Of a DNA stretch of 64,000 bases, positions 1 to 64,000 are shown one piece after another. A program made the position numbers and the translations under genes. The DNA is from Microbotryum silenes-acaulis. Taxonomy: Eukaryota; Basidiomycota; Microbotryomycetes; Microbotryales; Microbotryaceae. Position 1 is the stretch's first letter; each line of letters begins with the position of its first letter. The stretch is taken from the NCBI GenBank assembly GCA_003665825.1, contig QPFY01000009.1:930001-994000 (forward strand). The letters run 5' to 3'. The notes under the pieces are model-generated. The model saw nothing but the letters and a program-made list of their open reading frames with translations. It was not told the DNA's origin and did no database searches.

Positions 1-807
1 AACTCACATAAGCTCCTGGAACGCAAGTGGCGATCTTTCCGGCGCTGCACGTTGCTGCGAGGGTGTCGAATTTGGTGCAAGGCATGCATGTTCGCGTGCT
101 AGCCACATTAACAAAACCGGTGCGGCAAACGCTCGCGCATTGACCTCCGGTGAGGAACCCGCTGTTGCTGTGATACGAGAAGCCGCACACGGAAGAGAAT
201 GAGATTTTGAATTCAAACTACCTCTGTGCCAGGGGTGATGGGCTCACCATTTGGTAACGCCGGTCGTTGTGCATGCAGCAGCCCCTTTAAATTTGCTTGT
301 GCACGCTGTGCAAATATTGTTGACGCTGAAGGTACTAATAGGGCAAACGGTGACACCTGAGGGCGAGCAAGACGACGGCGATCAGTATTGCCCAAACCCG
401 GCTCAGAACCTGGGGTTAAAACGCATGTACTCACAGGCACCAGCAGACAGGGAACCAGTCGAGCTACGAACGGTCAAGAATTTAGATATCGAGAGTTTCA
501 GTCGGGTCGATCTCGCAAGCCCAAGTGCCCGATACACCGCAGCAACTGACCATCGGATAGCAGCGGTGGCCGTGCAAGCCGAAGCCCCTGGAAATTGCGA
601 CGAGCAAGAGACGCAAGCACCGTTGATGGCCGTAGGGAACTGGCCAACGGCAGTGCAAGCCGCGTCATCCTTGGCCTTGATTCCATTGGTTTTCGTGGTG
701 TCCGTATTCCCCTTGGGGAGTGGGGCAGCGTCCATGACCGAGATGAATGAAATCGTCGCTGCGAACAGGCTGAGCCAGGCTGCGGTGGACGAAGCGCCGA
801 CGTGCAT
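1..807 (-). CDS. Cysteine-rich secreted protein, family copy A (3' part outside window)
   Basis: Reads leftward from ATG 807 and leaves the window. Exons are 807-551, 463-435, 356-248 and 167-8; the last ends at a GTGAGT donor, so the gene continues past base 1. The N-terminus is a hydrophobic signal peptide, followed by repeated Cys units of the type C-x2-C-S-x2-F-P-G-A-x-x-C. Internal exon lengths (29, 109, 160 nt) are the same as in the three complete relatives at 50-60 kb, and residues align throughout. It is more diverged than copies B and D, so it is an older duplicate. From the relatives I infer that the missing part holds two larger Cys modules containing a W-S-Y-Y motif. The Cys spacing resembles growth-factor-receptor or furin-like Cys-rich repeats, which suggests an extracellular or wall protein. 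No enzymatic motif is visible and the function is unknown. Confidence 0.8.
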
Positions 808-2339
808 GATGAAAGATTAAGAGAAGAGAAAGAAGTGATTTAGATGGAGCGGCAAAAACTGGAAGGAGTGAAGAAGAGAAAGAAAGATCGTCGAAGTTGA
901 CTGAGCTACAACACAATGCTGTCTGTGCTCGGCTCAGGTCTCGGACAATGCTCACCATGTCTCAGAACACCCGGCTCAACAATGGGCTGGGCATTTCGCA
1001 GTAGGGGGCAGGCATCGAACATTTCCTAGCGTGCGAGACTGAGAACCGGGCAGACAAACCGCCCGAGCGGCGCGACCTCTACTTACTCCCTTTTCCGGCG
1101 AACTCCGGGGTAAGACACTCCGTCGTTTTGCCGCGCGCGCGCCGGGCTGCGGATCCCTCGAGCGCCAAGCTACCCAAACCGACGGCGATCCCTTCATGGG
1201 CGAGCCGACGATGATTTGTCATTCCAAGACCGAGCCGTCGCGGATTTAGGACTCGACCCTTTACCACCCGTAACTCCGCCTGCCGGTATGTACTCGGTGT
1301 TGCTCGATTCAGGCTCCGTAAGCCCGACAACAGCGCAGCCGCGCTCCGCCGATCAATTTGATCCTAATCGGGATCCGATCTTTGATCCAGTGAGGGTCGC
1401 GTTCAGAACACAATTCCGTTCAAGTGTTTGATGACATCAATTTTTCTATTCCAAGCTTTCGAGCCCTACCTACAGATACGCTAAAACAATATCAGTCTTA
1501 GCTTGAGGCCTCTATGACGCCAACCACTCATATTTTCATAGCTCGCTTCGGTTCCTACGGCGGAACGCGCCAAGCTCCTGGACCCCAAGCCGCCGGTATG
1601 ACGTGCGCGCGCGTATGGTGACGTCCCGAGGCACTGGTGGATCGGCTTGGAGCTCGCCAAAAGGTTGCGGGTGTCATTTCATTCTGAGAGTTTCTACGTT
1701 TGCTTCAAATAGAACTGTTCTTTCTTGGCGCCCAGAAGCTTTGAGCATCTCGGACCTTTTCCCAACAGCTAACTCAAGTCTTGAGGCTTTCGAATTTCGG
1801 AATGACGACCTCGTCGAAAATCGCGCTCGACGTAGTACTGCCCGAAATCACAAATCGTCGCATCCTAAGGCATCAAAGGCAAAAGTTCGCGAAATCGCAA
1901 TAGAGGGCATCCTAAGCCTTGGAAGTACCGATCATGCTTGCGCGAACCGGCTGGCCTGGCGTCATGCACAGGCCGAGCAGCAGACCAGCGATGCAAACTC
2001 ACCTGGTCAGGAATTGTACACGGACATATAACCAAAATCGTCGAAGAGAGAGGAGTGCTATTCTGTCAGCCGAAGGGCGACGATAAGACGAAGATCATGT
2101 TTGTCGATTGCGAACTTTATCGGTCTCCGTACCAAGGTGAGTCTTTCGAGGCGAACGAAAACACAAGAGAGAACTGCGTGGATTTCAAACGGTGCAAAGA
2201 AGTAGACTATGTAGCAAGCAACAACAAGAAAAGAGCAAGAAACAATCCAACAGGACCCAACAAGCGTGGAGAAAGACCAATCACCAATACAAAGATGATC
2301 ACAGGCGAGGCGGCAACTTCGAATCCCTCGACTCCTGAG
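808..2339. other. Intergenic stretch, no gene recognised
   Basis: About 1.5 kb between the start of Cys-rich copy A and the end of the Ser-rich gene. Open frames on the plus strand around 1603-2378 include one run with normal protein composition near 2038-2135, ending at a GTGAGT. I could not build a start, an exon chain or a family match, so no gene is called. Confidence 0.4.
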
Positions 2340-5255
2340 CTAGAAGCTACGGCAGGCACTTCGAATGGTCGCCGGTGAACCGATGGGACCCGTCATACCG
2401 AGGGAGAGCACCCTCGCGTTGGCGAGAGGGGTCGAGACGCCCATGCCGCAGAAGAAACCGGCGAGGAATACGGCACCGACGATGACGGCCGTGCCCAGCC
2501 AACTTCGAACGCCTAGGGAGGCGGATGAGGGAAAACCGTGGGAGTGAGGGTGCCGAGCGGGTGACGAGCTTTGCTTCTCCACGTCTTCGGACGAGAGTTG
2601 AGCGGCTTGCATTGGCCATGGTATCAACGAGAGACGTAGGTTGAGTCCGACGAGATGCAGCAAGGCGGGTAGGTGGAAAGGATCGAACGGCGAGGGAAGT
2701 TGATCCGAAACATATGCATTTGTCCTCGAGGCGCCAGTATTAGCCCTCGCTCGAGCGGGGTTTGCAGGGTGCCCAGAAGGCGCAGCTTGTGGTGACGCAG
2801 TGTGACCCGGATCCAGCGTACCCACTGTGGGCGAAGTGAAAGCGGGTAGAGACCTCGAAACACACTTTGGCGTATCGGGCTCGAGGACGCTCGTGCTCGC
2901 CAGCGCTTGTGCAGCTTCCTCACTGGACGAACCGAGCGACGAGACCGAACCCGACATCGGGTCACACGGCGTGACATCCTCGTTCGAACTTGTTCCACAC
3001 GCTGCGAACACCTCCGAGTTGACTCCCAAATCTGCCCAGATCGGCGACAGTCGGGTTCCCGTTACTTCTCGTTTGGCAGTTGACGTGAGGTGCATTCTTC
3101 GTTCGGCGACGCGACGCGAGAACTCGAGGCTATCTCGACGAGCCTTGATATCTTGACGACTCGGAGGGGTCCCAGTCTCACTACTTGGCGTATCTAGAGT
3201 GGAACCGGCATCTTGGCCCACACCATCGTCGGATACAGGTGAAACGGCTTTGGTGTCCCCAACGGCAGCGATTTCAATCTCCCTCCAATCGAGGAAAGCG
3301 AGTGCATTGGCCCGGCGAATGCAATCGCGCATACCCGCCGTCCCGACGAGCGTCCTCAACCTAGCCAGATCAGCCGTCATAGTCGCAGGTGAAGACGAGC
3401 GGGAGCCCGACGAAGAGGATCCGTCCGGTGCTGATCCATTCGAACTTGTTGCCGTGAAGGTCGGCGAAGGTGGTGCAGTTCCATGGGTCGCAGAAGCGGG
3501 TGCGTTCAGATCCTGGGACGCCTTTTCCGTGAAGAGCTCGTGCGGCAAAAGGTAGAGCGGCGATGGCCCGCGCTTGGCAGTAGCTCGGCCACGCACAATG
3601 CCGCCGATTTGATGGTCCAGCGCAGCGGTCCATCTTACTCCGGCCGAGTCAAGTTGTGCGATGACGGCTTCAACGAGCGCGGTCGTCTTCAAGGGTTTCG
3701 TGGGTACGGGTGCTGGTGGGAGGACCAGAATTGGGAACACCGGGATGACTTGAGCGACGATTCGCGCGAGTGCGATCTCGGCCGAGTTAGGGGCTATTTG
3801 TAGGAAATGCTCGCCGTCAGGTCCGGGTCACCAGATAAATTCCACCATCGCACATGTCTCCGATAACTCACGGGAAGAAAACAACACCAAACACGCCTCG
3901 AAATGACTCGTCCCAATGCGCATCACAAGTTCGACCAATTCCTCGCTCCGAGCCTGCGTCGGATTGATCAAAGCCTCCATACCTTCCAACGAGATCGTAA
4001 TCGACCGCGCGACGTTCTCGACGAGCTCACGCATGTTATCGTCGCTCGAAGGGTGGGAAAACTTGCAAAACTGGGATCGGTGGGGGAGAGCTTCGAGCGG
4101 GTCGAGATCGCAGGCCCAGGGATGGCTCTGACGCGTCGACGATCTCGTGTGCGCGCCCCCGTGCTCGGACGTTCGGATGGACCAAAACGAGCTCGCCATC
4201 GAGTCGACTTGCGAATCCGTTCGTTGAGGTGTATGACTGGCGGTGTTGTGTGCGGTCGGAAGAGAGGCGATCCCCAGCAGCCGCGCCAACGTGGCGCGAT
4301 GTTCGACCGATTTGCCGAGAATGAGCAGCTTCGTCGCTTGGTGGCGATCGTGGGAGGACAGAGCATGCGAGGTGATCCTCCCCGCTTCATCATGCTCGTT
4401 CGAGCGATAGGTCGAGACGATCGACTCGCTCGAGCCGTACGTCGTAGCGCTGTGGGGTCCCGAGAGTCGCATCGAAGGCATGACGAGCATGTGCGCCCCG
4501 CCGAGGTGCTCGAACTCGCTATTGAGGCTGCCGTTCGTACTTGCGATGCTCGTTGTATCGTCGCCGTCGCTCATCGCGGCACTCGCCTGTCGTCGATGGT
4601 GTCGATGCAAGAGCTCTTGCGCCAAGGGATAAGACGTCCTCATGGAGTCCGGGACGTGGTCGGGGTGGGTCGAGAGAGCCGAGCTTGCCGAGGCCGGCAA
4701 ATATTCGTCAGGGGCGCGCGTCGCAGAAGGGGACAGTGTCGTGTTGAATGGGTCATCATCATTCACATTCATCGATACCAACGGGGTAATGTCTTGATCC
4801 CTCGAGCGAGCTTCGATGGGCGACTGCGAGGATTCGATGATGGATGACTCGGTGCCTCGGTCATCGTGATCCCGATCGCCGGTGAGGCTGGTGGTGCTAG
4901 TGCCAGGCGCGGCGCCATCGAAGCCGAACTGTAACATGCTCTCGGACAGTGGGGACCGCGTTGAAGCCGAGGACGAAGGAGTCGCAACCGAAGAAGACGA
5001 ACCGATGCTACTGATGGACAAGCGCAGAGGATCCTTGATCGACGCTTCCTCGAGGAGATCGGCCGTAGACGCTCGGACGCTGGCAGCGTTGCTGGCCAAG
5101 GTCGTGGTGCTAGTGGAGGACGACGTCGACGACGACGACATGGAGCCCGTCTCCGAAGGCGTCTCGGTCCCACCTTGTCGCATCTCGATCAGACTCGCAT
5201 TCATAGAGAAAGACAGATCATCATCCTGCGAGACGTTGTCCCATGTGTTTGACAT
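2340..5255 (-). CDS. Large Ser/Thr-rich protein of unknown function with one C-terminal membrane segment
   Basis: Not recognised. Two exons: 5255-3872 and 3793-2340, joined over a 78-bp intron (GTGAGT donor, CTGAC branch site, AAATAG acceptor) that hides an in-frame TGA at 3828-3830. The product is about 945 aa. The start is the ATG at 5255; the open frame continues upstream only to a GTG. Residues 1-280 are low-complexity and Ser-rich, so probably disordered. A folded-looking region follows, with the segment L-L-I-L-G-K-S and then, just across the splice, a hydrophobic strand and a run rich in I-P-V-F-P. This is faintly like a degenerate GTPase fold, which is inference only. The C-terminus has a single hydrophobic helix of about 20 residues near 2450-2510 and a short tail, so it may be tail-anchored. 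The gene is conserved enough in frame to be real. Confidence 0.65.
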
Positions 5256-6404
5256 GGCGAAGGCGACGAAGGGGCGATAAGGCTTGGAAAGCGAAGTGGG
5301 ACGTGTGGCGGTTTCGATTGATTGCTCCCGCGTTCGACCCCCACCCCGTGACTTGGTGGAAATTGGCGACGCGTGTCTCACGGGGGGTCAGCCACTGCGC
5401 TCGTCGCTCGAACGCGTTTTGGTGCAAGTAGAGGTGATGATCGGATGGAATGAACAACGTGTCGTTCCACCGCGTAGCAGTTCTCACCGGAGCTCGGGTC
5501 GCACGACTCGAGCAAATGAGGCTGAGGCTGACCGAACCGACCGACACCGCGCGTTCGCTTGTGGCCGAGGCTCGAAGAGGCCCGTGCTCCTTCAGGCTCC
5601 GGGCCTCGTTCTTGCTCAACCTGCTTGGCTTAGCATGTTATGCCAACGGTAGGATGAGCCTGAAGATTAGCAAAAGCAAGATTATCTCCTTCTCCAGCTC
5701 GATCGAAAGTGCAAACGCCAGTTTTCATGATATCCCTAGCTCAGTTCACGTCTACCGTAATCCCACGCACAATTCCCATTAGTCCGTCTCGAACGTACAA
5801 AACGCGGGCCAAAACCGCCTGCGCGAGGCGAAAAAACCTGCGACGAGAAGCGCGGCGGGGCTGCTCGCGCCTGCCTGGCTTGTCGTAGGCTTGCTTGTTC
5901 TCGCTCTCCACATCGACTTCCCTCGTCAAGAGTTTAAGCGTAAAAGCAGATATCGGTTAGTCGGACGTTCTCTTAAATCACTCAAGGATACGTTCCTCGA
6001 CTGCATCACATCCACCCTCGACATGGATGCTGGTACTACGAGGAGGCGGAGCGACGACTTGTCTGCCACGACCCAGCGGCCGCAACTGCGGGCCTACCGC
6101 GCTCGGCTCAGCACTCTCGACTTTTTTCCCGCACGATTTGGGGCCCGCGCGGGTGGGCCTCGCAGCATTGATGACGGTGACGGATGCGTGACTACGGTCA
6201 TGAGCATTCAAGGTGGTTGTTGGAAGGACCTTGTTCGAGACGGCTGGTGGACAAGAGGGCCGATGGATGGGTTTGAGGTGGCATCGCGACGACACATCGC
6301 AGGCGAGCGCGCTGTCATCTGCGGAGCTGCAATCCCGCCCCGGCCCAGCCAACGACATCGAGCTCGACATTCGACGACGCCACCCCTCCCCTTGCTCATG
6401 CGCA

Positions 6405-6440
6405 GTGTGCTGACCCTTGCATACATTATTTTTTCTATAG
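6405..6440 (+). promoter_or_regulatory. Probable 5'-UTR intron acceptor directly before the RPP2 start codon
   Basis: A TGCTGACC branch-like site, a T-rich stretch and CTATAG end exactly at the base before the RPP2 ATG. This looks like the 3' end of an intron in the leader; the donor could not be fixed. Leader introns are common in fungal ribosomal-protein genes. Confidence 0.45.
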
Positions 6441-6944
6441 ATGAAGCACGTCGCCGCCTACCTTCTCCTTGTTGCCGGAGGCAACTCCTCCCCTTCCGCC
6501 TCGGACGTTACCGAGTTGCTCGCCACCGTCGAGTAAGCCCATTTCATCAGCCACGCTCCTCCCCCTCAAACCCATCACTAACTCTTTCGCCCTCTCTTTC
6601 GTGCGTAGCATCACCCCTGATGCCGAGCGATTGGAGAAGCTCATCTCCGAGTTGTTCGGCAAGGACTTGAACGAGTTGATCGCCGAGGGATCGTCCAAGC
6701 TCGCGTCCGTTCCTTCCGGTGGTGCCGGTGGTGCCGTGAGTTCTCTCTACTTGATCTCCCCCACAATTCCTTCACATCTGACTTCCTTGCGATTTTCTTT
6801 TGGATGATGATGATGTTGAATTGATAGGCCGCCGCCGCGCCCGCCGCTGGTGGTGCCACCCCCGCTGCTGAGGAGAAGAAACCCGAGAAGGAGGAGGAGA
6901 AGGAGGAGTCCGATGACGACATGGGCTTCGGATTGTTCGATTAA
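6441..6944 (+). CDS. RPP2: 60S acidic ribosomal protein P2
   Basis: Stalk protein of the large ribosomal subunit, which dimerises with P1, binds P0 and recruits elongation factors. Exons are 6441-6532, 6609-6735 and 6828-6944, giving 111 aa, the usual P2 length. The start reads [10 protein letters not shown]. The middle contains the Ala/Gly-rich hinge, and the end is the diagnostic acidic tail [13 protein letters not shown]. Both introns have GT-AG ends and keep the frame. The K-H-V-A-A-Y start and the G-G-x-x-x-P-S segment favour P2 over P1. It lies alone between the Ser-rich gene and RPN7, which is transcribed toward it. Confidence 0.93.
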
Positions 6945-7304
6945 AATTTTCCATCCGTATCGAACCTTCTCGCCCCTCTTAAACCTCAAAACGAGGAGGG
7001 GAATTGGGACCTGGGCGTTCTGAGAAAGAAGTTTTAGGCGTTATCGAGTCGGAAACCGGGGCAGGTTTTGTCCTTTCTAGTTTCGACTTGTAATGGTTGA
7101 ACCTCTTCTCGGTCTCTTGGGCCTTTTTCTCTTCCAACCTTCAATACGTGTTCGCTACCCGAAATCAAAAGAGAGCATGAGGAAGGAGAATATGCTACGG
7201 TCCCTATTCACCTGACGTCAAAAGGAGGTTCATTCATTTCGTTGCCCTCGACATCTACACATCCACCCACCCCACCTCCTGTCCTGATACCCCTCTTCAA
7301 CCCA
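6945..7304. other. Convergent 3' regions of RPP2 and RPN7
   Basis: 360 bp between the stop codons of two converging genes. It holds T-rich runs expected of 3' ends and no open frame that I would call. Confidence 0.5.
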
Positions 7305-9119
7305 TTATCCAATCACCCTACTCAACCTCTGCACACTGTTCAACACCAAATCACCCTTCTTGATCACACTAGCGTACCTCGCATTCTTCGCGTCCGGTCG
7401 ATTCGTTTCGACGACGCCGTTCACGCGATCGATCGAACAATTCAAGCGACCGGCGGAGATGAAGCGAGCTAGATCACTGTAAGATGAAAAAGTTCAAAGT
7501 GGGGGTTTGGGGAGGGGAGGCGGAGGCGTTAGAGAGGTTTTAATTGCTTGATGCGCGTAGGTAGTTGGGAATTGAACCCCGCGAGTAGAGAAAACATTCT
7601 CGCCTCGCTCTCATGTAGAGAGTTGGAACTTACGCGTCGATGAAGTCTTGTGAGACTCCGAAAGCGTTCGAAAGTGAAGCGAGCGTAACGGATCGGTACG
7701 ATTCCAATAGTTGGGCATAGGCCTTGATGCGCATCTCGCGAACGTAGTAACGCGAATGCACGGACAAGAGGCGCGCGGGGAGTAGGTGCGATTCTTCGAC
7801 GATGGCTAAAGGGGGAAGATGAGGAGGGAGAGAACGTAAAAGTCAGTCATGAGGGGAGGGAGGCGGTGTAAAGGTTGAGGGTGTTGATGGAAGACTTACC
7901 GAGCGCTTTGAAGAAAGCAGCATAGTCGCATCGCCACAAGGACTCGCAGTAATCCTTCAACGTCGGTCGCGTTGGAATCAACGCGATCACCTCGGGAGCC
8001 TCGATAATCTAAGGAGGTACCAGGATTGACCGATCAGTACCTAAGCCCGTCGAAGGCAGTACGATCGCGCCCACCTTCTTTTTGAGATCCTTGCGCTCCA
8101 ACATCAAAGCACCGGAAAGGACGCACAGCGCGACAAAGTCGTCGTAATCGATCAATTCGGTCGCGGTGAAGGTCGACAACGTGTCGAGTAGCAACTGTCC
8201 ACCTTTTTTGAAGTTGCGGATCGACAAAAGGTAGAGACCCTCGTAGGCCTTGAGACGGTTGCGTCGGTCCCAATCACCGCCTTCTTCGACGAGACTGGGT
8301 AGGAGAGGAGCGTGTGAGTGAGATTGATGCACTCGCGGCGAGGTTGCGTACGGCGTGGAACGCACATTCGGGTCTTTTCAATGTTGTCCTGGATGAGGCT
8401 GTGATCGCCGTGGAAGAAGCCGATGCGGATGATAGCCAAGCGCAAGTCAATCTTGGATCCTTTACCGGCGGTCTTGTCCAGCGCGTCCAAGTGAGCCTTG
8501 ACCGCGAGGTCCTGTGACATTTAATATACCAGTCGTAAGTTGCCACGTCAGACTGCAATCCATGAAATAGGTGCCCCTTGCGCACCTTTTCTCCGATTCG
8601 AGCGAGGTACAACGCTTTGGCCTTGAGCGCGTCCGAGATCTCTGTTTCGCCGAGGTTGGTTTCGGCATCGGCGAGCTGGGCGTCGAGGGTTTCGAGGTGG
8701 TCCTTGTTGCGTCGTTGCAGTCGCTCGAGGAGGTCGGGCTGGGGAGGGAGGATGGCGGAGTTGAAGGAGGCCGATGCAGTAGAGGAGGTCGAGGAGGACA
8801 TTGAAGGGGAGGTGGTGAGCGTTGCTAGCCACGGTGCCATTTCTGTACGAAGGCACGAATCATCAACACCGAGTGTTCTCGAGCTTCAGCTAAAGATCGA
8901 CTGACCATCCTCCTCGATCGCTTGCAACAATGCCTTGCGAGTCGCTTCGAGGTCGGTTGTCGATGACGAGGGGGATGACGATGACGACGACGACGACGAC
9001 GACAAGGAGGAAGCGGCCGCTCGGGAGAGGAGGAACGCATGCTGTGCCGGCTTGAGGTTGGGGATGCATGCGACCTGGTCTTCTTGAGCGGGTGCTGTTG
9101 TGGTCGATGTTGAAGCCAT
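7305..9119 (-). CDS. RPN7: 26S proteasome regulatory subunit RPN7 (PSMD6), 19S lid
   Basis: PCI-domain subunit of the proteasome lid. Seven exons: 9119-8906, 8842-8586, 8511-8366, 8294-8075, 8008-7900, 7805-7634 and 7476-7305, all GT-AG with consistent phases; 429 aa. Recognisable blocks in order are a TPR-like region with L-x-D-A-E-x-N-L-G-E-x-E-I, then [20 protein letters not shown], the PCI segment [12 protein letters not shown], and a C-terminus with V-E-T-N-R-P-D and I-K-K-G-D-L-V-L-N. The N-terminus is about 50 residues longer than animal PSMD6 and carries a poly-Ser tract encoded by a (GAC)n repeat. RPN6, another lid subunit, starts 196 bp away on the other strand, so the two share one short promoter region. 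Confidence 0.95.
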
Positions 9120-9314
9120 GATGAAACAGGCGGGGTGGGGTGGCAGGAGACTGAGAGAGAGAGCTGAGTGGGGCACGCGCGTTCCGGAGTCTCTCCTACG
9201 CGCTTGCGTGGCTCTCTGTGGCTCTGCTTTCTCGCTGCTGCTGCTGCTGCTGCTTGACTCTACCCTCGCTTCCCCCCCCCCGATCATCGATTGGTCACCC
9301 ACCCCCTTGCCACC
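9120..9314. promoter_or_regulatory. Short shared region between the divergent RPN7 and RPN6 starts
   Basis: 195 bp separate the two start codons. It contains a (CTG)n run near 9235-9255 and two partial matches to GGTGGCAAA, the proteasome-associated control element known from budding yeast: GGTGGCAGG near 9139 (+), and CTTGCCACC just before the RPN6 ATG, which reads GGTGGCAAG on the other strand. The second is also a normal start-codon context, so the match may be chance. The Rpn4 factor is known mainly from ascomycetes. Confidence 0.5.
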
Positions 9315-11239
9315 ATGTCCTCCTCCCCCACCGCCACGACCTCGACGCCGACTCGTACAGAGGAACAACTGCGAGCGATCCTCGATCAACGCGTCGACGG
9401 TCAGTCCACACACACCTGCACCTCACTCGTACGACCTAGTCCCGCCCCACTCACACCTCCTATCCCCGTCCTCCCCTAGGCCCGCACGACGATCAGCTGC
9501 TCAGAGAGAAGGAGACCGCCATCGCAGAGCTCGGTCAGCTGTACAGCGATCGACAGTGAGTAGTAGCTCACACCCCATCCTCGTCATCGGCTAGGGAGCT
9601 CACCTCACTACATCGACCGACTGCACACAGGGATGCGACCGCCTTGGCTCAGGTGATCCGAGACTCGACTTGGTTGATGCAACACCTTGCCAAAGCCAAG
9701 ACCGCCAAACTGGGTAGGCAGACTCTCCCGTAGCGAGCAGCCCCCCACTCCCACTCAGCTTGGCTCATTCTCGCTCTCTCTCGCACAGTCCGAACCCTGT
9801 TGGACCAATTGAGCGCGATCCCCAACTCGTCTGCACTTCAAATAAAGGTCACCCAAGAGAACGTCGACTGGGCCAGATCCGAGAAGCGCATCTTCCTCAA
9901 GCAGAATCTCGAGACTCGATTGATCGCATTGTCAGTCCCCACTCGATCGGGCTGTTCAACCGAGGGACCACCCCTGATCCAACACCGCCTCCCTCTCAGA
10001 TACATTGACAACCAAAACTACAAGGATGCATTGGCCTTGATCACGACCTTGCTGAGGGAACTCAAGAAACTTGACGACAAGATGGTCCTTACCGAAGTCC
10101 ACCTCCTGGAATCGCGCGTCAACCACCTGCTCGCCAACATGCCCAAGGCAAAGGTACGCCATCACTAAAAACGTATTTTTGACGATTGTATTGACACGGT
10201 GTGTTCGTCCCGCTTTCGCTAGGCCGCTTTGACCTCGGCACGAACGGCGGCCAACTCGATCTATTGCCCGCCGTTGTTGCAAGCTCAGCTCGATATGCAG
10301 TCCGGTATTCTCCACGCCGAGGACAAGGATTACAAGACCGCGTAAGCCACCTGACCTGTTCGGTCTCGAAATTTCCTGCGCTCACGCTCGCAATCAATCT
10401 CTACCCTCGACAGCTTCTCCTACTTCTTTGAGGCGCTCGAAGGCCTGTCCGGTCAGGACGATCCCAAAGCCCCCGCCGCATTGAAGTACATGCTCATGTG
10501 CAAAGTCATGCTCAACTTGGTGCGTATTTAATTCCTTGAGATCTACTGGAAGCGCAGTCAGCTGAAAGAGTCCGAGTTGTGTGCACAGCCCGAGGATGTG
10601 ACGTCCATCATTGCAGGTAAACTCGCACAACGATACGCCGGGCCTCAGGTCGATGCGATCAAGGCTGTCGCAAAGGCACACGAGGACCGAAGTCTGTCCG
10701 ACTTTGAGCGGTTGTTGAAGGAACACCGGAAAGGTAGGTCGAAAAGCAAGGCCAATTTCGGGCCCCAAGAGCTTTTCGATTCTAATCAGGCCGTACATTT
10801 TCGATCGTTCAGAATTGTCGGACGACCCCATCATTCGCAACCACCTTTCGGCACTTTACGACACCCTGCTCGAACAGAACCTCGTACGCATCATCGAACC
10901 CTTCTCCCGCGTCGAGATCAGCCATATCGCCGAATTGGTCGGTCAACCCGTACGCGACGTCGAGGCCAAGTTGAGTCAGATGATCTTGGACAAGGTGTTT
11001 GATGGGATCTTGGATCAAGGGGCCGGGTGTTTGATCGTTTGGGAGGAACCGGAGGTGGATGTGAGTCTCGTGGATCTTTCTGGGTGACCTCGGTCAATCT
11101 AGGGATTTTGAGGATCCTAACTAACCACTTTTCACCCCGTCGTTGTTTATATCAGAAAACATACGACGCGACCCTGGAGACGCTGGGACACATTTCGCAG
11201 ATTGTCGATCAGCTCTTCACTCGAACAAGAAGCATGTAG
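9315..11239 (+). CDS. RPN6: 26S proteasome regulatory subunit RPN6 (PSMD11), 19S lid
   Basis: PCI-domain lid subunit that braces the contact between the 20S core and the base. Ten exons: 9315-9399, 9480-9555, 9631-9713, 9789-9930, 10000-10153, 10223-10341, 10414-10519, 10589-10733, 10813-11060 and 11156-11239; 413 aa, the normal family length. All junctions are GT-AG and keep frame. Family blocks include [12 protein letters not shown]-x-[34 protein letters not shown], and Y-F-F-E-A-L-E-G. The C-terminal PCI winged helix has [11 protein letters not shown] and [10 protein letters not shown]. Introns are 69-95 bp. It is divergent from RPN7, which belongs to the same complex. Confidence 0.96.
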
Positions 11240-11777
11240 TGATTTTTTGAGAAGTGTCTGATTGCAATCAGTCATGTCACGATTTTTGAGAAGAGATGAT
11301 TTACGCTAGAGATCCTCGGGGATTCGAGACGTCGCTGCTGAAGGCCAAAAATTGAGGCACGCTCGGGAGAAGGGGGGGACTGACTCGAGTCGGGATGAAT
11401 TGGTAAAATCGCCAAGAAACCAAAATTTGTTCTGCATGATTCCTTGCCTAGGTGTTACGGTCCGATGTGCAAAACGAGTCAGGACTCGAGACATTGCCAT
11501 TCCCCGAATGCTGATCAAGCAAAGCGCTCCCGAGTCCTGCGGGGGAGAAATGCGATTTGGTTTTTGACCAATTTCGGACCGAGGCCCAGAGCCAAGAGCG
11601 ACGATGAATTTCGTCAGCTGGCCGCGCTCAGCGCCAGACAGGCCGACGAACTGGCCCAGACTGGCCCAGACTGGCCCGGCCCAATCGCCACACGGCAGCT
11701 GCCTTACCACCCCTCGTTGCCTCCCTCTCTTCTCCTAACCCCCACCCCACCCGACCCCCCCGACAACTTCTTTCAAA
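11240..11777. other. Intergenic region upstream of RPL10
   Basis: 538 bp. It contains a small direct repeat of ACTGGCCCAG (three tandem units around 11651-11680) and then a C/T-rich stretch leading to the RPL10 start, typical of ribosomal-protein promoters. No gene seen. Confidence 0.5.
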
Positions 11778-13325
11778 ATGTTAGTACCCTGCTTTGTACC
11801 AGACTTTTGAATCGAAATGGACGTCGGAGGAGGGACGATGAGGCCTCTTTGGGGAGGGGCAGCGGTAGGCTTGGTGTTCTGGCTTGCTCAGCAGCCCAAG
11901 CCCACGACGACGGGTGGTCGCCTCGTCTCGTTCGCGCGCGCCGGCCGTTTTTTTGCGTCGTCGAGCGGGTGGGCGCCGTCGAGACACGGTCAGCTGCGAT
12001 GGGCTGGGGGATGAGTGCTGGTTTGACTGGGTTGGAACGGTTTGGGTTTTATGAAGGTCGTCATCTGGAGGATGGGGATGGGATGAACGTCGTCCTGCGG
12101 AGGGTCTGGGATGGGATGATTGGGATGATTGGGGGACTGAGCCGCTGTGCTGAGGCTGCGCTTGCTGACCAACGTCTCGTTGACTCTCTTTTTCCCCCCT
12201 CTTCTGCAAACTCCCATCGATCGCCACCACCATATACGATATCTGATTCGCGTCACGACACAATCTGGACCCGTAACTTCCCCCGGGACCTCCCTGTGTG
12301 ACGCTTTGCATCCGCGATGATCTCCGCACCCGCTCGCGCTCTCACGCCCTACGCCCTCACCCGTACGCCTCCGACGACGACGACGACGACGCCCCGTTGG
12401 CTCACTTACGCACCGCTCATACACTCATACTGGACATACTCTTTGATATCGCTTTGAACCGAACCTCTACTGCGCTTCACGAACCAATAGGGGACGACGA
12501 CCCGCACGCTGCTACAGGTACTGCAAGAACAAGCCGTACCCCAAGGTCAGTCATCAGATGGGAAAACCCCATCACAGCGTTTTGCGTCACAAGAAATTGA
12601 CGTCGGTGCATTCCCTCGTTCGACTCAACAGTCGAGGTACAACCGTGGTGTCCCCGACCCCAAGATCCGGTGAGTCAGCATAGGAGAAGCACGAGCACAG
12701 AGTCTAGAATTGAGCGAGCTTACCTGACCTCCTCTTTCTGTCCCTGCCACCTCCCAGCATCTTCGATCTCGGTCGCAAGAAGGCTTCCGTCGATGACTTC
12801 CCCTTCTGCTGCCACCTCGTTTCCAACGAGTACGAGCAGCTCTCGTCCGAGGCGCTCGAAGCCGCTCGTATTTGCGCCAACAAGTACGTCGTCAAGACCT
12901 CGGGCAAGGACTCGTTTCACTTGCGTGTGCGTGTGCACCCCTACCACGTCATCCGTATCAACAAGATGTTGTCCTGCGCCGGCGCCGATCGACTGCAAAC
13001 CGGTATGCGAGGCGCCTGGGGCAAGCCCTACGGTACCGTCGCCCGAGTCAACATTGGTCAAATCATCATGTCGATCCGTTGCAAGGACTCGAACAAGGCC
13101 GTCGTGATGGAGGCGTTCCGTCGTGCGCAGTACAAGTTCCCCGGACGCCAAAAGATCATCGTGTCCAAGAAGTGGGGCTTCACCTCGTTGGCGAGGGAGG
13201 AGTACGTCGCGCAGCGTTCGACCGGCATCATGAAGCAGGATGGGTGCTACGTTCAGTACATCACCCCCAAGGGTCCTCTGGAGGAGAACCTTCGAACCTT
13301 GGAGCGCATCGCCGCCGCCAACTAA
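11778..13325 (+). CDS. RPL10: 60S ribosomal protein L10 (uL16)
   Basis: Large-subunit protein whose loop lies near the peptidyl-transferase centre. Exon 1 contributes only the A and T of the start codon (11778-11779). A 711-bp intron (GTTAGT ... AATAG, 11780-12490) follows and exon 2 supplies the G: 12491-12545, then 12632-12669 and 12758-13325; 220 aa. Spliced N-terminus: [19 protein letters not shown]. Later blocks include [24 protein letters not shown] and [12 protein letters not shown]. The first intron is several times longer than nearly all others here. I looked for box C/D snoRNA signals inside it and found none I would defend. Confidence 0.95.
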
Positions 13326-13933
13326 AACAGCGCTCTCTTTACGAGGTTCGAGTTGGGCTACGCAACGCATTCCGGGTAAGGATCAAGTGCAAAATTTGAC
13401 GGGAGGACGAAGAGGCTCTAGGGCGTGTCACTCGAGAACGTTGTAGTCGCTTCTTTTATGTCCTTTTTTTTTGAACAAAAAAATTACCTTCCCACTTGCG
13501 GTTCTTTGGTTTCAGGCTCGACGACGGAGGAGTGAGGACACGTCGAGGTACCCTGAAGAGCGCGAACTCGGGCTCGTCTCTCAGAAGACTGCTTAATAAG
13601 GGATGAGAAAGCGCTGGTGCCGGGAGGCGGCTTGAGAGATGAGAGCACGAAGTAAGTTCGCTCGAGGGGAGGGGCGCTTTTTGTTGTCACGAGGGATCTT
13701 TCGAGGTCAGACTACTGCTCCTCGGACTAGTGGAACATAGTCATATGTTGATTGGGCGACCTGCACTAAATGGCCTGACCCCTTATTAGACGTGCTGAGC
13801 ATAAAAAGAACAACCTCCCAGAAAGCACAACTACAACATGATCCATTCACCGAAATGCAAAGCTCCGCCCCAGAACTGGCATCCTATCCAAAACCATACC
13901 ACTTAATGCCATTTGTCTCCCCACCACCCCGCC
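13326..13933. other. Convergent 3' regions of RPL10 and the DUF6534 gene
   Basis: About 600 bp with short T and A runs; no gene recognised. Confidence 0.4.
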
Positions 13934-15818
13934 TCACACCTTGGACAATAAATCCGATTGCGAAGTCTCAATTTCCAAACCCGACGAAGCGTAATCCGGT
14001 TCCTCGACATAGATCCGAAAAGGTGGGTTCGTCAATTCGACCGTCGGAACGGGTGCGATGGGTATCGAAGCCTTCGTACTACCAGTGTCACCATTCGTAC
14101 GATCCTCTTCACTCCTGGACACCTTCTTTCGTTTCTTCTCCTCCCAGTCCATTTGCTCAACTTGAAATTCGGTCGAAGTCGTATCGATCGTAACTTGAAC
14201 GGGAAAAGAACTCTCGCCGTGATGATCACTGCCACCCCTCCGACTCATACTACGCATCGAAGTCGCCCTCGAAGCCGTCCCACCCAATGACCCATTCCCT
14301 AGTGCGCCTACGCCGATCAGATTCACGACGTATCGCATCGGCGTATCCTTGAAATGAAGACTCGAAGGGTTACGTAAGTCGGATTGAACGTTTTGAAAAG
14401 AGAAACTAGCAACCTGATTCGCTCCATTGACGCCGGGAAGATGTAGTAAATGTTTCGGATAACCTCCTCCGCGAACCAAGGTCGCACCCTGGCCCCCGGT
14501 TCGGGAAAGGCCCAAATCGTGCGCTAGGTTCTTACGCGAGTTGAGGGAAGCCATTAATGAGATACTGTAGAGTTTGATGATGATCGTTCCGGGTAGGACG
14601 TGCCATAAACCTGAACTGGCTTGGAACATGATCGAGGAACAGATCGCCGCCGCGGCGGTGAGACCGTTGTTCGTAACCGTGTACCGAATCACCTTGTCGA
14701 TGATCGAATTCGTGCCCGTGACTTTCGTCGAGTGATTAGGAACACGATCGTCACGGTGATCAGTAGATCCGTACCGGCCATCATGAAGAGCCAAGTTGAA
14801 ACGGCCCAGGAGATACGAGCCTCGACGACGGGCCAAATCGCATGCTCGAACGCGAAACCGGTCGTGAAGCAGCCGACGCCGAGTTGGACCAGCGTCAGAA
14901 AGAGGACCAAGAAAGGGATGAAGATTGAACGCTTCGAAAGGATGTAGATGCGGTACGCGTAGAAGGTCTGCTAAGTTCGGATCCGGTGGAGGACTGGGGT
15001 TTAGTCATCTCATTTCCGACTCGCTGCGCACCCGTTAGGATCGATCGAGCTCCTGGGAAAAGACTTGCCTGGACGATGGCTGCGACGACGGCACTGCAGA
15101 TGGTATCGTATGACGAGTCTGTCAATCTCAAAACCTTTACCGAGTATTCTGATGTTTGTTGCACTCACGTTGTGACGGGATCCAGGACATAAGACCAATG
15201 AATAATGAGCAGGTTCATCGGTGTGTCGTAGTTTTGAACGAGGTTGTTGTACACGCCCACGACGTTGAAACAGGTGTGGCAAGCGCCGATCAGGCCCACG
15301 ATTCCCACCTGCAAATATCCATTTAAGCATTAACCGTGTCAATGAACACTGTTAACGTATATCGGGGCCATGCATGCGCAAGAGACTCCTGATGGCACGC
15401 GATTGGGCTAGCCAACGGGCCAGGCCAGCGTCATTCGACTCCCTCAGAGCCAGCTTCGGCCTCCGCGGAGAAGGGCTCCAGAAAGCTTGGTCTCGGAGGA
15501 GACCCAGTAAGTGACTGACCACCCATTTGTAGGTTGCTTTCTCCTCGGGACGGATCGTGCTGTAGCAGGTGTAACGAGTGGTTTTCAGGCTTAGGTTCCT
15601 CGGTAGGTGGGAAAGATGGACCACTCACTTGAAGTAGGTGATGATCTGCATCCAATTGATTCCGCTGCCAGACCGAACGAACCGACTCCGAATCTGCGGT
15701 CAGCTTTCGAGGCCCTGAAGTAGACGTTGAGAGCTCAGAATCGGCCGACCTACGCTAGGAAGACATTGAGAAAGGTACCCAACAGGAAAGGGGCCGCGAA
15801 CGTATCCACGAGATTCAT
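13934..15818 (-). pseudogene. DUF6534-family multi-pass membrane protein, frameshifted in the last exon
   Basis: Exons on the minus strand: 15818-15754, 15664-15629, 15559-15520, 15308-15169, 15093-15069 and 14967-13934. The spliced start reads L-L-G-T-F-L-N-V-F-L-A-G-I and then M-Q-I-I-T-Y-F. It continues with a G-A-C-H-T-C-F-N loop and several membrane helices, as in DUF6534, a seven-helix basidiomycete family of unknown role. The fifth intron (15068-14968) has a GC donor (GCAAGT). In exon 6 the reading frame changes between the helix ending T-V-T-I-V-F-L-I and the conserved N-S-I-I-D-K-V-I-R-Y-T, around 14722-14740. No plausible intron lies there, so one base is missing or two are extra. 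This is either a pseudogenising mutation or an assembly error; the remaining 260 codons are open and family-like. The C-terminal tail is hydrophilic. Confidence 0.75.
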
Positions 15819-17466
15819 GATGGTCGTGGCTGAAACAGGGGTTTGGACAAGTCGGCGAAGCAGGGGTCTCGCCCGGCGGTGGTGGGGGTCTGTGCTCCGA
15901 GCTCTTCGAAGGGGTCCCCAAGTCGAGCTCTTGAGCTTGTAGTCACGTAGCCTGGGTGATGGGAGGGTGAAGGTTGCCTTGGAGTGGTAATGGAAGAAAG
16001 GAGAGACAGACGGTGTGCGGGCAATGAGCATAAGCCACGACGAAGTAAGTACCTCGGGTGTGAGACGAGAGCTGCGGCGAGCAAGGTCCATAATGATATC
16101 CTCCTCGAGGGTCGGGACAGCCGAGACACCCAGGTCTTATAAGTTGGAGCCAAGAGCGCGCCTGTCCCAAGGGGTAGGCAAGCTTCGTAGCGCGGGTATC
16201 TTTATTTTCGAGTCCGATTCTCTCAGACTTGCTCGATGCGGTCGAAATGGGGAAACCGTTGTCGTTCGCGCGCGGCGGCTGCCTCGACACTTGCGCTGAT
16301 TTAATCGGAAGTACGTAGGTGGTCCCCCCCCCCCGTCCCCCCCCCCACGAGAGCCTGGGAAATGCGATTTCCACAGCCCAGTAACTCTAGCACGGTCCTA
16401 TGGGGGAGACTAAGGGGTGATCGAATCAGGCTCGGCCCTGCCGATCCTGTTCCGACCAATATTCGTCTGGATTATCTCCGCGGTGGCCGGCGATCAAATT
16501 CGAATTCCGAATTGCCATGGTTGAACGTACGTCATCTCCAACGTTGCTCCCCTCCCGACAACAGGCGAGAAACTTCATCCTGTCCGATTCTAGTATTCTG
16601 TACAACCTAACATGAGTGCGGTGCAAGCCAACGTGGACCTCCGCGAACGAACGAACTCGCCGAGCCAGGTACGACCAAGTTTTCCCTTGTGGACCGTCGG
16701 CAACGACGCTTTTTCCGAACGCCCGTCATTATTGCGGATCATCAACCTTGCCTATCTGCTGAAACTCCTTAGCGCAGAAAAATCATGGACCATTCCGCTC
16801 AAGGTCCTTTGATCGCTTCTCGATTCGACCCCGCCTGAACCAGTGAGAAAACCTGGCAGCTCAAGGAGAGTCCCCCTCCCCTACTACTACTACTACCTTG
16901 GGACGGCCAACCGGTCCGGAGTCGCTTCTCTCCGCACTTGAAGGTGAGCTTTCGTCTCCCCCCTTCAACTCTCGACCACGGGAATCAATTCTGCATAAAG
17001 CCAAAACGAGTCTTCATTCTCACCACCACACCCCCCCTCTTCTTCTACACCTGAAAGACAATAACACTATCCCCCTCACTCTACGCTCCTTCATTCCTTT
17101 CCGCTCAACTTGCCCTCCACGTCCTTGCCCATCCTTGTCCCCGAATCACCCCCTTCCAAGACTGATCGTCCCTTCGCTTACAAGAAGAACCGTCCGATGA
17201 ACAGATGAAAAAAAAAAAAAGGCAAAGATGATCTTGTGAGAACGAAGTCGAGTTCTGGAGAAAGGTTGTTTCAAGAGGTTTTGGGAAAAGCCACCGCAGA
17301 GGTCCAAATCCTCGCTTCACTTCTGCATTTTCTTCGTTTTTGATTCTTCGAAACCCTCTTTGATTTCCATAAAATGCGCGACCACAAACAAAAAAGAGAG
17401 AAAGGACACACTAGGTTTTTTTGCAAGGGGTGAAAAAAACTTCTTTTTTCTGTGTGGGGAGTGTTT
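15819..17466. other. Intergenic region with C-homopolymers, no gene recognised
   Basis: About 1.6 kb. It holds a C11-GT-C9 run at 16324-16345, a CTA microsatellite near 16881-16895, a pyrimidine-rich stretch at 16950-17180 and a poly-A run near 17208-17220. An ATG at 16612 opens a short frame ending at a possible donor, but no further exons could be joined. Confidence 0.4.
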
Positions 17467-19943
17467 CTAAGCCGAGACGAACGAGGTGACGTGGTCGCTG
17501 ACGACCTTCTTCAACTGCGCGTCGATCTCGGGCGTCATCTTACCCTTGGACACTTCGTCCAAGAGCGACTGTTGCGAGCTCTTGAGGTGGTCGATGAAGG
17601 ACGTCTCCCATTTGCCAATGTCGTTCACCTGCACGCGATCGAGCAGACCGTTCACACCGGCGTAGACGATCGGCACCTGGAGCTCGATCGCCATGGGTTG
17701 GTATTGGCCTTGCTTGAGCAACTCGGTCAAACGCACACCACGGTTGAGCAAGAAGCGCGTCGAGGCATCGAGATCGGAACCGAACTGGGCGAACGCGGCG
17801 ACATCACGGTATTGAGCGAGGTACAGCTTCAACGAACCGGCGACGGCCTTCATGATCTTAGACTGGGCGGCGGAACCGACACGCGAGACGGAAAGACCGA
17901 CGTTGATGGCGGGTCGGATACCCTTGAAGAAGAGCTCGGCTTCCAAAAAGATCTGCGGATGGGGAAAATTGAGATCAGCACTCGTTCCACTAAAGCAAGT
18001 CGAGCAGCTTTACAGATGGAAACTCACTTGACCGTCGGTGATGGAAATAACGTTGGTGGGAATGTAAGCGGAGACATCACCACCCTGGGTCTCAATGATG
18101 GGGAGGGCGGTGAGCGATCCACCTCCGTGCTTGTCGGAGAGCTTGGCCGCACGCTCGAGGAGACGCGAGTGCAAGTAGAAGACATCTCCGGGGTAGGCCT
18201 CACGTCCGGGGGGGCGACGGAGCAAGAGCGACATCTGACGGTACGCGACGGCCTGCTTGGACAAGTCGTCGAAGATGATCAAGGCGTGCTTGCCGTTGTC
18301 ACGGAACCATTCGCCGATGGCGGTAGCCGAGAAGGGGGCAAGGTACTGCAGGGGAGCGGCCTCGGACGCGGTGGCGGCGACGACAACGGAGTACTTGAGC
18401 GCACCGTTCTCCTCGAGCGTCTGCACGAGCTGCGCGACGGTCGATCGCTTCTGGCCGACGGCGACGTAGACGCAGTAGAGCTTCTTGCTCTCGTCAGCGC
18501 CATCGTTCCACTTCTTCTGGTTGAGGATGGTGTCGATCGCGACGGCGGTCTTGCCGGTTTGACGATCACCGATGATCAGCTCACGCTGGCCACGTCCGAT
18601 GGGGACCATGGCGTCGACGGACTTGAGACCCGTCAGCATGGGCTCCGAGACGGATTGACGGGGCAAGACACCGGGGGCCTTGACCTGTGCACGTCGACGC
18701 TCGGTCGACTTGATGGGACCCTTGCCATCGATGGGGTTGCCGAGGGCGTCGACGACACGACCGAGCATGCCGGGGCCGACGGGAAGATCGACAATGGAAC
18801 CGGTTCGCTTGACCGAGTCACCTTCCTTACTGCGGGATGTGGAACAAGCGGAGAGAATGGTCAGCGGCGCGGTTGCGATGTGCGAGCACGGCCGAGGGTG
18901 TTCCGCCGGGCTGGACCAGCAGCAAGGTGGCCGACCCTCGTGTCGTGATGATTACGCGTCAACTCACATGAGACGATCGTTACCGAAGATGGTGACACCG
19001 ACGTTGTCTGAAAAGGGAACAGAAATCCCAGAGCAAGTCAGTCGTGGGTATTCAAGATGCGACCTCCGCCAGATCAGATCGGCGCGTTGGCACAGGCGGA
19101 AGCATACGGAAGGGGGGTGGACTACTGACCGGCTTCCAAGTTGAGGCACATGCCGCGGATACCGGACGAGAATTCAACCATCTCCTCGGCTGTAGGTCAA
19201 TCACGATCGACATCGTGGTTAGTACGTGGGGCAAATGCAGGTAAACGATCCGCCGCGGGTTTGCGAAGGGTCGGCGCGGCGGCGGGTGGGAAGCGGGTGG
19301 GATGCGCTGGGACCGACTGCCACGCCGTCTGGGCGGAGGACGGGCGTAGGCGAAGCGGGAAGCGCCGCAGGGCCGACCCGCAGGCGCGCGAATCGGCCAG
19401 CGTGCCAGCGAGCCAGCGAGCCAGCGAGAACGAGCGCAGCCAGCGGGATCAACGACGCACCTTGAACGTTTCGGAGGCCGTAAACACTGCATCGCCGACA
19501 CACCGCGTCAGTCCGCCGAGCTCGATAAAAAGATTCGGTCCTGCTCAACTCACCGAGCAATACCGTCACCAATGGTCAAGACGCGACCGGTCTCCTGGAC
19601 ATCAGCTCCGCCCGAAGAGCCAGAGATGCGCGATTCGAGGATCGAAGCCACTTCCGAAGCCGCTGCAAGGCGTTAACGAGCGCGGTCAGATCGACGTTCC
19701 ACCCCACACGACGACGTAGACGGTATAGGACTAACCAGGCTTGGCGGTGGCGTAGGACCTGAGGCCATTGACGGCCGAAGTGCGCTGCACAGATCGGGGG
19801 GCCAACGAGCACGCATACCCTCGTCGTCAGCATCCGCACGTACTCCCAACATCACACCAGCTCCGACGATCCCTCTCCCTCGGTTTGAACAGTTGGGTAC
19901 TCACCGTAGCAGCACGAACAGAGAAGGCGGCGCGGGAGAGCAT
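17467..19943 (-). CDS. ATP1: Mitochondrial F1-ATP synthase subunit alpha
   Basis: Catalytic-core subunit of the mitochondrial ATP synthase. Eight exons: 19943-19905, 19784-19736, 19662-19554, 19486-19461, 19189-19130, 19007-18968, 18829-18028 and 17952-17467; 536 aa, matching the family. The N-terminus ([13 protein letters not shown] ... L-R-S-Y-A-T) is an Arg/Ser-rich mitochondrial targeting sequence. The Walker A motif is G-D-R-Q-T-G-K-T and Walker B is [12 protein letters not shown]. The block [20 protein letters not shown] is intact, as is [15 protein letters not shown]. The 5' part is cut into very small exons (26-109 nt) while the nucleotide-binding domain is one long exon. All phases agree. 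Confidence 0.97.
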
Positions 19944-20427
19944 CCTGTAACGCGTGTGAGGGGGGGAACGGGGGAGGATGCGGGCGTGGGTCAGAGGGGG
20001 AAAGGACCAGCAGCAGGCAGCCCCCCAGCGCCCCAGCGCGGGCGAGGGCGAAAACCGATTTCGCCCGGCCCGGCCAAGGCACGGCTGGCCTGCTCGCACC
20101 CCAAACACCTCGGCTCACGATCCCCGCGCTGGTCGGGCGGGGGGTCAACGGCGGTAATGAAAGCTGATCTCTACAACATGGGTGAACCAAATGATCACGT
20201 TGACCCCAATAACTTTTCAAGCATTTTTTCAACCATTAATGCGATGGCTTTGGCCATCGAACGTTTCAATTCTCTCCCCCGGGCGGAACCATCAGACCGA
20301 GCACGTTCCTGCGAATTCCGAAACTCGACAACCCCAAACAAAAATCAAAAATTGCAGTGCTACCATAAAGTACTTCCTCCTATGAAAAGGCAGGTCGAGA
20401 AGAGTTTACTGGATCGACAGGGGTGAA
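19944..20427. promoter_or_regulatory. Upstream region of ATP1
   Basis: 484 bp between the ATP1 start and the end of the kelch/BTB gene. It is GC-rich near the ATP1 ATG and AT-rich farther out. No conserved element was identified. Confidence 0.4.
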
Positions 20428-22965
20428 TCAAGCTCCTGTCGGAGGGGCCTGTTTTGGAGGGGGCGTAGGAGGCACCATCGTTTGAGAACCTTGACCGGCG
20501 GGGTTACGGTTCTTGTTGAATTTCGATCCAGACTATCGAGGGAATCAAAAAGTAATGATCAGATTGGGTTCAATGCGACGATAGGGGAACGGCCTGTTGA
20601 TGCACGATGCCGACTGCAGTGCTCCCCCGAAAAACTGACCATCAAGATCCTCAACGCCCTAATCTGCAACGCCATGCAACCTCCCAACGTTGCCGCATCA
20701 TACACCAACGCCGCCATCCCACTCTTCCCTCCTTCCTTGTGCCGATCCAAAACCTCATGCAACGCATGCGTCACCAAAGCCCTGAGCGCCTTATCATCGT
20801 ACGTTTTCGCAAAGATGAGCAGGGCGGAGAGGACGGGCGGATCGAGTTGGAGCGGTGTGGACAGGTTCAGGGTGTAGAGGTATTGCAGGTAGGCTTGGAC
20901 GACGATCGAAGGTTCGGGCAGGTCCAAAGTCCGAGGGGATAACCTCAATTCCGTCGTTGATGATAACGCAATTTCGGAAGCTCGAACGAGTAAAGTATCG
21001 TCCTCCCCACCGCCAACGAGATTGTGATTCGTGTGATCGTCCGAAAAATCGCCGTTACTACTACTGCTATTGAGAGTACGGGCCGCATCGACTCGCCGTT
21101 GTTGAGCTGCCATCATTCCCTTGGCGCGGAGCTTGAAGTCGTCGAGTTGGGATTTGAACCAAGGCCATCGATCGACGAGAAGGGTACGCGAACAACACAG
21201 CCGAACACCGTCACTGCAACGTAGTTCGAAGTCTGAAAGATGGGGTTGCGAAAGCGTCATCAAACCTAGTGCTTGAGCTAGAGGGGGTAAGACCCTCGGC
21301 GGTGGTTGATGCACGCCAAAAGCTTCGAGGTCGACAAACGCAAGGTGCGCGAAGTTCGTTTGACGATGGTCGTAATCGATCGCGATGTCTCGTTCCCGAT
21401 CCCCAATCACGACGACGCTGTTGCCCCACACCAGTGCGCGGTTCCAACTCCCTGTGCTCAAGAGACTCCCTGGTTCGATGCGAGACCAAGTCAAGGGTTC
21501 TTGCGCAGCCGCACGAGCTGCGAGTCCACTCGCTCCACCAGGACCGAGGTCCAAAGACCAGATGGAGAAGTTGTTGACGGTTTGCGAGAGAAACGTGCCA
21601 AAGATGAGGAGGTGGTGACCGACGATCTTGCCCGTAGGGAAACGTAGACCCGGAGGTAACGACGTGCCGCCCATCAAGCTCGAGAGCGAGGTCGCCGAAA
21701 TCGACTCGTCGGTTTCAGTCGGCGCGACGAGTAGATCTAAATTCCTTCGTACTTGGGCAAAGTTGAAATTCGAAAACAGGAGCAGGGGTTGGGGCTTGGT
21801 AGGGTCGGGGCTTGTCGAGTAGCTCAATTGACGCATCGATTCGCCGCCTAGTGCCAGCCCGTCCGATGCCTCAGTGTCCGTCACGGTCTTTTGTGAAGCA
21901 TGCTTCTCGTCCTCGTTCAGGACCGCTGGTGCACCATTGATCGAAGTGGAGAACGAAGTCGCAGGATGAATCTCTTTCGTAGCACTCGTCACGACGGCCC
22001 GATACGTTCCGATATGTCGATCCCACGTACTGGACCGGACCCAGGTGAGCGAGCCCAAATCGAGCACGCTCATCGAGTGAAGATCTGTGAGCTCGGAGAG
22101 CTGGTCAGTCTTCAAGGACTTGCTGACAAGTTCAACGCTCAGACTCACAGGTATTCTTGACATCCTGCCCACCCATGATGACCATCACCTGCTTATCCCC
22201 TCCCGTCTCCTTCGATCCCCCTCCAACACTGGTGATACAAGCCAGATGAGCATACCTCGCTTCTGGACCCTCTACCCCTGGTGCACATCTGATCTCCGGC
22301 ATCTCCCACACCTTCTTTTCGATGTCCCAAATGCATACATCGCCCAAAGTGAAGAGCTCGCCAAAGCCATCGTTCGAATCCCCATCGGCTCCTGATCCTC
22401 CAGTGTCTTTCGAGCCCGCTTCCGAATCGGCAGGTACGGACGAATACCCTTCACCGAACGCAACAACAAGTTTCTTGCCCCACGCTTCGGCGGAATGAAA
22501 GTACCTAGGTGCAGGTCCTGGACTCGAACCGTCGGCGAAGTTTTTGAGTGTGGTGGGTGAATTCGGATCGGGTTTTTCGGTGGTGGAATCGATACCGTTT
22601 TCGGTTGATCGGAATGGAGGCCAGAGGAGTTGCCATTCGAGGGTTCGTAGGGAGAGGGAATAGAGCGTATCGACCATGGTTCGATTAGGGACCAAGCGGC
22701 CTCCAAAGACGTAGGCGTGGTCATCGATCAGGGTGATGGAGCAGCCGACCTGAGTGAGGGGAGAGGGAAGAGGATACGATACGTCTTCCACGCTTGGTCT
22801 AGAGATCGCTACAACTCTCTGAGCTCAACAAAGGTAACTTACGAGTGGTGGTGGTCTTCTCCCCGTTGTTCTTCGACATGTGGCGGTCAAATCGGCCAAC
22901 GTAGCTGATTGAGCTGCAGCTTGGATCGGCACGGACCCACGATGACCGGAGGCTGAAGCGGTCAT
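20428..22965 (-). CDS. Kelch-repeat and BTB-domain protein
   Basis: Exons 22965-22843, 22749-22149, 22084-20640 and 20532-20428; 757 aa. The first splice joins G-R-R-P-P-P-L to V-G-C-S-I-T-L-I-D-D-H-A-Y-V-F-G-G-R-L, a textbook first kelch blade. Further blades contain A-P-R-Y-F-H-S-A, E-A-R-Y-A-H-L-A and M-V-I-M-G-G-Q-D. From about residue 530 there is a BTB/POZ domain (L-S-D-F-E-L-R-C-S-D-G ... C-S-R-T-L-L-V-D-R-W-P-W-F), interrupted by an insertion of about 60 hydrophilic residues rich in Ser and Asp before L-D-L-P-E-P-S-I-V-V-Q-A-Y-L-Q-Y-L-Y-T. The kelch-then-BTB order is shared with fission-yeast Ral2 and animal LZTR1. This suggests, by inference, a cullin-3 or Ras-pathway adaptor. The C-terminal 35 residues are Pro/Gln-rich. 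Confidence 0.87.
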
Positions 22966-23695
22966 GCTTGAGTGTGAGACTCGCTTGTCTTGACGTGGCC
23001 TTTTCAACCGCGTCCAGCCCGTGGTACGGAAAGGCTTCTCGTATGACTAGAGGTGTGAACGGAACAAGGATGTCAGTGCGCATGCCTAACCTTGACGCGA
23101 ATTGCTCGACCCCAGAGGCCCGTGCACGCGGTCGGGCCGTAGAACTCGGGGGGTGCAGGTGCATGACCCCTCGTGAGAATAAGCGTTTCCTGTCACATCA
23201 CGATCCACGAACGTAAATGAGCCCTCGCGGGGAAGGCCTCCGACAGAGTGCCTGTAGACCGTGGCCGAACCCGCCAGCCAGCCTCGTGCAGGTGCCCCGG
23301 GGCACACCACGTGATCCTTGCCAGCTTGTCGACCTCAATCACTCCGACGAGCCTGTGTTTCGCGAGGAAGTAGCGAGCCCCAGTCACTGACCACTAGCAA
23401 TCCACTCCTCTGTCCAAGTCGTTGTCGGTCGCACCCGCCTGTGTTGAAGTCTAGGCCTGGACGGAGGTGATGGAACGCGGTCAACCCCTGACGCAAGCCT
23501 AAACGCGGTGCGCTCGTGACAAAATTCTGTCAGACCCGGCTCAGGTTCCTTTTCCTTCCCAATCTTGTTCCGGGCGAGGTCCTGCAGGCATATCTCTTAG
23601 TTTTCAGCGCCAATCAAATCTTACAACAATATTACCCAAAACAAAAAAACAGAAGCCCATCACTTTTCCTTCAACCGCCTCGGCACCCTCCCATC
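22966..23695. other. Intergenic region, kelch/BTB promoter and PEX7 3' end
   Basis: 730 bp; a GC-rich middle with no supported exon chain. Small open frames here are not followed by convincing splice partners. Confidence 0.4.
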
Positions 23696-25131
23696 TTAAG
23701 CCTTCCATAAATGCACTTCCTGATCCCACGAACAAGTCGCCACCAACCCCTCCTCGAACAAGCTCCAACTCTGCCCTACCACAAACTCCGTATGCCCATC
23801 ATAGATCCTCATCAACCTACCTCCGCCCATACCCGCACTCCCGAACGAACTCGTATTAGGTCCTCCCGCTCCCAAATTCGCCGCGTCAATGGTCCAGATC
23901 CTCGCAGTCATGTCGTAACTTGTCGATCCTAGGACGTTCGGAGAATGAGGGGACCAAGCGACCCTCCTCACGGCGTATTCGTGACCCAACAAGGTGGCAA
24001 CCGTTGAAGTGGGTTGCATAACGGGGACATTACTCGGTGGCAAACGCTGATCATGTCCGGCCATCCGAAGATCGTGAATTCGAATCGTTCGATCAACGGA
24101 TCCTGTGGCGATCAAGTGGGGTTGATACTTGTTCCAATCGAGGGAAAGCACTTCGGTCGAATGCGCCGGAATGGCGATTTGCGCTTGAGCGGTGGAAGGT
24201 TGTCCAGGCACGGTTGAGGGTGTCGCGGCTATGGGGGATCGAGTGTCCCATACTTTGAGATGCCCGTCGGTTGAACATGAGGCCAAGGTCGTGGGTTGGT
24301 GAGGGGCGAAAGCGGCGGCGTAGACGCACGCGGTGTGAGCGGGAATCGTGGCGATCGAAGTGGGACGATCAGGTGTCCACTATGGAGGGGTGCGAAACGT
24401 CAGTGGGCTCCGAAGCAGCAGAGCCGTATTACGAAGGGATCACGCCGTTTTGACGTACAATCTTGACTGTACAATCCCAACTGCTGGTGCAGAACAAGTC
24501 CTTTTGCAGATTGTTCCAATCGACCGAAAAGACCTCTCGGGCGTGTTCGTGCCATTTACGGATGGGGAACTCCTAAGTACCCGAAAGAAATGAGTTGAGC
24601 AATATAACCTTGGTGCATAGTATATGTACGCCTTGTACCCACATCCAATGCGACATCCCACAACTTGACCGAACCATCCCCACTGGCGGTGACGATCTGG
24701 TTCTCGTGCATCTCGGACCAAGCCAGGTCGTACAACCCGTCCTGCGTATCGAAACTATACCCCCCCAAACCAAAACTTGCATCAGTCCTACGTCGAAAAC
24801 CCCGTCCTGAGAGACTGACCCTTTCTCAATCCCCATGCCCATCGCCATTCCACCACCACCCGCACGCTGAGCCCCCACGGGCCCTCCCATCCCTGCCCCA
24901 CCCGTATTGAGAACACTCAGCCTCCCATTGCCGACTAGACCGAAATTCGCTGATCCAGCTACGGCGAGTCGATTAGGGAAGAAGGGGGAAAATTTGACGG
25001 CGTACGCCGCGAAGCTGGATCGCGGAGGTGAGGAAAGCGTCAGTGAGAGTTGAGGGGGAGCAGTGGCGTGTGTGTGTAACTAACCCGTCTGTTCGGCATC
25101 GACGAACTGAAGTGGGGGGAACTCTCTGCAT
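23696..25131 (-). CDS. PEX7: Peroxin 7, PTS2 receptor (WD40 protein)
   Basis: Cytosolic receptor that carries proteins with a type 2 targeting signal to the peroxisome. Five exons: 25131-25085, 25014-24820, 24754-24643, 24572-24459 and 24379-23696; 383 aa, the normal length. Diagnostic segments are G-F-A-A-Y-A-V-K-F-S-P-F-F, A-N-F-G-L-V-G-N-G-R-L, F-D-T-Q-D-G-L-Y-D-L-A-W-S-E, E-H-A-R-E-V-F-S-V-D-W-N, and the last blade T-E-F-V-V-G-Q-S-W-S-L-F. Six to seven WD repeats can be counted, ending W-D-Q-E-V-H-L-W. A Gly/Met-rich insertion follows blade 1, and a Gly/Ser loop lies between the last two blades. All junctions are GT-AG. Confidence 0.93.
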
Positions 25132-25417
25132 CGCTGCAAGGTGAAAGCTGCGCCGGTTTGAGCAAGGAAGAGAGCGTCAGGCTCATCTCATCGTGGTCGA
25201 GTGGGGGCGGCGGCTGATCGGATCTTTCCCATCTTTCACGACAGGTCACGACCCGGCCGGCCGGCCGCGGCCACGCCGAGGTAGCCGGAGTGAAGCCGAG
25301 GCGAACACTCGCACAGTGACCGTCACATCTCGGAAAATCTAAACAACACAACAGTGAGCTGAAAATGCATTTTGATTCCCAACATTCGACATTACAAGCA
25401 AAAGCTTCGACCCCTCT

Positions 25418-28195
25418 CTACTCCTTCTGATGCACCGTCTGTTTCGGCGCCGACAAATTCGCCAAATACTCTTTGAGCCACTGCTCCCTTTTCTCCGGCA
25501 CGTGATCAAACACCAAAAACCTTTTATCATGCTGTGGGAACAAGACATGATGCCAACAAGGGTCAGGGTACAAAGAACTGATGCGAATGTTTGCACCGTG
25601 CAGTGACCCGACTCACGCGTAGCACTTTTTGAATCGCCGGTAGATCGACCTGCTTGGCCATCTCGACGATACTCGGCATCTCATCCTCATCCTCGGAATC
25701 CTCCGCCCCTTCCTCACCCATCACTTTGACCTTATCCAAATCCTCATGCTTGGCCAAACGACCCCAGTGCTCCAGAATCGCCGATTCTTTCAACAACTCG
25801 TCGAATTCGCGCCGCGCTCGATCGGCCCATTTGCGGAGCCAGGCTTCGTAGAGGTGTTCGAGACGATCATAGTCCTTTTCGACGAGGCGAATGACGTGGG
25901 GTGAGTCGGCGAGGCTGGGAAGGATTGTCTCGAATCGCGTCGTCATTGTTGAAGCATGTTGAGCGAATAGATCCTCGACGACCGCGAGTCGCTTGCGGTA
26001 CAAGGTCTTGAGGTGCAGATCGAACAATCGTCTTTGGTCATGAATCGAAAGTGGCGAATCGATAAAACGTGTATCTTTCGAAAGGAAAGGAACCACTTGC
26101 TCCCATCGAGCGTTGTGATCCCGAACCTGATCCAACAACAAGGTCCCGAACTCGCGTTCCCCTTCTTCCCGACCTAGATTTCCTTTCGCCGCTCGGGCTT
26201 GCCTCGACGTCCTTTCCTTTTCAGCTCGAACTTGTTCCTCCCTTTCTCGTAGACTCGCAGCTGCTCGAGCCGCTCGTTCTTCCTTCGTCAACGTCGGTTT
26301 CGTCGTCGAAGTCGAAGTTGAAGCCGGCGCAGCCTTCGATGAGCTCGCTTCGATCGACCCTTGACCCAACAACTTGCGATGCGCCTCGAACAACCCTTCC
26401 CTCTGCGAGGCCGAAGCAACCCCTCCATACCTCGCATCTCTCGCGAAGCTTGCCTTGACTTCACTCCACTGATCACTCAACTTGATCGTCGCATCCTCAC
26501 TCAACATCTCCCTGAACGCCTTCTCGGCCTTATTCGCATCCGCGCGTTTCTTCTCCCCCAAATCGCGCAACCATTGTTTGAAGAATTTCTCCTTCTCCCC
26601 CTCGGTCTTTCCAAAGTTGCGAAACCGAGGGTCCTTGTGGTACTGGCGCTTGAAATCAGAGTAATGAGTTCGGGTCGAAGTGACGGCCGTTTCGAGAAGC
26701 TCTCGATAAGAGGTCAAAGGCTGTGCAAGGAGGTCAAAACGAGGTCAATCCGTGAAAACGCTTTCGCGCTTCATTAGATACCCCACTTACATCCAGCTTG
26801 GGCAATGATCCCTCGGCAGCGGCTTTGGCTTTGGCCGCGCGGATCTCGCGTAGTTTCTCCTTGCAGAACTCTTCAAACAGGTCCCTTCGATCTTTGAGTT
26901 GTTTGACGGCTGTGATGGGCATATGACAAACAGTCGGTTAGTATCCGTGGTGGAAGAGCAAACATGGCGTTGAAACTTACCAGTGTAGCGAGGGTCATTA
27001 ATGAATTTGGGCAGTTCCATGTCCCAGGGAGCCATGGGGTTGATCTCCTTTTCGCCCAACATAGCCTGTACCCGAAAGAATCCTAGCGTCTCAGTAACAG
27101 ACCTTTCCAAGTTCACACCGAAAGAACCCACCTTGAACAACGCCATCCCTTCCTCTGCACTGACGTCCAACCCTCCGAGCGGCGCCGCAGCGGCCTGAGG
27201 TCGTCCGACACTCCTCCCCACATGATCCGGCTGCTGCTGCTGTTCTTCCTGTTCGTGCTGCTTCTGTTGTTCCTCGACTTCCCTCGCCATCTCCTCCGCA
27301 ATTTGGCGCTGCCAATCCTCGTCCTGTTCCATCTCTTCAATGTCGTGCACGACAACGACTTTGGACTTTTTCTTCTTCTTGGGTGGAGCCACGCTATCCG
27401 ATGCGTTTGTTGGAGCTGATGGGACCTCGTTCGTTGTTGTCGGTGCATCTTCCTTCTGCGGAGTAGACTGCTCCTTCTTCTCCGCTGCTTCCGCTGCTTC
27501 CTCTGTCTCCTCAGCCCCACCCTCCTCCTCCGCCTTCCTCTTTCTCCCTGCCTCCCTTTCCCTTTCCCTTTCCCTCTCTCCCTCGGCCTTCTCTTCCCTC
27601 TCCTTCCTCGCCATCAGCTCCTTCACCTCCTTCGGCACAATCCAAACACTCTCCTTGGTCGCCTTATTCGACCAAAACACATTCCCTTGGTTGGTCGTCA
27701 CTTCGATCCAGTCCGTGCCTTCAATCTCGAGCTTGGTCTTGGGTTTCTCTTTCTTCTCCTTCTTCTCTTTCTCCTTCTTCATCGGAACTGAGGATGTGGA
27801 TGCGAAAGGGAAGTGTAGAGGGGGTGGATTCATCATCGGTGGTAGACCGGGTGGTGCGGATGCTTGAGGTGGTAATGGTCGAACATAAGTCGAGACGTTC
27901 GTGATCGGGTTGAACCAATACGGTTGACCCGCGGGAGCTGAATTACACCCAATCACAACACTTTGATCAGCTAGGCTTCAACAAATTCAAAATTGAAGCA
28001 TCCTCCGCTACACTGACCTCTGTGCTCGGTCCAAGGCGGTGGTACAGGAGCGAGTAAGAAACCCGGTGGTGCGAAGGGTGGAGGCACCAGCGGCACCGGT
28101 GTAGCTGATGCTGATGCCGGTCCAGATCCGGCTGGAGCGGGTGTGGCGGTTGGGGTGGGGTTGGAAGTAGGTAAGGTAGGTGGCGGACCTGACAT
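25418..28195 (-). CDS. WW- and FF-domain protein, TCERG1 (CA150) / fission-yeast Dre4 type
   Basis: Six exons: 28195-28018, 27937-27132, 27065-26981, 26909-26791, 26720-25617 and 25531-25418; 801 aa. After a Pro/Ala-rich N-terminus comes a WW domain (P-W-T-E-H-R-A-P-A-G-Q-P-Y-W-F-N, spliced across intron 1). A second WW-like unit follows (D-W-I-E-V-T-T-N-Q-G-N-V-F-W-S-N), then a long Glu/Arg-rich coiled segment and Gln/Glu-rich stretches. Several FF domains begin at A-L-F-K-A-M-L-G-E-K-E-I-N-P-M-A-P-W. Such proteins couple RNA polymerase II elongation to splicing. The two WW, charged linker and FF order could also fit Prp40, but W-T-E-H-R-A-P-x-G and M-A-P-W-D-M-E-L-P-K-F fit the TCERG1/Dre4 group better. 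One 66-bp intron (27131-27066) is free of stops and could be retained in frame. Confidence 0.85.
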
Positions 28196-28650
28196 GGCTT
28201 GGAGCTTATGGGGGGTGGGGTGGGGTGGGGTGGGCACACAAGCGAGCGCTGCGATGCTAGGAAGAGGAAGAGAAGACCGGTCGACGAGCTCGGCCGGCGT
28301 GGGGGTTTAGTCTCGGCTTTGGTAGGCCTAACTCCGAGTTTGCGCAAGCTCTGGCAAAACAACTCTTTTCATTTTGTAAGGAGCACACAAATGCCTCCAA
28401 CAAGAAATAAATTCACCCAATCCCAGCGAGGCCGCATGAGACAGAACTAGTAATTGCAAAAGACTGAAGTTTTACAGGTTACTAAGGCCCCTGTTCAAAA
28501 GTCATCTCTTTCCACCGCGTGTTCAAAGTGTGGAAGAATTCAGCGAATCCCACGCTTCGTTACTCGACACTAGGTTTCCGGTAACCCCCACAAGTTGGTC
28601 AGCGAACAGGTCGAGTCGCCGGGCGGTCCGCACTGGCTGGCTGGGATTTA
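28196..28650. other. Upstream region of the WW/FF gene
   Basis: 455 bp; contains a GGGGT repeat just upstream of the start codon (28205-28232). Nothing else recognised. Confidence 0.4.
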
Positions 28651-28692
28651 TGGGCCGCATTTTGTCGTTTTATTCCGAGTGAACACGCGCGG
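28651..28692 (+). repeat. Left terminal inverted repeat
   Basis: Left end of the 1.2-kb element; the first 24 bases match the right end with a single difference. Confidence 0.75.
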
Positions 28693-29805
28693 CGCAATGA
28701 CAATGCACGCGAGACCGCTTTACAGCACATACCAGACATAACTGACACGCGCCAGACCCTCTGTGACATACCTCGACGCATTGAACACACGCGTCAGCGC
28801 TATCTTTGACCCTCGAAGTAGCATTTATACACTCCTTCGCACTTTTCACTTGTTTACGACCCATTTTGACAACACTCTTTCGCACTTCAGGCGCACTCAA
28901 GCGAGATTCTCACGCTCCCCAGATTTATGATGACACACGCCAGACCACATCTGAACACACACGAAAGCGACTTGAACTCTCCTCCGACATTTCAACACAC
29001 GCGCCAGAAAATGAAAATGATTTTCAGGATATTTTCCCCGGATTCGAGACCCCGCACGCACTTATGATGACTCGCACCAGACTCGATTTCACAACCCTCT
29101 TCCCGCGCTCTGACACTCCTGAGCCCCGGCTTCACACCCCACGCAACCACATGACAATCGCGCGAGACCTCATTTGAGGCACGCCGTGCGTCTCAGATGT
29201 CGCACCAAATTGATGACTGCCGCACGAGATCAAGCTCAGCGAGACTAACGTGGCGTAGACTGTCTACTAATTCTCTAGTACGAGTCTATCATATGCAGAC
29301 ACAAAGAAAGCCTTCCAAATGGAAACTGTTCCTCGCAGCGTCATCGTGTTTCTGGGGAAGAATCACACGGATGAATGTAATGCTTGAGTGATAGCACAAT
29401 GAATGACCAGCGATGATTAAATGGGCGGGGCTGTAGTTGTGGGCTGCCACTCACACGGATTGTTGCAGCTTGAACGAGTGAAAATCCGGGATGCTCGCGT
29501 CGACAGCAACTGCGTCGTACGAGCTCACTGTCAGTCACTGAGCACCAGCACACCTGATGCTGGCCTCATAGCCGGCATACTTGCTGTGGCAATCATTCTT
29601 GTGCCCATCTATGATTGATGAGCCCGGAGTCGGATAGTCTCATACAGCGTTGTCGGATGAGAATGAGGACGGTGAAGGCGAAGCACGGGCGTGCGTGTTC
29701 AAATCCGCGTGCGTGTGTTCAAGTTCGCGCGTGCGTAGGCGTGCGTGTCGTCAAATCGGCGTGCACATCATCAAGCAGCCGCTCGCGTGTCATGATCAGC
29801 GAATC

Positions 29806-29851
29806 TCGCGCGCGTGTGTTCAAATCAAATAAAACGACAAAAGGCGGCCCA
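29806..29851 (-). repeat. Right terminal inverted repeat
   Basis: Right end of the same element, read on the minus strand. It shares TGGGCCGC and TTTTGTCGTTTTATT with the left end, then a GAACACACGCGCGCG word. Confidence 0.75.
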
Positions 29852-30661
29852 TAATTTGTCCCACAGAAATGACTCGAACGGCTTCGCTCAAGCTCGAGCG
29901 TGAACTGTAACTGGCGATTGGACAGAGTGGACGGCTTCCTCCCAGACTTTCATCATTCGTCTAGCTCCTTTGCCACGTAGCATCATCGACAGGGCGTTGC
30001 ATCGCTGCCCGCTCAGTTCTGTCACTCCCTCGACACCCCGCTCTCTCACGACTATCGTCTGCTCCTGCTCCGTACGCTCGGCTTCGGTCTACGGAACCTT
30101 ACCTTCTCGTGACCAGCTGGGGCTGCCAGTCGTTCACGGCCCCAACTCGGGTGAACGGTTTTTATCACACCTTCTCGTGAGTCTCATCGATTTAATCAAG
30201 TACTCCCGCCCATCGTCCCAAGTGTCCCATCCCCCTCCGTTTCCCAAGTGGGGTCGACTTCCGACTCTATGATCCGGGTGGGCTCCCGGCGTGGAGTCGG
30301 AGTCGAGGCGGTGCTAATCATGGTCGGCAGGCACACGGCCGCCCCGGGCCGCCCTCATCAATTCACGTCACACGTCATCACATCCATACGGCCATTTGAT
30401 CGAGGAGACTGATCTCGATTGCTTTCCTTCCAATCAGGTCTCCGACAAGCTTCGTCACTCTTTGACCGCTTCGCTGCACCCATCGCGAATCGATCAGAAA
30501 CTTCCCCTTGGCTCCCACTCGGGTTGAACGAATCTCGTTTGACACGTGTCTACGGACATGACGATCCTCGATCCTTCCCATCCCAAGGTCAGTCACGCTC
30601 AATCATCAAAATCTTACTGTCGATTCTGATGCTCATCATCACGGTCGCCTTGCAGGCCCAA

Positions 30662-32527
30662 ATGGCTCCCACACGTCCTCAAGACGGTGCAGGCTCGGAC
30701 GCCGACCTCGATGGATTGCCCTCGTACAGTCAAATCGCTTCCACCTCCTCACCCCATGGCATGCCCTCCTGGTCCTCTGCCTCCGGTTCAGGCTCGATCC
30801 CTCAGACCATGAACCCCTTCGCGAACCCCTTGACCCCTCAATCGACCTCCAGCACCTATACCCCCGAACCTCTTTCCTCCCTCAACCCTGAAGCACGCAA
30901 GAAGTTAGCTCAAGAAGCGCAAGCTTCCGGTCGATCGATCGACGATTATGGATTTCTACCGCAAACTCCGTCGGGTCCGAATCCTACACCACTTGAATCG
31001 ACGCTTCCGAGTTTCGAATCGGAAGAATTGGCCAGTCGGTTCCCTTATTCGATCGATTCAAAGGGTAACATCTCGACCTACTCCTCCAAACTCAATCACA
31101 ACCCTTCGGCGTTATCGAGGTTCCTCAAATTACATGCCGAGTCACCCCCCTCGCTGACAATTCATCTAAGAGGAAGTCATACCGAAGCGCGAGTCGAACG
31201 TCGCACCGAACAAGATCACCATGGTAAAGTCCGAACAAAGGAAGTCGAAGTTCGGGAAGAGGTGGAGGATTTCGAATTCTACATCGATGCAACCGAATAC
31301 GTAGAACAAGGTCTAGGCGAAGGAGGAGTAAAGGGGTTATTGTACCATGTTGGGGATTGGGAACCTGCTTATAGGGGTGGGAATTGGAGGACGGTCGAAA
31401 AGAGTCGAGAGGAATTGGACGCGACCTTCCAAAGAGGCGATCATGAGTCGACGACGCAACCTGTTTCCTTCTCGGCGACTACGCACGAGACGAACGTCTC
31501 GAGTCATCCTAGGCCGAGCAAGAATGGGAAATGGAAGCGCAGCTCCTTACGCCAGGTGCATGCGTTCTGGCGTCAGTTCCAACAACGTGCTCAAAGCGGA
31601 CTGCCCTCGTTCGTCCATCCCGCGTCTCTGGTGGACCTACAAGACGATGAAGAACGCTCCAACGTTAATCAACTCGAACATCCCGCGGTAATGTTCCGAA
31701 GTCATTGGGTCGATCTCGTCGAAGCCCACGCGAGCGTAGGATACGGATTAACCAAGTCCAGTCGCTTACCTCTCCCCAGTCCTACGTATGATGTTTTGAT
31801 CGAGGAGAGGGAGGAGAGAGAAGGGCAGGTGAGGGAGGTGGTGGAACAGTATTGTCGGTGCCGGAGCGTGTGGAAAGAGTTGAGGGTCGAGAAGGAGGTG
31901 TTTGGGTGGAATTTGCAGCTGTTGGAATCGGTCAGTCATCTACCACGAGCTCCCACCCTCGAATACTCTGGAGTTTTGACCATCTTTCCCCTTTTTTCTA
32001 CCACCCAGGGCATCCGCTCGATTCTGCGAACCGAATACCAACCCCTGCACCCAACCGGAACGATCCAAATCAGCATCCAACTGCGTCCCACCGAGATCCT
32101 CATCCGACCCGAAAACTGGATCTCCCGTATCCTCTCTTCCCCTTGGTACATCAAACTCATCCTCACCCTCTTCACCGTCTACCCCATCCTCTACCTCCTT
32201 TCCTATTTCCTCTCTCATCGATTCCATAACCTCCGCGTCGCGTTCCCTTTAACGAGATGGCGAAGGATCCCAAACCTTTCCCCCAGTGCCGAGATCGAAA
32301 CGGCTCGGTCGGCAGCTCAGGCTTTGAGATCGAGTCGGACGAGGGGGAAAATTAGGGTAGCCAAGTTGCCTTCTGTTTCGGTTTTCGATGACGAGTCCGA
32401 ACCGGGGCAGGTCGGATGGGTTGCTTTGATTGGGGTTGAAGAGACGGAGGCCGTTTCGAGGTGGCAGATGGCTTTGAGGGAAGGGGTGAAGAGGGGTGTC
32501 AGGGGGAGAAAATTGGCGATCATTTGA
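30662..32527 (+). CDS. Conserved-looking membrane protein of unknown function
   Basis: Not recognised. The start is the ATG at 30662. It is preceded by an apparent leader intron, with a GTCAGT donor in the leader and a CTTGCAG acceptor at 30647-30654. Two exons, 30662-31930 and 32009-32527, give 595 aa. The intron (GTCAGT ... CACCCAG, 78 bp) has no in-frame stop, so an unspliced form would add 26 residues. Residues 1-115 are Ser/Pro-rich. The central part alternates charged and hydrophobic strands (L-T-I-H-L-R-G-S-H-T-E-A-R-V-E ... V-E-D-F-E-F-Y-I-D-A-T). Near residue 490 there is one strong hydrophobic helix (Y-P-I-L-Y-L-L-S-Y-F-L-S), followed by basic residues. The pattern suggests a one-pass membrane protein with a large N-terminal domain. 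It converges on CKS1. Confidence 0.7.
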   Translation: MAPTRPQDGAGSDADLDGLPSYSQIASTSSPHGMPSWSSASGSGSIPQTMNPFANPLTPQSTSSTYTPEPLSSLNPEARKKLAQEAQASGRSIDDYGFLPQTPSGPNPTPLESTLPSFESEELASRFPYSIDSKGNISTYSSKLNHNPSALSRFLKLHAESPPSLTIHLRGSHTEARVERRTEQDHHGKVRTKEVEVREEVEDFEFYIDATEYVEQGLGEGGVKGLLYHVGDWEPAYRGGNWRTVEKSREELDATFQRGDHESTTQPVSFSATTHETNVSSHPRPSKNGKWKRSSLRQVHAFWRQFQQRAQSGLPSFVHPASLVDLQDDEERSNVNQLEHPAVMFRSHWVDLVEAHASVGYGLTKSSRLPLPSPTYDVLIEEREEREGQVREVVEQYCRCRSVWKELRVEKEVFGWNLQLLESVSHLPRAPTLEYSGVLTIFPLFSTTQGIRSILRTEYQPLHPTGTIQISIQLRPTEILIRPENWISRILSSPWYIKLILTLFTVYPILYLLSYFLSHRFHNLRVAFPLTRWRRIPNLSPSAEIETARSAAQALRSSRTRGKIRVAKLPSVSVFDDESEPGQVGWVALIGVEETEAVSRWQMALREGVKRGVRGRKLAII

Positions 32528-33017
32528 TCGGTACCGAGATTGACGGCGTGTATTCTGATTAGTGGTAGTGGTTATGTACGCCGTGGCCCAATTGTAACAC
32601 TCGATTCGAGCGATTCAATTTTCTCACTCTCTGCTCATGTTCAAAACTCCCTTTCAAATTTGAGAATCAAATAATTGCGACATGCGAAACAGATATGTGG
32701 TGTCAACTCTCTTGTCCTTGTAAAACGCTTCCTACTTCGTATCTTATTCCTCGTCCTTGAGGGTTCTTCGTGCTTGATGCGTCCGATTCGTGCGTAGCGT
32801 GTGCGTATCATATCGCCTCTTTTTTTTACGTTGATTTTCTTCCATTTCCATTCCTGGTCTGGTCGTCGGTGTGTATTGGATCTCGTGGTGCGATGGTTCG
32901 GGAGGTGGTGTATGTGTGAAGTCTTCCAAGATGCGAAAATGCGTGTGTAGGTGGGAGATAGGAATCGAGGGGGGGGTGGGGAATGGAGTCGAGCGGCAGA
33001 AGTCGAGCTCGACGTGT

Positions 33018-34104
33018 CTAATTGGGGTACCTATCACATGGAACAAGGACGGTGAGTACGTCGTCGTTCCTTACGATGAGGATTAGTAAACGCTGGTGTT
33101 GACTCACTTGATCTGGTAATCCTTTTCTCGCTTGAACAAGAGGATATGCGGTTCCGGTGCTGTGGGGGTTGAGGGACCGTCGTGGAGGAAGAATCAGCCC
33201 CTATTTTTACCAATACTCGCATCGGCGTGGATCCTTTGACGCGAATGAGCCATAGCGAATTCATGAGCACCAGCATCGATAACTGACCATGTCGCATGTA
33301 ATGTTCCCACCCCGGGCTCTGGCGGATGCCCAACCCTCGCCACTCGTCCTCCTCGGCCAGTCGATCGGTCGGGAGGTATTTGACCAGCGCTTTGGGTAAG
33401 ATCACGTGGCGGTATTCGTATTGCTCGTCTGGTGGCGGGCAGGCGATAATCGTTCAAGAGAAGATTCGGGAAACGAGTTGGAGTATGTTGAAGATGGGAG
33501 GAGTGGAAAAGAAGAGTCAGCTCAGCTCGGCGATCGTGAGTCAACACTAGCCAAAGTAATTCATGGGGTCGACGGTCTGTCGATCAGGGAATTCCCCGGG
33601 GGTCGCACATCCATTACGGTGGAATAGTACAGTGATGGCTGTGGGAAACGAAACGTTCCTACACCGCCTCCTTCCTCAGCTGACCCGCCTCCAAGTCATG
33701 TGCGAGCCCGCGCGCCGTGCCGAAGCCGAAGCGCGATCACATACGAATCAACAACGAAGTGATCGCGCTGCACCCGTCGACCGAAAATCTGCTCGCTCGT
33801 CTGAAGTTTGCATCGAGTTTGCATCGAGTTGTAGGAGCAGAAAGGAGGTTGTTGCACGATGTTGATCGTCGCACGCGTCGACTTCGCATGGCGTGCGCCC
33901 CCCGCGAGAGCTCGTTCAACAATCCTCGGTCGATGCGCGAACCTCGCCACACACCACGACCCGAATCGGGATCTGCGCCATCCACTACTAGCCTCCGAGC
34001 TTACCCGAGTACCTCGCCGAGTAGAAGATCGCCTCCGAGTACTTCTCGATGTCCCGTCGTCGTTGCTCGGGGTTGTCCGCGGTCGTACGCGAAGCCTTGG
34101 ACAT
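33018..34104 (-). CDS. CKS1: Cyclin-dependent kinase regulatory subunit CKS1/Suc1
   Basis: Small adaptor that binds the Cdk and recognises phospho-Thr on Cdk substrates. Four exons: 34104-34005, 33428-33288, 33159-33108 and a 13-nt last exon 33030-33018; 101 aa. Spliced blocks are [22 protein letters not shown] (across intron 1), [15 protein letters not shown] and [14 protein letters not shown]. The tail ends I-K-Y-P-N. These cover the anion-binding residues and the beta-hinge ([10 protein letters not shown]). The first intron is 576 bp, unusually long here. The last-exon choice rests on a GATAG acceptor and phase; a slightly longer tail is possible. Confidence 0.93.
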
Positions 34105-34921
34105 GCTTGACGAGTCGCGTGGGGGAGTAGATCTGGTAGGCGACGAACCGAGTCGGAGAGAAAGAGATATCGACGTGCAGGACCAGAAGAAAGAGTCAAG
34201 ATCGCGCTTAAAGAGACCGCAGGGCGAGAAGGGAGTGCCAAGTGGATGGAGCGAGCAAGAGTCGCGAACGGAGGACGTCAACGCGCCTCGGCAGATTTCG
34301 CACGCGTCCTAATTCGTTCTATTTCGCGGATCCTCCTCATTACAAAAGGCGATCTCGGCGGCGTGCGCCGGGTCGGTTATATCCTTCTTTCCTTTCATTT
34401 TCGCGGCTAAGCGCTCCAGTAATGATAATACAAGTAACTGATCCTTTCGTCAAAAGGGAAGGAGTCCTACACTACTACTGGCCTAGCCGGTGTGCCTAAA
34501 TGCATCTCCTCCGATCTCTCCAAAGATTTCTAGGCATAGATAAATGTATGCTGTTCTTGAGATCTATTAGATGAAATAATGATAGAATGGAGCAAGATCA
34601 ACTTGCATCAACACGCGCGCTAGGAAGCCCTTTACAACAAAAGCGTGAGTGTGAAAGATAAAGAAAAGGATCGGTGAGACGAAATGATAGAGAACGTCCC
34701 GAGGCACGGCCAAAGGAAATAATAGGGGTTCCAGAGTCAGCGAGGGAAAAGATCGGTCGTGGGCGAAGGACAAAATAAAGATGTAGACCGGAAAGTATTG
34801 GTGGACTGGATACGGAAAGTATCGGTGGACTGGATTCTACGAAGAGCGGCAACTTGCACTGGCGGAGGGTGCCCGAAAACTTGCTTGTCGAAATCGGGGC
34901 CTAGCTTCGCTGCGGGGGATT
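34105..34921. other. Intergenic region between CKS1 and the first pectinesterase
   Basis: About 800 bp, AT-rich toward the right; nothing recognised. Confidence 0.4.
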
Positions 34922-37073
34922 TTAGTGATGGTGCTTTTGGCCATGACGAGAATGATGATGGTGATGATGACCACCGGATCCGTGGCCTCGTTTCTTTGGC
35001 AAAGAAGCCAAGCTCGGTCCACCGCCGGACACGTGGCTGCTGCTGGCACCGGCGCCGCTACCAACTTGAGGCTTCGTCGACGTGGCCTTCTTCCTCTTGC
35101 TCTTGGGGTGGGAGTGGTGCTTTGACTTTTGCTTCGTCGGGTTGTGCTCTGTCTTCTTCGGGTCTTGCTTTGTCAGCGGGGTACCCTTGCCTCCACTGGG
35201 CGCTGGCGAATCTTTACCAGCCGGCAGGGGAAGACTGGCGGCCAAAGCAGGCGCCGCCGCCAGTGCACCGGGAGTCGAAGATCCCCCTCCCCCCCCTGAT
35301 GCAAGGTTCACAGCCTTGACGTCGAAGTTGACGTCGATCCATGAAGTACCATCGGGGAAGATTGACCCGAGCGAATAGTACGGCGACGCGGACTTCTGAT
35401 CAAGCACGTACGACAGGTGATCGCAATCGACGTTCCTGCTTCCACTGGGGACCAACTTGCGCTTGCCCATGGAACCGGGTCCTTGCGAGTTGTATTCGGC
35501 AAAGAAGACGTCGTTCGACAGACGAGTATCCCCCGGCGTGTGCGACCAAGGGGCGAAGAGCTCGGGTAGGATCACTGTGGGAATGGACCCCTTCATTTGT
35601 CATGATTCTGTAACTGCCGGCGGGCTTTATTTGCCAGAGTCTATCGTTGCTTACTTGGTCCCAGGTAACAGCCCAGGATGACGATGCGAGCGTTGTTGTC
35701 CCACGGTCGACCAACGGCCCTGAAGAGAACAAACAAAAATAGAGGGGGGGGGGGGGGGGGGGTCAATGTCGACTTTTCCCGGCGATCCGCAAGCCTATTG
35801 AGGCTTCCGCAGAGCTATGGACAACGGAGAAACCTACACCGTTCCGTCATAGATCTTCTGAGAGGGGTTTTTAACCTGACCCGATGTGTTGGTGATCGCG
35901 ATCGCGGGCAGCAGGATGTGAATCAGGATAATCACACTTTCGCTCGCAGGTTTTTTCACTTACCCCGTCAAAGCTGCACTCGATGAAGTAGCTGATAGAT
36001 TGAAGTAAAAGTGATAATGATGATAGCGTAAGTTCAAGCTCGGTGCTGATCCGGTGTTTGCACTGATGAGGTACGTACGCGCCGCTCTTTGTGGTTTCTT
36101 TGCCTCTCCATGCCACAAAAGAGGTCCCCTTATCTAATAGCACGATCTGGCTGTGCTTGATGACGACGGTAGCCCAACCATAGATAAAGTCGACCACGCC
36201 AGAGACGAAGCAACCGTAGAGGTACCCATGCGTATTGTTCGCGCCGAAGAACAAGGTGTCTTGATGTCCTGACATGAGACTCGCATAAAAACTCGCCGAG
36301 GACGACATGACCGCGACGGCGAGGGCGATCCCCGACGGCGCCGTTTGGCGCACGTTGAGGTTGTACGACTTGAAGTCGGTGCACCGGTTCACCCATAACG
36401 TAGAGGTCACCCAGTTATTATACCCGTCTGACTTTTGTAGTGCACGATTGTGGTTGATGTCGACGGTGTTGTATGCGTAGGAGCTGCCGGAAGTAGTGAT
36501 TTGACCCTAAAGTTGATGGATCGAGCGACCGACTGCGTCAGCTTGGCCGACAAAAGAGAGGAGACTGCCGGGGGCCCAAACGCCGAACAACCCCCTACGC
36601 GAACTACTTCTCACAACTGACCAGAAGAGTGATCGATCTGAAGCCTTTAAGAGGTTCAGGATAGGAGGAACGGTTTGTTCGATCCGAGGTTTTGTTCGAT
36701 CGTCAGCAAGATTCCATGCTCTTCCCATAACAGGAGGTCAGAAGTTCTCCACGGGCCACGTACCATCAACGAAGAGTTGCTCCTGATACTGGCCAGACCC
36801 GATCAAGATCGTGGCAGGGGTGTTAGCGGCTGTCGCTTTAAGGCTATCGAGGGCCTGTTGGATAGTCCTGAACTTGGCCTTGGGGTCTCTCGCAGAAACG
36901 TAGATGGTCCCAACGGGACATTTCGAGAGATCTGGCGAGGTGGTGAACACCTGACACGCCTCGCGCTTAGCGGGGTCGAGCGCGGCGAAGGCCGAAAGCG
37001 ACGCGAGTTGCGAGACGAGGACCCAACAGAAGAGCCGCTGGATGCGTGTGGGGCGGTGGTGGACCTGCACCAT
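34922..37073 (-). CDS. Pectin methylesterase 1 (CE8), secreted, with His-rich tail
   Basis: Removes methyl esters from pectin, exposing it to lyases. Exons 37073-36764, 36637-36615, 36506-36079, 35991-35964, about 35936-35881 (least certain), 35719-35655 and 35574-34922; about 520 aa. The start is the ATG at 37073, followed by a signal peptide (F-C-W-V-L-V-S-Q-L-A-S-L-S-A-F-A-A). Catalytic blocks: G-H-Q-D-T-L-F-F (Gln and the QD pair), V-V-D-F-I-Y-G-W (Asp) and V-G-R-P-W-D-N-N-A-R (Arg/Trp), then A-E-Y-N-S-Q-G-P-G near the end. The last about 120 residues are a Ser/Lys/Gly linker ending in G-S-G-G-H-H-H-H-H-H-S-R-H-G-Q-K-H-H-H, beyond the catalytic fold. The intron between exons 5 and 6 contains a G19 run (35744-35762). 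It is paralogous to the next gene, with the same 428- and 28-nt exons. Confidence 0.88.
35744..35762 (+). repeat. G19 homopolymer in a pectinesterase intron
   Basis: Nineteen consecutive G on the plus strand, within an intron of pectinesterase 1. Confidence 0.95.
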
Positions 37074-38008
37074 CGTAATGGACACGATAAAGTGGAGAAG
37101 ATAGTGGGAGAGTGATGAGAGTAAAAGATGGGAGACCGATGAGATTCAAGATATCGGTAACATCCAGGCGAGGATTGGGAGAGACTGGGCACCTCAGTTC
37201 GGTCGGTGTTTCACCTGGAAGGACCCGTCCGGCGCTCCTTTCCTGTGAGCATGGGCGGTGGATGCCGCCCAGATCGGTTTCAGCTGCGCATTGGCCAACA
37301 CGCACGTGGTGATCTTGCAACGGTACGAGTGTAGCTTTCACTCATGAATCGAAGATGGACACGGACTTTGGAGGCGGCAATCCGGTATCGCCGGTTCGTC
37401 GTCGATCGGCGGGAATAAAAGCAAGTCCTAGTACTAGCTGTAAGGGACGCCTTACAAGACGGCTTTATAAGCAGCCTCAGAGGTGCTAAGATTGGGGAAC
37501 TGTAGTTTCGACTTGCTTTTTGTCTGGCGGTCAAGAACGACAGATTGTGATTATGCACAGCAGCGGCGCATATTTTACACTAACCGCTTCAACGCCCGAA
37601 ATTAGCACGAGATCGGAGACGGTCCATGCACTTGTACATCCGCGACCTCCTCAAACTCAACATACTGTTTCAGAACGATGACATGATCTCGCGCTAGTCT
37701 CGAGACCAGTGGCTCTGTTTTTGTAATTCTCGCTGATGATCAAAACGCAGGCCAGGAGAGTGGAGAGGAGTGGACAAAAAAGGGGAGCGTCGGCGCACAG
37801 CGCTCTGCATTTTATGACTTAAAATTTGAAACAACGCGGACGGAAGGATGGTTATGAGGGTCTAGATAGATATGTCATGAATGACACTATAAAGGGAGAC
37901 CGGAGAAACAGGGAGCCAGAAGCCGTCGGTGCGAGATCCGGTCCCACACCGATAAAGCCAGAGCCGTCTTTATGGCTCGTTCTCAGTCTACAACTCTTCA
38001 TCATTACT
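37074..38008. promoter_or_regulatory. Upstream region of pectinesterase 1
   Basis: About 930 bp between the two tandem pectinesterase genes; no defined element recognised. Confidence 0.4.
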
Positions 38009-39861
38009 TCAGTGCTTGGAATGGGCGTGGCTCCGGTGGTGGGTCTTCCTTCTACCATGCGAACGGGAGCTCCCACGCCGCAATCCACTCCTTCCATTCG
38101 ACAAGACATGGCCGCCCGCGTCGTGACGTTGTGTCTGGGTTCCGGAAGTCGATTTTGCGATCGGGGACATATCCGGAACTTTTTGGGTCTGAGCAGCTGT
38201 GTGCTTGTAGTCAAAGTCGATGAAACCCGTGCCTCCACTCGGGGCGAAGACCGCGTTGATGTTGAACTGCTTGGCACTCTCTTCGTCCAAGATGTACGAG
38301 AGATGGTTGGAGTCGACCTCGCCTTGACGTTGTACCACTTTGCGACCGCTCGTAGATCCACCGGGGCCTTTGGAGTTGTACTCGGCTAAGAAGGTCTCAC
38401 TGCTTAGTCGTGGATCGCTGTTCCACCATAAGCTGAAACCGGTCGGGATGATCACTGTAACGGCGAAACGGCAGTGTCAATTCCCTGCAAGTACAGGATT
38501 GATCGGGCATCCATCTCGCTAGCTTGCTACCGGATGGGAGGAGCACTTCTTTATGACTCACCCCTAGATAACTCGCATGATAGGAACACTGTGCGAGCGG
38601 TTTTGGTCCACGGGCGTCCCAGCGCTCTGTGCAAAAAAAAAATCACAGCGGTGGTGTCAGCTCCTCCTCAAGCAAGAGCGGGCAAATAGGACGCTACGAG
38701 ACGAACACTTGACCGACTGGTGTGAATGAGCCTTTTTTGGCGTCGATAGACTACGGGAGCAGTAACCATGGGAAAAAGACTTCGATCAGCTTGATTGAAG
38801 TGTAATCTGGGAAGAGAGGTGGCAGATGAACCGGAGAACTGACGCTTTCGATCCGCGAGTTGGAAATGTAGCTGGACCGGTAAAACGCTCCATCAAAATC
38901 AGTCGTACTGGTCGGAAACAAGGAACTCATTGGACGAAACTCACGCCCCACTCGTCTTGGACAGGTCGCCGTTCCACGCCACGATGGCACCGAGCGCTCG
39001 ACTGGCAAGTACGCTGCTTTCCACCCAAAGCACTCCCCAGCCGTACATATAGTCGACTGTGCCCCTGACGATGCACCCGTGGATATATACATTCGCGTGA
39101 GGACCGACAAAGAGCGTGTCCTGCCATGCTGCGATGGTGCAGCCGTAGAGGCCTACGTTGGACGAGAAGGCTGCGAAAGCCAATGCAATCCCTTTCGTCT
39201 GCAACTGTTCTATGTCGATGTTGTATATCTTGAAATCGGGGCTGTTGCTAATCTTGAAGGTGGCGGTCGCGTCGTTGTGGTAGCCATCGCTCTTAAGCAG
39301 TGCTCGTTTACGCGCGATTCGCACCGAGCTGTTCAACTCCCCCGAATCCGAAGCCGAGGTTGTGATTTGACCCTTTACAGCGGTGCATGGACAAACGTCA
39401 GCCAACATAATTCAAAATCAGCATCCATTACCGGGACCGCGGACATACGAGGACTGTGACAGGTGCGGGATCTGCACATGAAAGAAAGGAGACAGTCACC
39501 CCCTCGTCCGTCAGCAGAGTGGCCCCTGTCAAAAGCGGTGCCAAAGTCTTGAGGTGGGAGGCTCACGGTCGACAAGGACACCCGTCAGGTAAAGACCCTT
39601 CCCGATCAACACCGTGACCGTTGCGCTAAGCTCATTTTTGGCGATGTAATCAAAAGCCTTCTGGATCGTGCGGAAATGAGCTGAAGCGGCCGTTGGGGAA
39701 ACGAAGATCGTCCCCTTTGGGCACTTGGCGAGGTCGGGCGCGTCGGGGAAAGTTTGGCAAGCCAGGCGTTCTTCCGTACTCATCGAGGCCAGGACCGGGA
39801 AGGCGAGTTGGGATAAAAATATTAAGCATCTCAACAAAGTGGAAATGTTGACCAGCACCAT
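38009..39861 (-). CDS. Pectin methylesterase 2 (CE8), secreted, basic tail
   Basis: Tandem paralogue of pectinesterase 1. Exons 39861-39567, 39525-39500, 39372-38945, 38871-38844, 38750-38714, 38624-38562 and 38454-38009; 440 aa, all phases consistent. The start is the ATG at 39861 with a signal peptide (L-L-R-C-L-I-F-L-S-Q-L-A-F-P-V-L-A-S). Catalytic blocks are A-A-W-Q-D-T-L-F-V-G, G-T-V-D-Y-M-Y-G-W and A-L-G-R-P-W-T-K-T-A-R-T-V. The C-terminus lacks the long His-rich extension of copy 1 and ends in a short His/Arg/Ser-rich tail. Exons 3 and 4 are exactly as long as in copy 1 (428 and 28 nt), which supports both models. Two AG candidates lie at the exon 6 acceptor; the one chosen keeps the frame. 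Confidence 0.9.
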
Positions 39862-41112
39862 GATGTTGCAAGAAGAAGGAGGTAAAGGTAAAGGTAAAGG
39901 TAAGGTGGGCGAAGAGGTGCTGGGGCTGGGAGCCACGCCCTGACGTGCAGATGGGGGTTAAGAGGAAGAAAGAAAAGGATGAAAACTCTATTGGATGATG
40001 CCGAAAGAGGCTAATACTCGGATGAGATGACACCGGCTGGGGCTGTGACTCAACCCCCGCCTTTCGCTTGAGGACAGGACGGGTCCGAGCGCCACCAGAG
40101 CCTGAGCTCCTTTGCGCCTGATGCTTGTTTCAGCCTCGCATCGTCGGTTCGTACCGAGCCTCCTGTTCTCTGCTCCTACACAGTGGTTGGCGATCAAAGA
40201 GCACAAAAAGGAAGGTGCATATCTTAACTTCCTGGGCCAAATAATGACGTCACGCCTGTAAACGACCGTGCGCGTAGCTGTTGAGCACAGACATTCGAGA
40301 AAAGGAGCCGTTTTGTCTGCCCAAGGTTTTGCCAGGGGAAGAGGAGGAGAAATACTTTCGTATTGCCCGATCCGGCAATCAATCTGCCAGGTTATTCCAC
40401 TCTTCTGTAGGCTTCCCCCATCATGCCGAGTGTCCGCCGCTGGGGAGCACGTAAGTCGATCTATGACTCACGCCGTTGAGGTCGAGGTTCGGTTTCAGCT
40501 TGTCGCTGGCGCCGACACGGGATCCCGGCGTTTCACGGCCTTCCTCAGACCTCAGCTCCAGCTTGCATAGCCGATCCGACGAAGGATCCGAGTGCATTTC
40601 TAATTAATCGTGACGTAGTCTGAAAGATCGCTGAGCGATCGCTGGGCCTGTCGCTACATAGTGATGCATTCGCGACTCGGAAGAAAGCAGGTAAGACAAC
40701 GCAGATCCGCAGACGGCCGCTGGACACCGGCGTGCGTTCGGCATCAGGCGATCCCCTCCGTGCATGCTGCGCTTGGCATACCGACACGGATCGATCTGCA
40801 GCTGGGAGGGTCTCGGATTCATCGGGCAATTGCGCCAGTGCCGACAACAACGCTCTTCCGCAATAGGAGAAGGGAGAGAATCTAGGGTATGAAGTCTGGT
40901 CTGAACGTATGTATTGCAATTCCGCACCGCAGTCCAGGGGCAAGCCCCTGAAATCCCAATTGGGCAGGTGGACAAGCCGCCAGCGCAAGCAAGAAGTCGA
41001 GAAAGAGTTCGAGCACACATTAACAACAGAGTCCGTATCATTAAAATGCCGTCCGCTGGCACGGATATTCGATCCAAGTCATTCTCGCCCCTGCGAACAG
41101 GGTGTCCGGCTT
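39862..41112. other. Intergenic region between pectinesterase 2 and the pectinesterase remnant
   Basis: About 1.25 kb. A minus-strand open frame around 40950-41010 contains a faint pectinesterase-like word (L-S-T-C-P-I-G-I-S) but nothing else aligns. No gene is called. Confidence 0.4.
39877..39903 (+). repeat. GGTAAA hexamer microsatellite
   Basis: Four to five tandem copies of GGTAAA just upstream of the pectinesterase 2 start codon. Confidence 0.8.
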
Positions 41113-42112
41113 TCACTGGCTCGCAGTCTGCGCGTCCAGGGTATACGATAGGTGATTGGCATTGATAACATGCGGGTCGATGACGTTTTATTTTCTTGGT
41201 GGCGATGAACCGCGGTCCCGAGGATTGGTATTCCGCTATAGAGGTTGAGCTCGAGAGGTGCAGATCACTGGCCTGCCAGAAAATTCTCCTGAGTCGATGG
41301 AAGCCGGTTCGAAGAACGCGCTTCGCTCTCGTTAGTCTATGGTCATAATTGATCCAGGATACTTCTGTGGCTGACAGTCATTCATGTAAAACTTAAGGCA
41401 AATCATCGGCCTTCGGTTATCACAAGGTCCTCCCGGAAATCTGAAGAGGCGACTTCAAGTGAAGGTCAGAGTCGGGAAAGCCGTCAGCATGTCAGCAGGG
41501 ACGGCCTCGGCCGGTTTAAAAGAGCTTACGCTGATCCCGAAGCGACGCCTCTACCCTCCTTCGATGAACTACAAAGTCCCAGGCATGAATCAGCTTGATG
41601 ATGCTCAAAAGACTGATGAAGATGCGCCCGTCGCAACAAATTAAGTGCTCACAGTAACAATGTGGAAATTTGAGATGAAACTGAGCAAAACGGGGTATGG
41701 CGGCACGTCAAAACAGTTGGCCTCAGAGGCTGAGAGTCAGAGCACGAAGATCCGCAGCCATGTGTATCAAGTGCTCTCGACTCACACTGCACTCGACTCT
41801 GTTTGAGGATAGCCCCTTCCACGCCGCGACCTATCCGAAGCCTTATAAGTTGCAAGCACACTTGCTTCGATCCACGCCGATCCCAGACCATAGACGTAGT
41901 CGAGTACCTTTCTGACGATGCGACCCTTCACATACAAATAATATCCATGCGCTGTATCCGAATGACCCACGGTATTGCACCCATCAAAACTCGTCTTGGA
42001 CAAGGTCGAAGCGAACGATCTCGCAACGCCGTCGTTGTACTATTGGTTCGGTCTTTTTCACACACTATGTTCATGACTGCAAGTTGAAATTGTACATCTT
42101 TAATTCGGGACA
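41113..42112 (-). pseudogene. Decayed pectin methylesterase copy
   Basis: Fragments line up, in order and strand, with the two intact pectinesterases. From right to left: P-E-L-K-M-Y-N-F-N-L-Q near 42080-42112; T-V-G-H-S-D-T-A-H-G-Y-Y-L-Y-V with V-L-D-Y-V-Y-G-L-G-S-A-W-I-E-A-S-V-L-A at 41840-42000; I-A-E-Y-Q-S-S-G-P-R near 41220-41250; and I-N-A-N-H-L-S-Y-T-L-D ending at a TGA (41113-41115). The usual G/W-Q-D-T-L catalytic motif has become G-H-S-D-T-A, and the frame breaks several times between blocks. The G-R-P-W exon is not readable. No working product is possible from this copy. Confidence 0.8.
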
Positions 42113-43265
42113 TTGAAGGAAGGGGAATAGGTGGGTGAGCAGGAGGAGACTTTGGCCCATGGGCCATACGCGAGTGGAAAATGAGGGGAGATGGAGATAC
42201 ATGTCGAACCGGTCGAAGGAGTGGAACAACGTGAAGCGAGAGGAAGAGGGGGAAGCGCAGGTTTGACCGAACCTCGTGATGACAGCGCATCGTCCTTCGC
42301 GGCACTTGACCTCTCATTCCACATGGTGCACCCACGTGAGTCATGGTAGGGCCTGAGCCATTTGCCGAACCGGTGGAATGCAACCCTAGTGTCGCAGAAA
42401 TGTTCTCGAGTGGTAACTGATGATGACCACGACTCAGTCCAATGAATAGGGACGAGAACAGAGTGGCCAGAGACTAAGGGACAGACTCGCGGAAGGCTAG
42501 AAAGTGAAGCGTAAAGCTAATAAGGAGAGAGATTAGAGACTAGTAAAGTAGGGAGATTGAGTGACTAAGGAGAGAATGACACGCCGCTAGGCTCAATCCC
42601 AAGTACCATAACAGGAACAATAATCAGATGAAGGACGGGATAACCCATATGACCATATACGAATGACACCTAGGTCGTCGCGTGGTCAGGGGGCGACAGA
42701 AAGAGGGGTGCCATTTCAGCGAATGTTGGGGTCGGCTGATCAGTTTGGACCGTTTCGGGCCTGTACCTAATGGACCAGGTGAAAGGAAGACAAGTTAAGC
42801 TTGTTCCAGATGACCGGAGGAAGTATGGCGAGATGGAGCATCAATCTGTCAGAGAGATCACCCCTGTCTTGAGCTCAATCGCCACACTCTGCCGAATCGA
42901 CCGGGTCGAATTCGATCAGCGGGCGCCCCCGGGGGGGGGGGGGGGGGGGGGTCCAAATTTGTCGGACCGGCGATTCGAAACTCCAACGTCTCGAAAGGAT
43001 GAACCGGAAACAATTGCGTTAAGAATGGTTTGGGACAGGTCAGCTGAAAGAAAAACAGAGATCGCGCGTGCGTAAAGCGTCTGTATGGTGACCCACCCAT
43101 GACGTCAACGCTCAAGTCAGCCATGCTGGAGCTTTCCAAGATAAATGACCTGGTCCGAGCGCGCGCCCTGGCCAGCAGAGCCCTTTTGCCGCCCCTCCGC
43201 AACCTCTGAACCGCGATTAAACCCACATCGAACTGAGCTCATCCGCCACCGCCACCGCCACCACC
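42113..43265. other. Intergenic region with a G21 run
   Basis: About 1.15 kb with no supported gene. It contains CCCCC followed by 21 consecutive G at 42931-42951. Confidence 0.5.
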
Positions 43266-44105
43266 ATGTCCACACCAACAACAAAACCCCAGCCCACCTC
43301 CGAAGAGATCTCCGAACTCCTGCTGTGCGCCCGCTACGGCGACGAAGAGGACCTGGAAGAGATGCGAGCGTTCGTGGACAAGTACGGAGCTGAATGGCTC
43401 GCAGATGCCAAGGACGAAAGGGGGAATACGTGTTTGCATTTGAGTGGCGCGAATGGGCATGATCGTACGTTTTCTTTTTGCGTCGCGTGAATTTGGGTAG
43501 TGGGTGGGATGGAGAAGTGTGCTACACTGCAGCTCTGGTGGACGCTCTCGGCGAGCTCTCAGCCAAGGCTTGAGCAAGCCACGACCATCCTAGATCAAAG
43601 TTGACCTCATGTAGCTGATTTCTCTTCATCACTGGCAGGAATCATCACCTATCTACTACCCCTCCTACCCCCTACATCCCTGACCGCCTCGAACGAAGCC
43701 CTCTCAACCCCGCTGCACTGGATCTCGCTCAACTACCACCTCTCAACACTGCACCTACTCTGCCCCCATCTCCCGCGATCCGCCTACGATCTCAAGAACC
43801 TGAAAGGAAAGACCGCCGTTCAAGAAGCCGAAGAAGCGTGCGAGAGTTTTGTCGTGGAGGAGAAGGATCAGGACACACCTAGGGGGAAGGAGAGGGTCAG
43901 GAGGGAAAAAGTTGTTGGGTATTTGTTGGAGAAGATGGGGTTGGGGGTTGGGAAGAAGGGAGATGGTGAGAGCGGTCGGGGAGTAGATGGGGAGGAGGTG
44001 ATCAAGGCTGGGAGTGTAGAGGGGAACGAGGAGGAGATTGAGAGATTGACCAAGGAGGCGGAGAGGATCGAATTGGAACAGAAGGAGAAAGCGGCGCAGG
44101 CTTGA
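43266..44105 (+). CDS. YAR1: Ankyrin-repeat protein similar to Yar1 (chaperone of ribosomal protein S3)
   Basis: Exons 43266-43464 and 43639-44105; 221 aa, close to yeast Yar1 (200 aa). Two ankyrin repeats are visible: G-N-T-C-L-H-L-S-G-A-N-G-H-D, and S-T-P-L-H-W-I-S-L-N-Y-H-L-S-T-L-H-L-L, the latter equivalent to T-A-L-H-W-A-S-L-N in Yar1. The C-terminal 80 residues are highly charged (Glu/Lys/Gly) and coiled-coil-like, as in the family. Yar1 binds newly made Rps3 and escorts it to the pre-40S particle. Identification rests on repeat positions, length and the acidic tail; another small ankyrin protein is possible. It converges on RAM2, with 191 bp between stop codons. Confidence 0.75.
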
Positions 44106-44296
44106 GGGCGGATGAAGTGGGTAGTTGTAACGATCATTCTACATCGCAATATACAACGGAGAGCTCCGACATGTCGTTCTCGAAAGCGCTACGGCTTCTT
44201 TACGAACATAAAATCCTTCAATTACAAATGACAAACTTGCGATGCGACAAGAACGAACGGAAATCGACCAACCCTCTCGACCTTTGTCTAGCCCAT

Positions 44297-45856
44297 TCAA
44301 GCGACACTCTCCACCTGTTCAGCCCTGTACAACCAATAGTTCGTTCGAATCGGGTCGAATTGGATCAACGAGCGAAAGAGCTATTCGTTCGAAACAGCAG
44401 AATCAAAACACCATTCAGTTTTCACAATCCCACATCATTGCCAAAAGCTAAAACTCACCGCCGCGCTCTCCCCCTTCGCCTCCTGAGCGGCGATATCAGC
44501 CAGGAACTCGATCGCCAACCAACTTGGTAATTCGGCATCTTCTGATATTTTAGGCTCGTCTGAAGAAGTCGATGTTTCTCGTTGTCCTAGTGCGAGGGGT
44601 TGGACGAAAGTCCGCAGGTCGGAGAGGGGTGTTGAGGTTTGTTTGAGGATGCTGGTGGTGGGTAGGGGTGACAGTTCGTCAATGGTACGGGTCTCGGAGT
44701 ATAGGGAGGGAACGGGAACTGACCCTCTGAGATAATTCCAAGCCGAAGGGTTGTTGGGTGACAAAGCCAACTTCTCCTTCACATATCTGCTCACCGAAGA
44801 ACCGAGAACCGAAATGTGAACAAATCTCGACTCAGGGAACTTTCCCAACCATATGGATAAACCCACCTCAATTCCCTCCCCAGCACCTCCTCCTGCCGCC
44901 CACCCATCCCACTTTCAAATGCGACCCAAAATCGATGATTCCATGCCGAGTTGTTCCTCACATCCTTCTCCAAAAGCCCCTCCGTATACTTCAACTCGTC
45001 CTCCCAAACCTGCGCTGAAGAATCCTGATCTTGATGTGCAGTACTTGTGGAAGCGACATCCTCTTCAATGTGGGAGGTGCTGGAAGGTGTGAAAAAGTGT
45101 AACAGCGCCCATTGTCGATAGGCCCAGGTATGGTAGTTCTTGGCGTCAAAGGCGAGCGCACGGGTCGTGAACGGGATCTCGCGTGAGAATGATTGCAAAG
45201 CGGTGACGATCGTACGACGGTGTTGCCTACACAGCCAAGGTGGTAAGTTCCCCCATTATGGACTGTGCGTGTGGGAGGTACTGACCACACTTGGTACGAC
45301 TTGAGGTGCTCCTTGATCAACTCGTCCATCAGATCGAGTTCCTTGGTCAGATCGGCCTTGATCGCCAATAAAGTCTGAGCTCGATAAGCCCTGTTCACAC
45401 AGAACCCAAACGATCCTCATCTCCATCAGTGACGCTGACTACCACCTGGGCCGTACCCTCGCTCGACTCGGATACTCGGGAGACTAACCAAATCGAATAA
45501 TGGCCCGGGTTCATCCTGATCAACGCCTCGGTCAATTCAACGCCTCGGGTACTCAATTCCCCTTTCTGGACCAAGGCACGAAAGGTGTCCATCGCATCTC
45601 GGTCTGATCATCAACCCGAACAGAAGCGATGCGTCGCGGGGTCTCAGCTTCAGCTTGCACTTGCACTTGCGCAGGACGACTGCGAAGGCACCTCATCTGC
45701 TGACGAGCGGTCCGGGTGGGTGTGATGTGTTGTGGTTCACTCACAAGGTTCAGCATACGCGATAGGCACCAAAGCGTTCGGAGCGTCCTTCTGCGGGATT
45801 GGTTCGAGGTCTGCCCATCCTGGTCGGGAGGCATACGGGATGTAGGACGAGGACAT
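44297..45856 (-). CDS. RAM2: Protein farnesyl/geranylgeranyl transferase alpha subunit
   Basis: Shared alpha subunit of farnesyltransferase and geranylgeranyltransferase I, which prenylate CaaX proteins such as Ras and mating pheromone. Seven exons: 45856-45745, 45603-45489, 45390-45286, 45226-44867, 44786-44724, 44651-44459 and 44380-44297; 343 aa. Prenyltransferase-alpha helical repeats are clear: N-P-G-H-Y-S-I-W-A-Y-R, L-K-S-Y-Q-V-W-Q-H-R-R, K-N-Y-H-T-W-A-Y-R-Q-W, N-S-A-W-N-H-R-F-W and N-P-S-A-W-N-Y-L-R-G, ending D-P-I-R-T-N-Y-W-L-Y-R. The first part begins W-A-D-L-E-P-I-P-Q. Introns mostly split the Trp codon or lie just after it at repeat ends. Confidence 0.95.
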
Positions 45857-46178
45857 GATCGATGTACGCGAGCAAGCACAAGTGGGGGTCGGTTGGTGGA
45901 GGAGGTAGTAGCGGTTACGGGCTAAGGGATGGTGTTGCTGTACTACTCAGAGTCGAGGAGTAAAAGTGCCTGGTATGGGCAAGTCTTTGAATCGGCAGAA
46001 CGTAAAGAAACGCGCACCAAAGTGCTCCAAAGTGGGGTTGGACTCGATCGGTCCTGGACAATGAAACAAAGGGGGAAAAGCGCGCCTCCCGCTCGGACAG
46101 AGCTCCCCATCTGACGATCCGCTTTTAAAGGGCATCTCCTAAAGTATTCAACACCAAAAATCTCAATAAGAAACCTCC

Positions 46179-48216
46179 TCACCCGATCACATCCCTACAC
46201 CACCTCTCCCACCTCTCGAGTACATCCCTGACCCACAAATCATACGCCCCCTTCCCGACTTCAAACATTTCGATATGCCTTTGACCGCAATCCCCACATG
46301 GAGGAGAACCCTTCCCCCCTTCGCTCTTGCCTTGGTTCGAGCACAAGGCCATCATCTTTGCTCTTCCCGCCACTTCGATCAACACCAACCTTTCCCACCG
46401 ATGATGGTTCGGCGCCCCTCGTTCGGCGAAATGCATCGTCGCTCCGACGGGCCTTGGTGTAAAGTTCGCTCGGGGCAATACGTCCCTTACGATCGGTCTT
46501 CGAGAAGGGCATTGGTCCTTCCATTGTGAGAGACGCGAGAGCGGTTTGACGGAGCGACCGATCTTGAGGTAGGTCGTGGAGGTGGTGCTGGACGTGGGGG
46601 GGAATTCATGGACGTAGAGGTAGCTGTTTCGCTCCGAAGGGGGATGGAACTCAAAAATTGTTAGTGAGGGCACGATCGTACGATGATTTAAAATCTACCA
46701 CGTACCCTTCCGAATCCATCCCCGAAACCGCATTCGCCATCTCACTCCTCAATAACACTTTCGTTCTCTCGTCCAAATCACTTAAAATCCAATCCGCATA
46801 CTCGACCCAATGTTCCCCGCCCCTCGTTTTCGACAAAACAAAACACCCCGGTTCCGAAAGGGACGTTTTGAGATGTTGGTGGCAGTAGGAAGCGAGATAA
46901 AGATCGTGTAAAGGACCAGGGGAGGAGAGGTCGCCCGAGGTGGATTCGACCATGCGCGTGCAGCGCTTATTCGAGGTCGTTGTGCCGCTACATTGGACAC
47001 GAGGTTTGCTGGATGAAGTAGAGGTAGGAGTGTAAGCCTTGGAGGTGCCCGACCGCCGCTGAGCTGATGAAGGTGTCTTGGTCGGGGTCACGTTCTCCCT
47101 TCCCGGATTCGAAGTAGGCGAGACAATCTTCTGGGTCGGCGCCTCGATCGGTTTGTCGGCCAGTCGCTTGGGTTTGATGCCCGCTGAAGCCGGCGGTAAA
47201 GTCGTAGCCTCGATCCCAGCGCTTTTAGGAAATGCACCCGGAAGCTGAGGTGTGATATTCCTACTGCGATCTTGACCACTCGGATGGAAAAGTTGCATCG
47301 ACCCAGGTCGACCCGGCCCGATCTCGGCTCCGGCTCCTCCTCGATCGGGAAGGCCAGCAGGTAGTTGAGGAGAGGGCGGCACGGTCTGACGAAATGGATC
47401 GGGGCCTCTAGGTGGAGAAGGCAAACTCGCTTTAGGATCGAGCGGGATCGCTTGTGGGTACAGTGTCAAAGTGGGTCGAGGAGGTGCCGAGCCTGTGGAT
47501 GAAGGCGGAGGATACAAATTCCTCGGTGGTATCGGGGGAGGTCCGGTAGGGGTAGAAGAATGGTACGAGTGCTGAGAAGGCCTCGAGGGGAGATAGGATC
47601 CCGAGGCCGGATTTTGGACATTATCTCTCCAAGATGAGGGGTGAATCTTCCCTGGAACAGTCCTCACGGACTGCTGAGGCAAACCCGAGGTCGAAGCCGA
47701 GATTGCCGGCATGCTCGAGGAGCTTGGAGGTCTCGGCAATGGTGGCCTATTCGACGTTCTTGGAGGTGTGGCGAGTGTCGGTGGCGTTTGGTACGACCAA
47801 CACATGTCCCTTTCCGAATCGAGTCGAACGGTGCTCATTTGATGACACATCATGTTGCCGATCGCAGCGAGGTCCGGTGTGCTTGCCGAAGGGACGACGG
47901 GTGGATACGTTCGAGTCTGCAATTGTAGAGGGCTGCTATTGCTCGAGGCTGAGGCGTAGTGGGACCATGCTCGGGATTCACCGAGGTTGCGTGGGCCAAA
48001 ACCAGAGGCGTAAGGTCGAGAGGATGTGGACTCGGTGTTGGGTGCCCACACTGGACGTGACGAAGGCGGCGCATAGTAGGTTGCTGTCGTCGGGTTCGGG
48101 CTGGTGGTGTTGGAGTAGGACGAGGAGGAGGGCGAAGAGGGTGACGGTGACAAGGTAGAGGTTGGAGAATCACGCTTCGAGTGATTGGTCCTGAATAAGT
48201 TCTTGAAGGCTCCCAT
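46179..48216 (-). CDS. T5orf172 (DUF1766)-domain protein with long disordered N-terminus
   Basis: Exons 48216-46702 and 46649-46179; 661 aa. Residues 1-380 are Pro/Ser-rich and probably disordered. A Cys/His segment follows (V-Q-C-S-G-T-T-T-S-N-K-R-C-T-R ... Y-C-H-Q-H-L). The C-terminal domain has S-Y-L-Y-V-H-E-F, Y-L-K-I-G-R-S-V-K-P-L-S-R-L-x-Q-W and Q-C, matching the T5orf172 family, a GIY-YIG-like fold common in fungal proteins of unknown role. A Cys pair and H-I-E-M-F-E-V lie near the end. The intron (52 bp) is near the short end of the range; an alternative donor 4 bp upstream breaks the frame. Start ATG 48216 gives M-G-A-F-K-N-L-F. Confidence 0.82.
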
Positions 48217-48630
48217 TGCCGTGTGTTATGGCTGTGCGTTGTCAAGCAGCAACGCGAGCTCGAACTCGGGAGTTGAGCGATCGCAATCCCCGGCCCGACT
48301 CAGAGCACAAAGTCGTCGCAATGGTTCGAGTACAGCTGCACGAATGTCCTGTTCGAGTGGACCAGATCCGAAAAGGGCTTCAATGTTGTTGGATAACCGT
48401 CTTTGATGGTCGTCGTCGTCGAGTCGAGGACGATCGCTCGAGTCGAACGAGCATTCCAAGCCGGAGACACAGCCTCGACGCGCCAGGTCACGGGACCTCG
48501 GCCGAAGGCTTGAAGAGGGTCGAGGAGCCGGCCAGGACTTTCCTCGGAAAAGCTCTTCCCATCGAAGCACATCGCCTACCACTTCAAAATTAATTTATAA
48601 TTCAAATCATGTATTCAACACCATCCATCC
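48217..48630. other. Intergenic region between the T5orf172 gene and the HAD gene
   Basis: 414 bp; nothing recognised. The HAD gene ends at its right border. Confidence 0.4.
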
Positions 48631-49655
48631 CTACTTTCCTCTCAACAAATCACAAATCCCATCCAACCCCTTCGCAACTCCATCAACCTTACCCCCCTCC
48701 TTCCACCCTCTGACCCCTTCCTTACCCGCCTCAAAGTCCTCAATAGCCTGATTATCCTCCGTCTCCCTCGGTACGTAAATCGTCCTCAACCCAAAACTCT
48801 TCGCCGCTCGACAATCCTGAATATGCGCCGCGACCATCGCCACCTTCCCTGGCTCCAAGTCCAACTTTTTACATGCCCCCAAATACATCGCCGGGTTGGG
48901 CTTGTACGAATTCAACAAGTCGCCGGAGAAGATGAAATCCCAATCGAGTTGAGCATGTTTGGCGACGTCAATCAAGAGACGGGCAGAACCGTTGGAGAGG
49001 GTACCTTTCAGGATTCGACGGTCGGCGAAGGATCCGAGGGAGCTGAGACCGGGGGACGAGTCGCGCCATCCGTCGAGGTTGTGCCAGAAGAGGTTGACGG
49101 TGGTTAAAGCGGCTTCATCCCATGCTTTTTGGAGAGGGGCGTATTGCGCTTGCTTGAGGAGGTCGTCGAGTAGCTGTGGCATAGGAGTCAGAGGTAAGCC
49201 GAGGGAACCATCAGATGATGTCGTTTCGGTCGGCAAAGAAATGTGGGGCTCACCTCGCGGTGCAGTTGGTCGACATTCGTAGGGCCCGGAGCCCCACCGG
49301 CGATCTCCCGACTGACGGATGAGGTACAGACTGTCAGTAATCATGATTTGTCTCCCGTGTACTGTCAGGAGAGGGTCTCCGCAAGCTCACGTGCGGCGCA
49401 TATAGCCAGCCCTCCACTGCTTGGTGAATTGCAGCAAGTCGATCGAGCCGAGCTCTGCCCAGGCATTCCTGCAGCACATTAGCGACCCCGACGCTCTACG
49501 GTCGTTGTGAAAAAGAAGCTTCACACCGACTAACCGATCCCGTCCTGCTTGACGCGTTCTTGCAATTGTCGATGCACCGATCCTTGCCAATCGACGACCG
49601 TCCCAAAGACGTCGAACAACAGCGCCTCGACGCCCAACAGAGGGGAAGTGCTCAT
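48631..49655 (-). CDS. Haloacid dehalogenase-like hydrolase, type II (2-haloacid dehalogenase family)
   Basis: Exons 49655-49535, 49493-49391, 49311-49254 and 49173-48631; 274 aa. HAD motif I is L-L-F-D-V-F-G-T-V-V-D-W with the nucleophile Asp. A W-R-A-G-Y block and V-D-Q-L-H-R-E follow. Motif II is in L-S-N-G-S, and the Lys of motif III is in S-Y-K-P-N-P-A-M-Y. Motif IV is replaced by V-A-A-H-I-Q-D-C-R-A-A, with H-x2-D in place of the usual N-x-x-D of this subgroup. The family hydrolyses 2-haloacids or related small acids; the real substrate is unknown. The first intron (41 bp, GTTAGT ... GTAGAG) is the shortest in the window. It was chosen because it is the only acceptor that preserves frame, so residues 41-50 are less certain. 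Confidence 0.85.
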
Positions 49656-50101
49656 CCTCGCAATGGCTAGTGGGATCGGTGGCACTAGGCTTGATTGGAG
49701 TGGTAGCACTATGCTCGACTCTTGAAGAAGAGTCTCAGGGCTAGCGCCGGTAAAAGTGCGGTAGTCGGAATTGAGGAGGGGTCTGGAACGATGAAGGGAA
49801 CTCTTAGCCCGGAGGCCGCAAGCTTCGGTAATCAGTCAGTGCCGATTAGCGGCCGGACCCGACGAGCATGCGCCCGGGGCGCCGCAACTAGCGCAAAATG
49901 TCGAATTTGCCTGCTGAGGGAGATGGAGTACACAATGCTGGAAATGACGATGCATGAGATACACTGACTTTACACGTGGCATAGGGGGAGGAAAAATACG
50001 TGGCAAATGTTACCAAGAGGCCGCGTCATCTTGCTCGACGAGGTTTGTCTAACCCAGCTTGGACCAAGTGTACACACTCTTTCGGAGACGGAATCGCTCA
50101 C
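49656..50101. promoter_or_regulatory. Upstream region of the HAD gene up to the inverted repeat
   Basis: 446 bp; no defined element. The left arm of the large inverted repeat begins at its right edge. Confidence 0.4.
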
Positions 50102-50325
50102 TCGATCGGCGCGCCGAACAGGGTATGAGGGTGGAACGCTACCAGAGGTTCGGATGAATTGCATGGTGATCATGGTGTAAGACTAAGGATACAAGGGTGT
50201 TGATGGCTGATTTTTAAGGCTACAAAACCCGCAGTGTGAACGTGCACAGGAGGGGGACCCAGGAGGACTCGGAAAGGAGCGAGAAGAAGGAAGAGGGAAA
50301 AGACCACCGCACTGGAGTGGTGGAT

Positions 50326-52475
50326 TTATGAGCAGGGCATGCCGTTGACCTGGCAGGACTGGTCATCGAGGGTGAGGTCGTAACAGGTGTTGCCCTGATC
50401 GGTCGGGACCGAGGCCTGGTTCGCGGCGCAGGTCTCGATCACGAACACGCTCGCGCCGTCGACGTCGGTGATCGAAGAGAGGATCGGGTCCGTCGCGTTG
50501 GCGGCGTAGCAGTTGCCCTCGACGGGGTCGAATGCACCCATCGTCAGGTTCGAGGCGTAGATGGCCTCAGCGCAGTCGTACTGGTCCGCCGAGTCGGTGT
50601 TGAGCACGGAGAGCGAAGCGACCATCGAGTCGGGGTAGTACGACCAGGCCGTGTCGACGGCCGAAGCGGGAGCGGAGGTGTCGACGACGCAGGCGTTGTC
50701 AGAGAGGACCCAGCCGTTGTTGCAGTCGTTGACGGTGCCGTTGGCGGCGCAGCTGGCGGCGTTGGGGTCAAAGGTCGAGCAGGACGAGCAAGTACCGTTG
50801 TTGAGGAAGTCACCGTCGATGCAGGTCGTCGCACCGTTGAAGAGGTCGCACGTAAGCGAGTCCTGGTAGGTCGAGGCGCAGTTTTGGCAGATTCCGTCTG
50901 AGGGGGCAGCAGCAGGTGGAAGTGAGGGTCAGTCAAGGGTGCGAGTTTTGATAAGGTGCGTCAACACAGATAGGGACTGACTGAAGTTTCGGAATTGCGA
51001 TCCGGTGCAGCTGGTGAGGAGGGTCGAGCAAGCGGACTTGTCGGCGGTCAAGGTGCACGACGAGGCGGTGAGGGTCACATCGCGGCAGCGAGCCTTGGCA
51101 CTGGGAACGAGCGCGTTGTTGGTCTTGCACGAGCCGAGGACCATGACGGTCGAATCAGCGTCCCAGGCGAGCTTGGGCACAGCCGTGGTCGCGGGCGACG
51201 AGGTGGAGAAGCACGTCAACGAGCTCGTGTCAAAGACGGCGACCTGCGAGCCCTTGCTGACGGCGCCGCGACCGCAGATGATCGGAGTCTGGACGTTCGA
51301 GTCGTACGAGACATCGGGGATCGACGACGCAAGGTAGTAGGACCAGGCCGAACCGAGCACGCAGGACTTCTTGTCGGCCGAGACGGTGTACGGCGCCGTG
51401 CAGGCGGTGACGACTGTGGCGCTGGTGCAAGTCGTGGCGAACGAGTTGACGGACGTGCAAGCAATGCAGTCATTTTGGCCCGAGTTGAGTTTCAGCTGTG
51501 GGTGAATCAAGCGAAGAAGCAAAACAAAATGTCAGGACGCGATCGTCGTAGCGCGGTATCAGAAGCGCGCCGCCAGCCAGCCAGAACTCACGTAGGCTCC
51601 CGAATTGCAGGTCGCGATCTTGCCGGCGGTGCAGGTCGCGGCGAGGTTGTCGAATCGGTTGCAAGTGACGCAGGTGCGGGTGCTGGGAGCGTTGACGAAT
51701 CCGGTGGAGCAGACGCTCGCGCACTTGCCGGCAGAGAGGAAACCGGTGTTGCTGCGAAGGGGTAGCAAAGCGGGCCGGGTCAGCCTCGGAGAGCGCGTCA
51801 GGGGATGCGCGCGCCCGCGAGGGCCGGGAGCGGGCTCGCCGGCCACCCGAGAACAGACTCACCATTTGGTAGCGGCGGAGAAAGAGCATGTTGCGGCTCC
51901 GGGGAATTTGGACGTGCAGGCCGTGCAGACATTGTTGTTGTTGAATGTACTTGCGGGGCAAGTTGTCACGCCTGAGAGAGAGAGATGAGTGGAAGGGTGC
52001 GAAGAGCGCGGAGCAAAAGTCAGCTCTCCGAGATATAGGGGGCCTGGTGCAACCACGCGGGCGACGCGCTGGAAGCCGAGTTTTCAAGAAACGTACAAGC
52101 TCCGTTGGAGAGGGAACCAGTGGCGCTGCAATACAGAGAGAGAGAGAGAAGGGGGGGGGGGGGGGAGTGACTTAGTTAGTAAGTGGGAAAATTTGACAAT
52201 GTCCAAGCTCCACCATCAGCTCTTCTGCCACCGCGGACTCACCATCGCAAGGCCGCAGTCGCCGTGCAGGTCGAGGCGCCGGGGAACTTCCATGAGCAAG
52301 GCTTGCAGACGTTGCTCTGGGGCAAGGGGTATTGGCCGGTACCACGGCAAGTAGTGATCTTTTGACGGCGCTGGATGCTCCTGCCTTGGGGGGCATGGAT
52401 GGCGGCGGCGTCGGCGACCGAGGTCAAGGACACGACGGCGAGCACCGAGGCGACGGCGGAGGAGAGCATGAGCAT
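50326..52475 (-). CDS. Cysteine-rich secreted protein, copy B
   Basis: Mirror image of copy D. Exons 52475-52243, 52125-52097, 51971-51863, 51751-51592, 51495-50982 and 50897-50326; 538 aa. A signal peptide (S-S-A-V-A-S-V-L-A-V-V-S-L-T-S-V-A-D-A) is followed by a K/R-rich spot (R-S-I-Q-R-R-Q). Two short Cys repeats of form C-x2-C-S/T-x-K-F-P-G-A come next, then a C-V-T-C-N-R-F unit and two longer modules. Each module begins A-W-S-Y-Y and ends with a C-x-D-x-T-L-x-x-x-S-C pattern. The protein differs from copy D by at least one residue (Ser instead of Pro in S-V-C-S-T-G-F). The high, evenly spaced Cys content suggests a disulfide-rich cell-surface or matrix protein. The function is unknown and no GPI or C-terminal membrane signal is visible. 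Confidence 0.88.
52151..52165 (+). repeat. G15 tract in the first intron of copy B
   Basis: Fifteen G next to a GA repeat. The matching tract in the right arm (58057-58067) has eleven C. This is the only length difference found between the two arms. Confidence 0.9.
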
Positions 52476-53016
52476 GGTGGGTGGAAGCGAGGGGGCGAGG
52501 AGGCAAGGAGGAGCACGGGGACCGGGAGCAAGGTGGGGAAAGAGGAGTGGAGCTGTGAGTGGGAAGAGGGAGAGAGGTGAGGCCGACATGGCGGTCGCTT
52601 TAATACTTGCCCCCGACGAGGGGGGGGCGACGACGACGGGGAGGGTCAGGCGGCCCAACGAGTTGGGCCTACCGACCCTCGGCGTCGTTCCGACGTGGAG
52701 ATCCGACGCGACTTGCCCGTTTCGATGCACCAAAATCCTCCCCATCGCATCCAACGCAAATTTTAAATTCCAAAGCGGATGCCAAGCCGGGACACTGCAC
52801 CATATTTGTCTTCAACCTCGACCCGGTTCAGCGTCGGGTCCAAGTCGGCGGCACCACGGATCGACGCGACAGGGATGGTCCTGCTTGTAAGCGGAAGGAT
52901 TTCGACGACTTGGGACGAGCCACACTAGTAACTCTAGGCGGAAGCGTGTGGCCTGCCGTCGGCCACGCGAGACGCACGCGCGCGCGCGCGGGAGACAGAT
53001 CGAAACCGCGTCCGGA

Positions 53017-54599
53017 ATCCGGGCATCTCTTTGAGCCGTCCGCCCGGGCCGCCTGACCCCGCCAAACTGGGCCACGGGGGCCACAGGGAGGTGGAAATAG
53101 AGTTGTCGGTGCCTGGGGACGGCACGCAAGGCACCTGCCGATCACGACTAGCCACCCCCCACCTCGGTGCAGAGACCATCCAAAAAACAGTGTAAGGTAG
53201 GCAGGGGGCGTACCGACCTACAGGCGCTCCCTCCCGTTGCTAAGGATCGTGCATCTCCCATTAGGAAGGTCCCTAAAGGGGCTTTGCTGGAGAGTCGGGC
53301 CACCGTGGCCCGCCTGATCTGCCCCCGGGTTGCAACGTCCACCCTCCTTGCATGAGGCAAGTTGGTCCGCAGCCATACGGGGAATCGGGAAGCCAGCTTG
53401 TGTTTTCGTGTTCAGGCTCTCATAGTATTGCAAGAAATGCGTTGAGCAATGGCTTTGACCGCGTCGTTGACTCCTGCAGCGCGAGAGGGACCGATGAAAA
53501 TTCGCGATCAAATTCTTCGAACTTGCCACACCTACCTGCTTATTTCACCCACCATATCGCGATGGATAAATTGACTGGCCTGCGCCCGCACGGAGGCGGG
53601 CGATCCGGACCGGCCCCGACTGAAGCCTGACTGCCTGACCCCCTACCGAAAAGGTTCCGACGGATCCGGTCGCGCGTCAACCATCGTCGACATCGAACTC
53701 GAGATCCCAGAATCAGCAGAACTCAGGCCGATTTAGCGAAATTCAGGCGGACTCGGTATGGTAAAATCCAGGAATTTGAAAGTGCCTGAAACGTGCAGAA
53801 GGTTTCTCTCTACGTCGCGAGACTTGAGATCGACGGGGCCTCCTCGAGTGCCTGAAAAGGTGGGGGAGGTGGGTATCGCCCCTCTTCGGATAATACCTAC
53901 GACTCGATGACGAACCTGTGGCGCTATATCAGGTTCGGGAACATTCCGCGTATCGAGAACCCAGGTAGATACCAACGCGCCCCTTGCAGCCGGCAATACG
54001 TGTTCGCGGCCGGTCAGTAGCAAAGGGGTGCCGCCCCATAGCAAAACTGGTGGCCAGGCTCAGTGCGGCACCACGCAGCTTCTTACGATGATCGAAATGC
54101 TCGATAAACATCATGTAGCCGTATCGCTCCAGATGAGGCTATGGGGATCGCACCTGCCTCAGATTCACATCGCCTGGCAGCTCTCACGGTCTGGTCGTTG
54201 TGCTGTGCACAGCGCCTCGAAGTCGTTGTTTCAATAGTAGGACGTTGTGTATCGCGACGAAGAACTGGACAAGCTTTAGTAGAACTTAAATCATATTTGG
54301 ATTCTATACCCTTCGCTAGCCAACAACCTCTGGAAAGGCAGGTCTCTTTGTAAGGATGTAAGGTCATCAGAAGTCGCCCCTTTGAAGCGAGCCTAGAATC
54401 TGACGAGCAATAGTAGTTGATAATAAACTTGATGAGGTTTTCAGTATTTCAGGAGAATAGGTTGCTAAAACAGATGTTGGGTAAGGCTACATGGGGTTGC
54501 GTAAGGGCTACAGTATCGCTTGGTGCGACTGAGAGCTGACGGAGAATGCAGAACGCCATCAGGGGAACGTCAGAAGCAGGCAGCGCCAGTAATTCGAAA
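53017..54599. other. Spacer between inverted arms, left part, no gene recognised
   Basis: About 1.6 kb from the inner end of the left arm to the end of copy C. Open frames are short and none matches a family I know. Composition shifts toward AT after about 54200. Confidence 0.4.
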
Positions 54600-56683
54600 T
54601 CAGCTATCATCAGTAACGATTTCGTAGCAGTTGGATTCTGAAGCAGCCGAGGAATAATGCATAAAGATGAAGTGAGCGTCTGGTCTCAATGGGATCGCGC
54701 GGACTCCCGGAACTCACCCACTGTCCGGTTGGTGGTAGCGCAGGGTGTGATCAGGTAGACGCTCGCCCCGACCGAGTCCGTTTCCGAGCCGGTGAGCGTA
54801 CGGGTGGCATTGTTGGCCCAGCAAATCTTGCCTGAGGCGTCGTAAGCCCCCAAGGTATAGTTGGCCACGAGCACATCGTCGGCACAAGCGAACTGATCGC
54901 TTGCGTTGCGGCTCACGACCGGAAGGCCTTGGATAGTGGAATTGAAGTAGAACGACCACACTGTCTCGGCATTCTGACCAGATGAGGTCGTGTCAACGAC
55001 GCAGGTATTGTTCGATAGGACCCATCCGGCGTTGCAGCCTCCGAGGTTTCCGTTGCTCGAGCATTCGGAAGCGTTCGGATCGAAAACGGCGCACGAGCTG
55101 CATGTTCCGTTGACGAGGAATGTGCCGTCGATGCAGGACGTCGCACCGTCGAATAGATCGCAGGTCCTGGATTCACTGTAAGCCGTGTCGCATTCTTGAC
55201 ATACCCCGTCTTTATCCGCAAAAGGAGATCATCAGGTTAAGATTTTTTGTTAGAGAATGTGTGTGAGCATGCAAGCAGATTCCTCGAAAAACTTACTGAA
55301 GTTGCGGAACTGGGACCCCAAGCAGGGAGTCGAAAGAGAGGAGCAAGAAGCTCTGTTCGCCAAGGTGCACGACGTTGGGGTAAGAGTGACGTCGCGACAG
55401 CGCGCCCTCGCCGCGCGAGCGATGAGGTTGTTCGTTTTGCACGTGCCGTAGACGAGAACCGTCGAGTCGGCATCCCAGATCAAGTTGGGAAGTAGCGAGG
55501 CCCCAGAAGTCGAAGTGGCAAAGCAAGTCAATGAACTGGTATCAAACACGGCAACTTGCGACCCTTCCCCGACGGCGTTTCGCCCGCAGATGGTGGATGT
55601 TTGAACGTTAGACTCATAAGGGACGTCGGGGATCGACGCAGCGAGGTAGTAGGACCAAGTTGACGCAAGGACACAGGATCTCTTGTCGGACAATACCATG
55701 TACGGTGCAATGCATGCGGTGACCACGGTCGCGCTAGAGCAAGTGGAAGCAAAGTCGTTGACGGAGTTGCAAGGCACACATGAATTTTGCTTGGAATCGA
55801 GCTGCAAAGACAGGTATCGCTCGTGTAAATCTTCGCGAGGCGCTAGTTGCTCACCGAGCGCTCCTGATGGGGTGCGACTCACATATGCTCCCGACTTGCA
55901 GGTTGCAATCTTGCCGGCGGTGCAGGTCGCGGCGAGGTTGTCGAATCGGTTGCAAGTGACGCAGGTTCGGGTGCTGGGAGCGTTGACGAATCCGGCGGAG
56001 CAGACACTCGAGCATTTGCCTCCAGAAAGGTATCCGATGGTGCTGCGCAGAAGTGCCGGCACATGTATAGGTCAGCTTGAGCCTCTTGGGGGACCGAATA
56101 CCTCCCCAATCATATTCACCACTTTGTGGCTGCATTCGCATCACAAGTTGCGGCCCCAGGGAATTTGCTTGAGCACGGCAAACACGCTCCGTTGCCAATA
56201 AATGTACTGGCGGGGCACCTCGTCACGCCTGAGCAGGCCGGAGGAGCAGGTTTGATTAGTCACACTTGCGCATATACGAAGTGAGGAGGCAGCCATGGGA
56301 TTCAGCATACGCACAAAGGCCATTCCAGAGATATCCAGTCGCACTGCATACGTTACAAGCCGTTTCAACGGACGATTTTGGGCATCCCCGTAGCTCCGAC
56401 CGCGGTCTCTAAAGTCCAGGCGCTGACCCACTCACCATCGCAGCGCCGCCGTAGCCGAACAGACCGAAGCGCCGGGAAACTTCCACGAGCAAGGCTTGCA
56501 GACGTTTTTTTGCGGTAGAGGGTATTGACCTGTACCACGGCAAGTCGTAACCCTTGCTGTTGCCCGACGTACTACAGCCATTCGTTGTGGCACAATGGCA
56601 GCCGTTTCAACAGCAACGGTGAACGAAAGCAGGAGGAGCACCGCGGCGGCGGCGGTATTAACAGACCGCACTGGAGTCCGCAT
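54600..56683 (-). CDS. Cysteine-rich secreted protein, copy C (diverged, shortened C-terminus)
   Basis: Lies in the spacer of the inverted repeat. Exons 56683-56436, 56343-56315, 56228-56120, 56042-55883, 55801-55297, 55209-54718 and 54637-54600; 526 aa. The three internal exons are again 29, 109 and 160 nt. The signal peptide is A-A-A-A-V-L-L-L-L-S-F-T-V-A-V-E-T-A-A, followed by the same Cys repeats (C-K-P-C-S-W-K-F-P-G-A-S-V-C). Unlike B and D it has an extra intron near the end. The last exon stops at TGA (54600-54602), exactly where B and D have a Cys codon in D-D-Q-S-C; the frame beyond remains alignable for ten more residues, including a final Cys. So the last disulfide pair is probably lost. 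The other residues diverge moderately, so it is not part of the recent duplication. Confidence 0.85.
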
Positions 56684-57746
56684 GATGAAGGCGTGGACAC
56701 GCGGATCGGCGTCGACGAAGACGTCGTATCGGCGCGTCCCAATTGCGGTGATGATGGACGATGAACAGTCAGAGACTTGAGGTGGGGAGCCGTGATGCCT
56801 TGTGTTGGGTGGTGCAGTATCGCCGAGAGCGCCCTCAGTTCCTCCGGCCCCGCACCTAGTTTCGCGTTGGCGAGGTCCAAGTGGGAGGGAGTCGCGACGG
56901 GTGAAACTCCGAGAACGACCGTGTCCGAGTGGATCAACTTTGAGGTGCAAGTTGTAGTTGATGGACCTCGGACGGCATAGCAAGGGTACGACAAGGACCC
57001 TAGTCGGTGCGCACCGCCGGCGGGGCGTTCTAACGAAGGGCCTCGGCGATTTGGACCTCGAAGCTTGTTGGGTGATCTCAGGCGCTGATGTGCGCGAAAG
57101 GAAGCACGGCGGCCGGCGGAGGAGCTGCCGAAGCGCGGCCTTGCCCTTCCTGCCAAGGACTGGGTTGGCCCTCGTTCGCCAGGCGCGCAAGGGCGCAGGG
57201 CCCCCTCCGGACGCGGTTTCGATCTGTCTCCCGCGCGCGCGCGCGTGCGTCTCGCGTGGCCGACGGCAGGCCACACGCTTCCGCCTAGAGTTACTAGTGT
57301 GGCTCGTCCCAAGTCGTCGAAATCCTTCCGCTTACAAGCAGGACCATCCCTGTCGCGTCGATCCGTGGTGCCGCCGACTTGGACCCGACGCTGAACCGGG
57401 TCGAGGTTGAAGACAAATATGGTGCAGTGTCCCGGCTTGGCATCCGCTTTGGAATTTAAAATTTGCGTTGGATGCGATGGGGAGGATTTTGGTGCATCGA
57501 AACGGGCAAGTCGCGTCGGATCTCCACGTCGGAACGACGCCGAGGGTCGGTAGGCCCAACTCGTTGGGCCGCCTGACCCTCCCCGTCGTCGTCGCCCCCC
57601 CCTCGTCGGGGGCAAGTATTAAAGCGACCGCCATGTCGGCCTCACCTCTCTCCCTCTTCCCACTCACAGCTCCACTCCTCTTTCCCCACCTTGCTCCCGG
57701 TCCCCGTGCTCCTCCTTGCCTCCTCGCCCCCTCGCTTCCACCCACC
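56684..57746. promoter_or_regulatory. Shared upstream region of copies C and D
   Basis: 1063 bp between two diverging start codons. The right half (from 57206) belongs to the inverted arm and is therefore also upstream of copy B; the left half is unique. It contains a (GC)n run near 57231-57245 and a C/T-rich stretch before the copy D start. Confidence 0.55.
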
Positions 57747-60116
57747 ATGCTCATGCTCTCCTCCGCCGTCGCCTCGGTGCTCGCCGTCGTGTCCTTGACC
57801 TCGGTCGCCGACGCCGCCGCCATCCATGCCCCCCAAGGCAGGAGCATCCAGCGCCGTCAAAAGATCACTACTTGCCGTGGTACCGGCCAATACCCCTTGC
57901 CCCAGAGCAACGTCTGCAAGCCTTGCTCATGGAAGTTCCCCGGCGCCTCGACCTGCACGGCGACTGCGGCCTTGCGATGGTGAGTCCGCGGTGGCAGAAG
58001 AGCTGATGGTGGAGCTTGGACATTGTCAAATTTTCCCACTTACTAACTAAGTCACTCCCCCCCCCCCTTCTCTCTCTCTCTCTGTATTGCAGCGCCACTG
58101 GTTCCCTCTCCAACGGAGCTTGTACGTTTCTTGAAAACTCGGCTTCCAGCGCGTCGCCCGCGTGGTTGCACCAGGCCCCCTATATCTCGGAGAGCTGACT
58201 TTTGCTCCGCGCTCTTCGCACCCTTCCACTCATCTCTCTCTCTCAGGCGTGACAACTTGCCCCGCAAGTACATTCAACAACAACAATGTCTGCACGGCCT
58301 GCACGTCCAAATTCCCCGGAGCCGCAACATGCTCTTTCTCCGCCGCTACCAAATGGTGAGTCTGTTCTCGGGTGGCCGGCGAGCCCGCTCCCGGCCCTCG
58401 CGGGCGCGCGCATCCCCTGACGCGCTCTCCGAGGCTGACCCGGCCCGCTTTGCTACCCCTTCGCAGCAACACCGGTTTCCTCTCTGCCGGCAAGTGCGCG
58501 AGCGTCTGCCCCACCGGATTCGTCAACGCTCCCAGCACCCGCACCTGCGTCACTTGCAACCGATTCGACAACCTCGCCGCGACCTGCACCGCCGGCAAGA
58601 TCGCGACCTGCAATTCGGGAGCCTACGTGAGTTCTGGCTGGCTGGCGGCGCGCTTCTGATACCGCGCTACGACGATCGCGTCCTGACATTTTGTTTTGCT
58701 TCTTCGCTTGATTCACCCACAGCTGAAACTCAACTCGGGCCAAAATGACTGCATTGCTTGCACGTCCGTCAACTCGTTCGCCACGACTTGCACCAGCGCC
58801 ACAGTCGTCACCGCCTGCACGGCGCCGTACACCGTCTCGGCCGACAAGAAGTCCTGCGTGCTCGGTTCGGCCTGGTCCTACTACCTTGCGTCGTCGATCC
58901 CCGATGTCTCGTACGACTCGAACGTCCAGACTCCGATCATCTGCGGTCGCGGCGCCGTCAGCAAGGGCTCGCAGGTCGCCGTCTTTGACACGAGCTCGTT
59001 GACGTGCTTCTCCACCTCGTCGCCCGCGACCACGGCTGTGCCCAAGCTCGCCTGGGACGCTGATTCGACCGTCATGGTCCTCGGCTCGTGCAAGACCAAC
59101 AACGCGCTCGTTCCCAGTGCCAAGGCTCGCTGCCGCGATGTGACCCTCACCGCCTCGTCGTGCACCTTGACCGCCGACAAGTCCGCTTGCTCGACCCTCC
59201 TCACCAGCTGCACCGGATCGCAATTCCGAAACTTCAGTCAGTCCCTATCTGTGTTGACGCACCTTATCAAAACTCGCACCCTTGACTGACCCTCACTTCC
59301 ACCTGCTGCTGCCCCCTCAGACGGAATCTGCCAAAACTGCGCCTCGACCTACCAGGACTCGCTTACGTGCGACCTCTTCAACGGTGCGACGACCTGCATC
59401 GACGGTGACTTCCTCAACAACGGTACTTGCTCGTCCTGCTCGACCTTTGACCCCAACGCCGCCAGCTGCGCCGCCAACGGCACCGTCAACGACTGCAACA
59501 ACGGCTGGGTCCTCTCTGACAACGCCTGCGTCGTCGACACCTCCGCTCCCGCTTCGGCCGTCGACACGGCCTGGTCGTACTACCCCGACTCGATGGTCGC
59601 TTCGCTCTCCGTGCTCAACACCGACTCGGCGGACCAGTACGACTGCGCTGAGGCCATCTACGCCTCGAACCTGACGATGGGTGCATTCGACCCCGTCGAG
59701 GGCAACTGCTACGCCGCCAACGCGACGGACCCGATCCTCTCTTCGATCACCGACGTCGACGGCGCGAGCGTGTTCGTGATCGAGACCTGCGCCGCGAACC
59801 AGGCCTCGGTCCCGACCGATCAGGGCAACACCTGTTACGACCTCACCCTCGATGACCAGTCCTGCCAGGTCAACGGCATGCCCTGCTCATAAATCCACCA
59901 CTCCAGTGCGGTGGTCTTTTCCCTCTTCCTTCTTCTCGCTCCTTTCCGAGTCCTCCTGGGTCCCCCTCCTGTGCACGTTCACACTGCGGGTTTTGTAGCC
60001 TTAAAAATCAGCCATCAACACCCTTGTATCCTTAGTCTTACACCATGATCACCATGCAATTCATCCGAACCTCTGGTAGCGTTCCACCCTCATACCCTGT
60101 TCGGCGCGCCGATCGA
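57206..60116 (+). repeat. Right arm of the 2.9-kb inverted duplication
   Basis: Reverse complement of 50102-53016. The inner boundary is sharp: both arms share GCGTCCGGA, after which they differ. At the outer end similarity fades just past GGCGCGCCGATCGA (about 60110-60124). Confidence 0.93.
57747..59892 (+). CDS. Cysteine-rich secreted protein, copy D
   Basis: Reference member of the family here. Exons 57747-57979, 58093-58121, 58247-58355, 58467-58626, 58723-59236 and 59321-59892; 538 aa, all GT-AG, phases consistent. Introns 1, 3 and the one before exon 4 each split a Cys codon (TG|C), so every short Cys repeat is bounded by an intron. Residues 1-25 are a signal peptide. Two C-terminal modules start with W-S-Y-Y at about residues 228 and 433 and share spacing. 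Each ends in C-x2-N-x-A-x-V-P, then C-x-D-x-T-L, then S-C-x6-C-S, which points to an internal duplication. N-x-S/T sites are present. No catalytic motif, GPI signal or membrane helix after the leader is visible. Confidence 0.88.
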
Positions 60117-60432
60117 GGGAGCACCTGAGACCCGGAGAATGCCGAGCGTGTGAGCGACAGAAGGCCTCGAGTGACCCCCACTGTGAGGCCTTTGACAAGG
60201 AAACCCGAACTTGCTCTCGTTTCTCGGATAACTGTACCATGGGGGGAACACAGGAAATTGGATTGCAGACGTCATTCGATCCCCCTATCGCCTCGAACGA
60301 GGGGACCGTGCGCGCGAAACCCGCTCCTCAAAGGGCAGATCGCAGGCTGGGACTCGACTTCTCACTGCTACTCCCATGCTGCGGCGCCTTAGGCTCGACG
60401 GTGCGCGCCGATCACCGCCTGGTCCCGTCAAA
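60117..60432. promoter_or_regulatory. Upstream region of KAR5
   Basis: 316 bp between the outer end of the right arm and the KAR5 start. No element recognised. Confidence 0.4.
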
Positions 60433-63408
60433 ATGCTTCATATACGTCGCCTGAGGATCCTCGAGGATCTTGTATTCCTGCTCATCATCCTCTCGACGCT
60501 TCCAACACCCAATCTCGCATGGCCGCGCCGGTCGTCATTGGGTCGCAACGCTGCCACGACTGTCCCAAGGCCGGACTCGCTCGTTCAGCCGCTTGAGGCC
60601 GTCGGACTGCCTTCATCCAGATCCACATGTGATGCTCCAGCCCACCCGGCAGCCGATTTCGAGCGACAGAACGAGGAGATTCGTGGTGGGTGGTGCGCCT
60701 CTCTGTTGGGGATTAGCTCATGCATGCTCATCGTCAACCTACTCGCCGGTGTCACGCGCTAGCGGCCTTGCTGCGGAGACTCTCCTATTTCAAAGAAGCT
60801 TCTGGCGCCCCACATTCCTCCCCGCTTGAACTCCGAAAGGAGGCCCAGGATTTTAGTGAATCAGCATATCGCTTTGAACAGCAAGGTTAGCTCATTGAGT
60901 ATGAGTCTAGCTGCTATTTACCACAGGCTGCGTAACTGACCGCAGTCTGATCTTGCTCCAGCAGACGAATCGGCCCTGCTCAGTCGCGATCGATCATGCT
61001 TTTCGCAAGCTCTGCCGTCAGGCGCATCGTCCTGTCAGAGTCTAGCAGGATCTTCACCCCATTTAAACGAGCTGAGAGTCAAGACGGCGATCAAGATGGC
61101 ACTCTGCGAGATCAGGACGTCACGGTCGACCCGGGGCCCGAAGGAGTGTCAACCGTTTGAGGCTGGCGCCAATGAATCGAACGCAGGCGAAGAGCCTGAT
61201 CCGAGTAGCTGCGTTGAGCAAGTCCCCCTTTTGTTCATTTTCTTCGACATACACACCAACTAATCTATCTTGGGGCCCACAGAGCCCTATCGCGCAGTCC
61301 ACAATACTGGAGCTCCTATTCTGGGTATCTGCGAGAGATCGGTTGGTGCTGCTCCATATAAACACATCGGTTGCCTGCTGAAGGTGACGCCATCTACCTA
61401 TAGTGATCTTGTGTTCGGCGTATCGCCGCTGGGAAGATTCAGGTCAGTCCGAAAGACACACAATACGTAAGCCGCAATAGAGATCTCATGCCTCCAGTAG
61501 TGCAGAAACGGCCCGAGAATTACACCAGTCTACCGCGACACGGCTAGCAGTTTTTGTCCAGCAGCTTCAGGATCTCGAGCTCGTCAAGAAGGAAGGGATG
61601 GCCACTGAGTCCGAGCAACGAGCCAGAGCCTTTCAAGTCGGTCGGCGCTGTGCAAGACAAGCTTGTGTTCTGAATGAACCAGCCTAAGGATGAATTCCCT
61701 TCTTCGTATTGCAGGATATCTCCCATCACATCACTTCGAGCCTGGAACCTTTGTTCGCAGCTTTCCGGACCAATGGTGCTGCACAACTCGACTCATTTGC
61801 GCTGCTTCGGTCGGAGTTGTTGCACTTGATCCAATCCATTGAACCGATCGTGTCTCGCTCTCTGGAAGGGACACTACAAGATATGTCGCATATGCTCAAG
61901 GATGTCACACTGGAACACCGGAACCAGCTCGAGAAGGTCTTCCAGAATACGGTAGCGCGGGTAAGAAAAACCGACTGGGGCCTACTGTCGAAAGTACAAA
62001 TCAGCACAAATCCAACGCTACCTTACTCCTGAAAGACAACCCAGGAGCTCGATCACTCACTGCTGGCGGTACATGATGCGATTGAGACTTCAATTGCAGC
62101 TCTCAACCAGTCGTCTAGCCAAATCGTCAAAGAGATGGTGGGTCTTTACGCAGCCGTGAAAGCGGGAGAGCACGTCGCTAATGCGAACTTTCCAGCTGGC
62201 AATGTCTTCCACTGTCGCTTCCAGTGGACGGGTAATTCGGCGTATGGAGAGAGTGAGCGATACTGTTTGCTTCAAAGATAAGTATCTCATCTTTATTGAT
62301 GGTGGCTTCGTTGCACAGACCATTCTTGGCCTTTCAGATGCTGCGGAACAGCTTGGCTCCTCGCTTTCGACGTCCCTCGAACTGGCCTTGAGGTCGCAGG
62401 TCTGAAGAACACGCCGCAAAGAGATGCAGGTTGATTACACAGGGCTAATTAAGATACTTTGTTATTCTAGGATTTACAAGCAAGCAACCTCGAAGGACTT
62501 CAAAGAGACGTATCTGTGCTGTCCGAGGCCGTGACAAACCTGACGCTGCGCACGCGACCCAAGCTGCTCTCAAAGAATCTCGGATGGCTGGTAGCTCTGG
62601 CCAGTCGGCTACGTTTCGATCCGGAGGATTTTGTCATCGCCACCATGAGTGGTCAGTACCTCTTACCTCTTAGCCGATCCGGTGTGTGCTGGAAAGCCAA
62701 CTGCTGACGCCGCTACATGTGTCGGCACCCCCCCGCCCCCCCCTTGCCCAAAGCGCTGCTTCGTCTTCTGGGCGTGTGGAAAGCTGGGATCGCCGTGATG
62801 ACCATGGCTTGCATTATTGGCATCGCACAATGTGATTGGCTTCCGACTTCCGTGAGTGCTGGTTTTCCTTTTCATCCAAGTCATCTACTTTCGAGCTGAG
62901 ATAAAGGTTCACGCAGCTGCTCATGCGAGTGGTTGGATCGATTGCTGGCGCTGGTGCATTGGTGCGGATGATCGGCATCTTGGTCACCCAGATCAGGAAG
63001 AGAAGGGCGGCGGTTCAAGACTCCCAGTGAGTCATTGTCTCTTTGAGACTGTGCTCCTCTGGTATTGGCGCTGAAGGGACCTTCAGCGGAGCTAGACGCC
63101 CACTCGCCAGCGGCAGAAGTCCGACAAGCTTGCCGATGTCCGAACTGGCGCTCGAAGCAAGTCGATTCGCACTTTCCAATCCACCGTCCCATCTTCGCGC
63201 GGGCATTGGATCCTTTACTCGACCGAGGCGTATGCGTTGCATTGAGTCAAATAGAGCCGCAAGAGGATGGCCAGCTTTCGTATCGGCCGAATCGTACGGG
63301 ACGTGGGCGGCGGGTGGTCCGAGTTGGCACCACCGCGGCGCCGAGTTCAGACAGTCGGAGCTGGACGCCGAGCCAGTCGACGAAGCTTGTGATGGGGCAT
63401 GTGTTTGA
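60433..63408 (+). CDS. KAR5: Nuclear fusion (karyogamy) membrane protein, Kar5 type
   Basis: Kar5 (Tht1/Brambleberry/GEX1 group) acts in the nuclear envelope to fuse nuclei after mating. Exons: first from ATG 60433 (signal peptide V-F-L-L-I-I-L-S-T-L-P); second about 60717-60885, exon 1/2 junction unresolved; then 60962-61217, 61283-61341, 61404-61442, 61506-61636, 61715-61960, 62045-62137, 62196-62252, 62319-62399, 62471-62651, 62754-62851, 62917-63026 and 63087-63408. The Cys-rich N-terminal domain shows R-S-C-F-S-Q-A-L-P, I-K-M-A-L-C-E, K-E-C and S-C-V-E-A-L, then the signature S-R-S-P-Q-Y-W-S-S-Y-S-G-Y-L-R-E-I and C-S-A-Y-R-R-W-E-D. A long coiled-coil part follows, then two hydrophobic segments (A-V-M-T-M-A-C-I-I-G-I and V-G-S-I-A-G-A-G-A-L-V). 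The third intron has a GC donor. Expression is expected only at mating or meiosis, which would make annotation gaps likely. Confidence 0.82.
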
Positions 63409-63493
63409 CAGCCACAGTTGATCCCTATGTAGCTTAAAGATCGAGGCGTAATGAGAAGTACACGATGTCATCAAAGCCACATAGCAACGATCT

Positions 63494-63640
63494 ATGGGCC
63501 GCCGTTTGGGCAACAAATGGATTTGCGCGCCCGGGGCCTCCGCGCGCCCAGAAATATGGATATGCGCGCCCCGCCGAACGCTTCTGCGCGCCCGCGACTC
63601 GTCTAGCCTCGTTCATGCGCGACACACGCGCGGACTCGCG
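63494..63640 (+). repeat. Tandem GCGCGCCC words beside a TIR-like sequence
   Basis: TATGGGCCGCC followed by TTTG resembles the ends of the element at 28651-29851. Behind it the word GCGCGCCC recurs four times at 20-30 bp spacing, much as CACGCG words recur inside that element. Weak similarity; no second end was found before the window edge. Confidence 0.35.
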
Positions 63641-63744
63641 CGGCCGCCTTCTTCCACACACACACCGCCCCCACGTCAACCTTGTCCAGTTATTCCCCGC
63701 TTTCATAACGACTCTGTTTCATTCAACAGCCTTCAACTGCCATC

Positions 63745-64000
63745 ATGAGAAAATTAGATGGCATCATTCCGACTTGGGAGAGGGAGTTGGCCGCCAAGGG
63801 TGCAGGTACGTTGCAAGCTGGGAGCTCTTCGTCGAGTTTTTGAGCCCTCCTGATTCAGGCTGGATCAGATGCAGAGGTTCTTCCAATGCTGATATTTGAT
63901 ACATTTGCTTCTGAGTTTTGGGAACAGCGACCTTCACGCTGCACCAGCACCGCTCGCTACGTCACCTCAACGGAACGTCGTCGCTGGACGGAGCATATAC
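63745..64000 (+). CDS. Possible 5' part of a gene cut by the window edge
   Basis: The ATG at 63745 opens M-R-K-L-D-G-I-I-P-T-W-E-R-E-L-A and reaches a GTACGT donor after 63805. An acceptor at 63926-63927 rejoins the same frame, which stays open to the last base. The product is not recognised and the call depends on one intron, so it is tentative. Confidence 0.35.

What the first reader, a model, noticed from the sequence alone, without database searches (positions are those of the whole stretch)
50102..60116. Near-perfect 2.9-kb inverted duplication carrying a complete secreted-protein gene in each arm
The two arms mirror each other base by base, apart from a poly-G length difference (15 against 11) and isolated substitutions such as one Ser/Pro codon. 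They lie 4.2 kb apart in inverted orientation. Such palindromes are unstable unless recent or kept alike by gene conversion, and they allow the spacer, with the start of gene C, to flip by recombination. Whole promoters are inside both arms, so B and D should be expressed alike.
Basis: seen in the sequence. Interest (0 to 1): 0.85.

Follow-up and report, generated by a model that had tools for sequence, protein, structure and literature searches.

The report
Inverted duplication of a smut-fungus secreted-protein gene
In an anther-smut fungus, a 2.9-kb stretch holding one whole secreted-type protein gene occurs twice in mirror orientation around a related gene, almost letter-perfect; it looks like a real, young (or recently re-copied) local gene duplication, an ordinary kind of event, in a cluster whose genes also seem to swap short pieces of sequence.

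Summary
Arms 50101-53016 and 57206-60117 are inverted copies that differ by one substitution and one poly-C length (15 against 11). The flanking stretches searched were found once in the genome. The genome is a Microbotryum (anther smut). Each arm holds a complete six-exon, 538-aa cysteine-rich gene (B, D); the whole paralog C (54600-56683), not just its start, sits in the spacer. In M. saponariae, gene numbers HAD g08906, C g08909, D g08910+g08911 put the D copy where it is here; whether B exists there is unknown. Identity runs to the arm ends with no decayed homology beyond, favouring a young copy, most likely D copied into the B site. But C shares an 88-nt stretch with B/D at 87/88, against 49-80% in other 90-nt windows (0 of 5000 permutations): ectopic gene conversion. 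The only substitution between the arms lies 4 nt beyond it, and B carries C's base there. Both arm edges carry palindromes (post hoc). Transposon and RIP signatures were not found. Flipping of the spacer is untested. Known kind of event; moderate interest.

The parts
50101..53016 (-). left arm of the inverted duplication (2916 nt), carrying gene B
   Evidence: one substitution and one 4-nt poly-G difference from the right arm; no alignable sequence beyond the edges
57206..60117 (+). right arm (2912 nt), carrying gene D
   Evidence: a copy lies on the same side of C in M. saponariae by gene numbers
50326..52475 (-). gene B, 6 exons (52475-52243, 52125-52097, 51971-51863, 51751-51592, 51495-50982, 50897-50326), 538 aa, Ser where D has Pro
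   Evidence: mirror of the D model; open frame read from the DNA
57747..59892 (+). gene D, 6 exons (57747-57979, 58093-58121, 58247-58355, 58467-58626, 58723-59236, 59321-59892), 538 aa cysteine-rich protein with a hydrophobic N-terminus
   Evidence: model by GT-AG introns and comparison with paralogs; no RNA evidence
54600..56683 (-). gene C, paralog, 7 exons, 526 aa, wholly inside the spacer; 510/525 identical to MVLG_02675 and 494/526 to M. saponariae g08909
   Evidence: two splice choices for the micro-exon gave an open frame; the one with a 29-nt exon 56315-56343 is used
53017..57205 (.). spacer, 4189 nt; its parts outside gene C found once in the genome
51708..51708 (-). only substitution between the arms (B TCC Ser; D CCC Pro at 58510); gene C also has TCC, its three named orthologs have Pro
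52151..52165 (+). poly-G of 15 (poly-C in the pyrimidine tract of intron 1 of B); 11 in D at 58057-58067
55908..55995 (-). conversion tract in C (partners: B 51617-51704, D 58514-58601), 87 of 88 identical
50106..50117 (.). 12-nt perfect palindrome 5 nt inside the outer edge (mirror copy 60101-60112)
52977..52990 (.). 14-nt (CG)7 palindrome 26 nt inside the inner edge (mirror copy 57232-57245)
48631..49655 (-). left neighbour, HAD-type hydrolase; best hits M. saponariae g08906 and M. intermedium 5080

Best explanation
A genuine, young segmental inverted duplication in a cluster of paralogous secreted-type cysteine-rich protein genes of a Microbotryum species. The D locus (present next to C in M. 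saponariae) was most likely copied, with the sequence just upstream of the gene, into the site between the HAD gene and C in inverted orientation, giving B. The copy was probably made by a replication template switch at hairpin-prone sequence near both edges (inferred). The arms are too young to have diverged. Exchange between paralogs also goes on locally: C shares a converted tract with B/D, and B's single private base is the base of C. The likely effect is a doubled dose of a secreted protein with predicted furin-like repeats and two PAN/apple-like domains. Shown: structure, gene models as open frames, D position in M. saponariae by gene numbers, conversion tract by permutation. Inferred: direction of copying, mechanism, youth, dose effect, function.
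For: Arms identical to the last base at both edges, with no residual homology beyond: the flank alignment scores were reached by 157 of 200, 21 of 100, 198 of 200 and 99 of 100 shuffles. 1 substitution in 2912 aligned bases, while D differs from M. saponariae g08911 at 13 of 414 residues. In M. saponariae HAD is g08906, C g08909, and the D copy g08910 (N-terminal fragment, 76/80 identical) plus g08911. No third near-identical copy found and single-copy flanks. Palindromes of 12 nt or more within 40 nt of both ends: 0 of 119,427 overlapping 2916-nt segments outside the arms in 134 kb. Conversion tract C-D: longest run 18 polymorphic sites, reached by 0 of 5000 permutations; the five other paralog pairs gave p 0.23-0.40.
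Against: The protein cluster of g08911 stands for 6 distinct sequences, against 1 to 3 for those of A, C, C4 and HAD: a hint of more than one copy in relatives, hence of an older duplication. Two unseen gene models (g08907, g08908) lie between HAD and C in M. saponariae and could be B, split in two as D is there. The palindrome criterion was chosen after seeing the edges. Direction (B from D) rests on gene numbers only. On silent sites alone the conversion run gave p 0.06 (tolerant score 0.003), and in the tolerant test on all sites two other pairs reached 0.04 and 0.053.
Confidence: 0.52

Rival explanations
1. The inverted duplication is older than the split from M. saponariae and its arms are kept alike by repeated gene conversion, as in Y-chromosome-type palindromes.
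For: Ectopic conversion is detectable in the cluster. The g08911 protein cluster has 6 distinct members against 1 to 3 for neighbours and paralogs. HAD g08906 and C g08909 leave exactly two gene numbers, and the D copy is split into two models there, so B would fit.
Against: No decayed edge homology outside the arms. M. intermedium also has two numbers between HAD (5080) and C (5077), yet no B/D protein of it was returned, so the slots prove nothing. Cluster members could not be resolved into species.
Confidence: 0.4
2. Assembly artefact (fold-back chimera or mis-join).
For: No reads could be examined; the arms are nearly identical; the poly-C difference is of a kind that read errors produce, and the substitution could come from short reads of C mis-mapped during polishing.
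Against: Unique 4.2-kb spacer and flanks, position 980-990 kb of a 1.35-Mb contig, a geometry unlike a fold-back, and a D copy beside C in M. saponariae, listed with two contigs.
Confidence: 0.05
3. Both arms are copies of a transposable element, for example a gene-capturing rolling-circle element.
For: Helitrons are common in M. lychnidis-dioicae (PMC4469406, section 6 read); one arm end begins TC and the other has a near-terminal palindrome. That these are Helitron-like traits is recalled.
Against: Only two copies found in the genome; no CTRR end and no target duplication seen at the junctions printed; elsewhere only the gene part has relatives.
Confidence: 0.02

Closest known systems
Gene-conversion palindromes of sex chromosomes (human Y amplicons; recalled, with PMC3308322 seen only as a listing)
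   Same: Two near-identical inverted arms with genes, separated by a unique spacer; conversion in the neighbourhood
   Different: One small pair on a contig where no STE3 receptor hit lies; age and arm-to-arm conversion not shown
Tandem duplications in cysteine-rich secreted protein families of Microbotryum lychnidis-dioicae (PMC4469406, passages seen)
   Same: Clustered paralogs without a Pfam domain above cut-off, secreted type
   Different: Here one duplicate is inverted and virtually identical
Furin-like repeat proteins (R-spondin) and PAN/apple-domain proteins
   Same: Profile match of positions 52-156 to R-spondin-2 (E 5.7e-4); model regions 223-306 and 424-517 align with apple/PAN folds

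Membership tests
Gene-conversion palindrome | Inverted arms over 99.9% alike in substitutions, with a unique spacer | tested here: met
Gene-conversion palindrome | Duplication older than the arm divergence implies (arms shared with related species) | tested here: inconclusive
   D position shared with M. saponariae by gene numbers; B position not visible
Gene-conversion palindrome | Direct evidence of arm-to-arm conversion | not testable with these tools
   needs DNA of relatives or tetrads; only exchange between C and B/D is supported
Transposable element copies | Multiple copies with common ends, terminal repeats or target duplications | tested here: not met
RIP-mutated duplication | Excess of C-to-T products at TCG/CpG in the repeat | tested here: not met
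   (simple ratios, not the published index): arm CpG ratio 1.17 and TTG/TCG 0.60, against 1.08 and 0.65 for the window; the one presumed C-to-T change is not at CpG
Furin-like repeat / PAN proteins | Significant family match | tested here: inconclusive
Candidate plant-pathogen effector | Secretion signal, expression in planta, effect on host | not tested
   hydrophobic N-terminus seen by eye; no signal-peptide program, no expression data

The most novel reading that the evidence does not exclude
The locus is a long-lived conversion engine: an old inverted pair of secreted-protein genes, kept identical across several Microbotryum species, flanks a third paralog and trades sequence with it, with the spacer able to flip, so that new variants can be made and spread among three copies.
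Probability: 0.2. Interest if true: 0.6.

Novelty: new member of a known kind. Interest (0 to 1): 0.37.

Why it matters
If the duplication is old, it would be a compact fungal example of conversion-maintained inverted genes, in a genus used to study recombination. If young, it is a recent doubling of a secreted-type gene in a group where copy-number variation of secreted proteins was reported as limited (PMC6831777, abstract passage seen), and breakpoints at hairpin-prone sequence would point to how it arose.

Tried and rejected
Transposon origin: looked for more copies, end motifs and target duplications; none seen. RNA families in 46-64 kb: none at gathering score. RIP: no excess. Mating-type location: the 3 STE3 matches are on contig C6, not C9; the homeodomain locus was not searched. 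Species: window proteins differ from the M. saponariae, M. intermedium, M. silenes-dioicae and M. lychnidis-dioicae proteins compared, so no species is named. Background: in 164 kb of C9 the other inverted matches are the paralog pairs A-D and C-D at 68-82% and one 45-bp match; the rest of the genome was not scanned. Papers: searches listed no title or abstract reporting this structure; only open-licence PMC full text was searched, no supplements. The micro-conversion reading of the Ser codon is weak: B and C differ again 3 nt further on and 7 nt before, so a C-to-B tract could be at most 9 nt, paralog A has changed the same site on its own (Arg), and parallel mutation is possible. Two further poly tests (D-A, C-C4) were near 0.05 and are not taken as conversion.

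Full report
What was checked. In the 164 kb around it the other inverted matches are paralog pairs (A-D, C-D) at 68-82% identity and one 45-bp match. After trimming a chance match at the outer edge, the arms are 50101-53016 and 57206-60117. They differ at one base (51708 against 58510) and in a homopolymer (15 against 11) that lies in the pyrimidine tract of intron 1. The spacer is 4189 nt. Searches of the whole genome with stretches at all four junctions found the unique parts once; such counts are lower bounds by the tool's own note.

The genes. Splicing the right arm by GT-AG introns gives a 538-residue open frame in six exons, one of only 29 nt; the left arm gives the same with one Ser for Pro. 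Gene C, in the spacer on the minus strand, is a paralog with seven exons and 526 residues. Two further paralogs lie at the left window edge (A, C9 928.6-930.8 kb) and on contig C4 near 160 kb. No RNA data support these models; they rest on homology and open frames.

The organism. The named protein hits of D are all from Microbotryum species (8 of 12 hits are named). C is 510/525 identical to MVLG_02675 of M. lychnidis-dioicae and 494/526 to g08909 of M. saponariae. D is 401/414 identical to g08911 of M. saponariae, whose model lacks the first exons. A is 514/549 identical to one M. silenes-dioicae protein and C4 513/532 to another. None is identical, so this is a close but different species or a divergent strain. 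A tree puts D with g08911 (support 99/99), C4 with M. intermedium 1587 and a M. silenes-dioicae protein (87/97), and A and C each with their orthologs.

Position in a relative. The left neighbour, a HAD-type hydrolase, has M. saponariae g08906 as best hit. A search with the first exons returned one protein, a 98-residue g08910. So the numbers run HAD 06, C 09, D 10 and 11: the D copy is on the far side of C from HAD, as here. This assumes that gene numbers follow position. Gene models 07 and 08 between HAD and C were not seen. In M. intermedium HAD is 5080 and C 5077, again two numbers between, and no B/D protein of it was returned. The g08911 cluster stands for 6 distinct sequences, against 3 (A), 2 and 1 (C), 2 (C4) and 2 (HAD). 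That hints at more than one copy per genome in relatives, but members could not be listed.

Young or homogenised. Beyond the arm ends the flanks are no more alike than shuffles (157 of 200, 21 of 100, 198 of 200 and 99 of 100 shuffles reach the score), and the arms match to their last base. An old duplication, only partly homogenised, would be expected to leave decayed borders; conversion reaching the ends of homology would not. I therefore lean to a young duplication (0.52) over an old, converted one (0.40).

Exchange with gene C. In exon 4, C and B/D share 87 of 88 bases (C 55908-55995, B 51617-51704, D 58514-58601), against 49-80% in the 90-nt windows outside it, and 79-82% between D and C4 in the same windows. 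The longest run of shared polymorphic sites was reached by 0 of 5000 permutations; the other five pairs gave 0.23-0.40. On silent sites alone the unbroken run gave 0.06 and the mismatch-tolerant score 0.003; in the tolerant test on all sites D-A gave 0.04 and C-C4 0.053. The sole substitution between the arms lies 4 nt beyond the end of this tract. C has the same TCC Ser codon; D, C4 and the nine relatives whose sequence covers the site have Pro, and paralog A has Arg. That fits exchange between B and C, but a C-to-B tract could be at most 9 nt, and parallel mutation or mis-polishing with short reads of C cannot be excluded.

Edges. A perfect 12-nt palindrome lies 5 nt inside the outer edge and a 14-nt CG repeat 26 nt inside the inner edge. 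None of 119,427 overlapping 2916-nt segments outside the arms, in 134 kb of C9, has such palindromes within 40 nt of both ends; the product estimate is 8.5e-5. Only 805 sampled segments were as GC-rich as the arms (0 with either end). The criterion was set after the fact. It suits a replication switch at hairpins but does not prove it. No target duplication or transposon ends were seen.

Genome defence. M. lychnidis-dioicae shows RIP-like, CpG-biased mutation in repeats (PMC4469406, section 6 read; PMC10502011, passages). The arms show no such excess, which fits youth or exemption.

Protein. AlphaFold2 of the M. intermedium relative P0001, with 10 relatives, gave pLDDT 72 and pTM 0.36. Residues 63-172 resemble R-spondin furin-like repeats, and 223-306 and 424-517 apple/PAN domains; no Foldseek match reached E 0.001 and all Z are below 8. 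Twenty cysteine columns are invariant in 11 sequences. A secreted binding protein is a reasonable guess; a role in infection is untested.

Flipping of the spacer would turn all of C with 522 nt upstream; no evidence bears on it. B and D share 541 nt upstream of the start codon, but D faces the upstream of C across 1063 nt and B faces C's 3' end, so equal expression is open.

Noticed in passing
L009-L011 (C9:883463-900415 and 907956-908937): A 17-kb array of a 146-bp satellite (about 115 copies) and a small second array, the unit also found on contig C7: centromere-like, about 70-80 kb from the duplication.
   Followed up: partly
C9:909440-915083 (L011-L012) and C9:1021173-1023363 (L016); window 42417-42669: Pairs of direct repeats, 297 bp (100%) and 358 bp (99.7%), look like LTR elements; a 253-bp 98% relative of the second lies in the window.
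   Followed up: no
window 57206-57746 and C4:162100-162640 (L021): The upstream of D is more like that of the C4 paralog than any of 200 shuffles (score 26, highest shuffle 17), unlike the upstreams of C and A.
   Followed up: partly
window 58093-58121 and 56315-56343: A 29-nt micro-exon shared by D and C (and by the models of A and C4); M. saponariae annotation splits the D gene into g08910 and g08911, apparently for lack of it.
   Followed up: yes
window 46179-46673 (-): ORF with a T5orf172/MUG113 domain.
   Followed up: no
window 60950-63040 (+): A coding-looking multi-exon stretch right of arm D; one exon piece (61709-62032) has no Pfam match.
   Followed up: no
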